From contig NZ_JAINVZ010000016.1 of NCBI RefSeq assembly GCF_019890615.1, forward strand, positions 1-64,000: a DNA stretch of 64,000 nt, given 5' to 3'. This DNA comes from Streptantibioticus parmotrematis (lineage in GTDB: Bacteria > Actinomycetota > Actinomycetes > Streptomycetales > Streptomycetaceae). Shown here piece after piece: positions 1 to 64,000 of this stretch. The translations under genes and the position numbers were made by a program. The notes beneath the pieces are model-generated. The model was not told the origin of the DNA. It saw only the letters and a list, made by a program, of their open reading frames with translations, and made no database searches. How positions within the stretch are numbered: the stretch's first letter is position 1; every line of letters starts with the position of its first letter.

Positions 1-120
1 CCGCCCCCCCCCCCCCGCCCCCCCCCGGCCCCCCCCCCCCCCCCGCGCCCCCCCCCCCCCCCCCCCCCCCCCCCGGGGGGCGGGCCCCCCCCCCCCCCCC
101 CCGCCCCGCCCGCCCCCCCC
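1..120. other. Poly-C low-complexity tract, probable sequence artefact
   Basis: These bases are almost entirely C with a few isolated G residues and no A or T. The hisI reading frame is open through the tract and would encode only Pro, Arg, Ala and Gly, which does not resemble any HisI N-terminus. The unique, normal-looking sequence starts abruptly at base 121. A contig edge or a collapsed or miscalled homopolymer is the likeliest explanation; a real tract of this purity is improbable. Confidence 0.7.
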
Positions 121-435
121 CGCCTCAAGCGCGACCGCGACGGCCTGGTGCCCGCCATCGCCCAGCAGTACGACACCGGGGAGGTGCTGATGCTCGGCTG
201 GATGGACGACGAGGCGCTGCACCGCACGCTGACCACCGGCCGCTGCACGTACTGGAGCCGCAGCCGCCAGGAGTACTGGGTCAAGGGCGACACCTCCGGG
301 CACGCGCAGCACGTCAAGTCCGTGGCGCTGGACTGCGACGGGGACACCCTGCTGGTCAAGGTCGACCAGGTCGGCGCCGCCTGCCACACGGGCGAGCGCA
401 CCTGCTTCGACGCCGCGCCGCTGCCGCTGGGCTGA
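121..435 (+). CDS. hisI: Phosphoribosyl-AMP cyclohydrolase HisI, N-terminus lost in poly-C
   Basis: HisI opens the ring of phosphoribosyl-AMP, the third step of histidine synthesis, in the cytoplasm. The visible frame reads [20 protein letters not shown] from base 121 and keeps the family core: the W-x-S-R-S-x-x-x-x-W-x-K-G-x-T-S-G stretch, the D-C-D-G-D metal-binding acidic cluster, and the zinc-type cysteines in DCD, ACHTG and TCF. The first possible start after the C tract is GTG 148, which would give 95 residues, short for the family (about 110-130). The residues encoded before it are clearly HisI-like, so the true start lies upstream in the corrupted tract. The coordinates here cover only the trustworthy part. 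Confidence 0.9.
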
Positions 436-453
436 GCCGCGCGGAGCCGGACG

Positions 454-487
454 GCCCGCGCCGCCGTGTGAGCCGGACGGCGCGGGC
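454..487 (+). terminator. Hairpin between hisI and trpE
   Basis: A 10-bp perfect inverted repeat (GCCCGCGCCG at 454-463 and its complement at 478-487) with a 14-nt loop follows the hisI stop. A 12-bp direct repeat, GAGCCGGACGGC, overlaps it at 444-455 and 470-481. It is probably the hisI terminator; it ends 12 bp before the trpE -10 element. Confidence 0.5.
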
Positions 488-499
488 TCCGGGACGCAC

Positions 500-505
500 T
501 ACGCT
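500..505 (+). promoter_or_regulatory. -10 element of leaderless trpE promoter
   Basis: TACGCT fits the actinobacterial TANNNT -10 pattern and lies exactly 7 nt before the trpE ATG. There is no Shine-Dalgarno sequence, so transcription should start on the start codon. Confidence 0.55.
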
Positions 506-512
506 GCCTCGC

Positions 513-2021
513 ATGACGACGGGCACTGTCACCCCTGATCTTGAGACGTTTCGGGCGCTGGCGCGCGACCGCCGGGTCATCCCGGTCACCCGGCGACTGC
601 TCGCCGACGGCGACACCCCGGTCGGGCTGTACCGCAAGCTGGCGGGGGAGCGGCCCGGGACCTTCCTGCTGGAGTCCGCCGAGCACGGCCGCTCCTGGTC
701 GCGCTACTCCTTCGTCGGGGTGCGCAGCGACGCCACGCTGACCGAACGCGACGGCCGGGCGCACTGGCTGGGCAACCCGCCGGTCGGCGTGCCCGTCGAC
801 GGCGACCCGCTGGCCGCCCTGCGGGCCACCGTCGAGGCCCTGCACACCCCGCGCGACCTGCACTCCGACGGCACGCTGCCGCCGTTCACCGGCGGCATGG
901 TCGGCTACCTCGGCTACGACGTCGTACGCCGCCTGGAGAAGCACGTCGGCGACCACGCCAAGGACGACCTGGGCCTGCCGGAGCTGACGATGCTGCTCAC
1001 CTCCGACCTCGCGGTGCTCGACCACTGGGACGGCACGGTGCTGCTGATCGCCAACGCGATCAACCACAACGACCTGTCGACCGGCGTCGACGAGGCCTAC
1101 GCGGACGCGGTGGCCCGGCTGGACATCATGACCGCCGACCTGGCCCGCCCGGTGCCCGCCTCGGCCTGCGAACTGCCCCCCTCCCGGCTGCCGGAGTACA
1201 CCGCGCTGTGGGGCGGGGAGGCCTACCAACGGGCCGTCGAGGACGTCAAGGAGCGCATCCGGGCCGGTGAGGCGTTCCAGGTGGTGCCCTCGCAGCGGTT
1301 CGAGACGCCCTGCCCGGCGAGCGCGCTGGACGTCTACCGGGTGCTGCGCGCGACCAACCCCAGCCCGTACATGTACCTGCTGTGCTTCGACGGCTTCGAG
1401 GTGGTCGGCTCCTCGCCCGAGGCCCTGGTGAAGGTCGAGGACGGGCACGCGATGGTGCACCCGATCGCCGGGACCCGGCCGCGCGGGGCCACCCCGCAGG
1501 AGGACACCGCGCTCGCCGAGGAACTGCTCGCCGACCCCAAGGAGCGCGCCGAGCACCTGATGCTGGTCGACCTCGGCCGCAACGACCTGGGCCGGGTGTG
1601 CGAGCCGGGCAGCGTGGAGGTCGTCGACTTCATGTCCGTCGAGCGCTACAGCCACGTCATGCACATCGTCTCCACCGTCACCGGCAAGGTGGCCGAGGGC
1701 CGGACCGCGTTCGACGTGCTCACCGCCTGCTTCCCGGCGGGCACCCTGTCGGGTGCGCCCAAGCCGCGCGCGTTGCAGATCATCGACGAGCTGGAGCCGA
1801 CCCGGCGCGGTCTGTACGGCGGCTGCGTGGGCTACCTGGACTTCGCAGGCGACTCCGATACCGCGATCGCCATCAGGACCGCGCTGCTGCGCGACGGCAC
1901 CGCCTACGTCCAGGCGGGCGCGGGCGTGGTCGCCGACTCCGACCCGGTCGCGGAGGACACCGAGTGCCGCAACAAGGCGGCCGCGGTACTGCGCGCGGTG
2001 GCCACGGCGGCGGGCCTGTGA
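513..2021 (+). CDS. trpE: Anthranilate synthase component I
   Basis: TrpE converts chorismate and ammonia (from its glutaminase partner, not in this window) to anthranilate, the first committed step of tryptophan synthesis. The 502-residue protein has the N-terminal domain with the LLES tryptophan-feedback motif near residue 52 and a complete chorismate-binding domain, including the GTRPRGATP segment, the DLGRNDLGR motif and the [11 protein letters not shown] region. I chose ATG 513 because a TANNNT element sits 7 nt upstream; the in-frame GTG at 468 would add a non-homologous Arg-rich leader lying inside a hairpin. No tryptophan-rich leader peptide is visible upstream. The gene stands apart from trpCMBA, about 3.7 kb away. 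Confidence 0.96.
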
Positions 2022-2058
2022 CCGGCCGCCGCTGAGGCGCCTCGCCCCCGGGAACGCG

Positions 2059-2094
2059 GCCGTGCCGCTCCCCGGGGGTCGGGAGCGGCACGGC
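2059..2094. terminator. Bidirectional terminator, trpE / S53 peptidase
   Basis: A perfect 14-bp stem (GCCGTGCCGCTCCC at 2059-2072 and its complement at 2081-2094) with an 8-nt loop lies between the convergent trpE and peptidase genes. There is no U-tract, as usual for Streptomyces terminators. Confidence 0.75.
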
Positions 2095-2130
2095 GCGGTG
2101 TCCGGGCCCGGGCGGGCCCTGGACCTTCGG

Positions 2131-3384
2131 TCAGCCCATGAAGGCGGTCAGACCGTTGGGGGTGCCCAGGCCCGTCGGGCCGTCGTAGCCGGGCTTGGCG
2201 GTGCACAGGTAGCTGCCGCCGCACGAACCGTTGGAGCCGGAGGTCACGTCGTTCAGCGACGAGGTGTGGCTGTACGGGAACGACGCCGGGGTCGAGCCGG
2301 AGGACGGGGTGCCCGCGTCCGCGTAGACCGAGGCGATGATCGGCGACGAGGCGCTGGTGCCGCCGAAGACCTCCCAGCCCGGGTCACCGCCGTAGGTGTC
2401 GTAGACCGCGACACCGGTGGCCGGGTCGGCGACCGCCGAGACGTCCGCGATGGTGCGCTTGGAGCAGCCGGTGTCCTTCTGCCAGGACGGCTTGGCGTCG
2501 TACGCCGAGCAGCCGGAGCCGGTGCCCTCGTCGGAGGAGGTGTTCCACACCGACTCGGACCAGCCGCGGGAGTTGGACGCCTTGCTCAGCGCCGTGCCGC
2601 CGACCGAGGTGACGTAGCGGGACGCGGCCGGGTACTCCGCGCCGTAGCCGCCGTCACCCGCGCTCGCGGTGACCGCGACGCCCGGGTGGTTGAAGTAGCT
2701 GCTGTCGTAGGAGGTGTCGGAGGACGACTCGCCGCCGCCGTAGGAGTTGGAGACGTACTTCGCGCCCAGCTTCACGGCCTCGTTGACCGCCGCGCCGAGG
2801 TTGGCCATCGACGCCGACTTCGCCTCGACCAGGATGATGTGGGCGTTCGGCGCGACCGCGGAGACCATGTCGACGTCGAGCGACTCCTCCTCCGCCCAGC
2901 CGGCGTCCGCGCTCGGCACCGAACCGCCGGTCTGGCCGACCTTCTTGAAGCAGCCGCTGGAGCTGCTGCAGGCGGGCAGCCCGAACTGCGAGCGGTAGGC
3001 CGCCATGTCCTTCTCGGCGTTGGGGTTGTCGTACGCGTCGACGATGGCGACGGTCTGGCCCGAGCCGCCGTTCGCCGGCAGGTTGTAGGCGCTGCGCAGG
3101 TCGGACGGGCCGTAGCCGGACGGCGCCGAGGCGAACGGGGAGACGCCGGAGGCGTGGGCGGCCACGGCGCCGCCGGTCACCTTCAGCGCGTCGCACGCCG
3201 CCCAGCCGGCCTGACGCGGCACGGCACAGGAGCGGACGGTGGACACGCCGTGCGTGGTTCTGGCGGCGCCCGCGGGCTGGGCGCCGGCCTGCGGAGCGGC
3301 GGCGAGGCCGGCGAGCGCGAGGCCCGCCACGGCGGTCAGGGAGAGCGTGGAGCGACGGAGCGTCTTGGGCATGGAGCTGCGCAA
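2131..3384 (-). CDS. Secreted S53 (sedolisin) family serine-carboxyl peptidase
   Basis: This is a predicted exported endopeptidase of the S53 family, which uses a Glu-Asp-Ser triad plus an oxyanion Asp. The signal peptide (residues 1-36, Arg-rich n-region, hydrophobic core, AxA-type cleavage) is followed by a short propeptide. Catalytic candidates are Glu166 and Asp170 (E-x3-D), Asp244 in SAGDGGYG, and Ser344 in GGTSASSP. At 417 residues it is shorter than classical sedolisins, which carry a propeptide of roughly 180 residues; the catalytic core here begins near residue 85. The TTG start is preferred to the ATG four codons later because a GGAGG lies 7 nt before TTG and 19 nt before ATG. It is monocistronic and convergent with trpE. 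Confidence 0.9.
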   Translation of the reverse strand: MRSSMPKTLRRSTLSLTAVAGLALAGLAAAPQAGAQPAGAARTTHGVSTVRSCAVPRQAGWAACDALKVTGGAVAAHASGVSPFASAPSGYGPSDLRSAYNLPANGGSGQTVAIVDAYDNPNAEKDMAAYRSQFGLPACSSSSGCFKKVGQTGGSVPSADAGWAEEESLDVDMVSAVAPNAHIILVEAKSASMANLGAAVNEAVKLGAKYVSNSYGGGESSSDTSYDSSYFNHPGVAVTASAGDGGYGAEYPAASRYVTSVGGTALSKASNSRGWSESVWNTSSDEGTGSGCSAYDAKPSWQKDTGCSKRTIADVSAVADPATGVAVYDTYGGDPGWEVFGGTSASSPIIASVYADAGTPSSGSTPASFPYSHTSSLNDVTSGSNGSCGGSYLCTAKPGYDGPTGLGTPNGLTAFMG

Positions 3385-3866
3385 CGTACTGCCTCCTGTG
3401 GCTGTCAGACCGGGAGTACATGGGGGTGACGGCCCGGGGCCGGGTCAGGGGTGGCCCGGGGCCGTTGTGCGCTGTGGTGCGGACGTGCGCTGTGCGGATG
3501 GCGCTGTGCGGTCGCGGTGCGTGGCCCGCGAAATGGTGTCGCGGTGCGTGTCGCACGGTGTGCGGTGTCGCGGTGCGGTGTCGCGTTGCGTTTCCAGCGG
3601 TGCGGTTTCGCGGTGCGAAACCGGCTGTGCGTGTCCGGCCGTGCGTGGAGCCCGTGCGGATCCGCCGGTCCGCGGGGCCCGGCGCGGGTCCGGGGAGGTC
3701 CGGAGCCGGGTCCGATATGCGGAAGCGGATCGCCGGAGAACGTATTATGACGAGCACACGTCAACAAGACGCTGTTGGGATTCCTTGCGTGTGCTTTACC
3801 GGTGCATGACATTCCGTTGGGGTTCCGCCGCCCCCGGCTGCCGGGCCCGCGAGGACAGGGGCGATA
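3385..3866. other. 482-bp divergent intergenic region, GTGCG-rich
   Basis: This gap separates the divergent S53 peptidase and the Trp-associated membrane protein. Bases about 3460-3660 are a degenerate run of GTGCG/GCGGTG units. Inside it is a 9-bp perfect stem, CGGTTTCGC at 3603-3611 and its complement at 3615-3623, with a 3-nt loop. A less GC-rich segment at 3740-3815 is the best place for promoters, but I cannot pick out a convincing -35/-10 pair. Several overlapping open frames here have no recognisable domains. Confidence 0.5.
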
Positions 3867-4634
3867 GTGGAAGGCGTGAGTCCCGCCGCCGTACCCCCGC
3901 CCCGCCCGTCCGCCACCGCCGAGCCGTCCGCGGGCGGCGCACCCGTAGAGACCGCGGAGCCGTCCGCGCCCGCCGGGACCGCGGACCCGTCTGCGGGCGG
4001 CGCGTCCGCCCAGCCGTCCTCGGGCGCCGCGCCGCGCCGACGTGCCCCCGGCCGCCGCAGCCTCGCCGCCGCGCTGGTCTCCGGCGCCGCCGGGGCCTCG
4101 GTCGTCCTGCTCGCGGCGGGCAAGACGTGGGCCACCGGATCGACCCTGGCCGCCGGGAGCCTCATCGCGATCAAGGCCTCGGGCAAGGACGTCACCGGGC
4201 TGCCGGACGCCCTCGCGCTGGTCGCCCTCGCCGCGCTGGTCGCGGTCTTCGCGGTGCGCGGCACCGGGCGCGTCGTGGTCTCCGCGCTCCTCACGCTCTG
4301 CGGCGCGGGCACGGTGGCGGCGTGCGTCGCCGGCGCCTCGGCCACCGGCGCGCTCAACGCCGCGGCCACCCGGGCCTCAGGGCTGAGCGACAGCACCGTG
4401 CGGCACGCCGCGCACACCGGCTGGCCGTGGGTCGCCGCGCTGGGCGGACTGCTGCTGCTGGCGGCCGGGGTGCTGGCGCTGGCGCGCGGCGCCGCGTGGC
4501 CGGCCATGGGGAGCCGCTACGAACGCCCCGGAGGCCCGCGCGCCGGGCGTCCCGGACGCACCGCACCCGACCCGGAGAACCCCGGCGAGATGTGGAAGGC
4601 GCTGGACCGCGGCGAGGATCCGACGGAGGACTGA
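3867..4634 (+). CDS. Trp biosynthesis-associated membrane protein (TIGR02234 type)
   Basis: This 255-residue integral membrane protein matches the actinobacterial family routinely found next to tryptophan genes; its biochemical role is unknown. It has a Pro/Ala/Ser-rich cytoplasmic N-terminus of about 55 residues, then four hydrophobic segments (roughly 63-83, 112-130, 138-165 and 189-215) with the family's GKTWATGS-type loop after the first, and a charged C-terminus ending near a WKALDRGEDPT segment. GTG 3867 has AGGGG 5 nt upstream. GTG 3876 is an alternative, with a GATAGT element 7 nt before it. The gene lies between trpE and trpC, as in other Streptomyces. Confidence 0.8.
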   Translation: MEGVSPAAVPPPRPSATAEPSAGGAPVETAEPSAPAGTADPSAGGASAQPSSGAAPRRRAPGRRSLAAALVSGAAGASVVLLAAGKTWATGSTLAAGSLIAIKASGKDVTGLPDALALVALAALVAVFAVRGTGRVVVSALLTLCGAGTVAACVAGASATGALNAAATRASGLSDSTVRHAAHTGWPWVAALGGLLLLAAGVLALARGAAWPAMGSRYERPGGPRAGRPGRTAPDPENPGEMWKALDRGEDPTED

Positions 4635-4809
4635 CCGCGCTCCGGCCGGGGCCGGGGCCCGGGCACCGGTCCGTCGCACGCCGCACCGGTGCCCCGCGCG
4701 ACACCCGCCCGCGCGGTGCCACCCCCGCGCACGGCGGAGCCCACCCGCAGGGGACAATGGGGGGCGAGCGCGCGGAGTACGGCGCCGGAGCACACATCGA
4801 GGAGCATTG

Positions 4810-5031
4810 ATGGCGGAAAACAGCCACAATCACGGACACACCCTGGCCGCTTGGACGGGCGTGACCATCGCCTTCATCGGTTTCTGCGTCTCGGCCGTCT
4901 TCACGGTCGCCGCCAAGCCGGTCGGTTTCTGGGCGGGTCTCGTCGTCGTCGTCCTCGGCGGCGTCGTCGGCATGGTCATGCGCGGCATGGGCCTGGGTGC
5001 CACTCCGAAGACGCAGAAGGCCGGGCACTGA
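4810..5031 (+). CDS. HGxxPAAW-family small membrane protein
   Basis: A 73-residue protein with an N-terminal HGHTLAAWT motif (the family's HGxxPAAW, with Leu in place of Pro) and two transmembrane helices around residues 14-34 and 40-57, ending in a short basic tail. Its function is unknown, but the family recurs inside actinobacterial trp clusters. ATG 4810 is preceded by GGAG with 5 nt spacing; a TTG abuts it upstream and is probably not used. Confidence 0.8.
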   Translation: MAENSHNHGHTLAAWTGVTIAFIGFCVSAVFTVAAKPVGFWAGLVVVVLGGVVGMVMRGMGLGATPKTQKAGH

Positions 5032-5112
5032 CCCTTCCGGCCGACGCCGCTTCCCGCTCGGTACGTCGCCCTCCCCGTGCCGTTCGGCCGGGCGCGGGGG
5101 AGAATCGGCTCC

Positions 5113-5595
5113 GTGCCGTCGATCGAGAAGCACCGTCCGCCGGTCGCGCGGGCGGGGACCACGCCGGTCCCCGCGCCGCGCGCCGCCGCCCCCACGACCG
5201 CCCGCAGGGTGGCCGTCCCGCTGACCACGCTCGCGGGCGCCGGGGCGGCTTTCGCGTACGTGGGCGCGGTCAACCCCAACCAGCCCGGCCACTACCCCGG
5301 CTGCCCCTTCCACGCCGTCACCGGGCTGTACTGCCCGGCCTGCGGCGGAACGCGCTGCGCGTGGGCCCTGGTCCACGGTGACCTGGGCACCGCCCTGCGC
5401 GACAACGCGCTGGCCGTCGTCGGCTTCGGGGTGTGCGCGGTGCTGTGGGCGCTGTGGCTGCGCCGCGAGGCACTCGGACGGAGCGCGTCCGGACGGCTGA
5501 GGATGCCGCGCGCCGGGTGGTGGGCGCTGGGCGCCGTGGTGCTGGCCTTCACCGTCGTACGGAACCTGCCGTTCGGCCACGCGCTGGCGCCCTGA
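5113..5595 (+). CDS. DUF2752 membrane protein
   Basis: This predicted membrane protein of about 160 residues carries the DUF2752 signature: a GHYPGCPFHAVTG segment followed by LYCPACGGTRC, which resembles a Cys pair that could bind metal or form a disulfide. Three hydrophobic helices surround it. GTG 5113 has GGGGGAG about 9 nt upstream and is preferred to the in-frame GTG at 5077, which would add 12 Arg/Gly-rich residues. No biochemical function is known; conserved placement just before trpC suggests co-transcription with the cluster. Confidence 0.75.
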   Translation: MPSIEKHRPPVARAGTTPVPAPRAAAPTTARRVAVPLTTLAGAGAAFAYVGAVNPNQPGHYPGCPFHAVTGLYCPACGGTRCAWALVHGDLGTALRDNALAVVGFGVCAVLWALWLRREALGRSASGRLRMPRAGWWALGAVVLAFTVVRNLPFGHALAP

Positions 5596-5769
5596 GCGGA
5601 CCCGCGCCGCCCCGGCGCCCGACCCGTGTCGTCCGCCGTCCACCGGGGTCCACGGAGCGAGACCCGTGGTCACCGGATGACGGACTGCCGCCGCCTGGCG
5701 GTTACCATCGCATTACCCGCGCACGATCGCGCTGGTGAACCGCAACGCCACCGGAAGGGGGCCGCTCGC

Positions 5770-6579
5770 GTGAGTGTGCTCGACGAGATCATCGAGGGAG
5801 TCCGCGCCGACCTCGCCGAGCGGCAGGCCCGCGTCTCCCTCGACGAGCTCAAGGAGCGGGCCGCCAGGGCACGCGCGGCCAAGGACGGCGTCGCCGCACT
5901 GCGTGGCGAGGGCGTCACGGTGATCTGCGAGGTCAAGCGGTCCAGCCCCAGCAAGGGCGCGCTCGCCGCGATCGCCGACCCGGCCGGACTCGCCGCCGAC
6001 TACGAGGCGGGCGGCGCCGCCGTCATCAGCGTCCTCACCGAGCAGCGCCGGTTCGGCGGCTCGCTCGCCGACCTGGAGGCGGTCCGCGCCAAGGTCGACA
6101 TCCCCGTGCTGCGCAAGGACTTCATCGTCACCTCGTACCAGCTGTGGGAGGCCCGCGCGTACGGCGCCGACCTCGCCCTGCTGATCGTCGCCGCGCTGGA
6201 CCAGTCCGCGCTGGTCTCGCTGATCGAGCGCGCCGAGTCCATCGGGCTGACCCCGCTGGTCGAGGTGCACGACGAGGACGAGGTCGAACGCGCGCTGGAC
6301 GCCGGGGCCCGGATCATCGGCGTCAACGCCCGCAACCTCAAGACCCTCCAGGTCGACCGCGGCACCTTCGCGCGCCTCGCGCCGGAGATCCCCGACCACA
6401 TCGTGAAGGTCGCCGAGTCCGGCGTGCGCGGGCCGCACGACCTGATCGCCTACGCCAACGACGGCGCCGACGCGGTGCTCGTGGGCGAGTCCCTGGTCAC
6501 CGGCCGCGACCCCAAGGCGGCCGTCGCCGACCTGGTCGCCGCCGGTGCCCACCCCGCGCTGCGGCACGGCAGGGACTGA
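5770..6579 (+). CDS. trpC: Indole-3-glycerol phosphate synthase
   Basis: TrpC closes the indole ring by decarboxylating carboxyphenylamino-deoxyribulose phosphate to indole-3-glycerol phosphate, the substrate of TrpA. The 269-residue TIM barrel shows the family residues in [13 protein letters not shown] (Glu and Lys), VLRKDF, the LVEVHDEDE strand and the VNARNL loop, plus the C-terminal phosphate-binding VAESGVRG and AVLVGESLV segments. GTG 5770 has GGAAGGGGG upstream. It is the first gene of trpC-trpM-trpB-trpA. The 174-bp gap before it has a TACCAT that could be a -10, but no Trp codons that would suggest attenuation. Confidence 0.95.
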
Positions 6580-6598
6580 GCGGGGAGAAGGACCGGAC

Positions 6599-6745
6599 AT
6601 GCGTATCGCCGCCCGACTGGCCAAGGGGTGCAAGCCCCGAGGCTGCCGCGCGCCCGCCCGCCGGGTGCTGGGCCGACGCGTGCGCTACGTCATCGGCGGC
6701 GAACCGGGCCAGGTCAACGGCATGCGATGGCGACGCGCCCGATAG
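6599..6745 (+). CDS. trpM: Small basic protein between trpC and trpB, TrpM/TrpX
   Basis: A 48-residue, strongly basic protein whose core runs from CRAPARRVLGRRVRYV to the EPGQVNGMRWRR end. Position and sequence match the small protein at this place in Streptomyces trpCXBA operons, reported in S. coelicolor (there trpX, renamed trpM) as a modulator of tryptophan synthesis and differentiation. ATG 6599 has GGGAGAAGG 7 nt upstream, 19 nt after the trpC stop. A 7-bp hairpin (CGCGCCC, 6734-6740, with 6746-6752) brackets the stop codon. The family assignment rests on recognition of the motif and the locus. Confidence 0.75.
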   Translation: MRIAARLAKGCKPRGCRAPARRVLGRRVRYVIGGEPGQVNGMRWRRAR

Positions 6746-6774
6746 GGGCGCGATGAGCCACCACGGGCGGGCGG

Positions 6775-6816
6775 GATGCCACTGTCCGGGGACGGACGGG
6801 CAGATGCCACTGTCCG
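6775..6816 (+). repeat. 14-bp direct repeat, 28-bp period
   Basis: GATGCCACTGTCCG occurs at 6775-6788 and again at 6803-6816, in the untranslated gap between trpM and trpB. Confidence 0.8.
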
Positions 6817-6849
6817 AGGGGCTCACGGTCGTTTTGGGACCCACCGGCC

Positions 6850-6940
6850 GGTTGTGGCCGAGCGCGCAGTTCCCCGCGCCCCTTTCGGGGCGGGGGCGCC
6901 CCCATCAGGGGCGCGGGGAACTGCGCGACCAGCCACAACC
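6850..6940 (+). repeat. Streptomyces-type dispersed inverted repeat between trpM and trpB
   Basis: A 91-bp imperfect palindrome. Outer arms GGTTGTGGC (6850-6858) and GCCACAACC (6932-6940) enclose a perfect 21-bp stem (6863-6883 with 6907-6927) around the core GCAGTTCCCCGCGCCCC, with a 23-nt GC-rich loop. Elements with this core are scattered through Streptomyces genomes as REP-like repeats. Here it sits inside the trp operon, 75 nt before trpB, where a large RNA hairpin could attenuate transcription or stabilise an mRNA end. Confidence 0.75.
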
Positions 6941-7015
6941 CACCCGCGGTCGAGCGACCACCTCGAGCCCCACGGCGCCCGACCCCCCTCAAGACACCCA
7001 CCGTGAGGTCCCCGC

Positions 7016-8275
7016 ATGGCCACCGACAACGACTTCTTCATCCCGGACCCAGAGGGTCTGATCCCCACCCCCGCCGGTTACTTCGGCGCGTACGGCGGCA
7101 AGTTCATCCCCGAGGCGCTGGTCGCCGCCGTGGACGAGGTCGCCGCCGAGTACGAGAAGGCGAAGGCCGACCCGGCGTTCGCCGCCGAACTCGCCGACCT
7201 GCTGGTCAACTACACCGGCAGGCCCAGCGCCCTGACCGAGGTCCCGCGCTTCGCCGAACACGCGGGCGGCGCCCGCGTCTTCCTCAAGCGCGAGGACCTG
7301 AACCACACCGGCTCGCACAAGATCAACAACGTGCTGGGCCAGGCACTGCTCACCCGCCGCATGGGCAAGACCCGGGTGATCGCCGAGACCGGCGCCGGGC
7401 AGCACGGCGTGGCCACCGCCACCGCCTGCGCCCTGTTCGGCCTGGAGTGCACCGTCTACATGGGCGAGATCGACACCGAGCGCCAGGCGCTCAACGTCGC
7501 CCGCATGCGGATGCTCGGCGCCGAGGTCGTCGCCGTGAAGTCCGGCAGCCGCACCCTCAAGGACGCCATCAACGAGGCGTTCCGCGACTGGGTCGCCAAC
7601 GTCGAGTCCACCCACTACCTGTTCGGCACCGTCGCGGGACCGCACCCCTTCCCCGCGCTGGTCCGCGACTTCCACCGGGTCATCGGCGTCGAGGCCCGCC
7701 GCCAGCTGCTGGAGCGCGCCGGACGGCTGCCGGACGCGGTCTGCGCCTGCGTCGGCGGCGGCTCCAACGCCATCGGCATCTTCCACGCCTTCCTGCCCGA
7801 CGAGGACGTACGGCTGGTCGGCCTGGAGGCGGCCGGGCACGGCGTGGCCTCCGGCGAGCACGCGGCGACCCTGACCGCGGGCGACCCCGGCATCCTGCAC
7901 GGCTCCCGCTCCTACGTCCTCCAGGACGAGGACGGCCAGATCACCGAGCCGTACTCCATCTCGGCGGGCCTGGACTACCCGGGCATCGGCCCCGAGCACT
8001 CCTACCTCAAGGACGTCGGCCGCGCCGAGTACCGGCCGGTGACCGACGACGAGGCGATGCAGGCGCTGCGGCTGCTGTCGCGCACCGAGGGCATCATCCC
8101 GGCCATCGAGAGCGCCCACGCGCTCGCCGGCGCGCTTCAGCTGGGCAAGGAGCTGGGGCCCGAGGGCCTGATCCTGATCAACCTCTCCGGCCGCGGTGAC
8201 AAGGACATGGACACCGCCGCCCGCTACTTCGGGCTGTACGAGGCCAACGCCGTGGTCGAGGAGGACGCCAAGTGA
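7016..8275 (+). CDS. trpB: Tryptophan synthase beta chain
   Basis: TrpB is the PLP enzyme that joins indole and L-serine to make tryptophan, in a complex with TrpA. The 419-residue protein has the PLP lysine in HTGSHKINN, the glutamate and glycine loop in [12 protein letters not shown], the phosphate-cup [10 protein letters not shown] motif, and the [11 protein letters not shown]-terminus. ATG 7016 follows a 270-bp gap holding the large inverted repeat, so trpB may also have its own promoter. It overlaps trpA by 4 nt (GTGA), which implies translational coupling and supports equal production of the two subunits. Confidence 0.97.
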
Positions 8276-9087
8276 GCGGCACCGTCGAGCTGTTGAACCG
8301 GACGCTGGCCGCCGCCCGCGCGGAGGACCGCGCCGCCCTCGTCGGCTACCTGCCGGCCGGCTTCCCGACCGTCGCCGACGGCGTCGCGACCGCGGTGGCG
8401 ATGATCGAGGGCGGCTGCGACATCGTGGAGATCGGGCTGCCGCACTCCGACCCGGTGCTGGACGGCCCGGTCATCCAGACCGCGGACGACATCGCGCTGC
8501 GCGGCGGCGTGAGAATCGTGGACGTGCTGCGCACGGTCGGCGAGGTGCACGCCGCCACCGGCGCGCCCGTGCTGTGCATGACGTACTGGAACCCGGTCGA
8601 CCGCTACGGCGCCGAGCGCTTCGCCGCCGACCTCGCCGAGGCGGGCGGCGCCGGGTGCATCCTGCCGGACCTGCCGGTCGAGGAGTCCGGGGCGTGGCGG
8701 GCGGCCGCCGAACGGCACGGGCTCGCCACGGTCTTCGTGGTGGCCCCCAGCAGCCGCGACGAGCGGCTGGCGACCATCACCGCGGCGGGCTCCGGCTTCG
8801 TCTACGCGGCCTCGCTGATGGGCGTCACCGGCACCCGCGCGTCGGTCGGCGCGTCGGCCGAGGACCTGGTGCGGCGCACCCGGGCCACCACGGACCTGCC
8901 GGTCTGCGTGGGCCTCGGGGTCTCCAACGCCACCCAGGCCGCCGAGGTCGCCGCCTTCGCGGACGGCGTCATCGTCGGCTCCGCCTTCGTCAAGCGGCTG
9001 CTGGACGCGCCGGACACCGCCTCCGGCATCGAGGCGGCCCGGCACCTCGCCGGGGAGCTTGCCGCCGGGGTGCGCAAGCGCGGCTGA
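8272..9087 (+). CDS. trpA: Tryptophan synthase alpha chain
   Basis: TrpA splits indole-3-glycerol phosphate to indole, which is channelled to TrpB. The 271-residue TIM barrel has the catalytic pair in [15 protein letters not shown] (Glu in EIG, Asp in LDGP), the active-site loop, and the phosphate site in the [10 protein letters not shown] and GVIVGSAFV segments. The GTG start overlaps the trpB stop. It is the last gene of the operon; a 30-bp perfect palindrome follows 43 nt downstream. Confidence 0.97.
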
Positions 9088-9130
9088 CGCCTCCCGTCCG
9101 GGATCCATCCCTCGTTCGGGCGAATTGAGT

Positions 9131-9160
9131 GCCGGGGACGCGCGATCGCGCGTCCCCGGC
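9131..9160. terminator. Perfect 30-bp palindrome after trpA
   Basis: GCCGGGGACGCGCGA followed by its exact complement, with no formal loop. It is well placed to terminate trpCMBA. It also lies only 15 nt before the next gene's GTG, so it may additionally act as an operator or shape that gene's 5' leader. Confidence 0.7.
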
Positions 9161-9175
9161 GCGTTGTTCACGGGT

Positions 9176-10330
9176 GTGACTGAGAACAACCGTGACGCAA
9201 AGCGCAGCGCCCGCGAGCGGATGCAGCAGGAGCGCGAGCGGGAGAAGGCCCGGGCCAAGCGCAAACGCGCCGCGCTGGTCGGCGGCTCGATCGTCGCCGT
9301 GCTGGTGGTGGCCGCCGTGATCGGCGTCGTCGTGGCGAACAACAAGTCGGGCTCCAGCAGCGGCCCGGTCGCCGCCCCGCCCGGCGCCACCGGCAAGGAC
9401 GACCTGGCGATCCCCGTCGGAGCCGCCAACGCGCCCTCCACCCTCACGGTGTACGAGGACTTCCGCTGCCCGGCCTGCGACGCCTTCGAGAAGACCTACC
9501 GCACCACCGTGCACCAGCTGATGGACAGCGGGCAGCTGCGCGGCGAGTACCACCTCGTCCGCCTCATCGACGGCAACCTCGGCGGCACCGGTTCGCTCAA
9601 CGCGGGCAACGCGGCGGCCTGCGCGCAGGCGGAGGGCAGGTTCCGCGCATACCACGACGTGCTGTACGACAACCAGCCGAACGAGGAGGACGACAAGTTC
9701 GCCGACAAGAACTACCTGATCCAGCTCGCCGGCAAGGTCCCCGGGCTGAAGACCCCCGCCTTCACCTCCTGCGTGGACAAGGGCACGTACAACACCTGGG
9801 TCAACAAGTCCAACGCCGACTTCAACAGCGCGGGCTTCGGCTCGACGCCGACCATCCTGCTCAACGGCAAGAACATCTACAACAACCAGAGCAACCCGCT
9901 CACCCCGGACAAGCTGAAGGCGATGGTGGCCGCCGCGAACAAGGGCAAGCCGCTGGGTTCGGTGAGCCCGTCGCCCGCCTCCGCCCCGCAGCCCGGCGCC
10001 GCCTCGCCCACCCGCACGGGCACCGCCTCCCGCGGCACGGAGGGCACGGAGGGCACGACCGGGACCCGGAGCGGAGCCACCGCCGGGACCGGCCCCGGCC
10101 TTGAGCCCCGCACCGGGACGGGCGAGCGGACCGGCTCGGGCGAGCGGACCGTGACCGGAACGGGGACCGGGACCGGCCCTGAGACCGGGAGTGGGACCGG
10201 GGCAGGGACCGGCTCGGGCGCCGGGGGATCGGGGGTCGCGGGGCCCGCTCGCAGCGGTGGCGAGGCCCCGGAACAGGGCACTGGAGCGGGCGGCGCCGCG
10301 GTGCCCGGAAGCGCCGTCGGCACCGGCTGA
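9176..10330 (+). CDS. Membrane-anchored DsbA/thioredoxin-fold oxidoreductase with long tail
   Basis: A predicted extracytoplasmic thiol oxidoreductase. A basic coiled N-terminus (residues 1-31, RERE/KAK-rich) precedes one transmembrane anchor (about 33-54). A DsbA-like thioredoxin_4 domain (about 75-257) has the active-site motif CPAC at 98-101 and a cis-proline loop STPT at 223-226; C149 and C199 are further cysteines in the domain. Residues about 261-384 are an unusual tail, first Ser/Pro/Ala, then imperfect TG/RTGTG/SGTGAG repeats, not expected in the family core. GTG 9176 is chosen because homology starts at TENNRDAKR; no Shine-Dalgarno is visible. It lies upstream of lgt, consistent with an envelope role. 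Confidence 0.85.
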   Translation: MTENNRDAKRSARERMQQEREREKARAKRKRAALVGGSIVAVLVVAAVIGVVVANNKSGSSSGPVAAPPGATGKDDLAIPVGAANAPSTLTVYEDFRCPACDAFEKTYRTTVHQLMDSGQLRGEYHLVRLIDGNLGGTGSLNAGNAAACAQAEGRFRAYHDVLYDNQPNEEDDKFADKNYLIQLAGKVPGLKTPAFTSCVDKGTYNTWVNKSNADFNSAGFGSTPTILLNGKNIYNNQSNPLTPDKLKAMVAAANKGKPLGSVSPSPASAPQPGAASPTRTGTASRGTEGTEGTTGTRSGATAGTGPGLEPRTGTGERTGSGERTVTGTGTGTGPETGSGTGAGTGSGAGGSGVAGPARSGGEAPEQGTGAGGAAVPGSAVGTG

Positions 10331-10405
10331 TCCCGTACGTGTTACGCACCCGTAGCCGGGCGGGTTGCCCCCGCGCCCGCCCGGCACGGTAGCGTCGGAG
10401 TCGCC

Positions 10406-11428
10406 ATGGACCTCGCATACATCCCCAGCCCCTCCCGGGGCGTCATCTACCTGGGCCCGATCCCGCTGCGCGGGTACGCCTTCTGCATCATCATCGGCGT
10501 CTTCGTCGCCGTCTGGCTGGGCGGGCGCCGCTGGGTGGCGCGCGGCGGGGTCAAGACGACCGTCGCCGACATCGCTGTCTGGGCGGTGCCCTTCGGCCTG
10601 CTCGGCGGGCGCCTGTACCACGTCATCACCGACTACGAGCTCTACTTCGGCAAGGGCAAGGACTGGGTCGGCGCGTTCAAGGTCTGGGACGGCGGTCTCG
10701 GCATCTGGGGCGCGGTCGCGCTGGGCGCGGTCGGCGCCTGGATCGGCTGCCGCCGCCGCGGCATCCCGCTGCCCGCCTACGCCGACGCGGTGGCCCCCGG
10801 CATCGCCATCGCGCAGGGCATCGGGCGCTGGGGCAACTGGTTCAACCAGGAGCTGTACGGCGGCCCGACCAAGCTGCCGTGGGCGCTGAAGATCGATCCG
10901 GCGCACCGGCCGGCCGCGACCCCCGACATCGGGCTGTACCACCCGACGTTCCTGTACGAGTCGCTGTGGGACATCCTCATCGTCGCGACCCTGGTCATCT
11001 GGGCCGACAGGCGCTTCAAGCTCGGCCACGGCCGCGCCTTCGCCCTGTACGTGGCGTTGTACTGCGTGGGACGCGGCTGGATCGAGCACATGCGGGTCGA
11101 CTACGCCCACCACATCCTGGGCCTGCGGCTCAACGACTGGACCGCGATCATCGTCTTCCTGCTCGCCGTCACGTACATCGTGATCTCGGCACGCCGCCAC
11201 CCGGGCCGCGAGGCGGTCGTGGAGCCCACCGCGCAGGCCGCGCGGGAGGAGGCCGACGGCGACGACGCCGAGCCCGGTGCCGCGGACGCCGAGGGCGCGA
11301 ACGACGAGGCCGCGGACGCCGAGGGCGGGACGCCGGACGCCGCACCCGTACGGGACGACGGCGAGCCGCACGAAGGCACCGCGCACTCCGTGGCGGACGC
11401 CGACGCGGGGGCGTCCAAGCGCACCTGA
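10406..11428 (+). CDS. lgt: Prolipoprotein diacylglyceryl transferase
   Basis: Lgt transfers diacylglyceryl from phosphatidylglycerol to the lipobox cysteine of prolipoproteins, the first step of lipoprotein maturation. The 340-residue polytopic protein contains the diagnostic GIGRWGNWFNQELYG signature (Arg and Asn essential), the GGRLYHVITDY segment, and seven or so hydrophobic helices. Residues from about 265 form an acidic, Ala/Asp/Glu-rich cytoplasmic tail typical of actinomycete Lgt. ATG 10406 has no clear Shine-Dalgarno; a TAGCGT at 10390-10395, 10 nt upstream, could be a -10. A strong terminator follows. One likely substrate in this window is the lipoprotein encoded at 48385-49950. Confidence 0.96.
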   Translation: MDLAYIPSPSRGVIYLGPIPLRGYAFCIIIGVFVAVWLGGRRWVARGGVKTTVADIAVWAVPFGLLGGRLYHVITDYELYFGKGKDWVGAFKVWDGGLGIWGAVALGAVGAWIGCRRRGIPLPAYADAVAPGIAIAQGIGRWGNWFNQELYGGPTKLPWALKIDPAHRPAATPDIGLYHPTFLYESLWDILIVATLVIWADRRFKLGHGRAFALYVALYCVGRGWIEHMRVDYAHHILGLRLNDWTAIIVFLLAVTYIVISARRHPGREAVVEPTAQAAREEADGDDAEPGAADAEGANDEAADAEGGTPDAAPVRDDGEPHEGTAHSVADADAGASKRT

Positions 11429-11450
11429 GCACGGCCGGACCCACCTGACC

Positions 11451-11483
11451 GAGGCCGCCGGAACGACTCGTTCCGGCGGCCTC
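11451..11483 (+). terminator. lgt terminator
   Basis: A perfect 14-bp stem (GAGGCCGCCGGAAC at 11451-11464 and its complement at 11470-11483) with a 5-nt loop, 22 nt after the lgt stop. Confidence 0.85.
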
Positions 11484-11620
11484 GGTGTCGGTCACGACCC
11501 TCGTGAGCAGGCCCTTTGGGCAGCCTTTCCTTGCTGGCAGCGGGTCGTTGACATGCGTATCTTCGAGGTCGAGGAGGGGGCCGCGCGGTCGCCGCCCGGC
11601 CGGAAGGAGAACGCGGGACC

Positions 11621-12355
11621 ATGACCACGACCGTCGAGAACGAGACCGGTAGCGCCGGCTACCACGTGTCGCACCACACCCACCGTGACGTCAACGGCGG
11701 CTGGCTGCGTCCCGCCGTCTTCGGCGCGATGGACGGCCTGGTCTCCAACTTCGCGCTGATGACGGGCGTGGCGGGCGGTGACGTCGCCACCAAGACGATC
11801 ATCATCACGGGGCTCGCGGGTCTCGCCGCGGGCGCGTTCTCCATGGCGGCGGGGGAGTACACCTCGGTCGCCTCCCAGCGCGACCTGGTCCAGGCCGAGC
11901 TGGACATCGAGCGCCGCGAGCTGCGCCGCAACCCGCACGACGAGCTGCGGGAGCTCGCCAAGCTCTACGAGTCCCGGGGCGTCGAGCCGGAGCTGGCCGC
12001 CGAGGTGGCCCGCCAGCTGTCCACGGACCCGGAGCAGGCGCTGGAGATACACGCCCGCGAGGAACTGGGCATCGACCCCACCGACCTGCCGTCGCCGCTG
12101 GTCGCGGCGGTCTCCTCGTTCGGCTCTTTCGCGGTGGGCGCGCTGCTGCCGGTCCTGCCGTACCTGCTGGGGGCCACCAGGCTGTGGCCCGCGCTGATCC
12201 TGGCGCTGCTGGGGCTGTTCGCCTGCGGCGCCGTGGTGGCCCGGGTGACGGCGCGCTCCTGGTGGTTCAGCGGGCTGCGGCAGCTGGTGCTGGGCGGGGC
12301 CGCCGCGGGCATCACGTTCCTGCTGGGCACCCTCTTCGGCACCGCGGTCGGCTGA
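11621..12355 (+). CDS. VIT family Fe2+/Mn2+ transporter
   Basis: A 244-residue VIT1/CCC1-family protein, expected to move ferrous iron or manganese across the membrane. After a His-rich N-terminus (HVSHHTHRD) come the first helix with FGAMDGLVSNFAL, the helix with GLAAGAFSMAAGEYTSVASQ (both family hallmarks), a charged cytoplasmic segment of about 70 residues with Glu pairs that binds metal in plant VIT1, and three further helices from residue 160. GAAGGAGAA lies about 10 nt before ATG. It stands alone between lgt and gltB. Confidence 0.9.
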   Translation: MTTTVENETGSAGYHVSHHTHRDVNGGWLRPAVFGAMDGLVSNFALMTGVAGGDVATKTIIITGLAGLAAGAFSMAAGEYTSVASQRDLVQAELDIERRELRRNPHDELRELAKLYESRGVEPELAAEVARQLSTDPEQALEIHAREELGIDPTDLPSPLVAAVSSFGSFAVGALLPVLPYLLGATRLWPALILALLGLFACGAVVARVTARSWWFSGLRQLVLGGAAAGITFLLGTLFGTAVG

Positions 12356-12518
12356 CCCGGCCCATGGGCGGGGTGTGGGCCGCACCACAGGGTCCTTGTT
12401 GTTACCCGCTCGTTTCGACAGGCTTTCGGCGGGGCATCAGACCCAAGCGCCGGGGCAACGCCGCCCTGCGCGCACCCCGGAGCCACTGGGCCCGGAACCC
12501 CCGCCCGAAAACCCTTCA

Positions 12519-12546
12519 TTGTCCACATGGTGGAATTCGGTATCCG
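12519..12546 (+). promoter_or_regulatory. Candidate gltB promoter
   Basis: TTGTCC (12519-12524) and TATCCG (12541-12546) are 16 nt apart in a locally AT-richer stretch about 115 nt before gltB. This is a plausible housekeeping-sigma match, not a perfect one. Confidence 0.35.
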
Positions 12547-12661
12547 CTTTTCGAGATCCCGGCCATCATGTAACCTGCACGAACTCGCAGAGGGCCAGCG
12601 TCGTCCCTGTTGCGCCGTGACATATCCGGCGGCACTACATGCCACGACGACGGGAGAGCCG

Positions 12662-15600
12662 ATGCGTTCCGCGTCCACGCACTCCGGGCCCGGCACCAGC
12701 CGGTCCTTCATGGACGGGCGTCCCGCCCCGCAGGGGATGTACGACCCCCGCAACGAGCACGACGCGTGCGGCGTCGGCTTCGTGGCCACCCTCACCGGCG
12801 AGGCGGACCACGCGCTGGTCGAGCGGGCCCTGACCGTCCTGCGCAACCTGGAGCACCGCGGAGCCACCGGATCCGAACCCGACTCGGGCGACGGCGCCGG
12901 GATCCTCGTCCAGATCCCGGACGCCTTCCTGCGCGAGACGGTCGACTTCACCCTTCCGGCCCCCGGCGGCTACGCGGCCGGCATCGCCTTCCTCCCGGTG
13001 GACGACCAGGCGCGGACCAAGGCCGTCGACTCCATCGCCCGGATCGCCGCCGAAGAGGGCCTGGAGGTCCTGGGCTGGCGCGAGGTCCCGGTCGCCCCCG
13101 AGCTGCTGGGCGCGACGGCCCGCTCCACCATGCCGTACTTCTCCCAGCTCTTCGTCGCCGACGCCACCGGCGGCCGCACCGGCCTGGAACTGGACCGCCC
13201 GGCGTTCGCGCTGCGCAAGCGCGCCGAGCGCGAGGCGGACGTCTACTTCCCCTCGCTGTCCGCGCGCACCATCGTCTACAAGGGCATGCTGACCACCGGG
13301 CAGCTGGAGCCGTTCTTCCCCGACCTGTCCGACCGCCGCTTCGCCACCGCCATCGCGCTGGTCCACTCGCGGTTCTCCACCAACACCTTCCCGAGCTGGC
13401 CACTGGCCCACCCGTACCGCTTCGTCGCGCACAACGGCGAGATCAACACGGTGCAGGGCAACCGCAACTGGATGCGGGCCCGCGAGTCGCAGCTCGCCTC
13501 CGAGCTGGTCAAGGGCGACCTGGAGCGGCTCTTCCCGGTCTGCACCCCCGACGCCTCCGACTCGGCCTCCTTCGACGAGGTGCTGGAGCTGCTGCACCTC
13601 GGCGGGCGGTCGCTGCCGCACAGCGTGCTGATGATGATCCCCGAGGCGTGGGAGAACCACGGCTCCATGGACCCGGCCCGCCGCGCTTTCTACCAGTACC
13701 ACTCCACGATGATGGAGCCCTGGGACGGCCCGGCCTGCGTCACCTTCACCGACGGCACCCTGGTCGGCGCCGTGCTCGACCGCAACGGACTGCGCCCCGG
13801 CCGCTACTGGGTCACCGACGACGGCCTGGTCGTGCTCTCCTCCGAGGTCGGCGTCCTGGACATCGCGCCCGAGAAGGTCGTGCGCAAGGGCCGCCTCCAG
13901 CCGGGCCGGATGTTCCTGGTCGACACCGCCGAGCACCGGATCATCGAGGACGACGAGATCAAGGCGTCCCTGGCCGCCGAGAAGCCGTACGCCGAGTGGC
14001 TGGAAGCCGGGCTGATCGACCTGACGGAGCTGCCGGAGCGCGAGCACATCGTGCACACCCACGCCTCCGTCACCCGTCGCCAGCAGACCTTCGGCTACAC
14101 CGAGGAGGAGCTGCGGGTCATCCTGGCGCCGATGGCCAGGACCGGCGCCGAGCCGATCGGCTCGATGGGCACCGACTCGCCGATCGCCGCCCTCTCCTCC
14201 CGCCCCCGGCTGCTGTTCGACTACTTCACCCAGCTGTTCGCGCAGGTCACCAACCCGCCGCTGGACGCCATCCGCGAGGAACTGGTCACCTCGCTGATCT
14301 CCGCGGTCGGCCCCCAGGGCAACCTGCTGGAGCCCACCCCGGCGGCCTGCCGCAACGTCACCCTGCCGTTCCCGGTCATCGACAACGACGAGCTGGCCAA
14401 GCTCATCCACATCAACGCCGACGGCGACCTGCCGGGGCTCGGCGCCGCCACCCTCTCCGGCCTGTACCGGGTCGCGGGCGGCGGCGACGCGCTGGCCGCC
14501 CGGCTCGCCGAGATCTGCGCCGAGGCGGACGCCGCGATAGAGGACGGCGCCCGGCTGATCGTGCTGTCCGACCGGCACTCCGACGCCGAGCACGCGCCGA
14601 TCCCGTCGCTGCTGCTGACCTCGGCCGTCCACCACCACCTGATCCGCACCAAGAAGCGCACCCACGTCGGCCTGCTCGTCGAGGCCGGTGACGTGCGCGA
14701 GGTGCACCACGTCGCGCTGCTCGTCGGCTACGGCGCCGCCGCGGTCAACCCGTACCTGGCCATGGAGTCGGTCGAGGACCTGGTGCGCGCGGGGACGTTC
14801 CTCGGCGAGACCGAAGCCGAGGCGGCCATCGGCAACCTCATCAAGGCGCTGGGCAAGGGCGTGCTGAAGGTGATGTCCAAGATGGGCATCTCCACCGTCG
14901 CCTCCTACCGCGGCGCCCAGGTCTTCGAAGCCGTCGGCCTGGACGAGGCGTTCGTCGACACCTACTTCCACGGCACCACCACCAAGATCGGCGGCGCGGG
15001 CCTCGACGTCGTCGCCAAGGAGGTCGCCGCCCGGCACGCCAAGGCCTACCCGGCCTCCGGCATCGCGCCCGCCCACCGCCGCCTGGAGATCGGCGGCGAG
15101 TACCAGTGGCGCCGCGAGGGCGAACCGCACCTGTTCGACCCCGAGACCGTCTTCCGGCTCCAGCACGCCACCCGCTCGCGGCGCTACGACATCTTCAAGA
15201 AGTACACCGAGCGGGTCAACGAGCAGTCGACGCGGCTGATGACGCTGCGCGGCCTGTTCAACCTCAAGGCGGGCGAGCGGCCGCCGGTGCCGCTGGAGGA
15301 GGTCGAGCCGGTCTCCGAGATCGTCAGGCGGTTCTCCACCGGCGCCATGTCGTACGGCTCCATCTCGCTGGAGGCGCACCAGACGCTGGCCGTCGCGATG
15401 AACCAGCTCGGCGGCAAGTCCAACACCGGTGAGGGCGGCGAGGACCCCGAGCGCCTCTACGACCCGGCCCGGCGCAGCGCCATCAAGCAGGTCGCCTCCG
15501 GCCGCTTCGGCGTCACCAGCGAGTACCTGGTCAACGCCGACGACATCCAGATCAAGATGGCCCAGGGCGCCAAGCCCGGTGAGGGCGGCCAGCTGCCCGG

Positions 15601-17228
15601 CCACAAGGTCTACCCGTGGGTGGCCAGGACCCGGCACTCCACGCCCGGCGTCGGCCTGATCTCGCCGCCGCCGCACCACGACATCTACTCCATCGAAGAC
15701 CTCGCCCAGCTCATCCACGACCTGAAGAACGCCAACCCGGCGGCCCGCATTCACGTGAAGCTGGTCTCCGAGGTCGGCGTCGGCACGGTCGCGGCGGGCG
15801 TGTCCAAGGCGCACGCGGACGTGGTGCTGATCTCCGGCCACGACGGCGGCACCGGCGCCTCGCCGCTGACCAGCCTCAAGCACGCCGGCGGCCCCTGGGA
15901 GCTGGGCCTGGCCGAGACCCAGCAGACGCTGCTGCTCAACGGGTTGCGCGACCGCATCGTGGTGCAGACCGACGGCCAGCTCAAGACCGGCCGTGACGTG
16001 GTCATCGCCGCGCTGCTGGGCGCCGAGGAGTTCGGCTTCGCGACCGCGCCGCTGGTGGTCTCCGGCTGCGTGATGATGCGGGTGTGCCACCTGGACACCT
16101 GCCCGGTCGGCATCGCCACCCAGAACCCGGTGCTGCGCGAACGCTTCAGCGGCAAGCCGGAGTTCGTCGTCAACTTCTTCGAGTTCATCGCCGAGGAGGT
16201 CCGCGAACTCCTGGCCGAGCTGGGCTTCCGTTCGATCGAGGAGGCCGTCGGCCGCGCCGAGCTGATCGACACCGGCCGTGCGGTGGACCACTGGAAGGCC
16301 CAGGGTCTCGACCTCGCCCCGCTGCTGCACGTGCCCGACCTGCCCGAGGGCGCCGCCCGCCACCAGGTCGTCGTCCAGGACCACGGCTTGGAGAAGGCGC
16401 TCGACAAGGAGCTGATCCGGCTCGCCGCCGACGCCCTCGACAATGGGGCCCCGGTCCGCGCCCAGGTCGCCATCCGCAACATCAACCGCACCGTCGGCAC
16501 CATGCTGGGCCACGAGGTGACCCGGCGGCACGGCGGCGCGGGCCTGCCCGACGACACCATCGACATCACCTTCACCGGTTCCGCCGGGCAGTCCTTCGGC
16601 GCGTTCCTGCCCAAGGGCGTCACCCTGCGGCTGGAGGGCGACGCCAACGACTACGTCGGCAAGGGCCTGTCCGGCGGGCGCGTCGTGGTCCGCCCCGACC
16701 GCGGCGCCGACCACCTCGCCGAGTACTCCACCATCGCCGGCAACACCCTCGCCTACGGCGCCACCGGCGGCGAGCTGTTCCTGCGCGGCCGGGTCGGCGA
16801 ACGCTTCTGCGTCCGCAACTCCGGCGCCACCGTGGTCTCCGAGGGCGTCGGCGACCACGGCTGCGAGTACATGACCGGCGGCCGGGCCGTCGTGCTGGGC
16901 GAGACCGGACGCAACTTCGCGGCCGGCATGTCCGGCGGCATCGCCTACGTGCTCGACCTGGACCCCGACAAGGTCAACACCGGCCTGGTCGGCGTCGAGG
17001 AACTGGACGCCGACGACATCAAGTGGCTGCACGACGTGGTGCGCCGCCACCAGGAGGAGACCGGATCCACCGTCGCCGAGACGCTGCTCGCCGACTGGGG
17101 AACGACCCTCACCCGCTTCGGCAAGGTCATGCCGAGGGACTACAAGGCAGTGCTCGCCGCCAAGGTCGCCGCCGAGCAAGCGGGGCTCACCGAGTCCGAG
17201 ACCACGGCCAAGATGATGGAGGCGGCAC

Positions 17229-17236
<8 letters not shown>
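12662..17236 (+). CDS. gltB: Glutamate synthase (NADPH) large subunit
   Basis: GltB makes two glutamates from glutamine and 2-oxoglutarate with GltD. The 1524-residue protein has, in order, an N-terminal class II glutamine amidotransferase domain whose nucleophile should be Cys36 ([10 protein letters not shown]) after removal of a 35-residue propeptide, a central domain, the FMN-binding synthase barrel ([10 protein letters not shown]-like [10 protein letters not shown] segment, [13 protein letters not shown]), the 3Fe-4S cysteines in [15 protein letters not shown], and the C-terminal beta-helix ([14 protein letters not shown]). ATG 12662 follows GGGAGA. It overlaps gltD by 8 nt. I see no convincing GlnR site upstream. 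Confidence 0.97.
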
Positions 17237-18689
<1,453 letters not shown>

Positions 18690-18771
18690 CGGCCCGACAC
18701 GCCTTTCCTGGCCCCCTGTCACCCGTCACCCCGTCACGAAGACGGCCGTACAACGACGTACGGAACCGATG

Positions 18772-18805
18772 CGGCGCCTGCCCTCCCCGACCTGGGCAGG
18801 CGCCG
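18772..18805 (+). terminator. gltBD terminator
   Basis: A perfect 12-bp stem (CGGCGCCTGCCC at 18772-18783 and its complement at 18794-18805) with a 10-nt loop, 82 nt after gltD. A smaller CCGTAC/GTACGG stem lies just upstream at 18746-18763. Confidence 0.75.
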
Positions 18806-18912
18806 TGCCAACCCTGCTGCCTCCCCGGCCTGTTCGGCACCCCCCGGCCCGGACTGCGCCGTCGTCACGCCGTAGCCTGGCGACGCTGACGACAACACAC
18901 CGGGGAGGGGCC

Positions 18913-19875
18913 GTGGTCGAGCACCGCGACATCGAAGTGGGCGGAATCCGGCTGCACATCGCGGAGGAGGGCGAGGGGCCGCTCGTCCTGCTGCTGCACG
19001 GCTTCCCCGAGTGCTGGTACTCCTGGCGCCACCAGTTCGCGCCGCTGGCCGCCGCCGGATACCGGGTCGTCGCCCCCGACCAGCGCGGCTACGCCCGCAG
19101 CGACCGACCCGCCGACGTCGACGCGTACACCATGCTGCACCTGGTCGGCGACGTCATCGGCCTGATCCACGCGCTCGGCGAGGAAGAGGCCGTCGTCGTC
19201 GGCCACGACTGGGGCGCCCCCGTCGCCTGGACCACCGCGCAACTGCGGCCCGACGTGGTCACCGCCGTCGTGGGCCTGAGCGTCGCGCCCACCCCGCGCG
19301 GCGCGGTGCCGCCGCTGCGGGCGATGGACGAGAAGTTCGACGGCCGGTTCTACTGGAACTACTTCGCCGAGCCCGGCGTCGCCGACGCCGAACTCGGCCG
19401 CGACCCGCGCACCACGTTCCGCACCACGCTGTGGGCCGCCAGCGGTGACAACCCGCACAACGACCCGCCCTCCCAGCCGCTGGTCAAGCCCGGCCGGGGC
19501 TTCCTGAGCGCCCCGGCGCCGGAGAAGCTGCCGCCGTGGATCAGCGAGGACGACATCGACGTGTTCACCGCCGAGTACGAGGGGGCGGGCTTCACCGGCG
19601 GCCTCAACTGGTACCGCAACCTCGACCGCAACTGGGAGCTGACCGCCGCCTGGGACCACGCTCCCATCCGGCAGCCCGCGCTCTACGTCACCGGCGACCG
19701 CGACCTGGTGTACCGCTTCCCCGGCATGGACCAGCTGCTGCCCAACCTCACCGCGCTCCACCCCGGGCTGCGCGAGCCGGTCGTGCTGCCCGGCTGCGGC
19801 CACTGGACCCAGCAGGAACGCCCCGCCGAGGTCAACGCGCTGTTGCTGGAGTTCCTGGACTCCGTCCACGGCTGA
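18913..19875 (+). CDS. Alpha/beta hydrolase, soluble epoxide hydrolase type
   Basis: A 320-residue alpha/beta-hydrolase predicted to open epoxides to diols. The HGFPE oxyanion motif at about 31-35, followed by CWYSWRHQF, the nucleophile-elbow aspartate in GHDWGAP (about residue 99), a lid with tyrosines, and a late Asp and His in GDRDLVY and GCGHWTQQERP form the Asp-His-Asp triad of this family. GTG 18913 is preceded by GGGGAGGGG; the longer open frame from 18769 begins in the gltBD terminator and has no homology. Its natural substrate cannot be told from sequence. Haloalkane dehalogenase-like activity is less likely, because the HGFPE and GHDWGAP context is of epoxide-hydrolase type. Confidence 0.85.
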   Translation: MVEHRDIEVGGIRLHIAEEGEGPLVLLLHGFPECWYSWRHQFAPLAAAGYRVVAPDQRGYARSDRPADVDAYTMLHLVGDVIGLIHALGEEEAVVVGHDWGAPVAWTTAQLRPDVVTAVVGLSVAPTPRGAVPPLRAMDEKFDGRFYWNYFAEPGVADAELGRDPRTTFRTTLWAASGDNPHNDPPSQPLVKPGRGFLSAPAPEKLPPWISEDDIDVFTAEYEGAGFTGGLNWYRNLDRNWELTAAWDHAPIRQPALYVTGDRDLVYRFPGMDQLLPNLTALHPGLREPVVLPGCGHWTQQERPAEVNALLLEFLDSVHG

Positions 19876-19992
19876 GCGACGGGGCGGGGCACGTCGCCGC
19901 GGCCGGCAGGGGGCAGGCGGCTCGCGGCGGGGGCAGGCTGCGCGGGGCAGCGGGGCGCCTCGTCGCGCGCGGCGCGGGGAGCGCGCGGTCGG

Positions 19993-19998
19993 TAGAGT
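19993..19998 (+). promoter_or_regulatory. -10 element of leaderless epoxide hydrolase promoter
   Basis: TAGAGT fits TANNNT and stands 7 nt before ATG 20006, where there is no Shine-Dalgarno. Confidence 0.5.
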
Positions 19999-20005
19999 GC
20001 GCCCC

Positions 20006-21178
20006 ATGCCGGACGATCTGCCGCGCCCCGAACCCTTCACCCAGCGCACCGACCCCGCCGCGCTGGAGGACCTGCGCGCACGGCTGCGCGCGACCCGCTG
20101 GCCGGACCGGCCCGAGGACGCCGGATGGTCGCTGGGAACGGACCTCGACTACCTGCGCGACCTCGTCGCGTACTGGGCCGACGGCTTCGACTGGCCCGCG
20201 CGGGAGGCCGAGCTGGCCCGGCTGCCCCGCTACCGGGTACGGCTCGGCGGCCTCGGCATCCACTTCGTGCACGCGAAGGCCGCCGCGCCCGCCGGGACCG
20301 CGCTGCCGCTGGTCCTGAGCCACGGCTGGCCCGACTCGTTCTGGCGCTACACCAAGGTCGTCGACCTGCTGACCGATCCCGGCGCGCACGGCGCCGACCC
20401 CGCCGACGCCTTCGACGTGATCGTGCCCGACGCGCCCGGCTTCGGCTACTCCGACCGCCCGGCCGGCGAACCGCTCAACTCCCCCCAGGTGGCGGGCCTT
20501 TGGGCGCAACTGATGGACGTCCTCGGTCATCCGCGCTTCGGCGCCGCGGGTGGCGACATCGGCAGCCACGTCAGCCGCTACCTCGCCCTCGACCACCCCG
20601 ACCGGGTCGTCGCCGTCCACCGCACCGACGCCGGCATCCCCGTCCACACCGGCGACCCGGCCGAGTTGACCGCGTCGGAGCGCGCCTGGTTCGACGAGGT
20701 GGCGGCCTGGAGCGCGGCCGAGGGCGCCTACGCGGCGATCCACCGCACCAAGCCGCAGACCGCCGCCGTCGGCCTCAACGACTCACCGGCCGGGCTCGCC
20801 GCGTGGATCGTGGAGAAGATGCGCGCCTGGAGCGACTGCGGCGGCGACGTGGAGCGCGCCTTCACCCGGGACGAGATCCTCACCAACGTCACGCTCTACT
20901 GGCTCACCGGGACCATCGGCTCCTCGATGCGCATGTACCGCGCCAACTCCCTCATCCCGCCCGCGCAGCTCGCCCGCCGGGTCGAGGTGCCCTCCGGCTT
21001 CTCGATCTTCGCCGGTGACGTCGTCCGCCCGCCCCGCGCCTGGATGGAACGCACCGCCAACGCCGTCCGGATCACCGAACCGGAGCGCGGCGGCCACTTC
21101 GCCGCGTTCGAGCAGCCCGAGCTGTACGCCGAGGAACTGCGCGCGTTCTTCCGCCCCTACCGGGAAGCCGCGCGCTGA
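20006..21178 (+). CDS. Epoxide hydrolase, EHN-domain (microsomal) type
   Basis: A 390-residue epoxide hydrolase of the subfamily related to microsomal EH and juvenile-hormone EH. An N-terminal EHN domain (residues about 4-105, with the RLRATRWPDRP segment) precedes the alpha/beta-hydrolase core, which has HGWPDSFWR, the nucleophile Asp in GGDIGSHV, and the catalytic His in GGHFAAFEQP. The lid carries the conserved Tyr-rich TNVTLYWLTGT helix. ATG 20006 fits a leaderless start. It follows another epoxide hydrolase of a different subfamily by 130 nt with its own probable promoter, so the two are neighbours and not a recent duplication. Confidence 0.88.
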   Translation: MPDDLPRPEPFTQRTDPAALEDLRARLRATRWPDRPEDAGWSLGTDLDYLRDLVAYWADGFDWPAREAELARLPRYRVRLGGLGIHFVHAKAAAPAGTALPLVLSHGWPDSFWRYTKVVDLLTDPGAHGADPADAFDVIVPDAPGFGYSDRPAGEPLNSPQVAGLWAQLMDVLGHPRFGAAGGDIGSHVSRYLALDHPDRVVAVHRTDAGIPVHTGDPAELTASERAWFDEVAAWSAAEGAYAAIHRTKPQTAAVGLNDSPAGLAAWIVEKMRAWSDCGGDVERAFTRDEILTNVTLYWLTGTIGSSMRMYRANSLIPPAQLARRVEVPSGFSIFAGDVVRPPRAWMERTANAVRITEPERGGHFAAFEQPELYAEELRAFFRPYREAAR

Positions 21179-21228
21179 GCCCTGCCATGTGCTGAGTCCG
21201 GCCACGCGCTGCCCCGTACCCCGGCCGC

Positions 21229-22200
21229 TCAGGTGTCGCACTCCAGCTCCGTGCGGCACAGCCCGCACCGCGCGGTGAGCCGCCCGCGCACCGGCACCCG
21301 GATGCGCTGGTGGCAGGTCGGGCAGGGGAATGACACCCGCAGCACGCCGCCGGTGCGCTCGAACGCGTAACCGGGGCCGTCCGGCCGGGTCTCCGCCAGC
21401 CGCACCCCCGGCGCGCGCAGCACCTGCTCGGCGTGGCGCCGGTCGGCCGCGTACCGGCGGCGGGCCGCCCACCCCGCCCCCAGCAGCGGCGGGCGCCGCA
21501 GGTCGTCCCTGGCCCGCGCCAGCCCCGCCCGGTAGGCGTCGCGGGCCTGCGGGCTGGAGAACCACGGCTCGATGTCGTCGCCCAGCGCCAGCGCCCGCTT
21601 CGCCAGCACGTAGCCGAACTCCTCCGGCGTCAGGTAACCCAGCTTCAGCGCCTGCCGCACCAGCCGGTCGCCGCGTACGGTGCTCTCCTCGCGGTACGCG
21701 TCCAGCAGCAGCCATCCCGCGCCCAGGTAGGCGCTCGTGGTGTCGGTGAGGATCTCGTTGTCCCGCACGCCCGGGTACTCCAGGCCCAGCCGGTGCAGGT
21801 AGACGTGCGTCACCTCGTGCGCCAGGCACGCGCCGATGTCCCTGCGGTCGTCCTTGAAACGGGAGTTGAGCTCCACGAAGTACTCCGGGCCCGCCGTCAG
21901 CTCCACGCTGCCCGCGTGCACCATGTCGCGGAACGCCACGATCACCCGCGCCCGCGGCAGCCGCAGATGGGCCACCATCGCCGACGCCACCCGCTGCGCC
22001 CCCAGGTGCACGTCCTCCTCGGGCCCGATCCACACCTGCTCCGGCAGCACGCTCGCCGGGAACGCGCTGACCGTGTCGTACGACAACCGTTTGTACAGGG
22101 CGGTCAGGCTGGAGCGGACGGTCTCCAGATGCGGGAACCCGTGCACGATCGGCCCGGCACCCGGCCCCGACGTCCCCGGATCCTCGGCTCGACGGGTCAC
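21229..22200 (-). CDS. Putative zinc metallopeptidase-like protein with C-terminal zinc ribbon
   Basis: I do not recognise a named family. The 323-residue protein carries HEVTHVYLHRLG (HExxH) near residue 130, followed about 20 residues later by ILTDTTSAYLGAGW, which could supply the third zinc ligand (Glu or Asp) and resembles gluzincin-type or minimal-gluzincin folds. The C-terminus is a CPTC-x18-CGLC zinc ribbon. GTG 22200 is chosen because GGAGG lies 5 nt upstream. No signal peptide or membrane segment is present, so it should act in the cytoplasm. It is convergent with the second epoxide hydrolase and divergent from pepN. Confidence 0.6.
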   Translation of the reverse strand: MTRRAEDPGTSGPGAGPIVHGFPHLETVRSSLTALYKRLSYDTVSAFPASVLPEQVWIGPEEDVHLGAQRVASAMVAHLRLPRARVIVAFRDMVHAGSVELTAGPEYFVELNSRFKDDRRDIGACLAHEVTHVYLHRLGLEYPGVRDNEILTDTTSAYLGAGWLLLDAYREESTVRGDRLVRQALKLGYLTPEEFGYVLAKRALALGDDIEPWFSSPQARDAYRAGLARARDDLRRPPLLGAGWAARRRYAADRRHAEQVLRAPGVRLAETRPDGPGYAFERTGGVLRVSFPCPTCHQRIRVPVRGRLTARCGLCRTELECDT

Positions 22201-22476
22201 GCCCACCTCCCCCGCGACTGTCCGGCGCCCCGGCTTCCCTACCACCCGCGCCGACCCTTACGAGCGTACGTGCTGCGCCCCGCCCGCCGCGCCGTACACC
22301 TCGGACGGCGCGGAGCGGCTGACGCGGGCGGTGCGGGACGGCTGAGGCGGTCGGCGCGGGGCGGCTGGCCCGGGCTGCGGCGTCGTACGGCGTCCGCGCG
22401 GGTGTTCGCGACGGGAGAACCCACCGGAGTGGGAAAGGGCGTTGGCCGGGGTGCGGGTGTGGGGCAGCATGTGCGC

Positions 22477-24990
22477 ATGTCGCCACTCACCCGTGCCGAG
22501 GCCGAGATCCGGGCCCGCCTGCTGACCGTCCACCACTACGCGATCGACCTCGACCTGACCGGGGGCGACGAAACGTTCCGTTCCACCACCCGCGTCACCT
22601 TCTCCGCCGCCGAACCGGGCGCCGGGACCTTCGTCCAGGTCAAGCCCGCGACCCTGCGGCGCGTCGTGCTCAACGGCCGGGAACTCGACCCCGCCGCGCT
22701 CGACGGCAACCGCCTGCCGCTCACCGGCCTCGCCGCGGACAACGAACTGCTCGTCGAGGCCGACATGCGCTACTCGCGCACCGGCGAGGGCGCCCACCGC
22801 TTCACCGACCCCGCCGACGGCGAGACCTACGTCTACTCGCAGTGCTTCCTGGAGGACACCCAGCGCATCTTCGCCTGCTTCGACCAGCCCGACCTCAAGG
22901 CCGTCTTCGACCTCACGCTCACCGTCCCGCCCGGCTGGACCGCGCTCGGCAACGGCATCGCCCACCGCGACCCCGACCACGAGGGCCGCTTCACCTTCGC
23001 CACCACCCCACCGCTCAGCACCTACCTGATCGCCTTCGCCGCGGGCCCGTACCACAGCGTGCACACCGAACACGCCGGGCTCCCCCTCGGCCTGCACTGC
23101 CGCCGCTCCCTCGCCGAGCACCTCGACCGCGACGCCGAGGAACTGTTCGACATCACCCGCCGCTCCTACGACCACTACGCCCGCGTCTTCGACGAGCCCT
23201 ACCCGTTCGACTCCTACGACCAGGCGTTCGTCCCCGAGTTCAACGCGGGCGCGATGGAGAACCCCGGACTGGTCACCTTCCGCGACGAGTTCGTCTTCCG
23301 CTCCGCCGTCACCGACGCCGAACGCCAGTCGCGCGCCATGGTCGTCGCGCACGAGATGGCCCACATGTGGTTCGGCGACCTGGTCACCCTGCGCTGGTGG
23401 GACGACATCTGGCTCAACGAGTCCTTCGCCGAGTACATGGGCTTCCAGGTCATCAGCGAGGCCACCCGCTTCACCGGCTCCTGGACCGCGTTCGCCGTCA
23501 CCCGCAAGAGCTGGGGCTACGACGCCGACCAGCGGCCCAGCACCCACCCCGTCGCCCCCTCCGCGGAGGACGTCGGCGACACCGCCTCCGCCCTCGGCAA
23601 CTTCGACGGCATCTCCTACGCCAAGGGCGCCTCCGCGATCCGCCAACTCGTCGCCTGGCTCGGCGAGAAGACCTTCCTCGCCGGCGTCAACGACCACATC
23701 ACCCGCCACCGCTTCGGCAACGCCACCCTCGCCGACTTCACCGACTCCCTCGCCCGCGCCGCCACCGACCGCGACGTGCGCGACTGGGCGGAACGCTGGC
23801 TGCGCACCACCGGCGTCGACACCCTCACCGCCCACGTCGACGAGACCACCGACGACGGCTGGCGGCTGCGGCTGGAACGGGACGGCTCCCGGCCGCACCA
23901 CCTCGCCGTCGCTCTCCACGACCGCGCCGCGGACGGCACCCTCGTACCGCGCGGGACGGACGGGCTCGACCTGCCCGGCGACGCCGTCCTGGCCGGCTCC
24001 GGCCCGCGCCCGGCGCTCGTGCTGCCCAACGCGGGCGACCTCACGTACGCCAAGGTGCGCCTCGACCCCGGCTCGTGGACCACCGTCACCGAGTCGCTGT
24101 CCGCCGTCCCCGACCCGCTCGACCGCGCCCTGCTGTGGACCACCGCCCGCGACCTGGTACGCGACGCCGAACTCCCGCCCGCCGCCTACCTCGACCTGAT
24201 CGACGCCCACCTGCCCGCGGAGACGGACGTCTCGGTCGTCAGCGGCGTCCTCACCTTCGCCCGCACCGTCCTCGCCGACACCTATCTCGCCCCCGCCCGC
24301 CGCGACGACGCCCTGGACGTCATCGCTAGCGTCGCCCGGCGTCTGCTGGAGACGGCCGGCGACCCGGGCCTGCGGCTCGCCGCCCTGCGCTCCCTCATCA
24401 CGAGCGCCACCCCCGGCGAACGCGCCGCCGAACTCGACGACTGGCTGCGCACCGGCCAGGCCCCCGGCGGCCTCGTCCTCGACCCCGAACTGCGCTGGCG
24501 GGCCCTGGCCCGGCTCAGCACGCTGGGCCTCGCCGACGAGACGCGCATCGCCGCCGAACTCGACCGCGACCCCAGCTCCACCGGACACGAATCCGCCGCC
24601 ACCTGTCGCGCCGCGCTCCCCGACGAACAGGCCAAACGCGCCGCCTGGCACGCCCTGTTCGAGGACGACACCACCACCAACAACCTCACCATCGCCCTCG
24701 CCACCGGCCTGTGGCAGCCCGAACAGCACGCGCTGCTGGGGGAGTTCGTCCCCCGCTGGTTCGACGCCGCCGCCGCGAGCGCCGCCCGGCGCGGACCCGC
24801 CATCGCGGCCGCCCTCACCCGCCACGGCTTCCCCGGCCACGCCGCCGAACCCGCCGTGCTCGCCACCGGCCGCGCCCACCTCGACCGCGACGACCTCACC
24901 CCCGCGTTCCGCCGCGGTCTGACCGACTGCCTGGACGACCTGGCCCGGGCGATCCGCGTACGGGAGGCGATCCCCGTACGGGAGGCGTGA
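22477..24990 (+). CDS. pepN: Aminopeptidase N (M1 family)
   Basis: An 837-residue cytoplasmic M1 metallo-aminopeptidase that removes N-terminal residues from peptides. It has the substrate N-terminus motif GAMEN near residue 252 and the zinc site HEMAHMWFGD with NESFAEY 18 residues on, then a catalytic Tyr region and the ERAP1-like C-terminal helical domain. ATG 22477 gives the homologous N-terminus SPLTRAEAEIRARLL; the frame is open far upstream but non-homologous. CAGCAT sits 6 nt before ATG and there is no good Shine-Dalgarno, so it may be leaderless. The last codons hold an 18-bp tandem duplication (24949-24984) that repeats a six-residue unit. Confidence 0.93.
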   Translation: MSPLTRAEAEIRARLLTVHHYAIDLDLTGGDETFRSTTRVTFSAAEPGAGTFVQVKPATLRRVVLNGRELDPAALDGNRLPLTGLAADNELLVEADMRYSRTGEGAHRFTDPADGETYVYSQCFLEDTQRIFACFDQPDLKAVFDLTLTVPPGWTALGNGIAHRDPDHEGRFTFATTPPLSTYLIAFAAGPYHSVHTEHAGLPLGLHCRRSLAEHLDRDAEELFDITRRSYDHYARVFDEPYPFDSYDQAFVPEFNAGAMENPGLVTFRDEFVFRSAVTDAERQSRAMVVAHEMAHMWFGDLVTLRWWDDIWLNESFAEYMGFQVISEATRFTGSWTAFAVTRKSWGYDADQRPSTHPVAPSAEDVGDTASALGNFDGISYAKGASAIRQLVAWLGEKTFLAGVNDHITRHRFGNATLADFTDSLARAATDRDVRDWAERWLRTTGVDTLTAHVDETTDDGWRLRLERDGSRPHHLAVALHDRAADGTLVPRGTDGLDLPGDAVLAGSGPRPALVLPNAGDLTYAKVRLDPGSWTTVTESLSAVPDPLDRALLWTTARDLVRDAELPPAAYLDLIDAHLPAETDVSVVSGVLTFARTVLADTYLAPARRDDALDVIASVARRLLETAGDPGLRLAALRSLITSATPGERAAELDDWLRTGQAPGGLVLDPELRWRALARLSTLGLADETRIAAELDRDPSSTGHESAATCRAALPDEQAKRAAWHALFEDDTTTNNLTIALATGLWQPEQHALLGEFVPRWFDAAAASAARRGPAIAAALTRHGFPGHAAEPAVLATGRAHLDRDDLTPAFRRGLTDCLDDLARAIRVREAIPVREA

Positions 24991-25007
24991 CGGCCTCGCG
25001 CTGAAGG

Positions 25008-25132
25008 GGGCGCGCGGCGGCTTGAGTTGAGGGGGCGTGCTGCGGCTCCGGATGCGGTGCGGAGGGCGCGCGGCGGCTTGAGTCGAAGGGGGCGCGCGGC
25101 GGATCGCGGTCGTCGTGCGGAGGGCGCGCGGC
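25008..25132 (+). repeat. GGGCGCGCGGCGG-type direct repeats upstream of decarboxylase
   Basis: GGGCGCGCGGCGGCTTGAGT occurs at 25008-25027 and 25064-25083 (56-bp period). Shortened copies of its first part follow at 25088-25103 and 25120-25132. The rest of the 297-bp gap after pepN shows no gene and no recognisable iron-box sequence. Confidence 0.7.
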
Positions 25133-25287
25133 TGCCCCGGCGTTCGAGCCGTCGCGCGCCCCAACACCCCCGATACGCCGCGATTCCCGGACCGATCGGA
25201 AGCTTCCGCGCGATCCAGGCGATACCCCTACCGGCCCGGCGTCGTTGTGCCCTGCGGACCAGCACGCGCCCAGGCCAGGAGGAGCCC

Positions 25288-26793
25288 ATGACACCCGCGG
25301 GCACCTCCGGCCGGGCTCCGTCGCCGCACCGCGGCGTTCGGCGGGACGAAGGGCGGCCGTCACCCATGCCGACGACGCACGACGACGGCACACCCGGCCT
25401 GCCCGCGCTCGCCGGGGGAGCGGACGGCGCCCAGGCCCTCGGCCCGCTGCTCGACACCGTCCTGGCCGCCCTCGCGGACGGCGCCACCGCCCGGCGCGGC
25501 CCCCTCCCGCCCGGCGGCCCCGACCGCGTCGCCGACCGGCTGCGGCACACCGTGCCCCCGGGCATCCCCGCCCTCGGCACCGACCCCCACGAGGCCCTGC
25601 GCACCGTCGTACGCGCCGTCACCGAAGGCGCCGCCGACCCCGCGGACCCCCTGTGCGCCGCCCACCTGCACTGCCCGCCCCTGGCCGTCGCCGTCGCCGC
25701 CGACCTCGCCGCCAGCGCCCTCAACGCCTCCCTCGACTCCTGGGACCAGGCCCCCGCCGCCACCACCCTCGAAGCCGACACCACCGCCGACCTCGCCGCC
25801 CTGGTCTACCCCGACCTGCCGCAACCCGACGCCCTCGTCACCACCGGCGGCACCGAGGCCAACCAACTCGCCCTGCTGCTCGCCAGGGAACGCGCCCGCG
25901 CCGCCGGAGCCCGGAGCGTCCACGTGGTCTGCGGCGCCGCCGCCCACCACAGCGTGCACCGCGCCACCTGGCTGCTCGGCCTGCCCGAACCCACCGTGCT
26001 GCCCACCCCCGCCGGCACCCTCGACCCCGTCGACGCCCACGTCGCCCTCGGCGCGCTGCACGGACCCGCCCTGCTCGTCGCCACCGCCGGCACCACCGAC
26101 ACCGGCGCCATCGACCCGCTGCCCGCGCTCGCCGAGACCGTCGCCGCCCACCACGCCGAACTCCACATCGACGCCGCCTACGCCGGACCCCTGCTGTTCA
26201 GCCGCCACCGCCGCGCCCTGCTCACCGGAGTACAGTCCGCCAGCTCCGTCGGCCTCGACCTGCACAAACTCGGCTGGCAGCCGATCGCCGCAGGCCTGCT
26301 CGCCGTCCCCGACACCGCCGCGCTGCGCCCCCTGCACCACGAAGCCCACTACCTCAACGCCGCCGACGACACCGACGCAGGGCTTCCCGACCTGCTCGGC
26401 CGCTCCCTGCGCACCACCCGCCGCGCCGACGTCTTCAAGATCGCCGTCACCCTGCGCGCCCTGGGCCGCGAAGGACTCGGCCAACTCGTGGACCGCGTCT
26501 GCGACCACGCCCAACGCCTCGCCGAACTTGTCGACGCCCACCCCGCGTTGACCCTGTACGCCCACCCCGTCACCAGCACCGTGCTGTTCCGCCCCAAGGA
26601 CGCCGACAACGCCCACGTCGCCGCGATCCGGCGCCGCCTGATGACCAAGGGCACCGCCGTCCTGGGCCGCGCCCACGCCGCGGGACGCCTGTGGCTCAAA
26701 GCCACCCTGCTCAACCCCGCCACCACCGACGCCGACCTGACCACCCTCCTCGACCGGGTCGCCGGCGCCACCCCGGAAGGACACACCCCCTGA
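25288..26793 (+). CDS. PLP-dependent group II decarboxylase, DesA/lysine-decarboxylase-like
   Basis: A 501-residue fold-type I decarboxylase of the aromatic/diamino-acid group. It has TTGGTEANQLAL, the His of AAAHHSVHRA that stacks on PLP, the AGTTDTGAIDP segment, the HIDAAYAGP Asp, and the PLP lysine in DLHKLGWQP. The closest functional group by context is the decarboxylase that makes cadaverine from lysine for hydroxamate siderophores (DesA), because the next gene is an N-hydroxylase. AGGAGGAG 3 nt upstream fixes ATG 25288. It overlaps the next gene by 1 nt (TGATG). The HKLGWQP context differs from the HKTFFQP typical of DesA, so the substrate may differ. Confidence 0.8.
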   Translation: MTPAGTSGRAPSPHRGVRRDEGRPSPMPTTHDDGTPGLPALAGGADGAQALGPLLDTVLAALADGATARRGPLPPGGPDRVADRLRHTVPPGIPALGTDPHEALRTVVRAVTEGAADPADPLCAAHLHCPPLAVAVAADLAASALNASLDSWDQAPAATTLEADTTADLAALVYPDLPQPDALVTTGGTEANQLALLLARERARAAGARSVHVVCGAAAHHSVHRATWLLGLPEPTVLPTPAGTLDPVDAHVALGALHGPALLVATAGTTDTGAIDPLPALAETVAAHHAELHIDAAYAGPLLFSRHRRALLTGVQSASSVGLDLHKLGWQPIAAGLLAVPDTAALRPLHHEAHYLNAADDTDAGLPDLLGRSLRTTRRADVFKIAVTLRALGREGLGQLVDRVCDHAQRLAELVDAHPALTLYAHPVTSTVLFRPKDADNAHVAAIRRRLMTKGTAVLGRAHAAGRLWLKATLLNPATTDADLTTLLDRVAGATPEGHTP

Positions 26794-28229
26794 TGAGCAC
26801 GGACCGCGACCCGGCGCCCGACACCGCCGCACCGCTCGACCTGCTCGGCATCGGCATCGGCCCGTTCAACCTCAGCCTCGCCGCACTCGCCGACGGCGTG
26901 CCCGCCCTGCGCACCGCCTTCCTCGACCAACGGCCCGCCTTCCACTGGCACCCGGGACTCCTCATCCCCGGGGCCACCCTCCAGGTCCCCTTCCTCGCCG
27001 ACCTGGTGACCCTCGTCGAACCCGCCAGCCGCTGGTCGTTCCTGTCCTACCTCAAGAACCGCGAACGCCTCTTCCCCTTCTACTTCGCCGAGCGCTTCCA
27101 CATCCCGCGCACCGAGTACGACGCCTACTGCCGCTGGGCCGCCGACGCCCTGCCCAGCTGCCACTTCGGCCACCGCGTCGACGCCGTGCGCTGGAACCCC
27201 GATCGCGCCGAGTTCGACGTCGACTTCACCCGCCTCACCGACGACGGCACCGGGACCCCGCACCGCGCCAGGGCCCGCAACCTCGCCGTCGGCATCGGCA
27301 CCGTCCCCCACATCCCCGACCCCCTGCGCCCGCTCGCCGAGACACCCGGCGTCGCCGTACTCCACTCCGCCGACTACCTCGGCCACCGCGACCGGCTGAT
27401 CGCCGCACCCCACGTCACCGTCGTGGGCTCCGGACAGTCCGGCGCCGAGGTCTTCCTCGACCTGCTGCGGGGCCGCCCCGCCGGACAAGAGGGACTCGCC
27501 TGGATCGCCCGCACCGAGTCCATCGCCCCCATGGAATACAGCAAACTCGGCCTCGAACACTTCACCCCCGACTACACCCGCTACTTCCACCACCTCCCCG
27601 AACCCGTCCGCGACCGGCTCCTGCCCCAGCAGTGGCAGCTCTACAAGGGCATCGACCACGACACCATCGCCGCCATCCAGGAAGAGCTCTACCAGCGCAC
27701 CCTGACCGCCGACCCGGCCGGCGCACCCCACTGGCCCGACGTCACCATCACCCCCGGCGTCGCCGTCCGCACCGCCGGACGCATGGGCGCCGACCGCCTC
27801 GAACTCCACCTGGAACACGACCAGCAGGGCACCCGTACCCGCCTCACCACCGACGCCGTCGTCCTCGCCACCGGCTACCGCGAACGCCCCATGGAACCCC
27901 TGCTCGCCGCCCTCGACCCCTACCTGCGCCGCGACTCGCGCGGCCGCCCTCGTGTCGACGCCGATCACCGCCTCGTCCTCGACCCCTCGGTGCACGGCGC
28001 CGTCCACGTGCACAACGCCGCCTCGTACACCCACGGCGTCGGCACCCCCGACCTGGGCCTGGGCGCCTGGCGCTCCGCCGTCATCCTCAACTCCCTGCTG
28101 GACCAAGCCCCTTACCCGCTGCCACGCCGCACCGCCTTCACCACCTTCGGCCTGAGTCCCGACCGCGACCCCGGCCACCGCCCGGCCCGGCTGGGCGCCC
28201 AACGCGGCCCCTGCCACCAACCGGCCTGA
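26793..28229 (+). CDS. Lysine/ornithine (or diamine) N-monooxygenase, DesB/SidA-like
   Basis: A 478-residue flavin-dependent N-hydroxylating monooxygenase. It has the FAD motif GIGIGPFNLSLAAL near residue 20, the IPGATLQVPFLADLVTLVEPAS substrate-loop region, the NADPH motif GSGQSGAEVF near residue 215, and the late VVLATGYRE motif. This enzyme class makes the hydroxylamine of hydroxamate siderophores. The start is ATG 26793, coupled to the decarboxylase stop. No acyltransferase (DesC) or NIS synthetase (DesD) is present within 20 kb, so the pair cannot make desferrioxamine on its own. It may supply an unlinked pathway or a different N-hydroxylated product. Confidence 0.85.
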   Translation: MSTDRDPAPDTAAPLDLLGIGIGPFNLSLAALADGVPALRTAFLDQRPAFHWHPGLLIPGATLQVPFLADLVTLVEPASRWSFLSYLKNRERLFPFYFAERFHIPRTEYDAYCRWAADALPSCHFGHRVDAVRWNPDRAEFDVDFTRLTDDGTGTPHRARARNLAVGIGTVPHIPDPLRPLAETPGVAVLHSADYLGHRDRLIAAPHVTVVGSGQSGAEVFLDLLRGRPAGQEGLAWIARTESIAPMEYSKLGLEHFTPDYTRYFHHLPEPVRDRLLPQQWQLYKGIDHDTIAAIQEELYQRTLTADPAGAPHWPDVTITPGVAVRTAGRMGADRLELHLEHDQQGTRTRLTTDAVVLATGYRERPMEPLLAALDPYLRRDSRGRPRVDADHRLVLDPSVHGAVHVHNAASYTHGVGTPDLGLGAWRSAVILNSLLDQAPYPLPRRTAFTTFGLSPDRDPGHRPARLGAQRGPCHQPA

Positions 28230-28266
28230 CGCGCGGGTGCGTTGCCGGGCCTGGCACAGTGGGCGC

Positions 28267-28986
28267 ATGACGACCGAGCCGACCACCGCAGCGACCGCCA
28301 CCCCGCACGGCACCCCCGCCGCCCCGCACGTCTCCGTACGCGGCGAGGCCCGCCTGGAGACCGCCCCCGAACTCGCCCGCCTGGACATCACCGTCACCGC
28401 CCGCGGCACCGACCGCCAGGCCACCCTGGACGACCTGACCCGCCGCCACAACGCCGTCCTCGACCTGCTGCGCACCCATGACTCCGCCGTGGAGAAGATC
28501 GAGAGCGGCGCCCTGGTCGTCGCCCCCGAACTCGCCAAGGGCCGCGGCGAGCGGGTCCGCGCCCACCACGGCCACGCCCGGCTCACCGCCACCCTCACCG
28601 ACTTCACCGACCTCGGCCGCCTCGCCGCCCGGCTCGCCGCCCTCGACCTCACCCGGCTCGACGGTCCCTGGTGGTCACTGCGCCCCGACTCGCCCGTGCA
28701 CCGCGACGCGCGCACCCAGGCTGTCCGCGACGCCGTGCGACGTGCCCGGGAGTACGCCGACGCCCTCGGCGCCCGGCTCGACGCACTCCTGGAACTCGCC
28801 GACGAGGGCCTCGACACCGGAGTCGTCCACCGTGCCCGCGCCCGGGCCTTCGGCGCCGCGGCACCGGCCCCGGGCGGCTCCGCCTCCGGTGAACCGGCCG
28901 AGCTCGACCTCGTACCGCAGACGCAGACCGTTCACGCGCAGGTCACCGCGGTGTTCACCATGACGCCACCCGACCTTCGCGGATGA
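28267..28986 (+). CDS. SIMPL (DUF541) domain protein
   Basis: A 239-residue protein with the SIMPL/DUF541 domain beginning at VSVRGEARLETAPELARLDITV and ending in the VTAVFTM strand. The family is poorly understood and is found in periplasmic or outer-surface proteins of other bacteria. No signal peptide is visible here, so a cytoplasmic location is likely. ATG 28267 has CACAGT 6 nt upstream and no Shine-Dalgarno. It follows the N-hydroxylase by 37 nt but probably has its own start site. Confidence 0.75.
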   Translation: MTTEPTTAATATPHGTPAAPHVSVRGEARLETAPELARLDITVTARGTDRQATLDDLTRRHNAVLDLLRTHDSAVEKIESGALVVAPELAKGRGERVRAHHGHARLTATLTDFTDLGRLAARLAALDLTRLDGPWWSLRPDSPVHRDARTQAVRDAVRRAREYADALGARLDALLELADEGLDTGVVHRARARAFGAAAPAPGGSASGEPAELDLVPQTQTVHAQVTAVFTMTPPDLRG

Positions 28987-29124
28987 GCGTCCACCAGCTC
29001 ACCTGAGACCACAGGCACTGATGCGGCGTGTCGTCGGAAGATGTACGTATGCCGGTCAACAACCTTTAACGCAGCGGTCGTTCGCCCTTCCCCGGCAACC
29101 GTCTCCCTACCGGGCGGTAAGTCG

Positions 29125-29130
29125 TAGGCT
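29125..29130 (+). promoter_or_regulatory. -10 element of leaderless pyk promoter
   Basis: TAGGCT stands 7 nt before the pyk ATG, and no Shine-Dalgarno is present. Confidence 0.55.
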
Positions 29131-29137
29131 CGATGGT

Positions 29138-30571
29138 ATGCGCCGAGCGAAGATCGTCTGCACCCTTGGGCCCGCGACCGACTCGTACGACCAGATCAAG
29201 GCCCTGGTCGAGTCGGGCATGGACGTGGCGAGACTCAACCTCAGCCACGGATCGCACGCCGACCACGAGGAACGCTACCGACGCGTGCGCAAGGCCGCCG
29301 AGGAGACCGGCCGCAGCGTCGGCGTCCTGGTCGACCTTCAAGGCCCGAAGATCCGGCTGGGCCGCTTCGCCGGCGGACCGGTACTCCTTGAACGCGGCGA
29401 CGAGTTCACCATCACCATGGACGACGTCGACGGCGACCACCAGATGTGCGGCACCACCTACAAGGGCCTGGCCACCGACGTCAGCCGAGGCGAACGCATC
29501 CTCGTCGACGACGGCCGGGTCACCCTGGAGGTCACCGACGTCGAAGGCCCCCGCGTCCACACCATGGTCATCGAAGGCGGCCTGGTCTCCGACAACAAGG
29601 GCCTCAACCTCCCCGGCGTCGCCGTCTCCGTCCCCGCGCTGTCCACCAAGGACATCGAGGACCTGCGCTGGGGCCTGCGCGCCGGAGCCGACATCATCGC
29701 GCTCTCCTTCGTCCGCTCCGGACAGGACATGGACGACGTCCTGCGGATCATGGAGGAGGAAGGCCGCCGGGTCCCGGTCATCGCCAAGATCGAGAAGCCG
29801 CAGGCGGTCGAACGCATCGAGGAGATCGTCGCCGCGTTCGACGGCATCATGGTCGCGCGCGGCGACCTGGGCGTCGAAATGCCGCTGGAGACCGTGCCGT
29901 TGGTGCAGAAGCGCGCCGTCAAGCTCGCCAGGCGCAACGCCAAGCCCGCCATCGTCGCCACCCAGATGCTCGACTCGATGATCGAGACGTCCCGGCCCAC
30001 CCGCGCCGAGGCGTCCGACGTCGCCAACGCCGTCATGGACGGCGCCGACGCGGTCATGCTGTCGGGGGAGACCAGCGTCGGCAAGTACCCCGTCGAGACG
30101 GTCAAGACGATGGGACGGATCGTCGCGGCCGCCGAGGAGGACATGCTCGCCGGGGGACTCCCGCCGCTCAGCGAACGCGGCAAGCCGCGCACCCAGGGCG
30201 GCGCGGTGGCCCGCGCGGCGGCCGAGATGGGCGACTTCCTCGGCGCCAAGTTCCTCGTCGCCTTCACCCAGAGCGGCGACACCGCCCGCCGCCTGTCCCG
30301 CTACCGCTCGCCCATCCCGGTCCTCGCGTTCACCCCCGAGGAGGCGACCCGCTCGCAACTGAGCCTGACGTGGGGCGTCGAGACGTTCCTCGGGCCGGTC
30401 GTGCAGACCACGGACGAGATGGTCGACCAAGTCGACGAGCACCTGCTGCGCATCGGCCGCTGCAAGCGGGGCGACGTCGTCGTCATCACGGCGGGCTCCC
30501 CGCCCGGCATCCCCGGCACGACGAACATGGTCCGCGTCCACCACATCGGCGAGGACGACGCGCCCAAGTAG
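29138..30571 (+). CDS. pyk: Pyruvate kinase
   Basis: Pyruvate kinase converts phosphoenolpyruvate and ADP to pyruvate and ATP. The 477-residue enzyme shows the N-terminal KIVCTLGPAT motif, the B domain (about 70-165), the ExGGLVSDNKGLNLPGV loop, the catalytic lysine segment VIAKIEKPQAVE, the metal-binding MVARGDLGVE, and TRAEASDVANAV, then the C-terminal allosteric domain. ATG 29138 fits a leaderless start. It is a single-gene unit, as in related genomes. Confidence 0.96.
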   Translation: MRRAKIVCTLGPATDSYDQIKALVESGMDVARLNLSHGSHADHEERYRRVRKAAEETGRSVGVLVDLQGPKIRLGRFAGGPVLLERGDEFTITMDDVDGDHQMCGTTYKGLATDVSRGERILVDDGRVTLEVTDVEGPRVHTMVIEGGLVSDNKGLNLPGVAVSVPALSTKDIEDLRWGLRAGADIIALSFVRSGQDMDDVLRIMEEEGRRVPVIAKIEKPQAVERIEEIVAAFDGIMVARGDLGVEMPLETVPLVQKRAVKLARRNAKPAIVATQMLDSMIETSRPTRAEASDVANAVMDGADAVMLSGETSVGKYPVETVKTMGRIVAAAEEDMLAGGLPPLSERGKPRTQGGAVARAAAEMGDFLGAKFLVAFTQSGDTARRLSRYRSPIPVLAFTPEEATRSQLSLTWGVETFLGPVVQTTDEMVDQVDEHLLRIGRCKRGDVVVITAGSPPGIPGTTNMVRVHHIGEDDAPK

Positions 30572-30621
30572 GCGGTGGGGGCGCGCCGTTGGGCGGGTGC
30601 GGGCGGCGGGGCGCAGTGGGT

Positions 30622-30689
30622 GGCGAGCGGCGGGGGCGCGTGGTGTGCGCGCCCAGGAGGCGAGCGGCGGGGCGTGTGGTGCACGCGCC
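30622..30689 (+). repeat. Two-copy GC-rich direct repeat after pyk
   Basis: GGCGAGCGGCGGGG begins near-identical units at 30622 and 30659 (37-bp period), each ending in GCGCC. They fill most of the gap between pyk and the convergent LAGLIDADG gene. Confidence 0.6.
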
Positions 30690-31484
30690 TCACCCCTTGG
30701 GCCCGACGTAGGCGTCCATCAGCGCCACGGAGGGACGGCGGGCTACGGATATGTTGTACGCGACGGTGCCCCGCCTGGTGACCCGCCAGTCGACGCCCAC
30801 CATGTCGAGGGTGTCCGTGTAGAGCCGCCGGATGTCGTCGGACTTGTTGGTGAAGAGATATCGGGCGTACTCGTACCTCTTCGGCTCGCCGGCGACCTTT
30901 CTGATCGTCCAGTTGGTGACGCGGCATCCGTCGGAGTGCACGAGGCCTCGCACGAATTCCCACGGGTGGGCATCGACGATGTCCTGTTGCCAGGGCTGGA
31001 GCAGAATGCGTCGCTCGTGCTTCTTGCCCGGCCCATGCTGGGGGAAGAGGCACCACAGGTGGCAGGAGGAGACCTTGACGTCGTGGCACCCTTTGCGTCG
31101 GAGGCGACAGGGTCGGTTGTGCGGAAACACCCGGCGCATGGCCTCCTCGGCGGCGTCCATGAGGCCGGGCCACTTGTCGTCACACGAGATCATCAGGCTC
31201 GGGGCGCGTTGCTGGGGCGACCACATGATGTAGCCGTCCCCCAGGTAGAGGCCCAGTAAGTAGGCGTACGCGGCGCGGTCGAGCGGACGGCCGCCGCACC
31301 GCGGGCAGAGCAGGTTGGGGCGCCCCGGAAGGGCTCCGCGACCCGCGCGGTCCACATGGAGCCAGTAGCCCACCGTGCCCACGGGGACATCGAGGAGGCG
31401 GGCGACCTCGGCATTGGTGACGCCCTTGGCGAGGAGGGCGAGGGCCTCGTGGCGCATCGAACTGCTGTGTTGGTTCATGTACAC
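30690..31484 (-). CDS. HTH-LAGLIDADG protein (homing-endonuclease-like regulator)
   Basis: A 264-residue protein. Residues 8-45 form a helix-turn-helix of the resolvase/sigma-like kind (EALALLAKGVTNAEVARLLD). C60-x2-C63 may be part of a small zinc knuckle. Two LAGLIDADG-type helices follow, LGLYLGDG at 77-84 and RGLVHSDG at 179-186, each ending in the acidic residue that coordinates the catalytic metal in homing endonucleases. WhiA-type regulators share this architecture but have lost nuclease residues; here the DG/SDG aspartates are retained. Leu76 is encoded by TTA (31257-31259), a codon that in Streptomyces needs the bldA tRNA. Base composition is less GC-rich than in its neighbours. The start among the Met codons at 31484, 31478 and 31457 is uncertain. 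Its 5' end lies 66 nt from tRNA-Leu. Confidence 0.7.
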   Translation of the reverse strand: MYMNQHSSSMRHEALALLAKGVTNAEVARLLDVPVGTVGYWLHVDRAGRGALPGRPNLLCPRCGGRPLDRAAYAYLLGLYLGDGYIMWSPQQRAPSLMISCDDKWPGLMDAAEEAMRRVFPHNRPCRLRRKGCHDVKVSSCHLWCLFPQHGPGKKHERRILLQPWQQDIVDAHPWEFVRGLVHSDGCRVTNWTIRKVAGEPKRYEYARYLFTNKSDDIRRLYTDTLDMVGVDWRVTRRGTVAYNISVARRPSVALMDAYVGPKG

Positions 31485-31550
31485 AGCGTGACCCGAGAGT
31501 CAGGCGAATGCCATGGAAAGGGGAATCATCTACCCGAACGAGTGATCGAG

Positions 31551-31633
31551 TGCCGGGTGCGGGATTCGAACCCGCAAGCCCTCTCGGGCAGATGTGTTTG
31601 AGACATCCGTGTATGCCATTCCACCAACCCGGC
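31551..31633 (-). tRNA. tRNA-Leu(CAA)
   Basis: An 83-nt class II tRNA without an encoded CCA. The acceptor stem pairs GCCGGGT with ACCCGGC, the anticodon stem-loop is GATGT-CTCAAAC-ACATC with anticodon CAA (reads UUG), the variable arm is GCCC-GAGA-GGGC, and the T arm has GTTCGAATCC. It is not bldA, which has anticodon UAA. Confidence 0.95.
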
Positions 31634-31728
31634 AGGGAACGCAGGCCACAGCCTACAGGTTGGGAGCGGCGGGAGTCACACAGGTAGGCTCGGGAAGGTG
31701 CACCCCGCCCCCCGAAACGAGGAGCCCA

Positions 31729-32397
31729 GTGAGCGCCGCTGACGCCCCCGACGAGTTCGCTACCGCCGCTGCGGAGGAGACGGCCGCCGCCGGAGGCGAC
31801 CACGTGCCGCCGCACACCACCCGCGTCGTCATCGCCGAGGACGAGGCCCTGATCCGGCTCGACCTGAAGGAGATGCTGGAAGAGGAGGGCTACTCCGTCG
31901 TGGGCGAGGCCGGCGACGGACAGCGCGCCGTCGAGCTCGCCGAGGAGCACCGCCCCGACCTGGTCATCCTCGACGTGAAGATGCCCGTCCTCGACGGCAT
32001 CTCCGCCGCCGAGCGCATCGCCAACGACCGCATCGCGCCCGTCCTGATGCTGACCGCCTTCTCCCAGCGCGAGCTGGTCGACCGCGCCCGCGAGGCCGGG
32101 GCGATGGCCTACCTGGTCAAGCCGTTCAGCAAGAGCGACCTGGTCCCGGCCATCGAGATGGCCGTCTCCCGCTTCACCGAACTGCGTGCCCTGGAAGCCG
32201 AGATCGCCGATCTCTCGCTGCGCCTGGAGACCCGCAAGCTGGTGGATCGCGCCAAGAGCGCGTTGCAGACCAAGTACGGGCTGAGTGAGCCGGCCGCGTT
32301 CCGCTGGATCCAGAAGACCTCGATGGACCGTCGGATGTCCATGCAGGCGGTGGCCCAGGCCGTGATCGACGAGGTCGGCGGCGACACCGACGGCTGA
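31729..32397 (+). CDS. pdtaR: ANTAR-domain response regulator, PdtaR-like
   Basis: A 222-residue response regulator. An Ala/Glu-rich leader (1-30) is followed by a receiver domain with acidic pocket E37-D38, phospho-acceptor Asp82 (VILDVKMP) and the conserved Lys in VKPFSK. The C-terminal ANTAR RNA-binding domain runs from about 150 to 212 (ALEAEIADLSLRLETRKLVDRAK...). ANTAR regulators bind paired RNA hairpins and cause antitermination; in mycobacteria the orthologue pairs with the PdtaS kinase, which is not in this window. GTG 31729 has GGAG 4 nt upstream. TAGGCT at 31685-31690 is a possible -10. Confidence 0.9.
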   Translation: MSAADAPDEFATAAAEETAAAGGDHVPPHTTRVVIAEDEALIRLDLKEMLEEEGYSVVGEAGDGQRAVELAEEHRPDLVILDVKMPVLDGISAAERIANDRIAPVLMLTAFSQRELVDRAREAGAMAYLVKPFSKSDLVPAIEMAVSRFTELRALEAEIADLSLRLETRKLVDRAKSALQTKYGLSEPAAFRWIQKTSMDRRMSMQAVAQAVIDEVGGDTDG

Positions 32398-32424
32398 CCC
32401 GCCTGCCGGGAACCCGGAAGCCAC

Positions 32425-32456
32425 GAACGCCCGCGTCGGGATCGACGCGGGCGTTC
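32425..32456. terminator. Terminator after ANTAR regulator
   Basis: A perfect 14-bp stem (GAACGCCCGCGTCG and its complement) with a GGAT tetraloop. Confidence 0.85.
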
Positions 32457-32462
32457 GGCGTA

Positions 32463-32490
32463 GCGGGGCCCCGCCGCAACGGGGCCCCGT
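32463..32490. terminator. Second hairpin, convergent terminator region
   Basis: CGGGGCCCCG occurs twice (32464-32473 and 32480-32489). Each copy is self-complementary, and together they form a 10-bp stem with a 6-nt loop. It lies just before the thioesterase stop and probably serves that gene. Confidence 0.65.
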
Positions 32491-32493
32491 GGC

Positions 32494-32967
32494 TCAGGCC
32501 GCCGGGCCGTTGGGCGCGACCGGACGCAGCATGCAGGTCAGCCGGGCCGAACACACCCTGCGGTCCTGCTCGTCGGAGATCACGATCTCGTAGGTGGCGC
32601 TGGAGCGGCCCCGGTGGACGGGTGTGGCGACACCGGTGACCAGGCCGGAGCGCAGGCCCCGGTGGTGGGTGCAGTTGAGGTCCACACCGACCGCGACCTT
32701 GTGCGGCCCGCCGTGCAGCATCGCGCCGACCGAGCCGAGGGTCTCGGCGAGCACGGCGGAGGCCCCGCCGTGCAGCAGGCCGTACGGCTGGGTGTTGCCC
32801 TCGACCGGCATGATGCCCACGACGCGCTCGGCGGAGGCTTCGGTGACCTTCACGCCCATCCGCTCGCCGAGGTGACCCGCCGAGAAGAGCGCGGGCAGGT
32901 CGATGCCGAGCCCGGCGTACTCCTCGACGACGTCCGGCGGGAACTTGGTTGTGGCCTGCTCGCCCAT
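32494..32967 (-). CDS. PaaI-family hotdog thioesterase
   Basis: A 157-residue single hotdog-fold acyl-CoA thioesterase. The diagnostic stretch is PYGLLHGGASAVLAETLGS, in which the HGG and the downstream Glu form the active site, followed by VGVDLNCTHHRGLRSG. Its acyl-CoA substrate cannot be predicted. The start at ATG 32967 (MGEQATTKFP) has GGAG 9 nt upstream and matches where family homology begins; an upstream ATG at 33000 is an alternative. Confidence 0.88.
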   Translation of the reverse strand: MGEQATTKFPPDVVEEYAGLGIDLPALFSAGHLGERMGVKVTEASAERVVGIMPVEGNTQPYGLLHGGASAVLAETLGSVGAMLHGGPHKVAVGVDLNCTHHRGLRSGLVTGVATPVHRGRSSATYEIVISDEQDRRVCSARLTCMLRPVAPNGPAA

Positions 32968-33120
32968 GGGGGTCGGCTCCGATCCTCCTCGCCCGGTCAT
33001 CCTCGGCCGGGAACTGCCACCGTCCTATCAGGAGTCGGCCGCCGCCAGACGATCACCACCCGGTGTTCTGCGTCACGTGCGTGTAGCCGTCACGTACCCG
33101 GCGCCGGGCCGCCTTGGCGG

Positions 33121-35418
33121 CTACGCCTCGCGCGTCGGCTCCAGGCGTATCACCACCGACTTCGACGCCGGGGTGTTGCTGGTGTCGGCGGTGTGGTCGA
33201 GGGGGACCAGCACGTTGGTCTCCGGGTAGTAGGCGGCGGCGCAGCCGCGGGTGGTCGGGTAGTGCACGACGCGGAAGCCCTCGGCGCGCCGTTCCACCCC
33301 GTCCGCCCACTCGCCGACCAGGTCGGTGTACGCGCCGTCCGCGAGGCCGTGGGCGGCGGCGTCGTCGGGGTGGAGCAGCACGACCCGGCGGCCGCCCTTG
33401 ACGCCGCGGTAGCGGTCGTCGAGGCCGTAGATGGTGGTGTTGTACTGGTCGTGCGAGCGCAGCGTCTGGAGCAGCAGGCGGCCTTCGGGCACCTCGGGGT
33501 ACTCGACGGGCGCGGCGGTGAAGTTGGCCTTGCCGGTGGCGGTGGGGAAGGTGCGGCTGTCGCGCGGGCCGTGCGGCAGGGCGAAGCCGCCGGGGGCGCG
33601 CACCCGGGTGTTGAAGTCGTCGAAGCCGGGGACGACCCGTGCGATGCGGTCGCGCACCTGGTCGTAGTCGGCCTCGAACTCCTCCCAGGGCACGACGCTC
33701 TCCGGCCCCAGCACGGCGCGGGCCAGGCGGCAGACGATGGCGGGCTCGGACAGCAGGTGGGGGCTCGCGGGGTCCAGGCCGCCGCGCGAGGCGTGCACCA
33801 TGCCCATGGAGTCCTCGACGGTGACGAACTGCTCTCCGCCCGCCTGGTGGTCCTTCTCGGTGCGGCCGAGGGTGGGCAGGATCAGCGCGCGGGCGCCGGT
33901 GACGACGTGGGAGCGGTTGAGCTTGGTGGAGACGTGGACGGTGAGCCGGGCGCGGCGCATCGCGGCCTCGGTGACGTCGGTGTCGGGGGAGGCGGAGACG
34001 AAGTTGCCGCCCATGGCGAAGAACACCTTGGCGTCGCCGTCGCGCATCGCCTCGATGGCGCGGACCACGTCGTAGCCGTGCTCGCGGGGTGGCGTGAAGC
34101 CGAACTCCTTCTCCAGGGCGTCGAGGAAGGCGTCGGCGGGCCGCTCGAAGATGCCCATGGTGCGGTCGCCCTGGACGTTGCTGTGGCCGCGGACCGGGCA
34201 GACGCCGGCGCCGGGGCGGCCCACGTTGCCGCGCAGCAGCAGGAAGTTGACGACCTCGCGGATGGTGGGCACGGAGTGCTTGTGCTGGGTGAGGCCCATC
34301 GCCCAGCACACGACGACGCTGCGGGCCTGGAGCACCATGGTGAGCAGTCGCTCGATGTCGCCGCGCTCCAGACCGGTGGCGCGTATCGTCTCGTCCCAGT
34401 CGGCGGCGCGCGCGGCGGCGGCGAACTCCTCGTATCCGTGGGTGTGTTCGTCGATGAACGCGGTGTCGAGCACGGTGCCGGGGGCGCGGTCGTCGGCTTC
34501 CAGTAGCAGCCGGTTGAGCAGGCGGAAGAGCGCCTGGTCGCCGCCGAGGCGGATCTGGAGGAACAGGTCGGTCAGCGAAGTGCCGCCGCCTGCGAGGCCC
34601 TTGGGGGTCTGCGGGTTCTTGAACCGTTCGAGTCCCGCTTCCGGCAGCGGGTTGACGCTGACGATCCGGGCGCCGCCGGCCTTGGCCTTCTCCAGCGCGG
34701 AGAGCATGCGGGGGTGGTTGGTGCCGGGGTTCTGGCCCGCGACGATGATCAGGTCGGCGCGGTAGAGGTCTTCGAGCAGGACGCTGCCCTTGCCGACGCC
34801 GAGGGTCTCGGTGAGCGCGGAACCGGACGACTCGTGGCACATGTTGGAGCAGTCCGGCAGGTTGTTGGTGCCGAACTCGCGGGCGAAGAGCTGGTAGAGG
34901 AAGGCGGCTTCGTTGCTGGTGCGGCCCGAGGTGTAGAAGAGGGCCTCGTCGGGGGAGTCCAGGGCGCGCAGTTCGTCCGCGACGATCTCGAAGGCGCGTT
35001 CCCAGGGGACCGGTTCGTAGTGGTCGGCGCCTTCGGCGAGGTACATGGGCTGGGTGAGGCGGCCCTGCTGGCCGAGCCAGTAGCCGCTGCGCCGGGTGAG
35101 GTCGGAGACCGGGTGGCGGGCGAAGAAGTCGGGGGTGACGCGGCGCAGGGTGGCTTCCTCGGCGACCGCCTTGGCGCCGTTCTCGCAGAACTCGGCGCGA
35201 TGGCGGTGGTCGGGCTCGGGCCAGGCGCAGCCGGGGCAGTCGAAGCCGTCCTTCTGGTTGACCTTCAGGAGGGTCAGGGCGGTGCGCTTGACGCCCATCT
35301 GCCGGGTCGCGATGCGCAGGGAGTGGCCGACCGCGGGCAGTCCCGCCGCGGCGTGCTGCGGCGCGGTCACCTCGGGCGCGTCCTGTACCGGGTCCCCTGC
35401 GGGTGGCTTCGTCGCCAT
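33121..35418 (-). CDS. FdhF/YdeP-family molybdopterin oxidoreductase
   Basis: A 765-residue molybdenum enzyme of the formate-dehydrogenase alpha/YdeP type. An N-terminal segment has the CPGC pair (DGFDCPGCAWPEPDH), the Mo-ligand region is NMCHESSG (Cys in the position of the FdhF selenocysteine), GQNPGTNHPRMLSAL binds the cofactor, and the C-terminal domain has the KANFTAAPVEYP molybdopterin-binding motif. Only one CxxC pair is seen, so the iron-sulfur site may be atypical. GGAGGG lies 8 nt before ATG 35418. No fdhD or partner subunit is adjacent, so the electron acceptor and substrate are unknown. It is divergent from polA. Confidence 0.88.
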   Translation of the reverse strand: MATKPPAGDPVQDAPEVTAPQHAAAGLPAVGHSLRIATRQMGVKRTALTLLKVNQKDGFDCPGCAWPEPDHRHRAEFCENGAKAVAEEATLRRVTPDFFARHPVSDLTRRSGYWLGQQGRLTQPMYLAEGADHYEPVPWERAFEIVADELRALDSPDEALFYTSGRTSNEAAFLYQLFAREFGTNNLPDCSNMCHESSGSALTETLGVGKGSVLLEDLYRADLIIVAGQNPGTNHPRMLSALEKAKAGGARIVSVNPLPEAGLERFKNPQTPKGLAGGGTSLTDLFLQIRLGGDQALFRLLNRLLLEADDRAPGTVLDTAFIDEHTHGYEEFAAAARAADWDETIRATGLERGDIERLLTMVLQARSVVVCWAMGLTQHKHSVPTIREVVNFLLLRGNVGRPGAGVCPVRGHSNVQGDRTMGIFERPADAFLDALEKEFGFTPPREHGYDVVRAIEAMRDGDAKVFFAMGGNFVSASPDTDVTEAAMRRARLTVHVSTKLNRSHVVTGARALILPTLGRTEKDHQAGGEQFVTVEDSMGMVHASRGGLDPASPHLLSEPAIVCRLARAVLGPESVVPWEEFEADYDQVRDRIARVVPGFDDFNTRVRAPGGFALPHGPRDSRTFPTATGKANFTAAPVEYPEVPEGRLLLQTLRSHDQYNTTIYGLDDRYRGVKGGRRVVLLHPDDAAAHGLADGAYTDLVGEWADGVERRAEGFRVVHYPTTRGCAAAYYPETNVLVPLDHTADTSNTPASKSVVIRLEPTREA

Positions 35419-35676
35419 CGCCGTGTCCCTCCGTCGTGCTGCTTTCCGTCCCTGTCCGCATCGATCCTCCCACGGCGGCGCGGCGGCGCCCTGGGCCTGT
35501 GGATAACTTCGCCGCACCCGCGCCCGGGCCGGTCCGCGCCCCGGCCCGAGCCTCGCCCCACCCCGGGTCCGCGTCTGCGGCGCGCCCGGGTCCGCGCCCG
35601 ACGACGCGCCCGGTTCTCTACCGGGACCGCGCCGTGCCGGACAGGAGTGTCAGTGGTCCGTGGGAGGATCGGGGAC

Positions 35677-38412
35677 GTGGCACAGAAGGCATCGAAGACG
35701 ACGACAGCGGCGACCGGCACCACGCGGAAGGCGGACCGGCCGCGCCTGCTCCTGCTGGACGGGCACTCCCTGGCCTACCGCGCGTTCTACGCGTTGCCGG
35801 TGGAGAACTTCAACACCGCCACCGGCCAGCCGACGAACGCGATCTACGGCTTCACGTCGATGCTGTCGAACACGTTGCGTGACGAGGCCCCGACGCATCT
35901 GGCGGTCGCGTTCGACGTGTCCCGCAAGACGTGGCGCTTCGACGAGTACCCGGAGTACAAGGCGACCCGTTCCGCCACGCCGGACGAGTTCCGCAGCCAG
36001 GTGGAGCTGATCGGCGAGCTGCTCGACACGATGCGGGTGCGGCGCTTCGCGATCGAGGGCTTCGAGGCGGACGACATCATCGCCACGCTGGCCACCCAGG
36101 CGGAGGCCGCCGGATTCGAGGTGCTGATCGTCACCGGTGACCGCGACGCGTTCCAGCTGGTCACCGAGCACGTGACGGTGCTGTACCCGACCAAGGGCGT
36201 CTCGGAGCTGACGCGCTACACCCCGGAGAAGGTCGAGGAGCGCTACGGGCTGACCCCCGCGCAGTACCCGGACTTCGCGGCGCTGCGCGGCGACCCGTCG
36301 GACAACCTGCCGGGCATCCCGGGCGTGGGCGAGAAGACCGCCGCGAAGTGGATCACCCAGTTCGGTTCGTTCGCGCAGCTGGTGGAGCGGGCCGAGGAGG
36401 TCAAGGGCAAGGCCGGGCAGAGCTTCCGGGACCACCTGGAGGCGGTCAAGCTCAACCGCCGTCTGACCGAGATGGTGCGTGACGTCGAGCTGCCGGTCGG
36501 CCCCGAGGGCCTGGTCCGCGAGCCGTACGACCGGGCGGGGCTGGACGTGGTGCTGGACGCCCTGGAGTTCCGCCACCCGAACTTCCGGGAGCGGCTGTAC
36601 GCGGCCGATCCCGGCGCCGAGCAGGACGCGCAGGCGCAGGTCGCGGCCGGGGTCGAGATCGACGGGCGGGTGCTGGGCGCGGGCGAGCTGCCGGCGTGGC
36701 TGGCGGAGCACGGCACGGACCCGCTGGGCGTGGCCACGGTGGACTCCTGGGCGCTGGGCGCGGGCACGGTGACCGAGGTCGCGCTGGCCACTGCCGAGGG
36801 ACCGGCCGCCTGGTTCGACCCGGCGCACCTGGTGGAGGAGGACGAGAAGGCGTTCGCCGCCTGGATCGCCGACGCCGGGCGCCCGAAGGTGATGCACGAC
36901 GCCAAGGGCGCGATGCGGGTCTTCGCCGAGCACGGCTGGAGCGTCGGCGGCGTGGCGATGGACACGGCGCTGGCCGCGTACCTGATCAAGCCGGGTCGCC
37001 GCTCGTTCGCGCTGGACGTGCTGTCGGTGGAGTACCTCGGGCGGGAGCTGGAGCACGCCGAGGAGGGCGGCGGTCAGCTGGCGTTCGGCGTGGAGGACGG
37101 CGCCGAGGCGGAGAAGCTGATGGCGAAGGCGCGCGCGGTGGCGGATCTGGCGGAGGTGTTCGCCGGCAGGCTGGAGCAGGACGGCGCGCTGGGTCTGCTG
37201 CGTGACGTGGAGCTGCCGACCTCCGTGCTGCTGGCCCGCATGGAGCGGCACGGCATCGCGGCCGACCGCGACCATCTGGAGCGGCTGGAGCGGCAGTTCG
37301 CCGACGCCGTGAAGCAGGCCGTGAAGGAGGCGCACGGGGCGGTCGGCCACGAGTTCAACCTCGGCTCGCCCAAGCAGCTCCAGGAGGTCTTCTTCGGGGA
37401 GCTGGGCCTGCCCAAGACCAAGAAGACCAAGACCGGTTACACCACGGACGCCGACGCGCTGGCCTGGCTCGCCCAGCAGACCGACCACGAGCTGCCGGTG
37501 ATCATGCTGCGCCACCGCGAGCAGGCGCGGCTGCGCTCGACGGTCGAGGGCCTGATCAAGACGATCGCGCCGGACGGACGCATCCACACCACGTTCAACC
37601 AGACGGTCGCCGCCACCGGTCGCCTGTCGTCCACCGAGCCCAACCTGCAGAACATCCCGGTGCGCACGGACGAGGGCCGGGCGATCCGCCGCGGTTTCGT
37701 CGTCGGTGAGGGCTACGAGTCGCTGCTGACGGCGGACTACAGCCAGATCGAGCTGCGGGTGATGGCGCACCTTTCGGAGGACGAGGGGCTGATCGCCGCG
37801 TTCACCTCCGGCGAGGACCTGCACACCACGGTGGGCTCGTACGTCTTCGACGTGCCGAAGGACGCGGTGGACGCGGAGATGCGCCGCAAGATCAAGGCGA
37901 TGTCGTACGGGCTGGCCTACGGGCTGTCCGCGTTCGGCCTGTCGCAGCAGTTGGCCATCGGCCCGGACGAGGCGCGCGGGCTGATGGACACCTACTTCGA
38001 GCGGTTCGGCGGGGTCCGGGACTATCTGCGCCGCGTGGTGGAGGAGGCCCGGGTCACCGGCTACACCGAGACGCTGCTCGGGCGGCGGCGCTACCTGCCG
38101 GACCTCAACAGCGACAACCGCCAGCGGCGCGAGATGGCAGAGCGGATGGCGCTCAACGCGCCCATCCAGGGCTCGGCGGCGGACATCGTGAAGCTGGCGA
38201 TGCTCCGGGTGGACGCGGCGCTGACGGAGGCGGGCCTGCGCACGCGCACCCTGCTCCAGGTGCACGACGAAATCGTGCTGGAGGTCGCCCCTGGTGAGCG
38301 TGAGCGGGTGGAGACGCTGGTGCGCGACGAGATGACGGCGGCGTACCCGTTGCGGGCGCCGCTGGACGTGTCGGTGGGTTCGGGCGGCGACTGGGAGTCG
38401 GCCGCGCACTGA
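35677..38412 (+). CDS. polA: DNA polymerase I
   Basis: PolA fills gaps in repair and Okazaki processing. The 911-residue protein has the N-terminal 5'-3' exonuclease (about 22-310; DGHSLAYRAFYAL, EGFEADDIIATLA, GDRDAFQLV), a degenerate 3'-5' exonuclease-like domain that lacks the canonical DxE/DxxxD residues as usual in actinobacteria, and the polymerase domain with motif A DYSQIELR, motif B RRKIKAMSYGLAYG and motif C QVHDEIVLE. GTG 35677 has GGAGG 9 nt upstream; the longer open frame upstream runs antisense to the oxidoreductase and is not coding. Confidence 0.97.
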   Translation: MAQKASKTTTAATGTTRKADRPRLLLLDGHSLAYRAFYALPVENFNTATGQPTNAIYGFTSMLSNTLRDEAPTHLAVAFDVSRKTWRFDEYPEYKATRSATPDEFRSQVELIGELLDTMRVRRFAIEGFEADDIIATLATQAEAAGFEVLIVTGDRDAFQLVTEHVTVLYPTKGVSELTRYTPEKVEERYGLTPAQYPDFAALRGDPSDNLPGIPGVGEKTAAKWITQFGSFAQLVERAEEVKGKAGQSFRDHLEAVKLNRRLTEMVRDVELPVGPEGLVREPYDRAGLDVVLDALEFRHPNFRERLYAADPGAEQDAQAQVAAGVEIDGRVLGAGELPAWLAEHGTDPLGVATVDSWALGAGTVTEVALATAEGPAAWFDPAHLVEEDEKAFAAWIADAGRPKVMHDAKGAMRVFAEHGWSVGGVAMDTALAAYLIKPGRRSFALDVLSVEYLGRELEHAEEGGGQLAFGVEDGAEAEKLMAKARAVADLAEVFAGRLEQDGALGLLRDVELPTSVLLARMERHGIAADRDHLERLERQFADAVKQAVKEAHGAVGHEFNLGSPKQLQEVFFGELGLPKTKKTKTGYTTDADALAWLAQQTDHELPVIMLRHREQARLRSTVEGLIKTIAPDGRIHTTFNQTVAATGRLSSTEPNLQNIPVRTDEGRAIRRGFVVGEGYESLLTADYSQIELRVMAHLSEDEGLIAAFTSGEDLHTTVGSYVFDVPKDAVDAEMRRKIKAMSYGLAYGLSAFGLSQQLAIGPDEARGLMDTYFERFGGVRDYLRRVVEEARVTGYTETLLGRRRYLPDLNSDNRQRREMAERMALNAPIQGSAADIVKLAMLRVDAALTEAGLRTRTLLQVHDEIVLEVAPGERERVETLVRDEMTAAYPLRAPLDVSVGSGGDWESAAH

Positions 38413-38421
38413 TCGCATGCG

Positions 38422-38452
38422 TGAGGGGGCCGTCGGCGACGCGGCCCCCTCA
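38422..38452. terminator. polA terminator
   Basis: A perfect 11-bp stem (TGAGGGGGCCG and its complement) with a 9-nt loop, 9 nt after the polA stop; it probably also serves the convergent DUF4184 gene. Confidence 0.75.
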
Positions 38453-38556
38453 GGCACGCTTCCGCGCCGCGCGGCTCACTGGTCCCTCAGGCACGCGTCC
38501 GCGTCCCGCGACTCGCCTGCCCTTCAAGCGTGCCTCCGCGTCCCGCGACTCACCGC
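38449..38556. repeat. Three copies of a 36-bp tandem repeat
   Basis: Units start at 38449, 38485 and 38521 with CCTCAGGCACGC, CCTCAGGCACGC and the diverged CCTTCAAGCGTG, and each continues with TCCGCG. Copies 2 and 3 share TCCGCGTCCCGCGACTC. The third copy runs into the last two codons and stop of the DUF4184 gene. Confidence 0.8.
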
Positions 38557-39359
38557 CCCCTCACCGCCCGCCACGTCCTGACCCCTCCCGCGTACGCGCC
38601 CGCCGCCACGGCCGTCGCCGCTCCCGCGCCGAAGGTCGCCGACGCGATCAGGGACGACAGGCCGCGCGGCCGGTCCCGTACGCACCGCAGCACCGCGCCC
38701 GCCACCGCGCAACCGGCCACCCCGGTGACCGCGACACGCCGCGCGACCGTGCCGGGGTACGACCGCTCGCCGGAATCCGCCACCTCCGTCGGCCGTGGCG
38801 CGTCACGCACCGCGCGGCGGGACCAGACCGCGAGCGTCACGAGTCCGGCCGCCGAACTCCCGTACTGCGCCCAGTGGTGCAGCGGCACCCCGGCCACCTC
38901 GCGCCGCAGCACCGGGAAGCGCCGCACCCCCCACCGCCCGCCGTGCGTGAACGCGTCCCACCCCACGTGCGTCGCGGCGCCCACCGTCGCCGACAGCCAG
39001 AAGCGGGCCGCGTCGGCCACCGGCTCCCGTCCGGTATGCGGCAGCGGTCGCGCCGCGGGCAGCAGTCGCGTTCCCGGCGGCAGGAGTTCCGTCAGCGGCC
39101 CGCGGGCCACCGTCCAACCCCCGGCCAGCGCCGCCGCGATGAGCGGGTCGAGGGTCGGCACGCCCGCCGGGCGGTGCGTGATCCGGCCGAATCCGTACGT
39201 GCCGGGCAGCACCGAGTCGAGGAAGAACGGCACGTCGGGCGCGAGCGAACCGGCGACCAGCCCCGCGACCAGCAGCGGACCGCGCCCGCGCACGGATCCG
39301 TCACCGGCGGCGCGCAGCGCGGGCAGCACGGCGGCGGGGTGGCTGAAGGTGAAAGGCAT
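38550..39359 (-). CDS. DUF4184 membrane protein
   Basis: A 269-residue protein with the DUF4184 start MPFTFSHPAAVLPAL and the family histidines in THVGWDAFTHGG and PLHHWAQYGSS, which suggest a membrane-embedded metal site like that of metal-dependent hydrolases such as YdjM. Hydrophobic helices lie near 30-50, 128-140, 178-192 and 235-258. The function is unknown. The start at ATG 39359 is fixed by the family N-terminus; its Shine-Dalgarno is weak. It is divergent from the transglycosylase. Confidence 0.8.
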   Translation of the reverse strand: MPFTFSHPAAVLPALRAAGDGSVRGRGPLLVAGLVAGSLAPDVPFFLDSVLPGTYGFGRITHRPAGVPTLDPLIAAALAGGWTVARGPLTELLPPGTRLLPAARPLPHTGREPVADAARFWLSATVGAATHVGWDAFTHGGRWGVRRFPVLRREVAGVPLHHWAQYGSSAAGLVTLAVWSRRAVRDAPRPTEVADSGERSYPGTVARRVAVTGVAGCAVAGAVLRCVRDRPRGLSSLIASATFGAGAATAVAAGAYAGGVRTWRAVRGR

Positions 39360-39422
39360 CGTCCTGGTCCTGTTCTCGCCGTGTTCACGCCGTTGTTCCG
39401 TGTTGTCCCGTGTACAGACGGT

Positions 39423-39451
39423 GGAACCCTTTCCCGAGTTGACGTAGGGTC
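39423..39451 (+). promoter_or_regulatory. Possible sigma-E-like or housekeeping promoter of transglycosylase
   Basis: GGAACC (39423-39428) is followed by CGTA at 39443-39446, close to the ECF sigma-E pattern (GGAAC, 15-17 nt, CGT). It overlaps a TAGGGT -10-like element at 39446-39451. I cannot decide between the two. Confidence 0.3.
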
Positions 39452-39515
39452 CGTTCCGGTGTCGCGCCGGGGGCGCGCGCCCGACGACTCGACGGGGTAC
39501 GGAGGGGATCGGCGT

Positions 39516-40700
39516 ATGGCTGTGCGGTTCGGCCGACGGGTACGCAAGGGGGCCGCGGGCACCGCGGTCGCGGCGATGGCGATGGCGGCGCTCACCGCGT
39601 CGCAGGCGCCCGGCCTGGCGGCCGGCGTGACGCACGGTTCGGCCGTCTCGCCCCCCGGTACCGGGATCGACGGCGGTTCCGCCCCGTACATCACCGACCT
39701 GCCTCCGCTCAACTCCCCGACCAAGCCCGGCAGCCCGGGTACCCAGCCGGGCACCGGCGTCACCGTCACGCCGGGCGGCGCCGGCATCCCCGCGACCGTA
39801 CTCGCCGCGTACAAGAACGCCGAGGCGACACTGCGCGGGACCGAGCCGGGGTGCGGGCTGCCGTGGCAACTGCTCGCCGGCATCGGCCAGGTGGAGTCCG
39901 GCCAGGCCGACAACGGCGACGTGGACGCGCAGGGCACGACGCTGCGCCCGATCTACGGTCCCGAACTGGACGGCCACGGCTTCGCGCTGATCCCGGACAC
40001 CGACGGCGGCCGCTACGACGGCGACCCGCGCTACGACCGGGCGGTCGGGCCGATGCAGTTCATCCCGTCGACCTGGGCGACCTGGGGCGCGGACGGCAAC
40101 CACGACGGCAAGAAGGATCCCAACAACGTCTTCGACGCGGCGCTGGCCGCGGGCGACTACCTGTGCGCGGTCGGCGGCGACCTGACCACCACCGCGGGCG
40201 TGGAGAAGGCGATCCTGGGCTACAACCACTCCGACGCCTACCTCGCCAGCGTCATGTCGTGGTTCCAGTACTTCCGCGACGGCACGCACGAGGTGCCGGA
40301 CGACCCGAGCGGCGGCGCGGGCTCGGGCCCGGGGCTGCTGCCGACCGCGACGCCGTCGCCGTCCGCCTCGCCCTCGCACAGCGCCGCGCCCGGGCACTCG
40401 CCCTCGCCGAGCCACAGCCCGCGGCCGACCGCGTCCGCCAGCGGCAGCATCGGGCCCGCCCCGTCGAAGTCGCCGAAGCCGAAGCCGTCGCCCACCGGCA
40501 CGTGCTCCAGCGGTTCGCCGTCGCCGTCCCCGTCGCCCTCCGGCAGCGGACCGGCCTCGCCGTCGCCTTCGCCCTCGCCGAGCGGTTCGGCCTCGGGCTC
40601 CCCGTCGCCGTCGGGCAGTTCCTCGCCGTCGCCGACCGGCAGCCCGAGCCCGTCGCCCAGCGGCACCTGCACGCCGTCCCCGAGCCCGTCCCACAGCTGA
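39516..40700 (+). CDS. Secreted lytic transglycosylase with Pro/Ser-rich tail
   Basis: A 394-residue exported murein lytic transglycosylase-like protein. The signal peptide (1-36, RFGRRVRKG n-region) is followed by a linker and an SLT-type domain (about 90-250) whose catalytic glutamate is in AGIGQVESGQADNG. GPMQFIPSTWATWG and VFDAALAAGDYLC are typical of the MltB/slt-like family. Residues about 270-394 are low complexity, with SPSPSPSPSG and PKPKPSP repeats, likely to span the cell wall. GGAGGGG lies 8 nt before ATG 39516. It cuts glycan strands to the anhydromuramyl form, presumably in growth or sporulation. Confidence 0.9.
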   Translation: MAVRFGRRVRKGAAGTAVAAMAMAALTASQAPGLAAGVTHGSAVSPPGTGIDGGSAPYITDLPPLNSPTKPGSPGTQPGTGVTVTPGGAGIPATVLAAYKNAEATLRGTEPGCGLPWQLLAGIGQVESGQADNGDVDAQGTTLRPIYGPELDGHGFALIPDTDGGRYDGDPRYDRAVGPMQFIPSTWATWGADGNHDGKKDPNNVFDAALAAGDYLCAVGGDLTTTAGVEKAILGYNHSDAYLASVMSWFQYFRDGTHEVPDDPSGGAGSGPGLLPTATPSPSASPSHSAAPGHSPSPSHSPRPTASASGSIGPAPSKSPKPKPSPTGTCSSGSPSPSPSPSGSGPASPSPSPSPSGSASGSPSPSGSSSPSPTGSPSPSPSGTCTPSPSPSHS

Positions 40701-40720
40701 CGCCGCGCCCTCGGGAGTCC

Positions 40721-40757
40721 GTCCGGGCCCGCACCGCACGCCGGTGCGGGCCCGGAC
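40721..40757. terminator. Strong terminator, transglycosylase / hrpB
   Basis: A perfect 16-bp stem (GTCCGGGCCCGCACCG at 40721-40736 and its complement at 40742-40757) with a 5-nt loop, between two convergent genes. Confidence 0.9.
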
Positions 40758-40792
40758 GCGTTCGCAGGGCGGCCCGGTGGACGGCTCGGCGT

Positions 40793-43321
40793 CTACCGCC
40801 TGGTGTTCGTACGGCCGGTCGGCCGCGCCGTCGTCGGGTCCTCGGGCCACGGGTGGCGCGGATACCGGCCGCGCAGTTCGGCCCGTACGGCCTGGTAGCC
40901 GTTGGCCCAGAACGAGGCCAGGTCGGCGGTGACGGCGGCGGGACGTCCGGCCGGTGACAGCAGGTGCACCAGCAGCGGCACGCGCCCGTCCGCGATGCGC
41001 GGCGACCGGCTCAGGCCGAACAACTCCTGGAGTTTGACCGCCAGTACGGGCTGCGGGCCCTCGTAGTCCACGCGGACGCGCGAGCCGCTCGGCACGGTGA
41101 TCCGCTCCGGCGCCAGTTCGTCGAGGCGGGCCGCCTCGCCGCTCGCCCAGGGCAGCAGCCGCGTCAACGCCGCGCCTGCGTCCACCCGTTCGAGGTCGGC
41201 GCGGCGGCGGGCGGCGGCCAGTTCCGGGCCCAGCCACTCGTCGGCCCGCGCGAGCAGCGCCTCGTCCGACACCTCCGGCCACGGATCGCCCAGCACCTCG
41301 CGCAGGAACGCCAGCCGCCGCCGCAGCGTCACCGCGTCCCGGCTCCACCGCAGCAGCCCCGGGCCCTCCCGGCGCAGGCCGTCCAGCACGGCGGCACGCA
41401 CCGCCTCGGGCGCGGGGGAGCGCAGCGGGCGTGACGCCAGCTCGACCGCGCCCAGCCGGGTCACGCTCCGGGCCACCACGTCGCCGTCCACCCAGGCCAC
41501 CTCGTCGTACGAGGACAGCAGCGACGCCGCGGCGGTGCGGGCGGTCGCCTCGTCGACGACGGCCGCGGACCGCACCCGGGCCGAGGCGGCTCCGGCGGGC
41601 CGGTCGGCCACCGCCACCGCGATCCACTCGGCGCCGCCCAGCGTGGCGCCCGCGCCCTCGCCCACCTCGGCGGCGGTCCCGGACACCATCAGATACCCGG
41701 CGCCGCGCCGCCGCGCGAGCCGCTCGGGGAAGGCCAGCGCCACGACCGCACCGAGGGCGGCGTCGTCGGTGAGTCCCGCGGAGGAACCCCCGCCGGGCGC
41801 GTGCTCGTCCGCCAGGGACCGCAGCCGCCGCACCTCCGTCCTCCACCGCGCCGCGTACCCTTCGCCACCCCGGCGCGCGGTGCGCCACGCCGCCGCCAGG
41901 TCCACCCCGTACTCCCGGGGCGGCTCCTCGCTCAGCAACGCCACCGCCTCGGCGGCCCGGCCGGCGCCCACCACCGGCGCGCCGTCCAACAGGGCCCGCG
42001 CCAGCCGGGGGTGCAGCCCGAGCCGGGACATCCGCGCACCGCGTTCCGTGGCCCGGCCGTCCGCCGTCACGGCGTCCACCACGCGCAGCGTCTCGCGGGC
42101 CGCCGCCATCGCCCCGGCCGGGGGACGGTCCAGCAGCGCCAGCCCCGCCGCGTCCGGGTCACCCCAGCAGGCGGCGTCCAGCGCGAACGCGGTCAGGTCG
42201 GCCACCGCGATCTCGGGCGAGGGACGCCGGGGCGCCCGCGTCTGCTGCCCCTGCGACCAGCAGCGGTAGACCGTGCCGGGGCCCTCCCGCCCTGCCCGTC
42301 CGGCACGCTGGTCGGCCCCGGCCCGCGACACCGGCACCGTCGCCAGCGAACTCAGACCCCGCGCGTGGTCGGTGCGCGGCTCGCGGGCCAGGCCGCCGTC
42401 GACCACCACGCGCACGCCCGGCACCGTCAGGCTGGACTCGGCGACCGCGGTGGCCAGCAGCACCCTGCGGCGTGCGCCCGGCGCCAGCGCGGCGTCCTGC
42501 ACCGCGGCCGGGGCGCGGCCGTGCAGCTGGAGGACGTCCGTGTCACCAAGGCCGCCCAGGTCGCCCAGCAGCCGTGCGACCCGCGCGATCTCGCCGACCC
42601 CCGGCAGGAAGCACAGCACGTCGCCGTCCCGCTCGCCCAGCGCGCGCCGTACGACCGAGGCCACGTGGTCGAGCAGCGCCGGGTCGACCCGGGTGCCGTG
42701 CGGCGGGCGCACCGGACGCCCGGGCGGCGCCCACACCACCTCCACCGGATGCGTGACGTCCCGCGCCTCGACCACCGGCACGCCGCCCATCAGCTCCGCC
42801 CAGGCCGCGGTGTCCGACGTCGCCGAGGCGGCCAGCAGCCACAGGTCCGGCCGCAGCGTCGCGCGCACGTCCAGCAGGAACGCCATCGAGGTGTCCGCGT
42901 CCAGGTGGCGTTCGTGGCACTCGTCCAGCAGCACGGCGTCCACGCCCGGCAGTTCGGGATCGCGGCCCAGCCGCTGGAGCAGCACGCCGGTCGTGACGAC
43001 CTCGACGGCCGTGCGCCGCGACACCCTGCGCTCACCGCGCACCGTGAAGCCGACCGTCTCCCCGGCCGCCTCGCCCAGCAGCCACGCCATCCGCCGCGCC
43101 GCCGCCCGTACCGCCATCCGCCGCGGCTCGGCGACCAGCACCCGGCGCACCGGCGCGCCGCCGTCCGTCAGCCCGGCCAGCGCCAGCGGCACCAGCGTCG
43201 TCTTGCCGGTCCCCGGCGGCGCGGCCAGCACCGCCCCGCCGTGGCCCTCCAGGGCCGCCAGCAGCGCGGGCAGCGCGTCGCGCACCGGAAGCCGCAGCCC
43301 CTCCGGCCGGATCCCGCTCAC
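40793..43321 (-). CDS. hrpB: ATP-dependent helicase HrpB
   Basis: An 842-residue DExH-box (DEAH/RHA family) RNA helicase-like protein. It has Walker A APPGTGKTT at about 34-42, the DECHER box II, SATSD motif III, the second RecA-like domain with LLATAVAESSLT and QRAGRAGR motif VI, then helicase-associated domains and the HrpB-specific C-terminal domain ending in SPAGRPAAVTADLASFWANGYQAV. The GTG start lies inside a 26-bp-period duplication: a second identical GTG-AGC-GGG-AT site lies 26 nt upstream in another frame and opens a nine-codon ORF that stops at the hrpB GTG. The cellular role of HrpB is not well established. Confidence 0.93.
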   Translation of the reverse strand: MSGIRPEGLRLPVRDALPALLAALEGHGGAVLAAPPGTGKTTLVPLALAGLTDGGAPVRRVLVAEPRRMAVRAAARRMAWLLGEAAGETVGFTVRGERRVSRRTAVEVVTTGVLLQRLGRDPELPGVDAVLLDECHERHLDADTSMAFLLDVRATLRPDLWLLAASATSDTAAWAELMGGVPVVEARDVTHPVEVVWAPPGRPVRPPHGTRVDPALLDHVASVVRRALGERDGDVLCFLPGVGEIARVARLLGDLGGLGDTDVLQLHGRAPAAVQDAALAPGARRRVLLATAVAESSLTVPGVRVVVDGGLAREPRTDHARGLSSLATVPVSRAGADQRAGRAGREGPGTVYRCWSQGQQTRAPRRPSPEIAVADLTAFALDAACWGDPDAAGLALLDRPPAGAMAAARETLRVVDAVTADGRATERGARMSRLGLHPRLARALLDGAPVVGAGRAAEAVALLSEEPPREYGVDLAAAWRTARRGGEGYAARWRTEVRRLRSLADEHAPGGGSSAGLTDDAALGAVVALAFPERLARRRGAGYLMVSGTAAEVGEGAGATLGGAEWIAVAVADRPAGAASARVRSAAVVDEATARTAAASLLSSYDEVAWVDGDVVARSVTRLGAVELASRPLRSPAPEAVRAAVLDGLRREGPGLLRWSRDAVTLRRRLAFLREVLGDPWPEVSDEALLARADEWLGPELAAARRRADLERVDAGAALTRLLPWASGEAARLDELAPERITVPSGSRVRVDYEGPQPVLAVKLQELFGLSRSPRIADGRVPLLVHLLSPAGRPAAVTADLASFWANGYQAVRAELRGRYPRHPWPEDPTTARPTGRTNTRR

Positions 43322-43358
43322 GCCGCCACCCCTGAAATCCCGCTCACGCCGCCACCCC
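43311..43358 (-). repeat. 22-bp direct repeat spanning the hrpB start
   Basis: The same 22 bases (plus-strand ATCCCGCTCACGCCGCCACC, then CC) occur at 43311-43332 and 43337-43358, a 26-bp period. Each copy contains a GTG start context with a preceding GGGGTGGC. The upstream copy encodes MSGISGVAA, whose TGA overlaps the true GTG as GTGA. Confidence 0.9.
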
Positions 43359-43373
43359 CGAATCGGAACGCTT

Positions 43374-43404
43374 CAGTCCCGTACGCACTCAGTCCCGTAC
43401 GCAC
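43374..43404 (-). repeat. 16-bp tandem duplication over the methyltransferase stop
   Basis: CAGTCCCGTACGCAC occurs at 43374-43388 and 43390-43404. On the minus strand this duplicates the last codons and the stop of the methyltransferase. Confidence 0.85.
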
Positions 43405-44342
43405 ACGAAGACCGCCGTCCCCGGGATCAGCGCGCCGCGCAGCGGGGACCAGCCGCCCCACTCCTGGCTGTTCCAGTGCGGCCACTCGGGCTCCACGAGA
43501 TCGGCCAGCCGGAAGCCGGCCGCCGCGATCTCTCGCACCCGGTCGCCCAGGGTGCGGTGGTGCTCGACGTAGACCGCGCGACCCGTCTCGTCCTGCTCGA
43601 CGTACGGCGTGCGGTCGAAGTACGACGCCGACACCGTCAGGCCCTCAGGCCCCGGCTCGTCGGGGAAGGCCCAGCGCACCGGATGCGTGACGGAGAAGAC
43701 CCAGCGCCCACCGGGCCGCAGCACCCGGTGCACCTCCCGCATCACCCGGGCGGAATCGGCCACGAACGGCACTCCGCCGTACGCCGAGCAGGCCAGGTCG
43801 AAGGAGCCGTCGGCGAAGGGCAGCGTCCCGGCGTCCGCCTGGACCAGCGGGAAACCGGGCCGCCCGTCGTCGATGCGCAGGGCGTGCTGGAGCTGGCGGT
43901 GCGACAGGTCGAGCGCCACCGGCCGGGCGCCGCGTGCGGCGAGCCAGCGGGAGCACTGCGCGGCACCGCAGCCGATCTCCAGCACCCGGGCGCCGGCCAG
44001 TGCCGCCGCGGGCCCGAGCAGCGCCGCGTCGGCCTCGTCCAGGCCTTCGGGGCCCCACACGAAGCGGTCGTCGCCGAGGAAGGCGCCGTGCTCGCCCTGG
44101 TACTCGTCCGCGTTCCGGTCCCACCAGCCCCGGCTGGCCCGGCTGCTCTCGGCGACGTCCACCGCGCGACGGGTGGCCTCGGCGTCGTCGGCGTCGTCGG
44201 CGTCATCGGAGCCGCCGTGGACGTCCGCGGGCGGGCCGTCCTCCTCGTACGCGCCGTGGGCGTACTCGTACGCCCCGCTTCCGCCCCGTTGCGCGAATCC
44301 GGCGGGTTCCGGCGGCGTGGCGCCCGGTGAGTCTTGGATCAT
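43389..44342 (-). CDS. Class I SAM-dependent methyltransferase
   Basis: A 317-residue methyltransferase. An acidic, Gly/Ala-rich N-terminal extension of about 65 residues (GSDDADDADDAE) precedes a typical domain: RGWWDRNADEYQ, the SAM-binding VLEIGCGAAQCSRWLA (about 118-133), ALDLS motif II, the AGTLPFADGSFDLACSAYG motif, and VLRPGGRWVFSVTHPVRWAF. The HPVRWAFPDEP segment is common in a conserved actinobacterial group of unknown substrate. It ends 68 nt before the hrpB start and may be co-transcribed with it. It is divergent from rpsA. Confidence 0.88.
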   Translation of the reverse strand: MIQDSPGATPPEPAGFAQRGGSGAYEYAHGAYEEDGPPADVHGGSDDADDADDAEATRRAVDVAESSRASRGWWDRNADEYQGEHGAFLGDDRFVWGPEGLDEADAALLGPAAALAGARVLEIGCGAAQCSRWLAARGARPVALDLSHRQLQHALRIDDGRPGFPLVQADAGTLPFADGSFDLACSAYGGVPFVADSARVMREVHRVLRPGGRWVFSVTHPVRWAFPDEPGPEGLTVSASYFDRTPYVEQDETGRAVYVEHHRTLGDRVREIAAAGFRLADLVEPEWPHWNSQEWGGWSPLRGALIPGTAVFVCVRD

Positions 44343-44454
44343 CGCGGCAGTCGTCGTACTCTCATGTCGGCGTGAGGCGGACCCGCGTGCGGCTCGGGCC
44401 GCGCCGTTTATGGGGCGTTGCGTCCCGTTGGGTCACTGGTGCGCTCTTCGCGCA

Positions 44455-44483
44455 TTGACCGACCACGGCCGCCCCCGTATGCT
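44455..44483 (+). promoter_or_regulatory. rpsA housekeeping promoter
   Basis: TTGACC (44455-44460), a 17-nt spacer, then TATGCT (44478-44483): a near-consensus primary-sigma (HrdB) promoter, the best of its kind in the window. Transcription would start near 44490. Confidence 0.75.
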
Positions 44484-44489
44484 ACAAGT

Positions 44490-44689
44490 TGCGCTGCGGG
44501 CCTGCGCACCTCGGACGGAGCAGGCTGCGCTCGCGTCTGTTGCAGACCCTCGGTTGATGAGGCGAATCCGGTGCCCTCGTGGCATCGCGGATCCACCGCC
44601 TCGAAGCTGTCCGGAATCGGCAGAAGCGATACGGGCTCCCGGCGTAGCAGTACCTACGACTTACTGTCCGTACCGGAGTCCTTTCCCTA
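44490..44689 (+). other. Long rpsA 5' leader (about 200 nt)
   Basis: The predicted transcript has an unusually long leader with no credible ORF. It ends in a pyrimidine-rich CCTTTCCCTA before ATG, with only GGAG 11 nt away. The weak Shine-Dalgarno and pyrimidine tract resemble leaders used for S1 autoregulation in other bacteria; I see no single dominant hairpin. Confidence 0.4.
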
Positions 44690-46183
44690 ATGACGAGCAG
44701 CACCGAGGCCCCTCGTACCACCCCGCAGGTGGCGGTCAACGACATCGGTTCCGAGGAAGCCTTCCTCGCCGCGATCGACGAGACGATCAAGTACTTCAAC
44801 GACGGCGACATCGTCGACGGCGTCATCGTGAAGGTCGACCGGGACGAGGTCCTGCTCGACATCGGTTACAAGACCGAAGGCGTCATCCCCTCCCGCGAGC
44901 TGTCGATCAAGCACGACGTCGACCCCAACGAGGTCGTGGCCGTCGGTGACGAGATCGAGGCCCTGGTCCTCCAGAAGGAGGACAAGGAGGGTCGCCTGAT
45001 CCTGTCCAAGAAGCGCGCTCAGTACGAGCGTGCCTGGGGCACGATCGAGAAGATCAAGGAAGAGGACGGCATCGTCACCGGTACCGTCATCGAGGTCGTC
45101 AAGGGCGGCCTCATCCTCGACATCGGCCTGCGCGGCTTCCTCCCGGCCTCCCTGGTCGAGATGCGCCGTGTCCGCGACCTCCAGCCGTACGTCGGCAAGG
45201 AGCTCGAGGCCAAGATCATCGAGCTGGACAAGAACCGCAACAACGTGGTCCTGTCCCGCCGTGCCTGGCTGGAGCAGACCCAGAGCGAGGTCCGTCAGAC
45301 CTTCCTCACCACCCTCCAGAAGGGCCAGGTGCGCTCCGGCGTCGTCTCCTCGATCGTCAACTTCGGTGCCTTCGTGGACCTGGGTGGCGTCGACGGTCTG
45401 GTGCACGTCTCCGAGCTGTCCTGGAAGCACATCGACCACCCGTCCGAGGTCGTCGAGGTCGGCCAGGAGGTCACGGTCGAGGTCCTGGACGTCGACATGG
45501 ACCGCGAGCGCGTCTCCCTGTCGCTGAAGGCGACCCAGGAAGACCCGTGGCAGCAGTTCGCCCGCACCCACCAGATCGGTCAGGTCGTCCCGGGCAAGGT
45601 CACCAAGCTCGTGCCGTTCGGTGCGTTCGTCCGCGTGGACGAGGGCATCGAGGGCCTGGTCCACATCTCCGAGCTGGCCGAGCGCCACGTGGAGATCCCG
45701 GAGCAGGTCGTCCAGGTCAACGACGAGATCTTCGTCAAGGTCATCGACATCGACCTGGAGCGCCGCCGCATCAGCCTCTCGCTGAAGCAGGCCAACGAGT
45801 CCTTCGGCGCCGACCCGGCCTCGGTCGAGTTCGACCCGACGCTCTACGGCATGGCCGCGTCCTACGACGACCAGGGCAACTACATCTACCCCGAGGGCTT
45901 CGACCCGGAGGCCAACGACTGGCTGCCCGGTTACGAGAAGCAGCGCGAGGAGTGGGAGCGCCAGTACGCCGAGGCGCAGCAGCGCTTCGAGCAGCACCAG
46001 GCGCAGGTCATCAAGTCCCGCGAGGCCGACGAGCAGGCCGCTGCCGAGGGCGGCACCGCCGCTCCGGCCCCGGCCGCCGGTGGCGGTTCGTACTCCTCGG
46101 AGTCGGCCGACAACTCCGGTGCGCTCGCGTCGGACGAGGCGCTTGCCGCGCTCCGCGAGAAGCTCGCGGGCGGCCAGAGCTGA
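44690..46183 (+). CDS. rpsA: 30S ribosomal protein S1
   Basis: S1 binds mRNA and helps initiation. The 497-residue actinobacterial form has four S1 OB-fold repeats starting near residues 37 (GDIVDGVIVKVDRDEVLLDIGY), 122, 208 (GQVRSGVVSSIVNFGAFVDLG) and 293 (GQVVPGKVTKLVPFGAFVRVD), then an acidic, coiled, Ala/Gly-rich C-terminus. Codon use is strongly biased, as expected of a highly expressed gene. It has a near-consensus promoter, a long leader and a 36-nt perfect palindrome terminator, so it is a single transcription unit. Confidence 0.98.
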   Translation: MTSSTEAPRTTPQVAVNDIGSEEAFLAAIDETIKYFNDGDIVDGVIVKVDRDEVLLDIGYKTEGVIPSRELSIKHDVDPNEVVAVGDEIEALVLQKEDKEGRLILSKKRAQYERAWGTIEKIKEEDGIVTGTVIEVVKGGLILDIGLRGFLPASLVEMRRVRDLQPYVGKELEAKIIELDKNRNNVVLSRRAWLEQTQSEVRQTFLTTLQKGQVRSGVVSSIVNFGAFVDLGGVDGLVHVSELSWKHIDHPSEVVEVGQEVTVEVLDVDMDRERVSLSLKATQEDPWQQFARTHQIGQVVPGKVTKLVPFGAFVRVDEGIEGLVHISELAERHVEIPEQVVQVNDEIFVKVIDIDLERRRISLSLKQANESFGADPASVEFDPTLYGMAASYDDQGNYIYPEGFDPEANDWLPGYEKQREEWERQYAEAQQRFEQHQAQVIKSREADEQAAAEGGTAAPAPAAGGGSYSSESADNSGALASDEALAALREKLAGGQS

Positions 46184-46214
46184 GGCTCTGACCCGGTAGT
46201 CGCTTAGGCAGTGC

Positions 46215-46250
46215 CGTAAGGGCCGCTCTCCATGGAGAGCGGCCCTTACG
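46215..46250 (+). terminator. rpsA terminator, 36-nt perfect palindrome
   Basis: CGTAAGGGCCGCTCTCCA followed by its exact complement, centred on CCATGG, 32 nt after the rpsA stop. Confidence 0.9.
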
Positions 46251-46465
46251 CATGCCCGGGAGCCGACAGCCCGGGCGGAGGGCGCGGTGCCCAGGGTGAA
46301 GGCGATCTGTGAAGCCGCGCGCCCGGTGGGTCGTCAGGTTCCAACCGGCGTACGAATCGTTCTCATTGGTATGCCGCGACGGGCGATCGGCGGGAACGCC
46401 GTCGTGCGCGAGCGGAATTGTCAAGGCAACGTCAACTATGCGGTCCGGGCGCGGTCGGCCGGGTG

Positions 46466-46491
46466 GGAATGTCGGTGCCCGGGCTTACGTT
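46466..46491 (+). promoter_or_regulatory. Sigma-R-type promoter of PAC2 gene
   Basis: GGAAT at 46466-46470, exactly 18 nt, then GTT at 46489-46491. This matches the published sigma-R (thiol-oxidative stress) consensus GGAAT-N18-GTT. The start site would fall near 46498, about 24 nt before the PAC2 ATG, leaving room for GAAGGGG. The remaining gap from 46251 to 46465 shows no gene. Confidence 0.7.
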
Positions 46492-46521
46492 GGTACCGGG
46501 GAGGAAGCGAGAAGGGGCGTC

Positions 46522-47454
46522 ATGCTGGAACCACGGGATCTGTACGAGTTCGAGCCGGACGGTGCGGCGGCGGTGGACGCCCTCGACACCGACGGGCTGG
46601 TGCTGCTGTACCACCTGGAGGGGTTCATCGACGCGGGCGACACCGGTGAGCAGCTGGTCGCCGAGCTCCTGGACAACCTCGACAGCCAGGTGGTGGCCCG
46701 CTTCGACGTCGACCGGCTCCTGGACTACCGTGCGCGCAGGCCGCTGATGACCTTCCGCCGCGACCACTGGGCCGAGTACGAGGACCCCGACCTGGCGCTG
46801 CGCCTGGTGCACGACAGCACCGGCACGCCCTTCCTGCTGCTCGCGGGACCCGAGCCGGACAGCCAGTGGGAGCGCTTCGCCGCCGCCGTGCGGGAGCTGG
46901 TCGAGCGTTTCGGGGTGCGCCTGTCCATCAACTTCCACGGCATCCCGATGGGCGTGCCGCACACCCGCCCGGTCGGCCTGACACCGCACGGCAACCGCAC
47001 CGACCTGATGCCCGGCCACCGCAGCTGGTTCGACGAGGCCCAGGTGCCGGGCAGCGCCGAGGCGCTGGTCGAGCTGCGGCTGTCCGACACGGGCCACGAC
47101 GTGCTGGGCGTCGCCGCCCACGTGCCGCACTACCTCGCACGCTCGCCCTACCCGGACGCCTCGCTCGCCGTCCTGGAGGCCATCACCGCCGCCACCGGCC
47201 TCGTGCTGCCCGAACCCGCCCACGCGCTGCGGTCCGAGGCGCACAGCGTCCAGGACGAGATCGAACGCCAGATATCCGAGGGCGACGCAGAGCTGGTCTC
47301 CGTGGTGCGCGGGCTGGAGAGCCAGTACGACGCGATCGCCGGTGCCGCCGGGCGCGAGAGCCTGATCGCCGAGCCCGCCGACCTGCCGTCGGCCGACGAC
47401 CTGGGCGCGGAGTTCGAGCGCTTCCTCGCCGAGCGCGAGGCAGACGGGGAGTAG
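46522..47454 (+). CDS. PAC2-family protein
   Basis: A 310-residue member of the PAC2 (proteasome assembly chaperone 2-like) family, common in actinobacteria that have 20S proteasomes. Family landmarks are the [22 protein letters not shown] start, [31 protein letters not shown], the [14 protein letters not shown] segment and [23 protein letters not shown] role in proteasome assembly in bacteria is not established. ATG 46522 has GAAGGGG upstream, and an exact sigma-R-type promoter precedes it, so it is probably induced by thiol oxidative stress. The longer open frame from 46309 is not homologous. Confidence 0.88.
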
Positions 47455-47628
47455 CGCAGGCGCGCCGGTCGGCGGGACGGGCACGGGCACTGGTCGGCGG
47501 GACGTCGCGGGCGGGCCCACGCGCCCGTCCGGACAGCGCCCGCCGGACAGCCCTCGCGAGGCACCGCTCGCCGGACGACGCCCGTAGGGCAAGGCAGGCC
47601 GGGGTGCCGTCCGAGCCTGGGCTTCGCC

Positions 47629-47634
47629 TACGCT
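47629..47634 (+). promoter_or_regulatory. -10 element of leaderless coaE promoter
   Basis: TACGCT is followed by GGCGGC and then the coaE ATG. The same twelve bases precede the ogt GTG. No Shine-Dalgarno is present. Confidence 0.55.
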
Positions 47635-47640
47635 GGCGGC

Positions 47641-48321
47641 ATGCTGAAGGTGGGCCTGACCGGCGGGATCGGCGCCGGCAAGAGCGAGGTGTCGCGGCTG
47701 CTCGCGGCGTACGGCGCGGTCGTCGTGGACGCGGACCGGATCGCGCGGGAGGTCGTGGAGCCCGGCACCCCCGGACTGGCCGCCGTGGTCGCCGAGTTCG
47801 GGCCCGAGGTACTGCGCGCCGACGGCACGCTCGACCGGCCCAGGCTCGGCGGCATCGTCTTCGCCGACCCCGGCCGCCTCGCCGCGCTCAACGCCATCGT
47901 CCACCCGCTGGTCGGCCGCCGCTCCGCCGAACTGGAGGCCGCCGCGGGCCCCGACGCCATCGTCGTTCACGACGTGCCCCTGCTCACCGAGAACGGACTC
48001 GCCCCCCTGTACGACCTCGTGGTCGTCGTCGACGCGTCCTCCGGGACCCGGCTGGAGCGGCTGACGCGGCTGCGCGGCATGAGCGAGGAGGAGGCGCGCT
48101 CCCGGATGGCCGCGCAGGCCACCCGCGAACAGCGGCTCGCCGTCGCCGACTTGGTGATCGACAACGACGGTCCGCTGGAGGCGCTGGAACCGCGGGTCAA
48201 GCGGGTCTGGGAGACGCTGCGGGAGCGGGCGTCGGACGGTGGGGAAACGCCGGGACGGGACGACGCGGCCGGCCGTCGGGACGCGCCGGGACGAGACGAC
48301 GCGGCGGGCGCGGGCGGCTGA
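47641..48321 (+). CDS. coaE: Dephospho-CoA kinase
   Basis: CoaE phosphorylates dephospho-CoA, the last step of coenzyme A synthesis. The 226-residue protein has the P-loop [14 protein letters not shown] at 6-19, the [10 protein letters not shown] acceptor-site motif, [13 protein letters not shown], and the LID segment [18 protein letters not shown]. Residues about 200-226 are a low-complexity tail with a repeated GRDDAAG unit, beyond the usual end of the enzyme. ATG 47641 fits a leaderless start. Confidence 0.95.
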
Positions 48322-48362
48322 GGTCCGGCCGCAGGCCCGCCCGCGACCGGGGCCTCGGGAGG

Positions 48363-48384
48363 GCGCCCCGCAGCCCGGGGGCGC
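48363..48384. terminator. Weak hairpin between coaE and lipoprotein gene
   Basis: A 7-bp stem, GCGCCCC at 48363-48369 with its complement at 48378-48384, abuts the convergent gene's stop codon. Confidence 0.4.
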
Positions 48385-49950
48385 TCACCACAGGTCGCGC
48401 TTGGCCCACGTCGGGTCGCCGTCGTACGGGTGGTAGGTGTCCAGGTTGTCCTTCGCCGGGTGCTTCAGCCCCGCCGGGCCCTCGGCGAACGCCCGGAACA
48501 GGTTGCTGGTCACCTGAGTGGTGAACGCGCCCGTGGAGTGCGGCATGTCGTGGCTGCCGTCGCCCTTGAGCCCCTCGACCCAGCGCATGGTCCCGGTGTT
48601 GAAGACCCCGGCGCCGCTCTTGGTGGTGTAGTACGCCGAGTCGGAGAAAGACCGCACGCCCCGGCAGACCAGTTTGGAGTGGGCGATGATCTCGATCGGA
48701 CGCGGCGTCAGGGAGCCGGAGTTGACCCGGTCGTACTCGGTGCCGACCAGGTTGGCGAAGCTGGTGCCGCGCTTGGCGCCGGTGCCCTCGAAGAGCCAGT
48801 GCCCGGGCTCCGCGACGACGTAGGCCGCGTTCGTCGGGTTCGACTCGTACAGCGTCCCGGTCATCGAGTTCTCCGGGTGCGCGCCGGGCGGCTCGCGCCA
48901 GTCGGTGGTGACCGCCGCGTCGTCCTTGCCGTACATCGGGTCGTGCATCCAGTCGGTCTTGTAGCAGACCACCAGCCGCCGGTCACCGGCGCTCGTGCCC
49001 TCCAGGCGGATGCGGCGGAAGCAGGCGTTGGCGCCGAGGAAGGCCAGGTTGGTGCCCGCGTCCCGGGCCGCCGTCACCCGCTGGCGCATCACCGGGGTCC
49101 AGTACTCGTCGTGCCCGAGCGAGACGATCGCGTGCGCCCCGCGCAGCAGGTCCGGCTCGCTGTCGATGTCCATCGACGTCACGTACGCCAGCTTCAGGCC
49201 CAGCTTCTCCGCCAGGGCGATCGCGGGCTGCTCGTAGGTGGTGAACAGCAGCGCCCCGTTGTCGTCGAACGGCCGGTCGCAGGAGACCGCCAGCGAACGG
49301 TTCGCGTAGTCGGACTTGCCGCCCGGCCCCTGGTAGAGGCTGTGGCCGCCCCAGGTGTTGTACGCCTGCCAGGTCGCGGCACCGTTCACCAGCACCAGGC
49401 GGCCGCTCGTGCTCGCCGACCGCACGGTCATCGGAACGTAGCGCTGGGCGCCGGAGTCGGCGGTGAGCCGGATGAGGTAGGCGCCCTCCGGCCAGCCCTT
49501 GGTGGCGACCTCCACGGTGGGCTCCCAGCCCGCCGTCACGGTACGCGTGCCGCCCTTCGGACCGGGGACCTGGCGGGCGGCGCCGGCTATTCGCTCCGAG
49601 GCCCACACCTTTCGGGCCTGCGCCCCGCCGTACCAGCCCATGCGGAACGCCTCGGCGCGAAAGCCCTTGGACGTCGTGGAGACGTGCAGCCGGAACGATT
49701 CGCCGGGCAGCACGCTCACCCGGTCGGCGTACCCCTCGACCGCCCGGTCGTCGCCGTGGCTCCGCAGCCGCCAGTCGCTGTCGCCGGGAAGGTCGTTCTC
49801 CGCCTTGGCGCCCTCGCCGACCGGGTGCGCGGCGGTCCCCCGGGAAGTGCCGTTCTGCCCGTCCGCCGAGCAGCCGGCGGCCAGCGCGCCCGCGCCGACG
49901 CCCGCCGCGGCGCCCAGAAAGTGCCGCCGATTCCATTCAGCCTTGTTCAT
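48385..49950 (-). CDS. Tat-exported lipoprotein, N,N-dimethylformamidase beta-like
   Basis: A 521-residue protein with a twin-arginine signal (NRRHFLGAAAGVG, residues 7-19) ending in a lipobox, LAAGC with Cys27, so it should be folded in the cytoplasm, exported by Tat and lipidated by Lgt. The mature part resembles the large-subunit domain of N,N-dimethylformamidase: GMGWYGG-like RMGWYGG, GAYLIRLTADSGAQRYVPM, TWQAYNTWGGHSLY, DRPFDDNG, VSLGHDEYWTPVMRQ and FLGANACFRRIRLE. The family's real substrate range is poorly known, and no small subunit is adjacent. GGAG lies 6 nt before ATG. Confidence 0.8.
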   Translation of the reverse strand: MNKAEWNRRHFLGAAAGVGAGALAAGCSADGQNGTSRGTAAHPVGEGAKAENDLPGDSDWRLRSHGDDRAVEGYADRVSVLPGESFRLHVSTTSKGFRAEAFRMGWYGGAQARKVWASERIAGAARQVPGPKGGTRTVTAGWEPTVEVATKGWPEGAYLIRLTADSGAQRYVPMTVRSASTSGRLVLVNGAATWQAYNTWGGHSLYQGPGGKSDYANRSLAVSCDRPFDDNGALLFTTYEQPAIALAEKLGLKLAYVTSMDIDSEPDLLRGAHAIVSLGHDEYWTPVMRQRVTAARDAGTNLAFLGANACFRRIRLEGTSAGDRRLVVCYKTDWMHDPMYGKDDAAVTTDWREPPGAHPENSMTGTLYESNPTNAAYVVAEPGHWLFEGTGAKRGTSFANLVGTEYDRVNSGSLTPRPIEIIAHSKLVCRGVRSFSDSAYYTTKSGAGVFNTGTMRWVEGLKGDGSHDMPHSTGAFTTQVTSNLFRAFAEGPAGLKHPAKDNLDTYHPYDGDPTWAKRDLW

Positions 49951-50072
49951 CGCACGCTCCGTGCCCACGGTGTCCCATGTCCTCACAGTGCAATGAGTCG
50001 GGCCGGGCCGCAGAGGTTGCGTCGCCGTCCGGGCGAAAGCGAGAGCTTCACTCTCCGTGTGCGCACTTGTCC

Positions 50073-50099
50073 GGGAATGCCACGCAGTGGTACGCCGTT
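50073..50099 (+). promoter_or_regulatory. Sigma-R-type promoter of TPR gene
   Basis: GGGAAT at 50073-50078, exactly 18 nt, then GTT at 50097-50099 (followed by G): an exact match to the sigma-R consensus. Transcription would start near 50106, just before the GGGAGG that serves GTG 50125. Confidence 0.75.
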
Positions 50100-50124
50100 G
50101 CCTACTCCTGGAAGGGAGGCCCCT

Positions 50125-50502
50125 GTGCCCGACCGCACTCCGGAGACGAACGTCATCGACTACCGCGCGGCCGAACAACTCCTGGCCGCCCGCGACCCGC
50201 GCGGCGCCGTCAAGCTGCTCGACCCCGTCATCACCGCCCACCCCGAGAACACGGCGGCGCGCCTGCTGCGCGCCCGCGCCTTCTTCATGGCGGCCCAACT
50301 GCGTGCCGCGGAACTGGAGTTCCAGGTCGTCCTGGAACGCGAACCGGCCAACGCCTTCGCCCACTTCGCCCTCGCCCGCACCCTGGAACGCGCCCTGCGC
50401 CCCACCGAGGCCCAACGCCACTTCCGCCTGGCCGCAGCCCTGGACGCCAACCCGGAATACCTGCGGGCGGCACGCTTCGAGGACGGCGCGGGCTCGTCCT
50501 GA
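50125..50502 (+). CDS. TPR-repeat protein
   Basis: A small 125-residue protein made almost entirely of tetratricopeptide-like helical pairs (ATARLLRARAFFMAAQLRAAELEFQ-type units, then FAHFALARTLERALRPTEAQRHF), which mediate protein binding. The partner is unknown. GTG 50125 has GGGAGG 5 nt upstream. An exact sigma-R-type promoter just upstream suggests a role in the thiol-oxidative stress response, perhaps as an adaptor. It is convergent with ogt, 20 nt apart. Confidence 0.8.
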   Translation: MPDRTPETNVIDYRAAEQLLAARDPRGAVKLLDPVITAHPENTAARLLRARAFFMAAQLRAAELEFQVVLEREPANAFAHFALARTLERALRPTEAQRHFRLAAALDANPEYLRAARFEDGAGSS

Positions 50503-50522
50503 GGCGGCTCGGTACAGACGGC

Positions 50523-51095
50523 TCAGAACAACGGTTCCGGCAAAACGCCCTCCAGGGCGAGGAGGGTGCGTTTGGTCTCCAGGCCGCCGCCGAAGCCGCC
50601 TATGCCGCCGCCGCTCTCCACGACGCGGTGGCAGGCGACGACCACGGGCAGCGGGTTCGAGCCCATCGCGACGCCGACCGCGCGGGCCGCGCCGGGCTCG
50701 CCCACCCGGTCGGCCAGCGTCTGGTAGCCGACGACCTCGCCGTACGGGACGCCCGCGGCCAGCTCCAGCAGCACGCGGTGGTTGAAGCCGCCGCTGAGGG
50801 ACCAGTCAAGCGGCAGGGTGAAGCGCTTCAGCCGACCGGCGAAGTACGCGTCGATCTGGCGCGCTGCCTCCGCCAGGTGCGGCGCGCTCTCCAGGGGCGC
50901 GGCGCCGTCCCCCACGCGTATCGCCTCGCCGCTGAAACGCCCGGCCAGCCGCCGCACGGCCGCGGGGACGACGAGCCGGTCGGCGTGGAAGGCCACGTTG
51001 ACCAGCCCCTGCCGCGTGGCCGCCAGCAGCAGGGGTCCGATCGGGGTGTCCCGCACCGTCCACCAGGCGGCCGGGGCAGGCTTCGATTCCGTCAC
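50523..51095 (-). CDS. ogt: Methylated-DNA--[protein]-cysteine S-methyltransferase
   Basis: A 190-residue O6-alkylguanine-DNA alkyltransferase that repairs DNA by moving the alkyl group to its own cysteine. The C-terminal domain (about 103-186) has FNHRVLLELAAGVPYGEVVGYQTLA, the MGSNPLP helix and the acceptor Cys155 in VVACHRVV; the usual motif is PCHRV, so Pro is replaced by Ala. FGGGLETKRTLLALEG completes the signature. The GTG start has no Shine-Dalgarno and begins 6 nt after a TACGCT -10, so the mRNA should be leaderless. It is divergent from uvrB, with a damage-type promoter. Confidence 0.92.
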   Translation of the reverse strand: MTESKPAPAAWWTVRDTPIGPLLLAATRQGLVNVAFHADRLVVPAAVRRLAGRFSGEAIRVGDGAAPLESAPHLAEAARQIDAYFAGRLKRFTLPLDWSLSGGFNHRVLLELAAGVPYGEVVGYQTLADRVGEPGAARAVGVAMGSNPLPVVVACHRVVESGGGIGGFGGGLETKRTLLALEGVLPEPLF

Positions 51096-51101
51096 GCCGC
51101 C

Positions 51102-51124
51102 AGCGTAGGACCCGGCACTGACAA
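51102..51124 (-). promoter_or_regulatory. RecA-NDp/PafBC-type promoter of ogt
   Basis: On the minus strand: TTGTCAGTG, 8 nt, TACGCT, then GGCGGC and the ogt GTG. This is an exact match to the LexA-independent damage promoter tTGTCRgtg-N8-TAnnnT described in mycobacteria and controlled by PafBC. Confidence 0.8.
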
Positions 51125-51253
51125 CGGGCGCCGGTTTCGGGAGCGGGGCGGTCCCCGGTCCGGGCCGGGGACCCGAGTCACTCGACGAGATTTTCCGCTT
51201 CCGCGCAGGTCAGCGGCGTATCGGAGGTGAAGGTTCGGTCCGGCGGCGGCCGG

Positions 51254-51276
51254 TTGTCAGTGGCTGGTCGTACGGT
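51254..51276 (+). promoter_or_regulatory. RecA-NDp/PafBC-type promoter of uvrB
   Basis: TTGTCAGTG (51254-51262), 8 nt, TACGGT (51271-51276), then 6 nt and the uvrB ATG. It is an exact consensus match, and the spacing predicts a leaderless transcript. No Shine-Dalgarno is present. Confidence 0.8.
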
Positions 51277-51282
51277 GTTTTC

Positions 51283-53379
51283 ATGCGGCCCGTATCTGAT
51301 ATCGAACGCAAGGTGGCGCCCTTCGAGGTCGTCAGCCCCTACCAGCCCAGCGGTGACCAGCCGGCGGCCATCGCCGAGCTGGAGCGGCGCGTGCGAGCGG
51401 GCGAGAAGGACGTCGTGCTGCTCGGCGCCACCGGTACGGGCAAGTCGGCCACCACCGCGTGGATGGTGGAGAAGCTCCAGCGGCCGACCCTGGTCATCGC
51501 GCCCAACAAGACCCTCGCGGCCCAGCTCGCCAACGAGTTCCGCGAGCTGCTGCCCAACAACGCCGTCGAGTACTTCGTCTCGTACTACGACTACTACCAG
51601 CCCGAGGCGTACGTCCCCCAGACGGACACCTACATCGAGAAGGACTCCTCGATCAACGAGGAGGTCGAGCGGCTGCGCCACTCCGCCACCAACTCCCTGC
51701 TCACCCGGCGTGACGTGATCGTCGTCGCGTCCGTGTCGTGCATCTACGGCCTGGGCACGCCGCAGGAGTACGTGGACCGCATGGTCCGACTGCGGGTCGG
51801 CGAGGAGATCGACCGCGACCAGCTGCTGCGCCGCTTCGTGGACATCCAGTACACGCGCAACGACATGGCGTTCACCCGGGGCACCTTCCGGGTGCGCGGC
51901 GACACCATCGAGATCTTCCCGGTCTACGAGGAGCTGGCCGTCCGCATCGAGATGTTCGGCGACGAGATCGAGGCCCTGTCCACCCTCCACCCGCTCACCG
52001 GCGAGGTCGTCACCGACGACCAGGAGCTGTACGTCTTTCCCGCCACCCACTACGTCGCCGGTCCCGAGCGCATGGAACGTGCCATCACCGGCATCGAACA
52101 GGAGCTGGAGACCACCCTCGCCACCCAGGAGAAGCAGGCCAAGCTGCTGGAGGCCCAGCGGCTGCGCATGCGCACCACGTACGACATCGAGATGATGCGC
52201 CAGATCGGCACCTGCTCCGGCATCGAGAACTACTCCCGGCACATCGACGGCCGCGACCCGGGCTCCGCGCCCAACACCCTCCTCGACTACTTCCCGGAGG
52301 ACTTCCTCCTGGTCATCGACGAGTCGCACCAGACGGTGCCGCAGATCGGCGCGATGTACGAGGGCGACGCCTCCCGCAAGCGCACCCTGATCGAGCACGG
52401 CTTCCGCCTCCCGTCCGCGCTGGACAACCGCCCGCTGAAGTGGGAGGAGTTCCTGGAGCGCGTCGACCAGACCGTCTACCTGTCGGCCACCCCCGGTCCG
52501 TACGAGCTGTCCCGCTCCGACGGCGTCGTGGAGCAGGTGATCCGCCCCACCGGGCTGGTCGACCCGCAGGTGATCGTCAAGCCGACCGAGGGCCAGATCG
52601 ACGACCTGGTGCACGAGATCAGGCTCCGCGCCGAGCGCAACGAACGCGTCCTGGTCACCACCCTCACCAAGAAGATGGCCGAGGACCTCACCGACTACAT
52701 GCTGGAACTCGGCATCCAGGTGCGCTATCTGCACAGCGACATCGACACCCTGCGCCGGGTCGAGCTGCTGCGCGAGCTGCGCGCGGGCGAGTTCGACGTG
52801 CTCGTCGGCATCAACCTGCTGCGTGAGGGCCTCGACCTGCCCGAGGTCTCGCTGGTCGCGATCCTCGACGCCGACAAGGAGGGCTTCCTGCGCTCCGGCA
52901 CCTCGCTGATCCAGACCATCGGCCGCGCCGCGCGGAACGTCTCCGGCGAGGTGCACATGTACGCCGACAAGGTCACGCCGGGCATGGCGCGCGCCATCGA
53001 CGAGACCAACCGGCGCCGCGAGAAGCAGATCGCGTACAACACCGAGAACGGCATCGACCCGCAGCCGCTGCGCAAGAAGATCGCCGGCATCCTCGACTCC
53101 TTCGCCCGGGAGGACGCCGACACCGAGGAGCTGCTCGGTTCCGGACGGCAGCGTTCGCGCGGCAAGGCACCGGTGCCGGGGCTGTCGGCGAAGGCCGGGG
53201 AGAAGCGGGCCGCGAAGAGTCTGCCCGCCGCGGAACTCACGGAGCTGATCGAGGAGTTGACAGAGCAGATGCACACCGCCGCAGCCGAGTTGCAGTTCGA
53301 GGTGGCGGCCCGCATCCGCGACGAACTGGGTGAACTGAAGAAGGAGTTGCGGCAGATGAGGGAGGCGGGGGTCGCCTGA
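51283..53379 (+). CDS. uvrB: Excinuclease ABC subunit B
   Basis: UvrB is the damage-verifying helicase-like subunit of nucleotide excision repair. The 698-residue protein has Walker A GATGTGKS at about 48-55, the beta-hairpin [14 protein letters not shown] box [11 protein letters not shown], the domain-3 motifs ([41 protein letters not shown]), and the C-terminal UVR domain ([25 protein letters not shown]) that contacts UvrC. The ATG lies 6 nt after a damage-type -10 element. UvrA is encoded about 9 kb downstream. Confidence 0.98.
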
Positions 53380-53524
53380 CGGGCGCGTTCCGGACGCCGT
53401 ACGGGACGTCCCGCCGCCGGTAATCGTCGCAGGAATGCCACAAACGGCGCCCGGGGGAGGGCGCCGCGCGCTCGCCTGCGTAGGGTTTGCGACGAGCGGC
53501 GCGACGAACAGAGGGGACAGGCGC

Positions 53525-54103
53525 GTGACGGTGAACTTGGCCAAGGGACAGCAGGTCAGCCTGACGAAGTCCGGTGGCGGCACGCTGAGCGCGGTGCGGA
53601 TGGGCCTGGGCTGGCAGGCGGCGCCCCGTCGCGGTCTGTTCGGCAGCCGCACCCGGGAGATCGACCTCGACGCCTCCGCCGTGCTCTTCGCGGACGGGCA
53701 GCCGGTCGACGTCGTCTACTTCCGCCACCTGATCAGCGACGACGGCTCGGTGCGGCACACCGGCGACAACCTCGTGGGCGGCGCGGGACAGGGCGGCGAC
53801 GACGAGTCGATCCTCGTCGACCTGGAGCGGGTGCCGGTCCACGTCGACCAGATCGTCTTCACCGTCAACTCCTTCACCGGCCAGACCTTCGCCGAGGTGC
53901 GCAACGCGTTCTGCCGCCTGGTGGACGAGACATGCGGCCAGGAGCTGGCGCGTTACACGCTCGACGGCGGCGGCCCGTACACCGCGCAGATCATGGCGAA
54001 GGTGCACCGCGGCGCCAGCGGCTGGTCCATGACCGCGATCGGCACTCCGGCGAACGGCCGTACGTTCCAGGACCTGATGCCGTCGATCGTGCCGCACCTG
54101 TAG
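53525..54103 (+). CDS. TerD-family protein
   Basis: A 192-residue TerD/CABP protein: NLAKGQQVSL start, RMGLGW, EIDLDASAVLF and the Asp-rich VRHTGDNLVGGAGQGGDDESILVDL loop, which in characterised members forms calcium sites. The family is linked to tellurite, phage and envelope stress resistance, and in Streptomyces to calcium-dependent development. GTG 53525 has GAGGGG 8 nt upstream. The next gene starts with a related domain, and TerC follows, so these three form a Ter-type stress group. Confidence 0.9.
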   Translation: MTVNLAKGQQVSLTKSGGGTLSAVRMGLGWQAAPRRGLFGSRTREIDLDASAVLFADGQPVDVVYFRHLISDDGSVRHTGDNLVGGAGQGGDDESILVDLERVPVHVDQIVFTVNSFTGQTFAEVRNAFCRLVDETCGQELARYTLDGGGPYTAQIMAKVHRGASGWSMTAIGTPANGRTFQDLMPSIVPHL

Positions 54104-54139
54104 CGGTACGGCGGCCGGCCTAGGGGAGGGGCTGAGGGG

Positions 54140-55993
54140 ATGGGCGTCGAGCTGGTACGCGGGCAGAACCGTCCGTTGACGCGGACCCGGCTGGAGATCC
54201 GGGTGCGGGCGGCCGTCCCGCTGCCCACCGCGGTGATCGTGGACGGCACGGACGACCAGGATCCGGTCCGCCTGGCACATCAGGGCGGGCCCGCGCTGCC
54301 CGGGGTGGAGTTCCGCGCGGCCGCGGACCGGCCGCTCATCGTCGATCTGGCCGCGGTCCCGCCCGGGACCCCGCGGCTGACGGTGCTGCTCGCGCTGCCG
54401 CAGGGCCAGGACGCGCCGACGTGCTTCGGCCGGATCACACCGCCGCCGCACGTGGCGGTGGTCGGCGTCGGCGACGAGGAGCTGGCCCGCTTCACGTTGC
54501 ACGGCCTCGACACGGAGACAGCGGTGGCCGCGCTGGAGCTGTATCGCAGGCAGGGGGCCTGGCGGATCCGCGCCGTGGGCCAGGGCTACGCGGCGGGCCT
54601 GCGCCGCATGCTGGAGGAGTACGGCGTCCCGGACGCGGAGCGGGATGCCGGGCGGATGCGCGGCACGACCGCCTCGGATCGCTCGTCCCCCGCCATACCC
54701 GCCCAGCGCAGCGGCCCGCCCACGCAGCCCGGCACGTCTCCGTCCGCGCACGCCACGCCCCCGTCCGCCACGCCGCCCCCCGGGCCCGCTGCCGCAGCCG
54801 ACCCGCACCCGGCAGCGGCCCTCAGCGCCGAGGACCGTCCTGACCCGAGTCAGCCCGTCGCGGGGGACGCCGTCGGATGGACGCTGGAGGAACGTCTGTA
54901 CAACCAGGTCGGCGGCGTGTTCGAAGACCTGACGAGGCGCATCGCCGCCTACCGGGGCGCTGTCGACTTCGCGCAGTCGCGGCTCGACGCCGAACTCGAC
55001 GCCCTGCTGGCCGACCCCGCGGACCGGACCGGAGCCGCCCACGACGCCTCGCGCGAACGAGCCCAGGCGCGCCGCGACGCGCTCACCGACCAGGCCCGCG
55101 CCGCGCTCGACCACGACCTGCGCGGGCTCACCGCCGAGTCCGAGGTGGTCGAGCCCGCGCTGCCCCCGGCCATGGCCGGCTGGGAGAGCCCCGCGTGGCA
55201 CGGTTACCGCGTGCCGTCGGCGGCGGACGCGACGCCGCTGGCCGTACGCCTCGGGGACCTCCACCTGCCCGAGGTGCCGGAACTGCGCGTCCCGATGCTG
55301 CTGCCGCTGCCTCTCGACGAGGGGCTGTGGATCGACACCGGCCAGGGGTACGGCGCCGCGGCGGCGGCCGAGCCCGACGTGCCGCGCCGCAGGGCCGCCG
55401 AGATGGCGGCGGCGCTCGCGCTGCGGCTGCTGGCCGCACATCCGGTGGACGGGCTCACGGTCCACCTGGCGGCGGCCGGTGACCGGGACGCGGTGTCGGA
55501 CGCGTTCGGCCCGCTGGGGGTGACGGGGTCGCTGCGGCAGTGGGACGAGGCGGCCGGGCTGCTGGCGGCGATGACGCGGCACGTGGACCTCGTACAGCTG
55601 GCGCTGCGGGCCGGGGCGCCGGACGCGTTGCCGCCCGATCTGGACCCCGGCCGCCATCTGCTGGTCGTCGGCGACTTCCCGTACGGCGTGGACGACCGCG
55701 CGATCACCCAGCTGCGTTATCTGCTGGACGAGGGGCCCGCCGCCGGGGTGCACGTGATGCTGCTGGCGGACCGTGCCGACGCCCAGGCGTTCGGGCCCGT
55801 GCTGGACCCGTTGTGGCGCTCGCTGCTGCGGCTCACCCCGCTGCCCGACGATCACCTGGCGGATCCGTGGGTCGGGCACGCCTGGACCTACGAGCCGCTG
55901 ATGGTGCCGGACGGCAGCCGGGTGCTGGAACACGTCGCGCTCGAGCTGGCGGCGGCACGCCAGGCGTACGGCGAAGGACGGACCGGCCACTGA
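54140..55993 (+). CDS. TerD-like domain fused to degenerate FtsK/HerA-like region
   Basis: A 617-residue fusion. Residues 1-165 form a TerD-like beta-sandwich (VELVRGQNRPL, VGVGDEELARFTLHGL, GAWRIRAVGQGYAAGL). Residues about 170-245 are a Pro/Ser/Ala linker. Residues about 255-350 are a charged helical segment. From about 380 the sequence resembles the N-terminal part of FtsK/SpoIIIE-like ATPases (LLPLPLDEGLWIDTG, ALALRLLAAHPVDGLTVHL, HLLVVGDFPYGVDDRAITQLRYLLDEGPAAGVHVMLLAD). No P-loop lysine is present where GLWIDTGQGYG stands, so ATP hydrolysis is doubtful. It lies 36 nt after TerD, a probable operon. The FtsK-like call is by pattern only. Confidence 0.6.
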   Translation: MGVELVRGQNRPLTRTRLEIRVRAAVPLPTAVIVDGTDDQDPVRLAHQGGPALPGVEFRAAADRPLIVDLAAVPPGTPRLTVLLALPQGQDAPTCFGRITPPPHVAVVGVGDEELARFTLHGLDTETAVAALELYRRQGAWRIRAVGQGYAAGLRRMLEEYGVPDAERDAGRMRGTTASDRSSPAIPAQRSGPPTQPGTSPSAHATPPSATPPPGPAAAADPHPAAALSAEDRPDPSQPVAGDAVGWTLEERLYNQVGGVFEDLTRRIAAYRGAVDFAQSRLDAELDALLADPADRTGAAHDASRERAQARRDALTDQARAALDHDLRGLTAESEVVEPALPPAMAGWESPAWHGYRVPSAADATPLAVRLGDLHLPEVPELRVPMLLPLPLDEGLWIDTGQGYGAAAAAEPDVPRRRAAEMAAALALRLLAAHPVDGLTVHLAAAGDRDAVSDAFGPLGVTGSLRQWDEAAGLLAAMTRHVDLVQLALRAGAPDALPPDLDPGRHLLVVGDFPYGVDDRAITQLRYLLDEGPAAGVHVMLLADRADAQAFGPVLDPLWRSLLRLTPLPDDHLADPWVGHAWTYEPLMVPDGSRVLEHVALELAAARQAYGEGRTGH

Positions 55994-56037
55994 ACTGCAC
56001 ATTTGAATAGTACTTTACCTCCACTTGGTGATTCCTG

Positions 56038-56043
56038 TACCGT
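56038..56043 (+). promoter_or_regulatory. -10 element of leaderless terC promoter
   Basis: TACCGT lies 7 nt before GTG 56051. TTTACC at 56014-56019 is a possible -35 (18-nt spacer). The surrounding 57 bases are the AT-richest stretch of the region. Confidence 0.5.
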
Positions 56044-56050
56044 CTTCGGT

Positions 56051-57136
56051 GTGGACGTTTCCCTCGCCCTCTGGGGGCTCACCATCGCGGGCCTGTGCGC
56101 CCTGATCGCGGTCGACTTCCTCGTCGGCGGCCGCAAGCCGCATGACGTGTCCCTCAAGGAAGCCGGGCTGTGGACGGCGGTGTGGGTCGCCCTGGCCGGG
56201 CTCTTCGGGCTCGGTCTGCTGGTCTTCGGAGGCGGACGACCCGCCGGTGAGTTCTTCGCGGGCTTCGTCACCGAGAAGGCGCTCAGTGTCGACAACCTCT
56301 TCGTGTTCGTCCTGATCATGGCGAAGTTCGCCGTGCCCCGTGTGCTCCAGCAGCGGGTGCTGCTCGTGGGCGTCCTGATCGCGCTGGTGTTGCGCGCGGT
56401 CTTCATCGCCGCGGGCGCCGCGCTGATCGCCAGTTTCTCCTGGGTGTTCTACCTGTTCGGAGCCTTCCTGGTGTGGACCGCGTGGAAGCTCCTGCGGGAG
56501 GCGCGCGCGGACCGGACACCCGCGGACGGGAAGCCGGCGCACGGGAAGCCGGCGACGGGAGAGAAGGCGGAGTTCGAGGAGAACCGACTGCTCAAGGCCA
56601 TCGAACGGCGCATCCCGACGACCGACAGGTTCCACGGCACCGCGCTGTTCGTGATCGAGGGCGGCAAGCGGCTGGTGACGCCGATGCTGATCGTCATGCT
56701 GGCGATCGGCATGACGGACGTGCTCTTCGCCCTCGACTCGATACCGGCCATCTTCGGCCTCACCCAGGACCCGTACATCGTCTTCACCGCCAACGCGTTC
56801 GCGCTGATGGGTCTGCGGCAGCTGTACTTCCTGCTCGGCGGCCTGCTCGACCGGCTGGTCCACCTGTCGTACGGGCTCTCGGTCATCCTCGGCTTCATCG
56901 GCGTCAAGCTCGTGCTGCACGCGATGCACGAGTCCGGTGCCCACGTGCCCGAGATATCCGTGCCCGTCTCGCTCGGCGTCATCGGCGCCGTCCTGGCGGT
57001 CACCACGGCCACCAGCCTGATCGCCTCCGGGCGGCGGACGGAGGCCGAGGCGGCGCGGGACGAGGCCGCGGAGGTGGGCGAACCCGAGCCGGAGTCGGAG
57101 CCGCAGCCGGAGCCCGAGACCGCGGCGCGCGTCTGA
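56051..57136 (+). CDS. TerC-family integral membrane protein
   Basis: A 361-residue TerC/Alx-type protein with about eight to nine membrane helices. Characteristic segments are EKALSVDNLFVFVLIM, RVLLVGVLIALVLRA, MTDVLFALDSIPAIFGLTQDPYIVFTANAFALMGLRQLYFLL, and LVLHAMHESG. The acidic residues in SVDNLF and ALDSIPA are proposed metal ligands, and TerC/Alx proteins are associated with metal homeostasis (manganese in some bacteria). The GTG 56051 start fits family N-termini (DVSLALWGL). A TTG at 56003 would add 16 residues, including a TTA codon inside the promoter-like stretch, and is unlikely. Confidence 0.92.
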   Translation: MDVSLALWGLTIAGLCALIAVDFLVGGRKPHDVSLKEAGLWTAVWVALAGLFGLGLLVFGGGRPAGEFFAGFVTEKALSVDNLFVFVLIMAKFAVPRVLQQRVLLVGVLIALVLRAVFIAAGAALIASFSWVFYLFGAFLVWTAWKLLREARADRTPADGKPAHGKPATGEKAEFEENRLLKAIERRIPTTDRFHGTALFVIEGGKRLVTPMLIVMLAIGMTDVLFALDSIPAIFGLTQDPYIVFTANAFALMGLRQLYFLLGGLLDRLVHLSYGLSVILGFIGVKLVLHAMHESGAHVPEISVPVSLGVIGAVLAVTTATSLIASGRRTEAEAARDEAAEVGEPEPESEPQPEPETAARV

Positions 57137-57305
57137 CCCCCGCACCGCACGGGCCACGCCACCGCGCTCCGCCGGACCCGCCACGCCGGACTCCCACCCC
57201 GGCGCGCGGGCGCCACCCACCGGGCGTCTAACCTGGTTGCCGCAATCGAGCCGGTATCGCACCGGTCGGTACGAGGGCGTCCGATATGAGGGCAGGTGGG
57301 TGCCG

Positions 57306-58520
57306 GTGAGCGCCGTGGCGGCGACGTTGGCGGTGACGGAACTGCCGGAGCTGACGGGCTCCCGCTTCCTGACCTCGTGGGAGCTCGACCCGGTCGCGCT
57401 CGCGTTCGTGGTGCTGCTCGGCGCGCTGTACGCGGCGGCCGTGCTGAAGCTGCGGCGACGCGGTGAGAGCTGGCCGGTGGCGCGGACGGCGGCGTTCGCG
57501 GTGCTCGGCCTCGGCGTGATCGTCCTCGCGACGATGTCCGCGCTGATGGTCTACAGCCGGGTGCTGTTCTGGCCCGCCGCCGTGCAGAACATCATGCTGG
57601 ACCTGCTCGCCCCGCTCGGCCTCGCGCTCGGCGATCCGGTGACGCTGGCCGGGCGCGCGCTGTCACCGTCCGGCGGGCGCAGGCTGGACGCGGTGATGCG
57701 CAGCTGGGTGGTGCGGCTGCTGACGTTCCCGTTCGTCAGCTCGGTGCTCGTCCTGATCTCCGAGTTGTCGATCTACTTCACCTCCTACTTCCAGACCGCG
57801 CTGCGCGAGGACGGCGTGCGGCAGCTGATGCACCTGCAACTGCTGCTCAGCGGCTGCCTGTTCGTGCTGCCGATGCTGACCAAGCAGGAGATGCTGCCGC
57901 GCTGGTGCACCCACCCGATCCGGGCGCTGCTGGTCTTCATCGACGGGCTCTTCGACTCGCTGCCGGGCATCGTGGTGATGCTCAGCGGCACGCTGGTGGC
58001 CGGAAACTGGTACGCCGCCCACCCGCGCACCTGGGGCCCCACCCTCCAGCGCGACCAGCAGATCGGCGGCGGGCTGATGCTCACCATCGCCGAGCTGATC
58101 GGACTGCCGTTCCTGGGCGCGGTGTTCGTGGAGTGGTGGCGCGAGGAGCGGCGCAAGGCCGTCGAACTGGACGCGCGGCTCGACCGCGAGCTCGTCCCGG
58201 TCGCCGTGGGGGTGGCCTCCGGCGGATCCGCGCCGCAGGACACCGCGCCGATGCTCGGGGAACCCGCGCGGGGCGCCGGGGCGGACGCGGCGGACGCCGC
58301 GGACCACGCGATCGGTGTAGACAGTGCGGCTAGTGCGGCCGGTGCGGCCGATGCGGAGACCACGGACGGCGCGCCCGGCGCCGCACTGGCCGGTCCCGCC
58401 GGTCCCGCCGGTCCGGGCGGTCCGGGCGGTCCGCAGATGGTCCGGCCGTGGTGGGAGACCGAGAGCGGCGAGGTCGCGGAACGCGTCCGCCGCAACACCG
58501 GCCGCGGGGCCCGCCGCTAG
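57306..58520 (+). CDS. CtaG-family cytochrome c oxidase assembly protein
   Basis: A membrane protein of about 404 residues, caa3_CtaG family, associated with copper delivery or assembly of cytochrome oxidase. Helices occur near residues 28-46, 58-80, 88-105, 130-150, 170-185, 200-220 and 245-265, with the family segments MVYSRVLFWPAAVQNIMLDLLAPLGLALGDP and MHLQLLLSGCLFVLP. The C-terminal 140 residues are a low-complexity cytoplasmic tail (DAADAADHA, AGPAGPAGPGGPGGP) of no known role. GTG 57306 is taken as the start; GTG 57300 and an open frame from 57237 are alternatives. Confidence 0.82.
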   Translation: MSAVAATLAVTELPELTGSRFLTSWELDPVALAFVVLLGALYAAAVLKLRRRGESWPVARTAAFAVLGLGVIVLATMSALMVYSRVLFWPAAVQNIMLDLLAPLGLALGDPVTLAGRALSPSGGRRLDAVMRSWVVRLLTFPFVSSVLVLISELSIYFTSYFQTALREDGVRQLMHLQLLLSGCLFVLPMLTKQEMLPRWCTHPIRALLVFIDGLFDSLPGIVVMLSGTLVAGNWYAAHPRTWGPTLQRDQQIGGGLMLTIAELIGLPFLGAVFVEWWREERRKAVELDARLDRELVPVAVGVASGGSAPQDTAPMLGEPARGAGADAADAADHAIGVDSAASAAGAADAETTDGAPGAALAGPAGPAGPGGPGGPQMVRPWWETESGEVAERVRRNTGRGARR

Positions 58521-58558
58521 GCTCCGACGGCCAGACCGTCGTCCGACAGGAGGCCGCG

Positions 58559-58840
58559 TTGCTCACCCTCGATCTGCATCCCATCTTCCGCAACAACCGT
58601 GATATCGAACTCGCCCTGCGCCAGGCGATCTTCACCGCGGTGCGCAGTCGCGAGACCGTCGTCGAGATCATCCCCGGCAAGGGCAGCGGGCAGTTGATGA
58701 AGCGGGTGATGGCCTTCCTGGGCCAGAAACACATCAGGAAGATGTACGACCACCTGGAGACCGATCCCAGGAACTCCGGGCGTGTCCTGGTCCACTTCGT
58801 CTACGGCGAGGGCCCCGCGGCGGGCGGCGGCCGTGGCTGA
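58559..58840 (+). CDS. Smr-domain protein
   Basis: A 93-residue protein consisting of one Smr domain: LDLHPIFRNNRDIELALRQAI, then EIIPGKGSGQLMKRVMAFL, with the DLH and GKGxG motifs associated with nuclease or nucleic-acid binding in MutS2-type Smr domains. The TTG start is fixed by a consensus AGGAGG 5 nt upstream. Its stop overlaps the next gene by 8 nt. Confidence 0.85.
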   Translation: MLTLDLHPIFRNNRDIELALRQAIFTAVRSRETVVEIIPGKGSGQLMKRVMAFLGQKHIRKMYDHLETDPRNSGRVLVHFVYGEGPAAGGGRG

Positions 58841-59063
58841 CGACCCGACACTGCCGTACGGGGGCGTGGACGGGGACGGTCATGACGAGTCGGCCCCTAC
58901 GGGCCGCCGCCGGGTCACCTGCCGGGTGTGCGGACGTCCGTTGCACGGCAGGCAGGCACGGCTGTGGGGCCTGGGCGACGACTGCCGCGCCAAGCTCGCG
59001 CAGCGCGCGGCTCCGCGCCCACCGGCCCACGAGGCCGACCAGGACCCGTTGCCGGGCCTGTGA
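58833..59063 (+). CDS. Small zinc-ribbon protein (DUF6011 type)
   Basis: A 76-residue protein with a CRVCGRPLHGRQARLWGLGDDCRAKL zinc-binding core: CxxC is followed by a single Cys 20 residues on, with His as the possible fourth ligand. The function is unknown. GTG 58833 lies within the last codons of the Smr gene, so the two are translationally coupled and may act together on nucleic acid. Confidence 0.7.
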   Translation: MADDPTLPYGGVDGDGHDESAPTGRRRVTCRVCGRPLHGRQARLWGLGDDCRAKLAQRAAPRPPAHEADQDPLPGL

Positions 59064-59134
59064 GGCGCGGGAGGGCGTTCGGGTGCGGGACGGCAATCGG
59101 GCGCGGGAGGGCCGGTCGGCGCCGTACTGCTTAC

Positions 59135-59205
59135 GGGCGTACCGCGTGGGCGCCGTACCGCGTGCGGGCGTACGCCTGAGGGCGTACCGCGTGGGCGTCG
59201 TACCG
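59135..59205 (+). repeat. 26-bp direct repeat, 45-bp period
   Basis: GGGCGTACCGCGTGGGCG begins copies at 59135-59160 and 59180-59205; both end in CGTACCG and differ at one base. Confidence 0.8.
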
Positions 59206-59226
59206 CCGGTGGGCATACCGCGTACG

Positions 59227-59260
59227 CGGGGCGGGCCCGTGAGAACGCGGGCCCGCCCCG
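59227..59260. terminator. Convergent terminator
   Basis: A perfect 13-bp stem (CGGGGCGGGCCCG and its complement) with an 8-nt loop between the zinc-ribbon gene and the small hypothetical gene. Confidence 0.8.
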
Positions 59261-59297
59261 GATGAATCCTTTCCGCCGCGTCGTGGGCGTCGAGGCG

Positions 59298-59573
59298 TCA
59301 GGACGCCTCGGCCTCCCGCGCGCTCGTCTGCCCGTCGATCCAGACCACCTCCGTCGCGCCGCCGTGGCTGTGCACCCACTCGGCGTCCGTCACACCACCG
59401 GGCCAGAACACCACCGACGCCGGTTCCCGCACCCAGCGGATGGACGCCGAGCCGTCGGGCCAGGCGACTCCCCACGCCACCACGCCCGTTCCCGACGCCC
59501 CCGTCACGTCGAGGTGACGTTGCAGGTAGAAACGGCGCGGCTCCAGTTCCGGAAGTTCCGAAAGATCCGACAC
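59298..59573 (-). CDS. Small conserved-type hypothetical protein
   Basis: A 91-residue protein I cannot assign. It is rich in Trp (6) and reads like a small beta-fold: GVVAWGVAWPDGSASIRWVREPASVVFWPGG then WVHSHGGATEVVWIDG. A GTG start with GAGG 6 nt upstream and even Streptomyces codon bias support a real gene. There is no signal peptide or membrane segment. The 180 bp upstream to 59755 hold no other gene that I can see. Confidence 0.55.
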   Translation of the reverse strand: MSDLSELPELEPRRFYLQRHLDVTGASGTGVVAWGVAWPDGSASIRWVREPASVVFWPGGVTDAEWVHSHGGATEVVWIDGQTSAREAEAS

Positions 59574-59755
59574 AAGGCACCTCTACTTCCCACCTGAGGC
59601 CTACCCATCTCCCATACATGCTCCGTGCAGGGGTGGATGAACCGCGATGGACGGAATGTGTCTTCCGTTTGAAATGAGTCCCACCACGCGGGACCGGACA
59701 GCGGCGCGGGGCCGCCCGCAGCCGGTACGACCCGGTCCGGCGTCAACCGCCCCGC

Positions 59756-59881
59756 TCACCAGCCCCGTTCACGCCACGCGTTCGAATGCGCCCGCTCGGC
59801 AACCGGCGTCTTGGCGTTCCAGTGTCCACGATAGACCGAGGTTTCGTCCGGGAGTTGGCCGAAGTGTTTCGCTCCGAGGAC
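59756..59881 (-). pseudogene. Decayed C-terminal fragment of an MBL-fold hydrolase
   Basis: The minus-strand frame ends with LPDETSVYRGHW and AHSNAWRERGW. It aligns without gaps to the last 39 residues of the intact MBL hydrolase at 60922-61578 (24 of 39 identical). The metal-site motif YPGHG has become YRGHW. Upstream of the aligned part the frame has no MBL features, so this is a truncated remnant of a paralogue, not a working gene. Confidence 0.75.
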
Positions 59882-60003
59882 CCCGAGAGCCGACCCCCTA
59901 GCAGCCAAGGACCGCCCCCGTGCCGCAGCCTTCGTACCTCGGTGATCGGCGCCCTGACCACGGACGCCACGCACGCGAGGGCTTCCTCAGGGGGACGATT
60001 CAT

Positions 60004-60276
60004 GTGGCGAGCGTAGAAGCGCGAGATCTCTTCTGAGGGAGAACAGGAGAACAGGGGAACGGGAGAACGGGAGGACGCAGCCGTCGCTTCGCCGCTCGAC
60101 GGCCGCGATGCCGCTCAGCCCGTTTCGAGCCGCGCTGCCACGACCGGCCGGATCGCAGTGGTGGGCCGGGACGTCGGTGGTGACGGTGGAGGTGCGGTGG
60201 GCGCACCTCTCGGCGCCCTGTCCCAGCCCTGTCCCAAGTCGCAGAGCGCTTCAAGTGACCCCTGGCAGGGAGCAGG
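60004..60276. other. Gap upstream of GNAT gene with purine-rich repeat
   Basis: Bases 60033-60075 are a one-strand purine tract built from GGAGAAC/GGGGAAC units in imperfect 9-10-nt repeats. The rest shows no gene or clear promoter. Confidence 0.5.
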
Positions 60277-60801
60277 ATGGGCGCCATGGTGGAGATCGGT
60301 TTCCTGACCGAGTCCGACCGCGTCCGCTGGGAAGCGCTGGCTCGCGGCAAGGACGCGTACTTCAAGGTCGAGCGCAGCGACGACAGTTACGAACGGACCT
60401 GGCGGCGCCTGCTCGACGACGAGCGCATACGCGGGGTCGCCGCACGGCTCGACGGCAGGATGGTCGGCATCGCGCACTACCTGTTCCACGCCAGCGTCTG
60501 GTACTCCGAAAAGTGCTATCTGGCCGACCTGTTCGTGGATCCGGAAGCCCGGCGGCAGGGTGTCGCGACGGCGGTGATCGAGTGGGTCGCGCGTGACGCC
60601 GAGGAGAACGGCTCGCCCGGCCTCTACTGGAACACGCTGGAGGACGCTCCGGCTCGCGCGCTGTACGACAGGCTGGGCAGGTTCCATGAGGGGCTCGTCC
60701 TCTACACCTACCGGCGTGATGCGAGCCGGGCCGCCGTAGAAGCCGGGGCGGGAAGCCACGCTTCGGCCGTGCTGCCCGAGCAGCAGCCCGGGTCCCGCTG
60801 A
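60277..60801 (+). CDS. GNAT-family N-acetyltransferase
   Basis: A 174-residue GCN5-related acetyltransferase. The acetyl-CoA-binding motif A is CYLADLFVDPEARRQGVATAVIEWV (Q/RxxGxG/A type, R-R-Q-G-V-A), followed by motif B LYWNTLEDAPARALYDRLG. The acceptor is unknown. ATG 60277 has AGGGAG 4 nt upstream; ATG 60286 is an alternative. The last 20 residues are low complexity. It is convergent with the MBL hydrolase. Confidence 0.85.
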   Translation: MGAMVEIGFLTESDRVRWEALARGKDAYFKVERSDDSYERTWRRLLDDERIRGVAARLDGRMVGIAHYLFHASVWYSEKCYLADLFVDPEARRQGVATAVIEWVARDAEENGSPGLYWNTLEDAPARALYDRLGRFHEGLVLYTYRRDASRAAVEAGAGSHASAVLPEQQPGSR

Positions 60802-60876
60802 CGAGCGTCTGCCGATTGCCGACAGCGTGAGCCGGTTCCTCGCCGGGACGCGTGCGCGAGGCAGTCGTGGCAGCGA

Positions 60877-60909
60877 AGCGGGGCCGCCCCCGTGCCGGGC
60901 GGCCCCGCT
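60877..60909. terminator. Terminator, GNAT / MBL hydrolase
   Basis: A perfect 13-bp stem (AGCGGGGCCGCCC and its complement) with a 7-nt loop between convergent genes. Confidence 0.85.
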
Positions 60910-60921
60910 CTCGTGCTTCGG

Positions 60922-61578
60922 CTACCAGCCCCGCTCGCGCCACTCCGACAGATGCGGCCGCTCGGCGCCCAGCGTCGTGTCGTTGCCGTGGCCCGGGTAG
61001 ACCCACGTCTCGTCCGGGAGCCGGGCGAAGAGCTTCGCCTCCACGTCCCCGAGCAGGCTGCGGAACGCCTCGGGATCGTTGAAGGTGTTGCCCACGCCGC
61101 CCGGGAAGAGACAGTCCCCGGTGAAGACGTGCGGGTGGCCGTGCGGGTCGTCGTAGACCAGGGCGATGCTGCCCGGGGTGTGGCCGACGAGGTGGCGGGC
61201 GGTCAGGGTGACCCGGCCGACCGCGATCGTGTCGCCGTCGTCCACCGGGACGTCCGTGGGCACCGGGATGCCCTCCACGTCCAGGCGGCCCGCGTACGTG
61301 CGGGCGCCGGTGGCGTCGACCACCTCGCGCAGCGCGCCCCAGTGGTCGCCGTGCCGGTGCGTGGTGATCACCGACGCGATCCCGCTCTCCCCGATCGTGC
61401 CCAGCAGGGTCGCGGACTCGGCCGCGGCGTCGACCAGCGCCTGCTCACCGGTCGCCCGGCACCGCAACAGGTACGCGTTGTTGTCCATCGGGCCGACCGC
61501 GACCTTGGTGATCATCAGATCGGTGAGTTCGTGCACGTCCGGCGGGCCGCCGACCTTCACTGCTCCGGTGTACGACAT
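60922..61578 (-). CDS. MBL-fold metallo-hydrolase (glyoxalase II-like)
   Basis: A 218-residue metallo-beta-lactamase-fold hydrolase. Zinc motifs are THRHGDHWGAL, the His in HLVGHTPGS, the bridging Asp in FTGDCLFPGG and the last His in VYPGHGNDT, an arrangement typical of thioesterase-like glyoxalase II or persulfide dioxygenase relatives. It starts 4 nt after the stop of the upstream MDMPI-type gene, so the two form an operon; a mycothiol-linked detoxification role is a reasonable inference. A decayed copy of its C-terminus lies 1.1 kb away. Confidence 0.9.
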   Translation of the reverse strand: MSYTGAVKVGGPPDVHELTDLMITKVAVGPMDNNAYLLRCRATGEQALVDAAAESATLLGTIGESGIASVITTHRHGDHWGALREVVDATGARTYAGRLDVEGIPVPTDVPVDDGDTIAVGRVTLTARHLVGHTPGSIALVYDDPHGHPHVFTGDCLFPGGVGNTFNDPEAFRSLLGDVEAKLFARLPDETWVYPGHGNDTTLGAERPHLSEWRERGW

Positions 61579-61582
61579 GGCG

Positions 61583-62350
61583 TCACCCTAGCGGTGGCAG
61601 CACCGGCAGCGGCGCCTGCGGATCCGCCGTCAGGTCCTCGCCGCGACTGCGCCCGGTGACCCAGGCCAGCAGCGCGCCGGCCGGGCCGCTCACCGTCAGC
61701 TCGGGTTCGTCCGCGTTGCCGATGTTCCAGGTCTCGCCGGAGTCGGTACAGCGCAGCCGCACCGCGGGGATGCCCTCGCGGCCGGACAGGCCGTCCGCGA
61801 GCGCGGCCAGGTCCCGCGCGACGAAGCCGGCCGGCAGGTCGGCGCAGGTCCGGCCGACGTCCAGGTCGACCAGGTGCAGGTGCAGCTCCCGCAGCCGCAT
61901 CATCGGGATCTGGGCCGCCGGACGCACCCCGCCGTGCCGGGTGCGCACCTGCGCCGCCCAGGCCTGCGGCGGCATGGCGTCCATCGCCTCGGCCAGCGCG
62001 TCCGCGCCCCGGCGCAGGTCGGCGAGCTGCTCGGGCAACGGGCGGGACGCGCCGTCCTCGATGTCCTTGTTCCTGGCCTCCTCGCTGACGTACATCGCGC
62101 GTTCCTCGCCGGTACGCGCCCAGGTCAGCAGGTTGACCAGCGCGTCGGAGTTGCGCGCCAGGTGGGTCATGACGTGGCCGCGGGTCCAGCCCGGCAGCAG
62201 CGAGGGGCCGGTGACGGCGTCCGGGGCGAGCGCGGACGCCGCCTCGAACAGCGCGGCGGTGGCGTCGCGCACCTCGGCCGCATCACTCACGGGATCGAGT
62301 CGTTGGACGGACAAGGAGGGCCTCCTGGGGGTCGTCTCGTTGTCGATCAC
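61583..62350 (-). CDS. Maleylpyruvate isomerase/DinB-like (MDMPI) family protein
   Basis: A 255-residue protein of the mycothiol-dependent maleylpyruvate isomerase N-terminal family (DinB-like four-helix bundle). It has the family [25 protein letters not shown] (metal His in HVMTH), then [17 protein letters not shown], which supplies two further histidines, and a C-terminal SCP2-like domain ([13 protein letters not shown]). Actual substrates are usually unknown. The GTG start at 62350 has TAGCGT 5 nt upstream and may be leaderless. An in-frame TTG at 62314 with a perfect AGGAGG 6 nt upstream is a strong alternative. Confidence 0.82.
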
Positions 62351-62402
62351 CTCTGACGCTAGCGCGGCTCACTCGGTCGGGTGAACATGGCCGCCGCCGA
62401 CC

Positions 62403-62429
62403 GGGAATCGAATGTGCGTGCTATACGCT
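62403..62429 (+). promoter_or_regulatory. Sigma-R-like promoter candidate of uvrA
   Basis: GGGAAT (62403-62408), 18 nt, then GCT (62427-62429), one mismatch from GGAAT-N18-GTT. It lies about 145 nt before uvrA. TACGCT at 62523-62528 is a separate possible -10 nearer the gene. Confidence 0.4.
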
Positions 62430-62577
62430 CGTAGAGAGACACCACCAGGCGTCACCAGACGTCAGCAGAGACATCACCGAGACTCCAAGGCATTCGGCAA
62501 GAAGAGCGGAACGCGCCCCAGCTACGCTGAACGGGGGGTGCTTACCCCTTCGTTTCCACGAAAGGTACGGGACCGGC

Positions 62578-64000
62578 GTGGCCGATCGACTCACCGTCCG
62601 CGGCGCTCGCGAGCACAACCTCAAGAACGTTTCGCTGGACCTTCCCCGCGACTCGCTCATCGTCTTCACCGGACTGTCGGGGTCCGGCAAGTCGTCCCTC
62701 GCGTTCGACACCATCTTCGCCGAGGGGCAGCGCCGCTACGTCGAGTCGCTCTCCTCGTACGCCCGGCAGTTCCTCGGCCAGATGGACAAGCCGGACGTGG
62801 ACTTCATCGAGGGTCTGTCGCCCGCGGTCTCCATCGACCAGAAGTCCACCTCGCGCAACCCGCGCTCCACCGTGGGCACCATCACCGAGGTCTACGACTA
62901 CCTGCGGCTGCTGTTCGCCCGCATCGGCAAGCCGCACTGCCCGGAGTGCGGCCGTCCGATCAGCCGCCAGTCCCCGCAGGCCATCGTGGACCGCGTGCTG
63001 GAGCTGGAGGAAGGCAGCCGCTTCCAGGTGCTCTCCCCGCTGGTGCGCGAGCGTAAGGGCGAGTACGTCGACCTCTTCTCCGACCTGCAGACCAAGGGCT
63101 ACAGCCGGGCCCGGGTGGACGGCGCGACCGTCCAGCTGACCGACCCGCCGAAGCTGAAGAAGCAGGAGAAGCACACCATCGAGGTGGTCGTCGACCGCCT
63201 GACCGTCAAGGACAGCGCCAAGCGGCGGCTGACCGACTCGGTCGAGACCGCGCTCGGCCTGTCCGGCGGCATGGTCATCCTGGACTTCGTCGACCTGCCG
63301 GAGGACGACCCGCAGCGTGAGCGGATGTTCTCCGAGCACCTGTACTGCCCGTACGACGACCTGTCCTTCGAGGAGCTGGAGCCGCGCTCCTTCTCGTTCA
63401 ACTCGCCGTTCGGCGCCTGCCCGGACTGCACCGGCATCGGCACCCGCATGGAGGTCGACCCGGAGCTGATCGTCCCCGACGAGGAGAAGTCGCTCGACGA
63501 GGGCGCCATCGCCCCCTGGTCGCACGGCCACACCAGCGACTACTTCGGCCGACTGGTCGGCGCGCTCGCCGACGAACTGGGCTTCCGCACCGACATCCCC
63601 TGGGCCGGGCTGCCGCAGCGCGCCAGGAAGGCCCTGCTGGGCGGCCACAAGACGCAGATCCAGGTCAGCTACCGCAACCGCTACGGGCGGCAGCGGTCGT
63701 ACACCACGGCCTTCGAGGGCGCGATCCCGTTCGTCAAGCGGCGGCACTCCGAGGCGGAGACCGACTCCAGCCGCGAGCGCTTCGAGGGGTACATGCGGGA
63801 GGTGCCCTGCCCCACCTGCGAAGGCACCCGGCTGAAGCCCATCGTGCTCGCGGTCACCGTGGCGGGGCGGTCGATCGCCGAGGTCTCGGCCATGTCGATC
63901 AACGACTGCGCCGACTTCCTGCGCACCCTCACCCTCACCGCCCGCGAGAAGACCATCGCCGAGCGGGTGCTGAAGGAGGTCAACGAGCGGCTGCGCTTCC
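62578..64000 (+). CDS. uvrA: Excinuclease ABC subunit A, 3'-truncated by window end
   Basis: UvrA is the damage-sensing ABC-type dimer that loads UvrB. The first 474 of about 950-1000 residues are present: [21 protein letters not shown], Walker [10 protein letters not shown] at about 32-40, the first zinc motif CPECGRP paired with CPDCTGIG, the UvrB-binding region between them, and the second [10 protein letters not shown] segment. The frame is open to the window edge. GTG 62578 fits family N-termini; the leader between the candidate promoters and GTG has a small GGGG/CCCC hairpin. Confidence 0.97.

Follow-up and report, generated by a model that had tools for sequence, protein, structure and literature searches.

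Why does a free-standing gene whose product joins a helix-turn-helix to a LAGLIDADG domain stand beside a tRNA gene in an actinomycete chromosome, and has the host made a regulator of it or is it still a mobile element? The window analysed here (the whole 64,000-nucleotide stretch of DNA, from genome G000) contains a single tRNA detectable with ARAGORN, a tRNA-Leu(CAA), and the distance from this tRNA to the GTG codon of the endonuclease-like ORF is 65 nt (66 nt in the original prediction, which was made from the sequence of this locus). The features of the locus to which we refer below are as follows:

29021..30571, + strand: flanking gene pyk, an ORF outside the cassette, present at most loci
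30566..31710 (ends approximate), − strand: replaceable cassette made up of the tRNA promoter region, tRNA-Leu(CAA) and the endonuclease gene, delimited by the drop in identity to genome G001
30690..31484, − strand: endonuclease-like ORF, free-standing LAGLIDADG, 264 aa from GTG
30927..30965, − strand: second LAGLIDADG helix with D185, residues 174–186 (alignment and model)
31233..31277, − strand: first LAGLIDADG helix with D83, residues 70–84 (alignment and model)
31257..31259, − strand: TTA codon, Leu76, not conserved (codon read and compared with relatives)
31338..31463, − strand: N-terminal helix-turn-helix, residues 8–49 (HTH_23 match and model helices 8–19, 24–31 and 35–49)
31550..31633, − strand: tRNA-Leu(CAA), class II with a normal long variable arm (ARAGORN)
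31731..32397 (start approximate), + strand: flanking response-regulator-like gene (RR), an ORF outside the cassette

The endonuclease-like protein probably starts at the in-frame ATG at 31478, two codons into the ORF, and is then 262 aa long, since methionine occupies this position in 63 of 80 aligned relatives. The flanking ORFs we take to be a pyruvate kinase gene (pyk) and a response-regulator-like gene (RR), product names that were read from their sequences; at 274 of 278 loci the RR coding sequence could be retrieved. The window genome has one full copy of the endonuclease-like gene, one match to the class II tRNA-Leu(CAA) pattern and none to the class I pattern (classes defined below). 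The gene had also been described as less GC-rich than its neighbours, which is right yet mild (0.674 against 0.716 in the surrounding 6.8 kb), since a similarly small deficit is present across its relatives. An integrative element with a tRNA attachment site was considered and rejected, since just one gene separates the tRNA from pyk in the window, and no integrase was seen there. Elsewhere in the window, one stretch of the long ORF at 25245–28229 resembles, by eye, a siderophore lysine/ornithine monooxygenase.

Linkage of the gene to tRNA-Leu and the two classes of tRNA-Leu(CAA)

A scan of a genome collection retained 80 of 127 relatives, and in all 80 a tRNA-Leu(CAA) gene lies upstream of the endonuclease-like gene on the same strand at a distance of 75–251 nt, so the adjacency noted in the window is common to its relatives. 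Among 51 further loci (about half of them from other families, and two of them views of one place) a tRNA-Leu is present at 50 and the remaining locus ends at a contig edge; the CAA tRNA is divergent in four of these loci and a tRNA-Leu(TAG) is divergent in three. Homologs were found in 14 of 124 genomes from other classes of the phylum, and the five loci examined there (L445–L449) all carry tRNA-Leu(CAA), in divergent, upstream and downstream placements. This persistence of the link despite changed gene order points to the tRNA gene itself, and not an operon, as the partner of the endonuclease-like gene.

Two kinds of locus depart from the usual arrangement. The homologs at L130–L132 (family f4) stand divergently beside tRNA-Leu(TAG) rather than the CAA gene, possibly through a shift of target to another leucine tRNA. 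In four genomes (G172, G190, G250 and G394; loci L407, L408, L411 and L412) two different endonuclease genes lie head to tail after a single class I tRNA-Leu(CAA).

Many of the tRNA-Leu(CAA) genes beside the endonuclease-like gene belong to this class I, which is 73–78 nt long with a five-base variable loop and without the long arm, whereas a tRNA-Leu would be expected to belong to class II. Pattern searches of 200 Streptomycetaceae genomes gave class I only in 126, class II only in 68, both in none and neither in six, after manual removal of clear non-tRNA-Leu matches and of three extra class II copies (G291 and G297); one of the six pattern-less genomes, G388, has a class I tRNA with a mismatch, which brings class I to 127 of 200. 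An endonuclease gene or fragment is present in 90 of the 126 class I genomes, 55 of the 68 class II genomes and one of the other six. A table in the available portion of PMC4932002 likewise gives a single tRNA-Leu(CAA) gene for each of six Streptomyces genomes. Departures from the usual single copy are G291 (contigs C51, C89 and C96) and G297 (C116 and C132), where the class II pattern matches two or three times, in two kinds, and L413 (G422, 4047–4122) and L414 (G370, 5644–5719), where another class I tRNA-Leu(CAA) of slightly changed sequence stands apart from the pyk locus; these second tRNAs adjoin ORFs that by eye resemble a regulatory or biosynthetic cluster.

The class I tRNA-Leu(CAA) looks like a working tRNA. 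In an alignment of 29 of the 107 unique class I sequences, 99.1% of cells are paired, two-sided changes occur in 13 of 20 pairs, and covariation is 0.539 compared with 0.148 when shuffled. All 107 unique sequences have A73, the D-loop GG and a 15–48 pair that is either A15-U48 (69 sequences) or G15-C48 (38 sequences), the position numbers being our own reading. Leucine identity in E. coli is attributed to A73, A15-U48, G18G19 and A20a, and the long arm is not needed for leucylation, according to the available text of PMC9976931. Genomes from other taxonomic classes seldom match the class I pattern (7 of the 114 sampled, one of the seven probably by chance).

The anticodon stems of these tRNAs are diverse and yet paired: the unique tRNA-Leu(CAA) sequences contain 31 variants in class I and 26 in class II. 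Genus g117 has nine combinations of class and stem in 62 genomes, compared with one stem in the 24 bldA rows that were typed (the remaining g117 bldA rows have the same stem except for two odd matches, in G299 and as a second match in G388). Across families, in a count that covers 173 of 246 genomes after Streptomycetaceae rows, second copies and non-tRNA matches were dropped by hand, family f17 (21 genomes, 14 with a homolog) has fourteen anticodon stems; in f18, where none of the 20 genomes has a homolog, 19 share one class I stem; and f25 (18 genomes, no homolog) is class I in all 18 with two stems. No homolog occurs among the counted rows of f9 and f36, and these families show five and four stems, respectively. 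The cross-family link of stem diversity to endonuclease presence is thus suggestive and not clean. Since class I is fixed in the homolog-free families f18 and f25, the class I form is independent of the endonuclease gene.

Replacement of the tRNA and endonuclease gene as a block

The sole genome of the same genus in the comparison, G001 (L322), has flanks that are 92–100% identical to those of the window in most 50-nt intervals, whereas identity between about 31710 and 30566 is 0.26–0.86 per 50-nt interval. G001 has a class I tRNA-Leu(CAA) compared with the class II tRNA of the window, and its endonuclease gene is divergent and broken over two frames. The same block is delimited in 16 close pairs of loci, where it begins 47–130 nt upstream of the tRNA and ends, in most pairs, within the final 100 nt of the gene or ahead of pyk (the L269/L361 and L359 pairs are partly mis-registered through tandem genes or inserts, and their gene and pyk figures were excluded). 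Among 32 locus pairs with both flanks more than 95% identical, 10 differ in tRNA class and gene identity goes down to 0.63; the sampled sets may share genomes, since some gene pairs are identical, and any such duplicates would add only to the same-class pairs.

The trees agree with the pairwise comparisons. Across the 122 loci that have both the gene and pyk, nucleotide identity of pyk correlates with that of RR at a rho of 0.77 and with that of the endonuclease gene at a rho of 0.32. On the tree of the endonuclease gene, tRNA class changes 9 (protein) or 10 (nucleotide) times, compared with 32 times on the pyk tree (a single gene that may itself recombine), 33 on the RR tree and about 40 when labels are shuffled. 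These measurements show that tRNA class follows the endonuclease lineage rather than the species, and that the tRNA and gene block has been repeatedly replaced between related species. That the tRNA itself is swapped together with the gene goes beyond the original prediction, as does the generality of the pairing.

The tRNA is swapped mostly, though not always, along with the endonuclease gene. Loci L010 and L012 differ in tRNA class while their endonuclease genes are 0.94 identical, and gene identity is 0.79 in the tRNA-swapped pairs L277/L363 and L312/L366. Gene-less class I loci have gene-bearing class II sisters (L291/L368, with RR 0.993 identical), so replacement does not always bring the gene.

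We think it probable that this is a free-standing homing endonuclease gene which spreads jointly with its tRNA-Leu allele, the two replacing the resident tRNA-Leu(CAA) locus. An ordinary free-standing homing endonuclease might instead cut outside the tRNA, for example in the spacer between tRNA and pyk, and the tRNA would then merely be co-converted. Hitch-hiking of neighbours is usual for free-standing endonucleases, and the fixation of class I in homolog-free families means that tRNA variants can exist without the gene. The target of T4 SegB, moreover, is given as a "tRNA intergenic region" in the available portion of PMC2988022. Such spacers should be unrelated among the arrangements described above, however, and the gene nonetheless stays by tRNA-Leu whether the tRNA is upstream, downstream or divergent, and also by tRNA-Leu(TAG); the anticodon stem is, in addition, unusually diverse in endonuclease-bearing groups. 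We therefore regard a cut outside the tRNA as unlikely, though it is the alternative that we take most seriously.

Replacement might also need no nuclease drive at all: the locus could be a hot spot of recombination, or balancing selection could act on the tRNA, with the gene as a passenger. Streptomyces recombine readily, and both tRNA-only swaps and gene-less swaps occur. We judge this very improbable since tRNA class tracks the endonuclease lineage with far fewer changes than on the flank trees, and since proximity to tRNA-Leu recurs throughout the phylum. Joint spread of the endonuclease gene and its tRNA allele remains our preferred reading.

The encoded protein and the distribution of its gene

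The proposed union of a helix-turn-helix with two LAGLIDADG helices is borne out by Pfam matches that lie below curated cut-offs and by the predicted fold. HTH_23 matches residues 8–43 (E 4.1e-5, under its cut-off) and LAGLIDADG_3 matches with E 0.0038 and 17.9 bits against a cut-off of 22.5, which is a yardstick and not a defining trait; NCBIfam and PHROGs gave weak matches at the level of the helix-turn-helix, and a sequence search of the PDB with the protein gave no match. The AlphaFold model (pLDDT 87.6) has an N-terminal helix-turn-helix and a two-repeat LAGLIDADG fold over about residues 67–262, in which motif 1 is AYLLGLYLGDG (D83) and motif 2 is FVRGLVHSDGC (D185). The motif aspartates are retained in the window protein, as had been noted, and across its relatives: both are present in 80 of 80 aligned relatives (from 81, the truncated L067 having been omitted), and among intact genes D83 is found in 209 of 211 and D185 in 210 of 211. 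A CxxC (31296–31307, residues 60 and 63) and an HxxC (31050–31061, residues 142 and 145) hardly vary among the first 80 relatives, are retained in most of the 211 as well, and could form a zinc site within the LAGLIDADG domain.

The comparison with WhiA structures that had been proposed as a check confirmed the LAGLIDADG fold and left nuclease and regulator unseparated. The best solved match is I-DmoI (Z 15.5, rmsd 3.2, 164 residues aligned), and Streptomyces WhiA (8dy7_I) ties with it (Z 15.2, rmsd 3.3, 175 residues aligned), so fold alone cannot distinguish the two functions. Foldseek gave an archaeal homing endonuclease (E 2.4e-8), and the bI3 maturase is also among the fold matches. The retained motif aspartates make us lean toward a nuclease over a regulator.

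The TTA codon at Leu76 is present in the window gene as had been noted. The further idea that translation needs the bldA tRNA fails as a family feature, and we rejected bldA dependence as a conserved trait: TTA occurs anywhere in 41 of 211 intact genes and at the Leu76 column in just 10 of 211. Since the codon is rarely kept among relatives, obligatory bldA control is unsupported.

A survey of the gene at this tRNA, also among the checks proposed, gave 211 intact, 17 partial or broken and 50 absent among 278 loci, and 54 of the 200 Streptomycetaceae genomes have no matching homolog. At gene-less loci with pyk the gap between tRNA and pyk is often 53–563 nt, and longer gaps hold unrelated ORFs; by eye, no other nuclease was recognised among the ORFs of 11 of the 50 gene-less loci. 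Median dN/dS is 0.153 for intact endonuclease genes (45 pairs) and 0.135 for pyk (30 pairs), which is purifying selection, and a value near that of pyk is equally expected of an ordinary useful gene. A search for carriage by phages and plasmids gave no match at E 0.01 in two annotated collections, a result that covers collected vectors only. Patchy presence, decay and co-conversion of flanking DNA, all observed here, are traits of a free-standing homing element.

Two readings of the gene had been offered, a domesticated homing endonuclease turned developmental regulator and a still-mobile element near a tRNA. A WhiA-like DNA-binding regulator of the adjacent tRNA or of development, possibly under bldA, would account for the helix-turn-helix, for purifying selection and for a fold that matches Streptomyces WhiA and I-DmoI equally well. 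In WhiA, however, the catalytic acids are lost and the helix-turn-helix is C-terminal, whereas here both acids are kept and the helix-turn-helix is N-terminal; the absence of a match from more than a quarter of the Streptomycetaceae genomes, the decay of copies and the poor conservation of TTA also argue against domestication, which we consider very improbable. Universal vertical conservation with loss of the acids in relatives had been named as a refuting outcome, and we found neither the one nor the other. Support for the still-mobile element is good: the acids are retained, the gene is patchily distributed and sometimes broken, and the block of tRNA and gene has been replaced repeatedly between species. 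Finally, that the protein acts on RNA, as a tRNA-Leu(CAA)-cutting toxin or defence nuclease to which the linked tRNA variant gives immunity, strikes us as scarcely credible: the variable stems include that of the anticodon arm, where tRNA nucleases commonly act, and LAGLIDADG proteins can act with RNA (one fold match is the bI3 maturase), but the helix-turn-helix suggests DNA binding and LAGLIDADG cleavage is known on DNA.

Proposed mechanism and comparison with known systems

If a homing endonuclease and its tRNA allele do spread jointly, the home site of the LAGLIDADG enzyme would be the tRNA-Leu(CAA) locus. In a cell with a different resident tRNA-Leu(CAA) allele the enzyme would cut at or near the tRNA gene, and repair from the incoming DNA would replace the region from about 50–130 nt upstream of the tRNA through the end of the endonuclease gene. 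The cell would thus gain the endonuclease and a differently spelled working tRNA-Leu(CAA), often class I for class II, which the enzyme would spare and which would sustain UUG decoding. An enzyme of this kind has to leave its own cassette intact, and the part of that cassette with a differing counterpart in the recipient is the tRNA, so we propose the tRNA gene as the target and the linked tRNA as the resistant copy; the linked tRNA is probably the uncuttable version. The comparisons above show replacement itself, whereas we infer that the enzyme cleaves DNA, that it does so in the tRNA gene, that the linked tRNA resists it and that cutting drives the replacements.

A stronger form of this mechanism, which we put forward tentatively and hold with less than even confidence, is a natural bacterial cleave-and-rescue drive, in which the endonuclease would destroy rival alleles of the sole tRNA-Leu(CAA) gene and the re-spelled, uncuttable tRNA would rescue the cell. 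Haplotypes would then overwrite each other, and the arms race would maintain the two classes with their many class I and class II stems. If true, this would be a naturally evolved gene drive in soil actinomycetes, with a housekeeping tRNA as both target and antidote, and it would account for the exchange of one tRNA gene between species while its neighbours stay.

Free-standing homing elements are already known as a type of element. Our searches of the open-access literature turned up neither this gene family nor its association with a tRNA, and no Streptomyces tRNA-Leu(CAA) of class I. A paper on non-canonical tRNAs (PMC7609411) mentions neither "Streptomyces" nor "actinobacteria".

The nearest known system is T4 SegB, which like the window gene is a free-standing endonuclease by tRNA genes. 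By its title, a 2008 paper reports that preferential inheritance of the tRNA gene region of T4 requires SegB. It is a GIY-YIG enzyme of a phage tRNA cluster, whereas the window system is a LAGLIDADG enzyme of a bacterial chromosome, and the tRNA-Leu(CAA) that is exchanged here between two structural classes is apparently the only one of its host. I-DmoI and other monomeric LAGLIDADG homing endonucleases share the two-repeat fold with one acidic motif residue per repeat, but enzymes of that type are intron- or intein-encoded, while the window gene is free-standing and encodes an N-terminal helix-turn-helix. The sporulation regulator WhiA of Streptomyces shares the LAGLIDADG fold joined to a helix-turn-helix; the window gene differs in that its motif acids are kept, its distribution is patchy, its copies decay and its helix-turn-helix is at the opposite end. 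Synthetic cleave-and-rescue gene drives likewise couple a nuclease to a working copy of the cut gene that resists it (the mechanism inferred here); those drives are engineered, whereas the present system is natural and bacterial with a tRNA as the putative rescue. Lastly, the mycobacterial tRNA clusters with HNH genes, described in the available text of PMC6582537, resemble it in that tRNA genes have moved with an endonuclease, and one cluster tRNA-Leu(TAG) there has a short variable loop; those clusters are extra to the host set and are thought by their authors to be phage-derived, while the tRNA of the window system replaces the sole host gene.

Follow-up and report, generated by a model that had tools for sequence, protein, structure and literature searches.

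The 187-bp gap between the divergent genes ogt and uvrB of Streptantibioticus parmotrematis (51096-51282) contains two outward-facing 23-bp sites that match the PafBC-type (RecA-NDp) motif tTGTCRgtg-N8-TAnnnT exactly. We consider it probable, at about 85%, that these sites are two independent PafBC-type promoters, from which leaderless ogt and uvrB mRNAs would start at the first base of the start codon. This reading was derived by sequence comparison of a 64,000-nucleotide stretch of DNA (the window), the rest of the 7.4-Mb genome and related Actinomycetes; the motifs, their spacing and conservation, the content of the regulon and the presence of PafB and PafC were observed directly.

The two sites in the ogt-uvrB gap

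The features of the region are listed in Table 1. On the minus strand (51124-51102), TTGTCAGTG-CCGGGTCC-TACGCT is followed by GGCGGC and then by the GTG of ogt at 51095, and on the plus strand (51254-51276), TTGTCAGTG-GCTGGTCG-TACGGT is followed by GTTTTC and then by the ATG of uvrB at 51283. In both sites, the -10 element begins exactly 8 nt past the box. It was found that neither 6-nt gap holds a Shine-Dalgarno sequence at a usable distance, that the region 51050-51330 has no sigma-70-type -35/-10 promoter, and that a LexA box (GAACN4GTTC, with up to one mismatch allowed) is absent from 51096-51282. The initial annotation had described two exact sites, one on each strand, with -10 elements ending 6 nt before the start codons and no Shine-Dalgarno sequence, and this description was borne out at both genes.

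Table 1. Genes, putative promoter elements and other features of the ogt-uvrB region (positions in the window).
Feature	Position	Strand	Evidence or remark
ogt, O6-methylguanine-DNA methyltransferase, 190 aa, GTG start	50523..51095	-	PF01035 E=4e-27, PF02870 E=7e-12, NCBIfam TIGR00589
uvrB, excinuclease ABC subunit B, 698 aa, ATG at 51283	51283..53379	+	Pfam UvrB_inter, UvrB, Helicase_C, UVR (PF17757/PF12344/PF00271/PF02151)
Putative ogt promoter, -26 (RecA-NDp/PafBC) box TTGTCAGTG	51116..51124	-	exact match; kept in relatives
Putative ogt promoter, -10 element TACGCT	51102..51107	-	6 nt before GTG
Putative uvrB promoter, -26 (RecA-NDp/PafBC) box TTGTCAGTG	51254..51262	+	exact match; kept in relatives
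Putative uvrB promoter, -10 element TACGGT	51271..51276	+	6 nt before ATG
Predicted ogt transcription start, leaderless	51095	-	from -10/start-codon spacing
Predicted uvrB transcription start, leaderless	51283	+	from -10/start-codon spacing
Second conserved block in the gap, CTCGACGAGATTTTCCGCTTCCGCGCAGGTCAGCG	51181..51215	.	outside both motifs; no assigned function

The second conserved block is nearly unchanged between the two species of the genus, whose sequences have diverged on either side of it, and its core was found once in this genome. A terminator-like match at 51246-51271 shares sequence with the uvrB promoter and was dismissed as a chance match, and GCAGGTCA was rejected as a common upstream element, being present in a few loci only and at inconsistent positions.

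A different explanation is that ogt and uvrB are mainly controlled by LexA or are constitutive, with the motif acting as a minor promoter. We take the S. coelicolor gene SCO1969 to be ogt, based on gene order and annotation; SCO1966 is the uvrB of that species. SCO1969 was upregulated about 3.7-fold, along with recA and lexA, when topA was depleted in S. coelicolor, and the authors attributed this induction of repair genes to LexA (PMC6637917); SCO1966 is not in the corresponding passage of the expression table. The literature naming SCO1966 or SCO1969 yielded expression-table entries only, and a search for work on Streptomyces uvrB as a leaderless gene found no paper. The block at 51181-51215 could also hold another element. 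However, the gap has neither a LexA palindrome nor a sigma-70-like site, and the exact GAACN4GTTC palindromes nearest to it, at 50526-50537 (the 3′ end of ogt) and 50311-50322, lie within coding sequence or at its end. Furthermore, in many Streptomyces, the stop codon of an MHYT gene is only a few tens of bases from the uvrB ATG, and the uvrB motif takes up most of that interval. Control mainly by LexA or by a constitutive promoter is therefore judged unlikely, although it is the strongest of the competing explanations.

Distribution of the motif in the genome and the genes behind it

A genome scan for the 23-bp motif, which the initial annotation had proposed as a check, found 24 exact copies compared to 0 for the reversed pattern, and on this basis the motifs exceed chance; with up to one mismatch allowed, there were 82 copies and 3 for the reversed control. 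When the spacer was freed to any length from 0 to 24 nt, it was exactly 8 nt in 24 of 26 genome matches. Shuffles of the window gave an expectation of 0 motif copies and, given one site, the probability that a second strict site would fall by chance on the opposite strand within 187 bp was about 0.0003. Start codons were chosen by the position of the ORF and its GC content at third codon positions; with these, the -10 element was followed at 6-7 nt by a start codon in 14 of the 24 strict sites, compared to about 1.5 expected (P ~1.5e-11).

The excess extends to relatives, as each of 31 sampled genomes of the Streptomyces family had 8 to 52 exact copies, whereas the control had 0-1. PafB-like matches were present in 292 of 297 genomes of the class, so near to universal that co-occurrence of motif and PafB has little power; the two f25 genomes that had no PafB match also had no motif, but are too small a sample. 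One Actinomycete genome (G153; L163-L182) contained 119 strict copies (control, 0), many of which are the same 23-mer with similar flanks, dispersed and often with no leaderless gene behind them, a pattern like that of an interspersed repeat.

Repair or replication genes lie behind about 11 of the 24 strict sites, a number for which the chance estimate assumes that 1.5% of genes are repair genes. Strict sites precede recA, ruvC, rarA/mgsA, an exonuclease III-type gene and a recD2-like helicase gene, and also genes for an HhH-GPD glycosylase and an AlkZ-like glycosylase, as well as dnaX and rpsF, the last usually followed by ssb. Sites with one mismatch add uracil-DNA glycosylase (UDG), pcrA/uvrD, xseA, a DinG-like helicase, a DnaQ-like exonuclease, a PD-(D/E)XK nuclease and a helicase with a WYL domain. 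Non-repair targets exist, in that a transporter, an EccE-like protein and uncharacterised ORFs are behind some sites. The genome-wide and comparative evidence gives good support to the proposal of the initial annotation that ogt and uvrB belong to a damage regulon, and their induction by damage would be predicted.

A second back-to-back motif pair is present in the same genome at C12:153995 and C12:154056 (L087, G000:C12:151400-156600). One of its sites is strict and the other has a -10 mismatch, and the pair lies between genes for a SWIM zinc-finger protein and a MoxR-like AAA ATPase; similar pairs were seen in L151 and L153. A back-to-back pair flanked on one side by sbcD was seen in another genus of the family (L143-L147).

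Conservation and arrangement of the promoters in relatives

The comparison in the Streptomyces group was based on 80 ogt loci, in 77 of which the start of uvrB was located nearby. The uvrB motif was present with two or fewer mismatches in 77/77 loci and exact in 69, counts that do not represent independent events because the loci are related. Its core is near-invariant, and its distance to the ATG is 7 nt in 58 loci and 6 nt in 19. Outside the family, where 30 Actinomycetes were compared, 26 of the 29 scoreable uvrB genes had the motif with two or fewer mismatches, compared to 3.8% of random windows, mostly 6-7 nt before the start codon.

The ogt motif was present with two or fewer mismatches in 74 of the 80 loci (exact in 49), and the sequences of the loci with a site were read and place the start codon 6-7 nt away. 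The leaderless geometry proposed initially is supported by this spacing, which is kept both genome-wide and in relatives. In the other six loci (L002, L003, L008, L011, L014 and L045), ogt is retained but its site is weak or missing, and five of these six retain an exact or near-exact uvrB site (one mismatch or fewer). In L003, L014 and L045, the TTGTC box upstream of ogt is lost and a TAGACT -10-like element just before the ATG is kept. Therefore, the expectation that close relatives would conserve the motifs was correct throughout for uvrB but only in part for ogt.

Of the 29 ogt-like matches outside the family that could be scored, 26 had at least four mismatches at the start codon, a comparison weaker than that for uvrB because some of the matches may be paralogues. 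The remaining three (L232, L233 and L237) have a degenerate, two-mismatch site located 6-7 nt ahead of a start codon in frame, and going by these sequences the link of ogt to PafBC may be older than the family or may have arisen more than once.

The close spacing of the two promoters is uncommon. The genus of the window, of which two species were compared, belongs to the family that includes Streptomyces, and the compact ogt-uvrB pattern was found in 2 of 298 genomes of this family, both of this genus, in a scan restricted to CACTGACAA on the side of ogt and to gaps of 85-145 nt, which would miss variants. Locus L001 and genome G311 have an identical gap sequence and could represent one organism. 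The usual arrangement in Streptomyces has 1-2.4 kb between the two promoters, a distance occupied by a GDPD gene and commonly also by an MHYT gene, and the separated ogt and uvrB each still carry their own promoter. Streptantibioticus silvisoli has a DUF4241 gene at this place. None of the other matches to the compact pattern whose loci were compared corresponded to ogt or uvrB; those examined in other genera were sbcD and SWIM/MoxR-like loci.

The initial annotation had regarded the single compact region as the unit of control, and this view did not survive the comparison. Because both promoters persist when 1-2.4 kb apart, control appears to be shared in trans, and these arrangements indicate that co-control goes through a shared activator and not a shared operator, with the closeness in this genus being incidental. 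Coupling of the two PafBC-type promoters in cis by the short gap, through a shared complex, supercoiling or mutual interference, would fit with the retention of the compact gap in both species of the genus compared, with the conserved block between the promoters and with the other back-to-back pairs, beside sbcD and at the SWIM/MoxR-like pair. It is nevertheless very improbable, given that most Streptomyces keep both sites despite one or more genes in between and that the predicted starts, 187 bp apart, leave room for two separate complexes.

PafBC as the candidate activator and relation to known systems

The genes pafA, pafB and pafC are clustered at C23:193705-198723, with pafB and pafC (C23:193705-195645) downstream of pafA. 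The structures matched in the PDB were 7p5x and 6sj9, and the E-values against the M. smegmatis proteins, known from a solved transcription complex (7p5x), were 8e-59 for PafB and 3e-51 for PafC. Single-stranded DNA activates PafBC in M. smegmatis, where the activator associates with RNA polymerase at promoters that carry a -26 box (PMC11804915), and uvrB mRNA was 37% lower in a ΔpafBC mutant of that species (PMC5656591). That another regulator such as ClgR reads the sites is very unlikely, since, although ClgR was reported to recognise the mycobacterial motif, in a study cited in PMC5656591, later in vivo cross-linking and cryo-EM assign the motif to PafBC (PMC6789036, PMC11804915), and the PafB and PafC found here match the structurally solved proteins well.

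Two independent PafBC-type promoters would thus operate as follows, by analogy with M. smegmatis. DNA damage would produce ssDNA that binds the WYL domains of PafBC, and the ssDNA-bound PafBC would enable RNA polymerase carrying the housekeeping sigma factor to transcribe from promoters in which a -26 box and a -10 element are present and a -35 element is absent. Transcription of ogt and uvrB would then begin at the first nucleotide of each start codon. With promoters of this type before them, both genes would thus join the damage regulon with recA, ruvC, rarA, the recD2-like helicase, an nth-type glycosylase and others, coordinated in trans by the common activator. The binding of PafBC, the induction by damage and the leaderless start are all predicted from this analogy.

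The assignment of the motif to the RecA-NDp class known from mycobacteria was right, but the class is also known from Streptomyces. In the passages available from PMC5087735, it is described at the S. rimosus recA promoter, for which a 'new type of promoter' (Ahel 2002) is cited, and at S. coelicolor SCO6735, in a section headed as UV-inducible. Those promoters have the same motif and come from the same family; they are single promoters, however, and the same passages do not mention the ogt-uvrB pair. The mycobacterial RecA-NDp/P1 promoters of the PafBC regulon share with the present ones the tTGTCRgtg-N8-TAnnnT motif, the lack of a -35 element, repair genes as targets and PafB/PafC genes located by pafA, whereas the set described here clearly includes ogt and its dependence on PafBC is a prediction. 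The LexA SOS response of S. venezuelae (PMC9380542) is likewise a Streptomyces DNA-damage regulon, but here there is no LexA palindrome between ogt and uvrB. Taken together, these comparisons give good support to the view that the ogt/uvrB pair adds to a known damage regulon and is not a new type of switch.

The Ada adaptive response senses methylated DNA through Ada. Like it, the arrangement described here would control the reversal of alkyl lesions, but the Ogt of this organism is a stand-alone protein encoded behind a PafBC-type site. Judging from the distribution of the sites, there is a contrast within the regulon, in that uvrB appears to belong to it almost class-wide, whereas ogt appears to do so strongly only in the Streptomyces family. 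A tentative explanation, which we think has somewhat less than an even chance of being correct, is that the Streptomyces family moved ogt into the ssDNA-sensing PafBC response, in which uvrB had been present since early Actinomycetes. If this is true, alkyl-lesion reversal would be triggered by ssDNA and not by an Ada-type sensor of methylated DNA.

These results also bear on a question that the 2022 S. venezuelae LexA study left undecided, namely whether Streptomyces has a PafBC-type, LexA-independent response; an initial search in that study suggested that the M. smegmatis PafBC motif was not conserved in S. venezuelae (PMC9380542). On the sequence evidence presented here, the Streptomyces family very probably has such a damage response. 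Its existence in Streptomyces is now directly testable, and ogt and uvrB would be good reporter genes.
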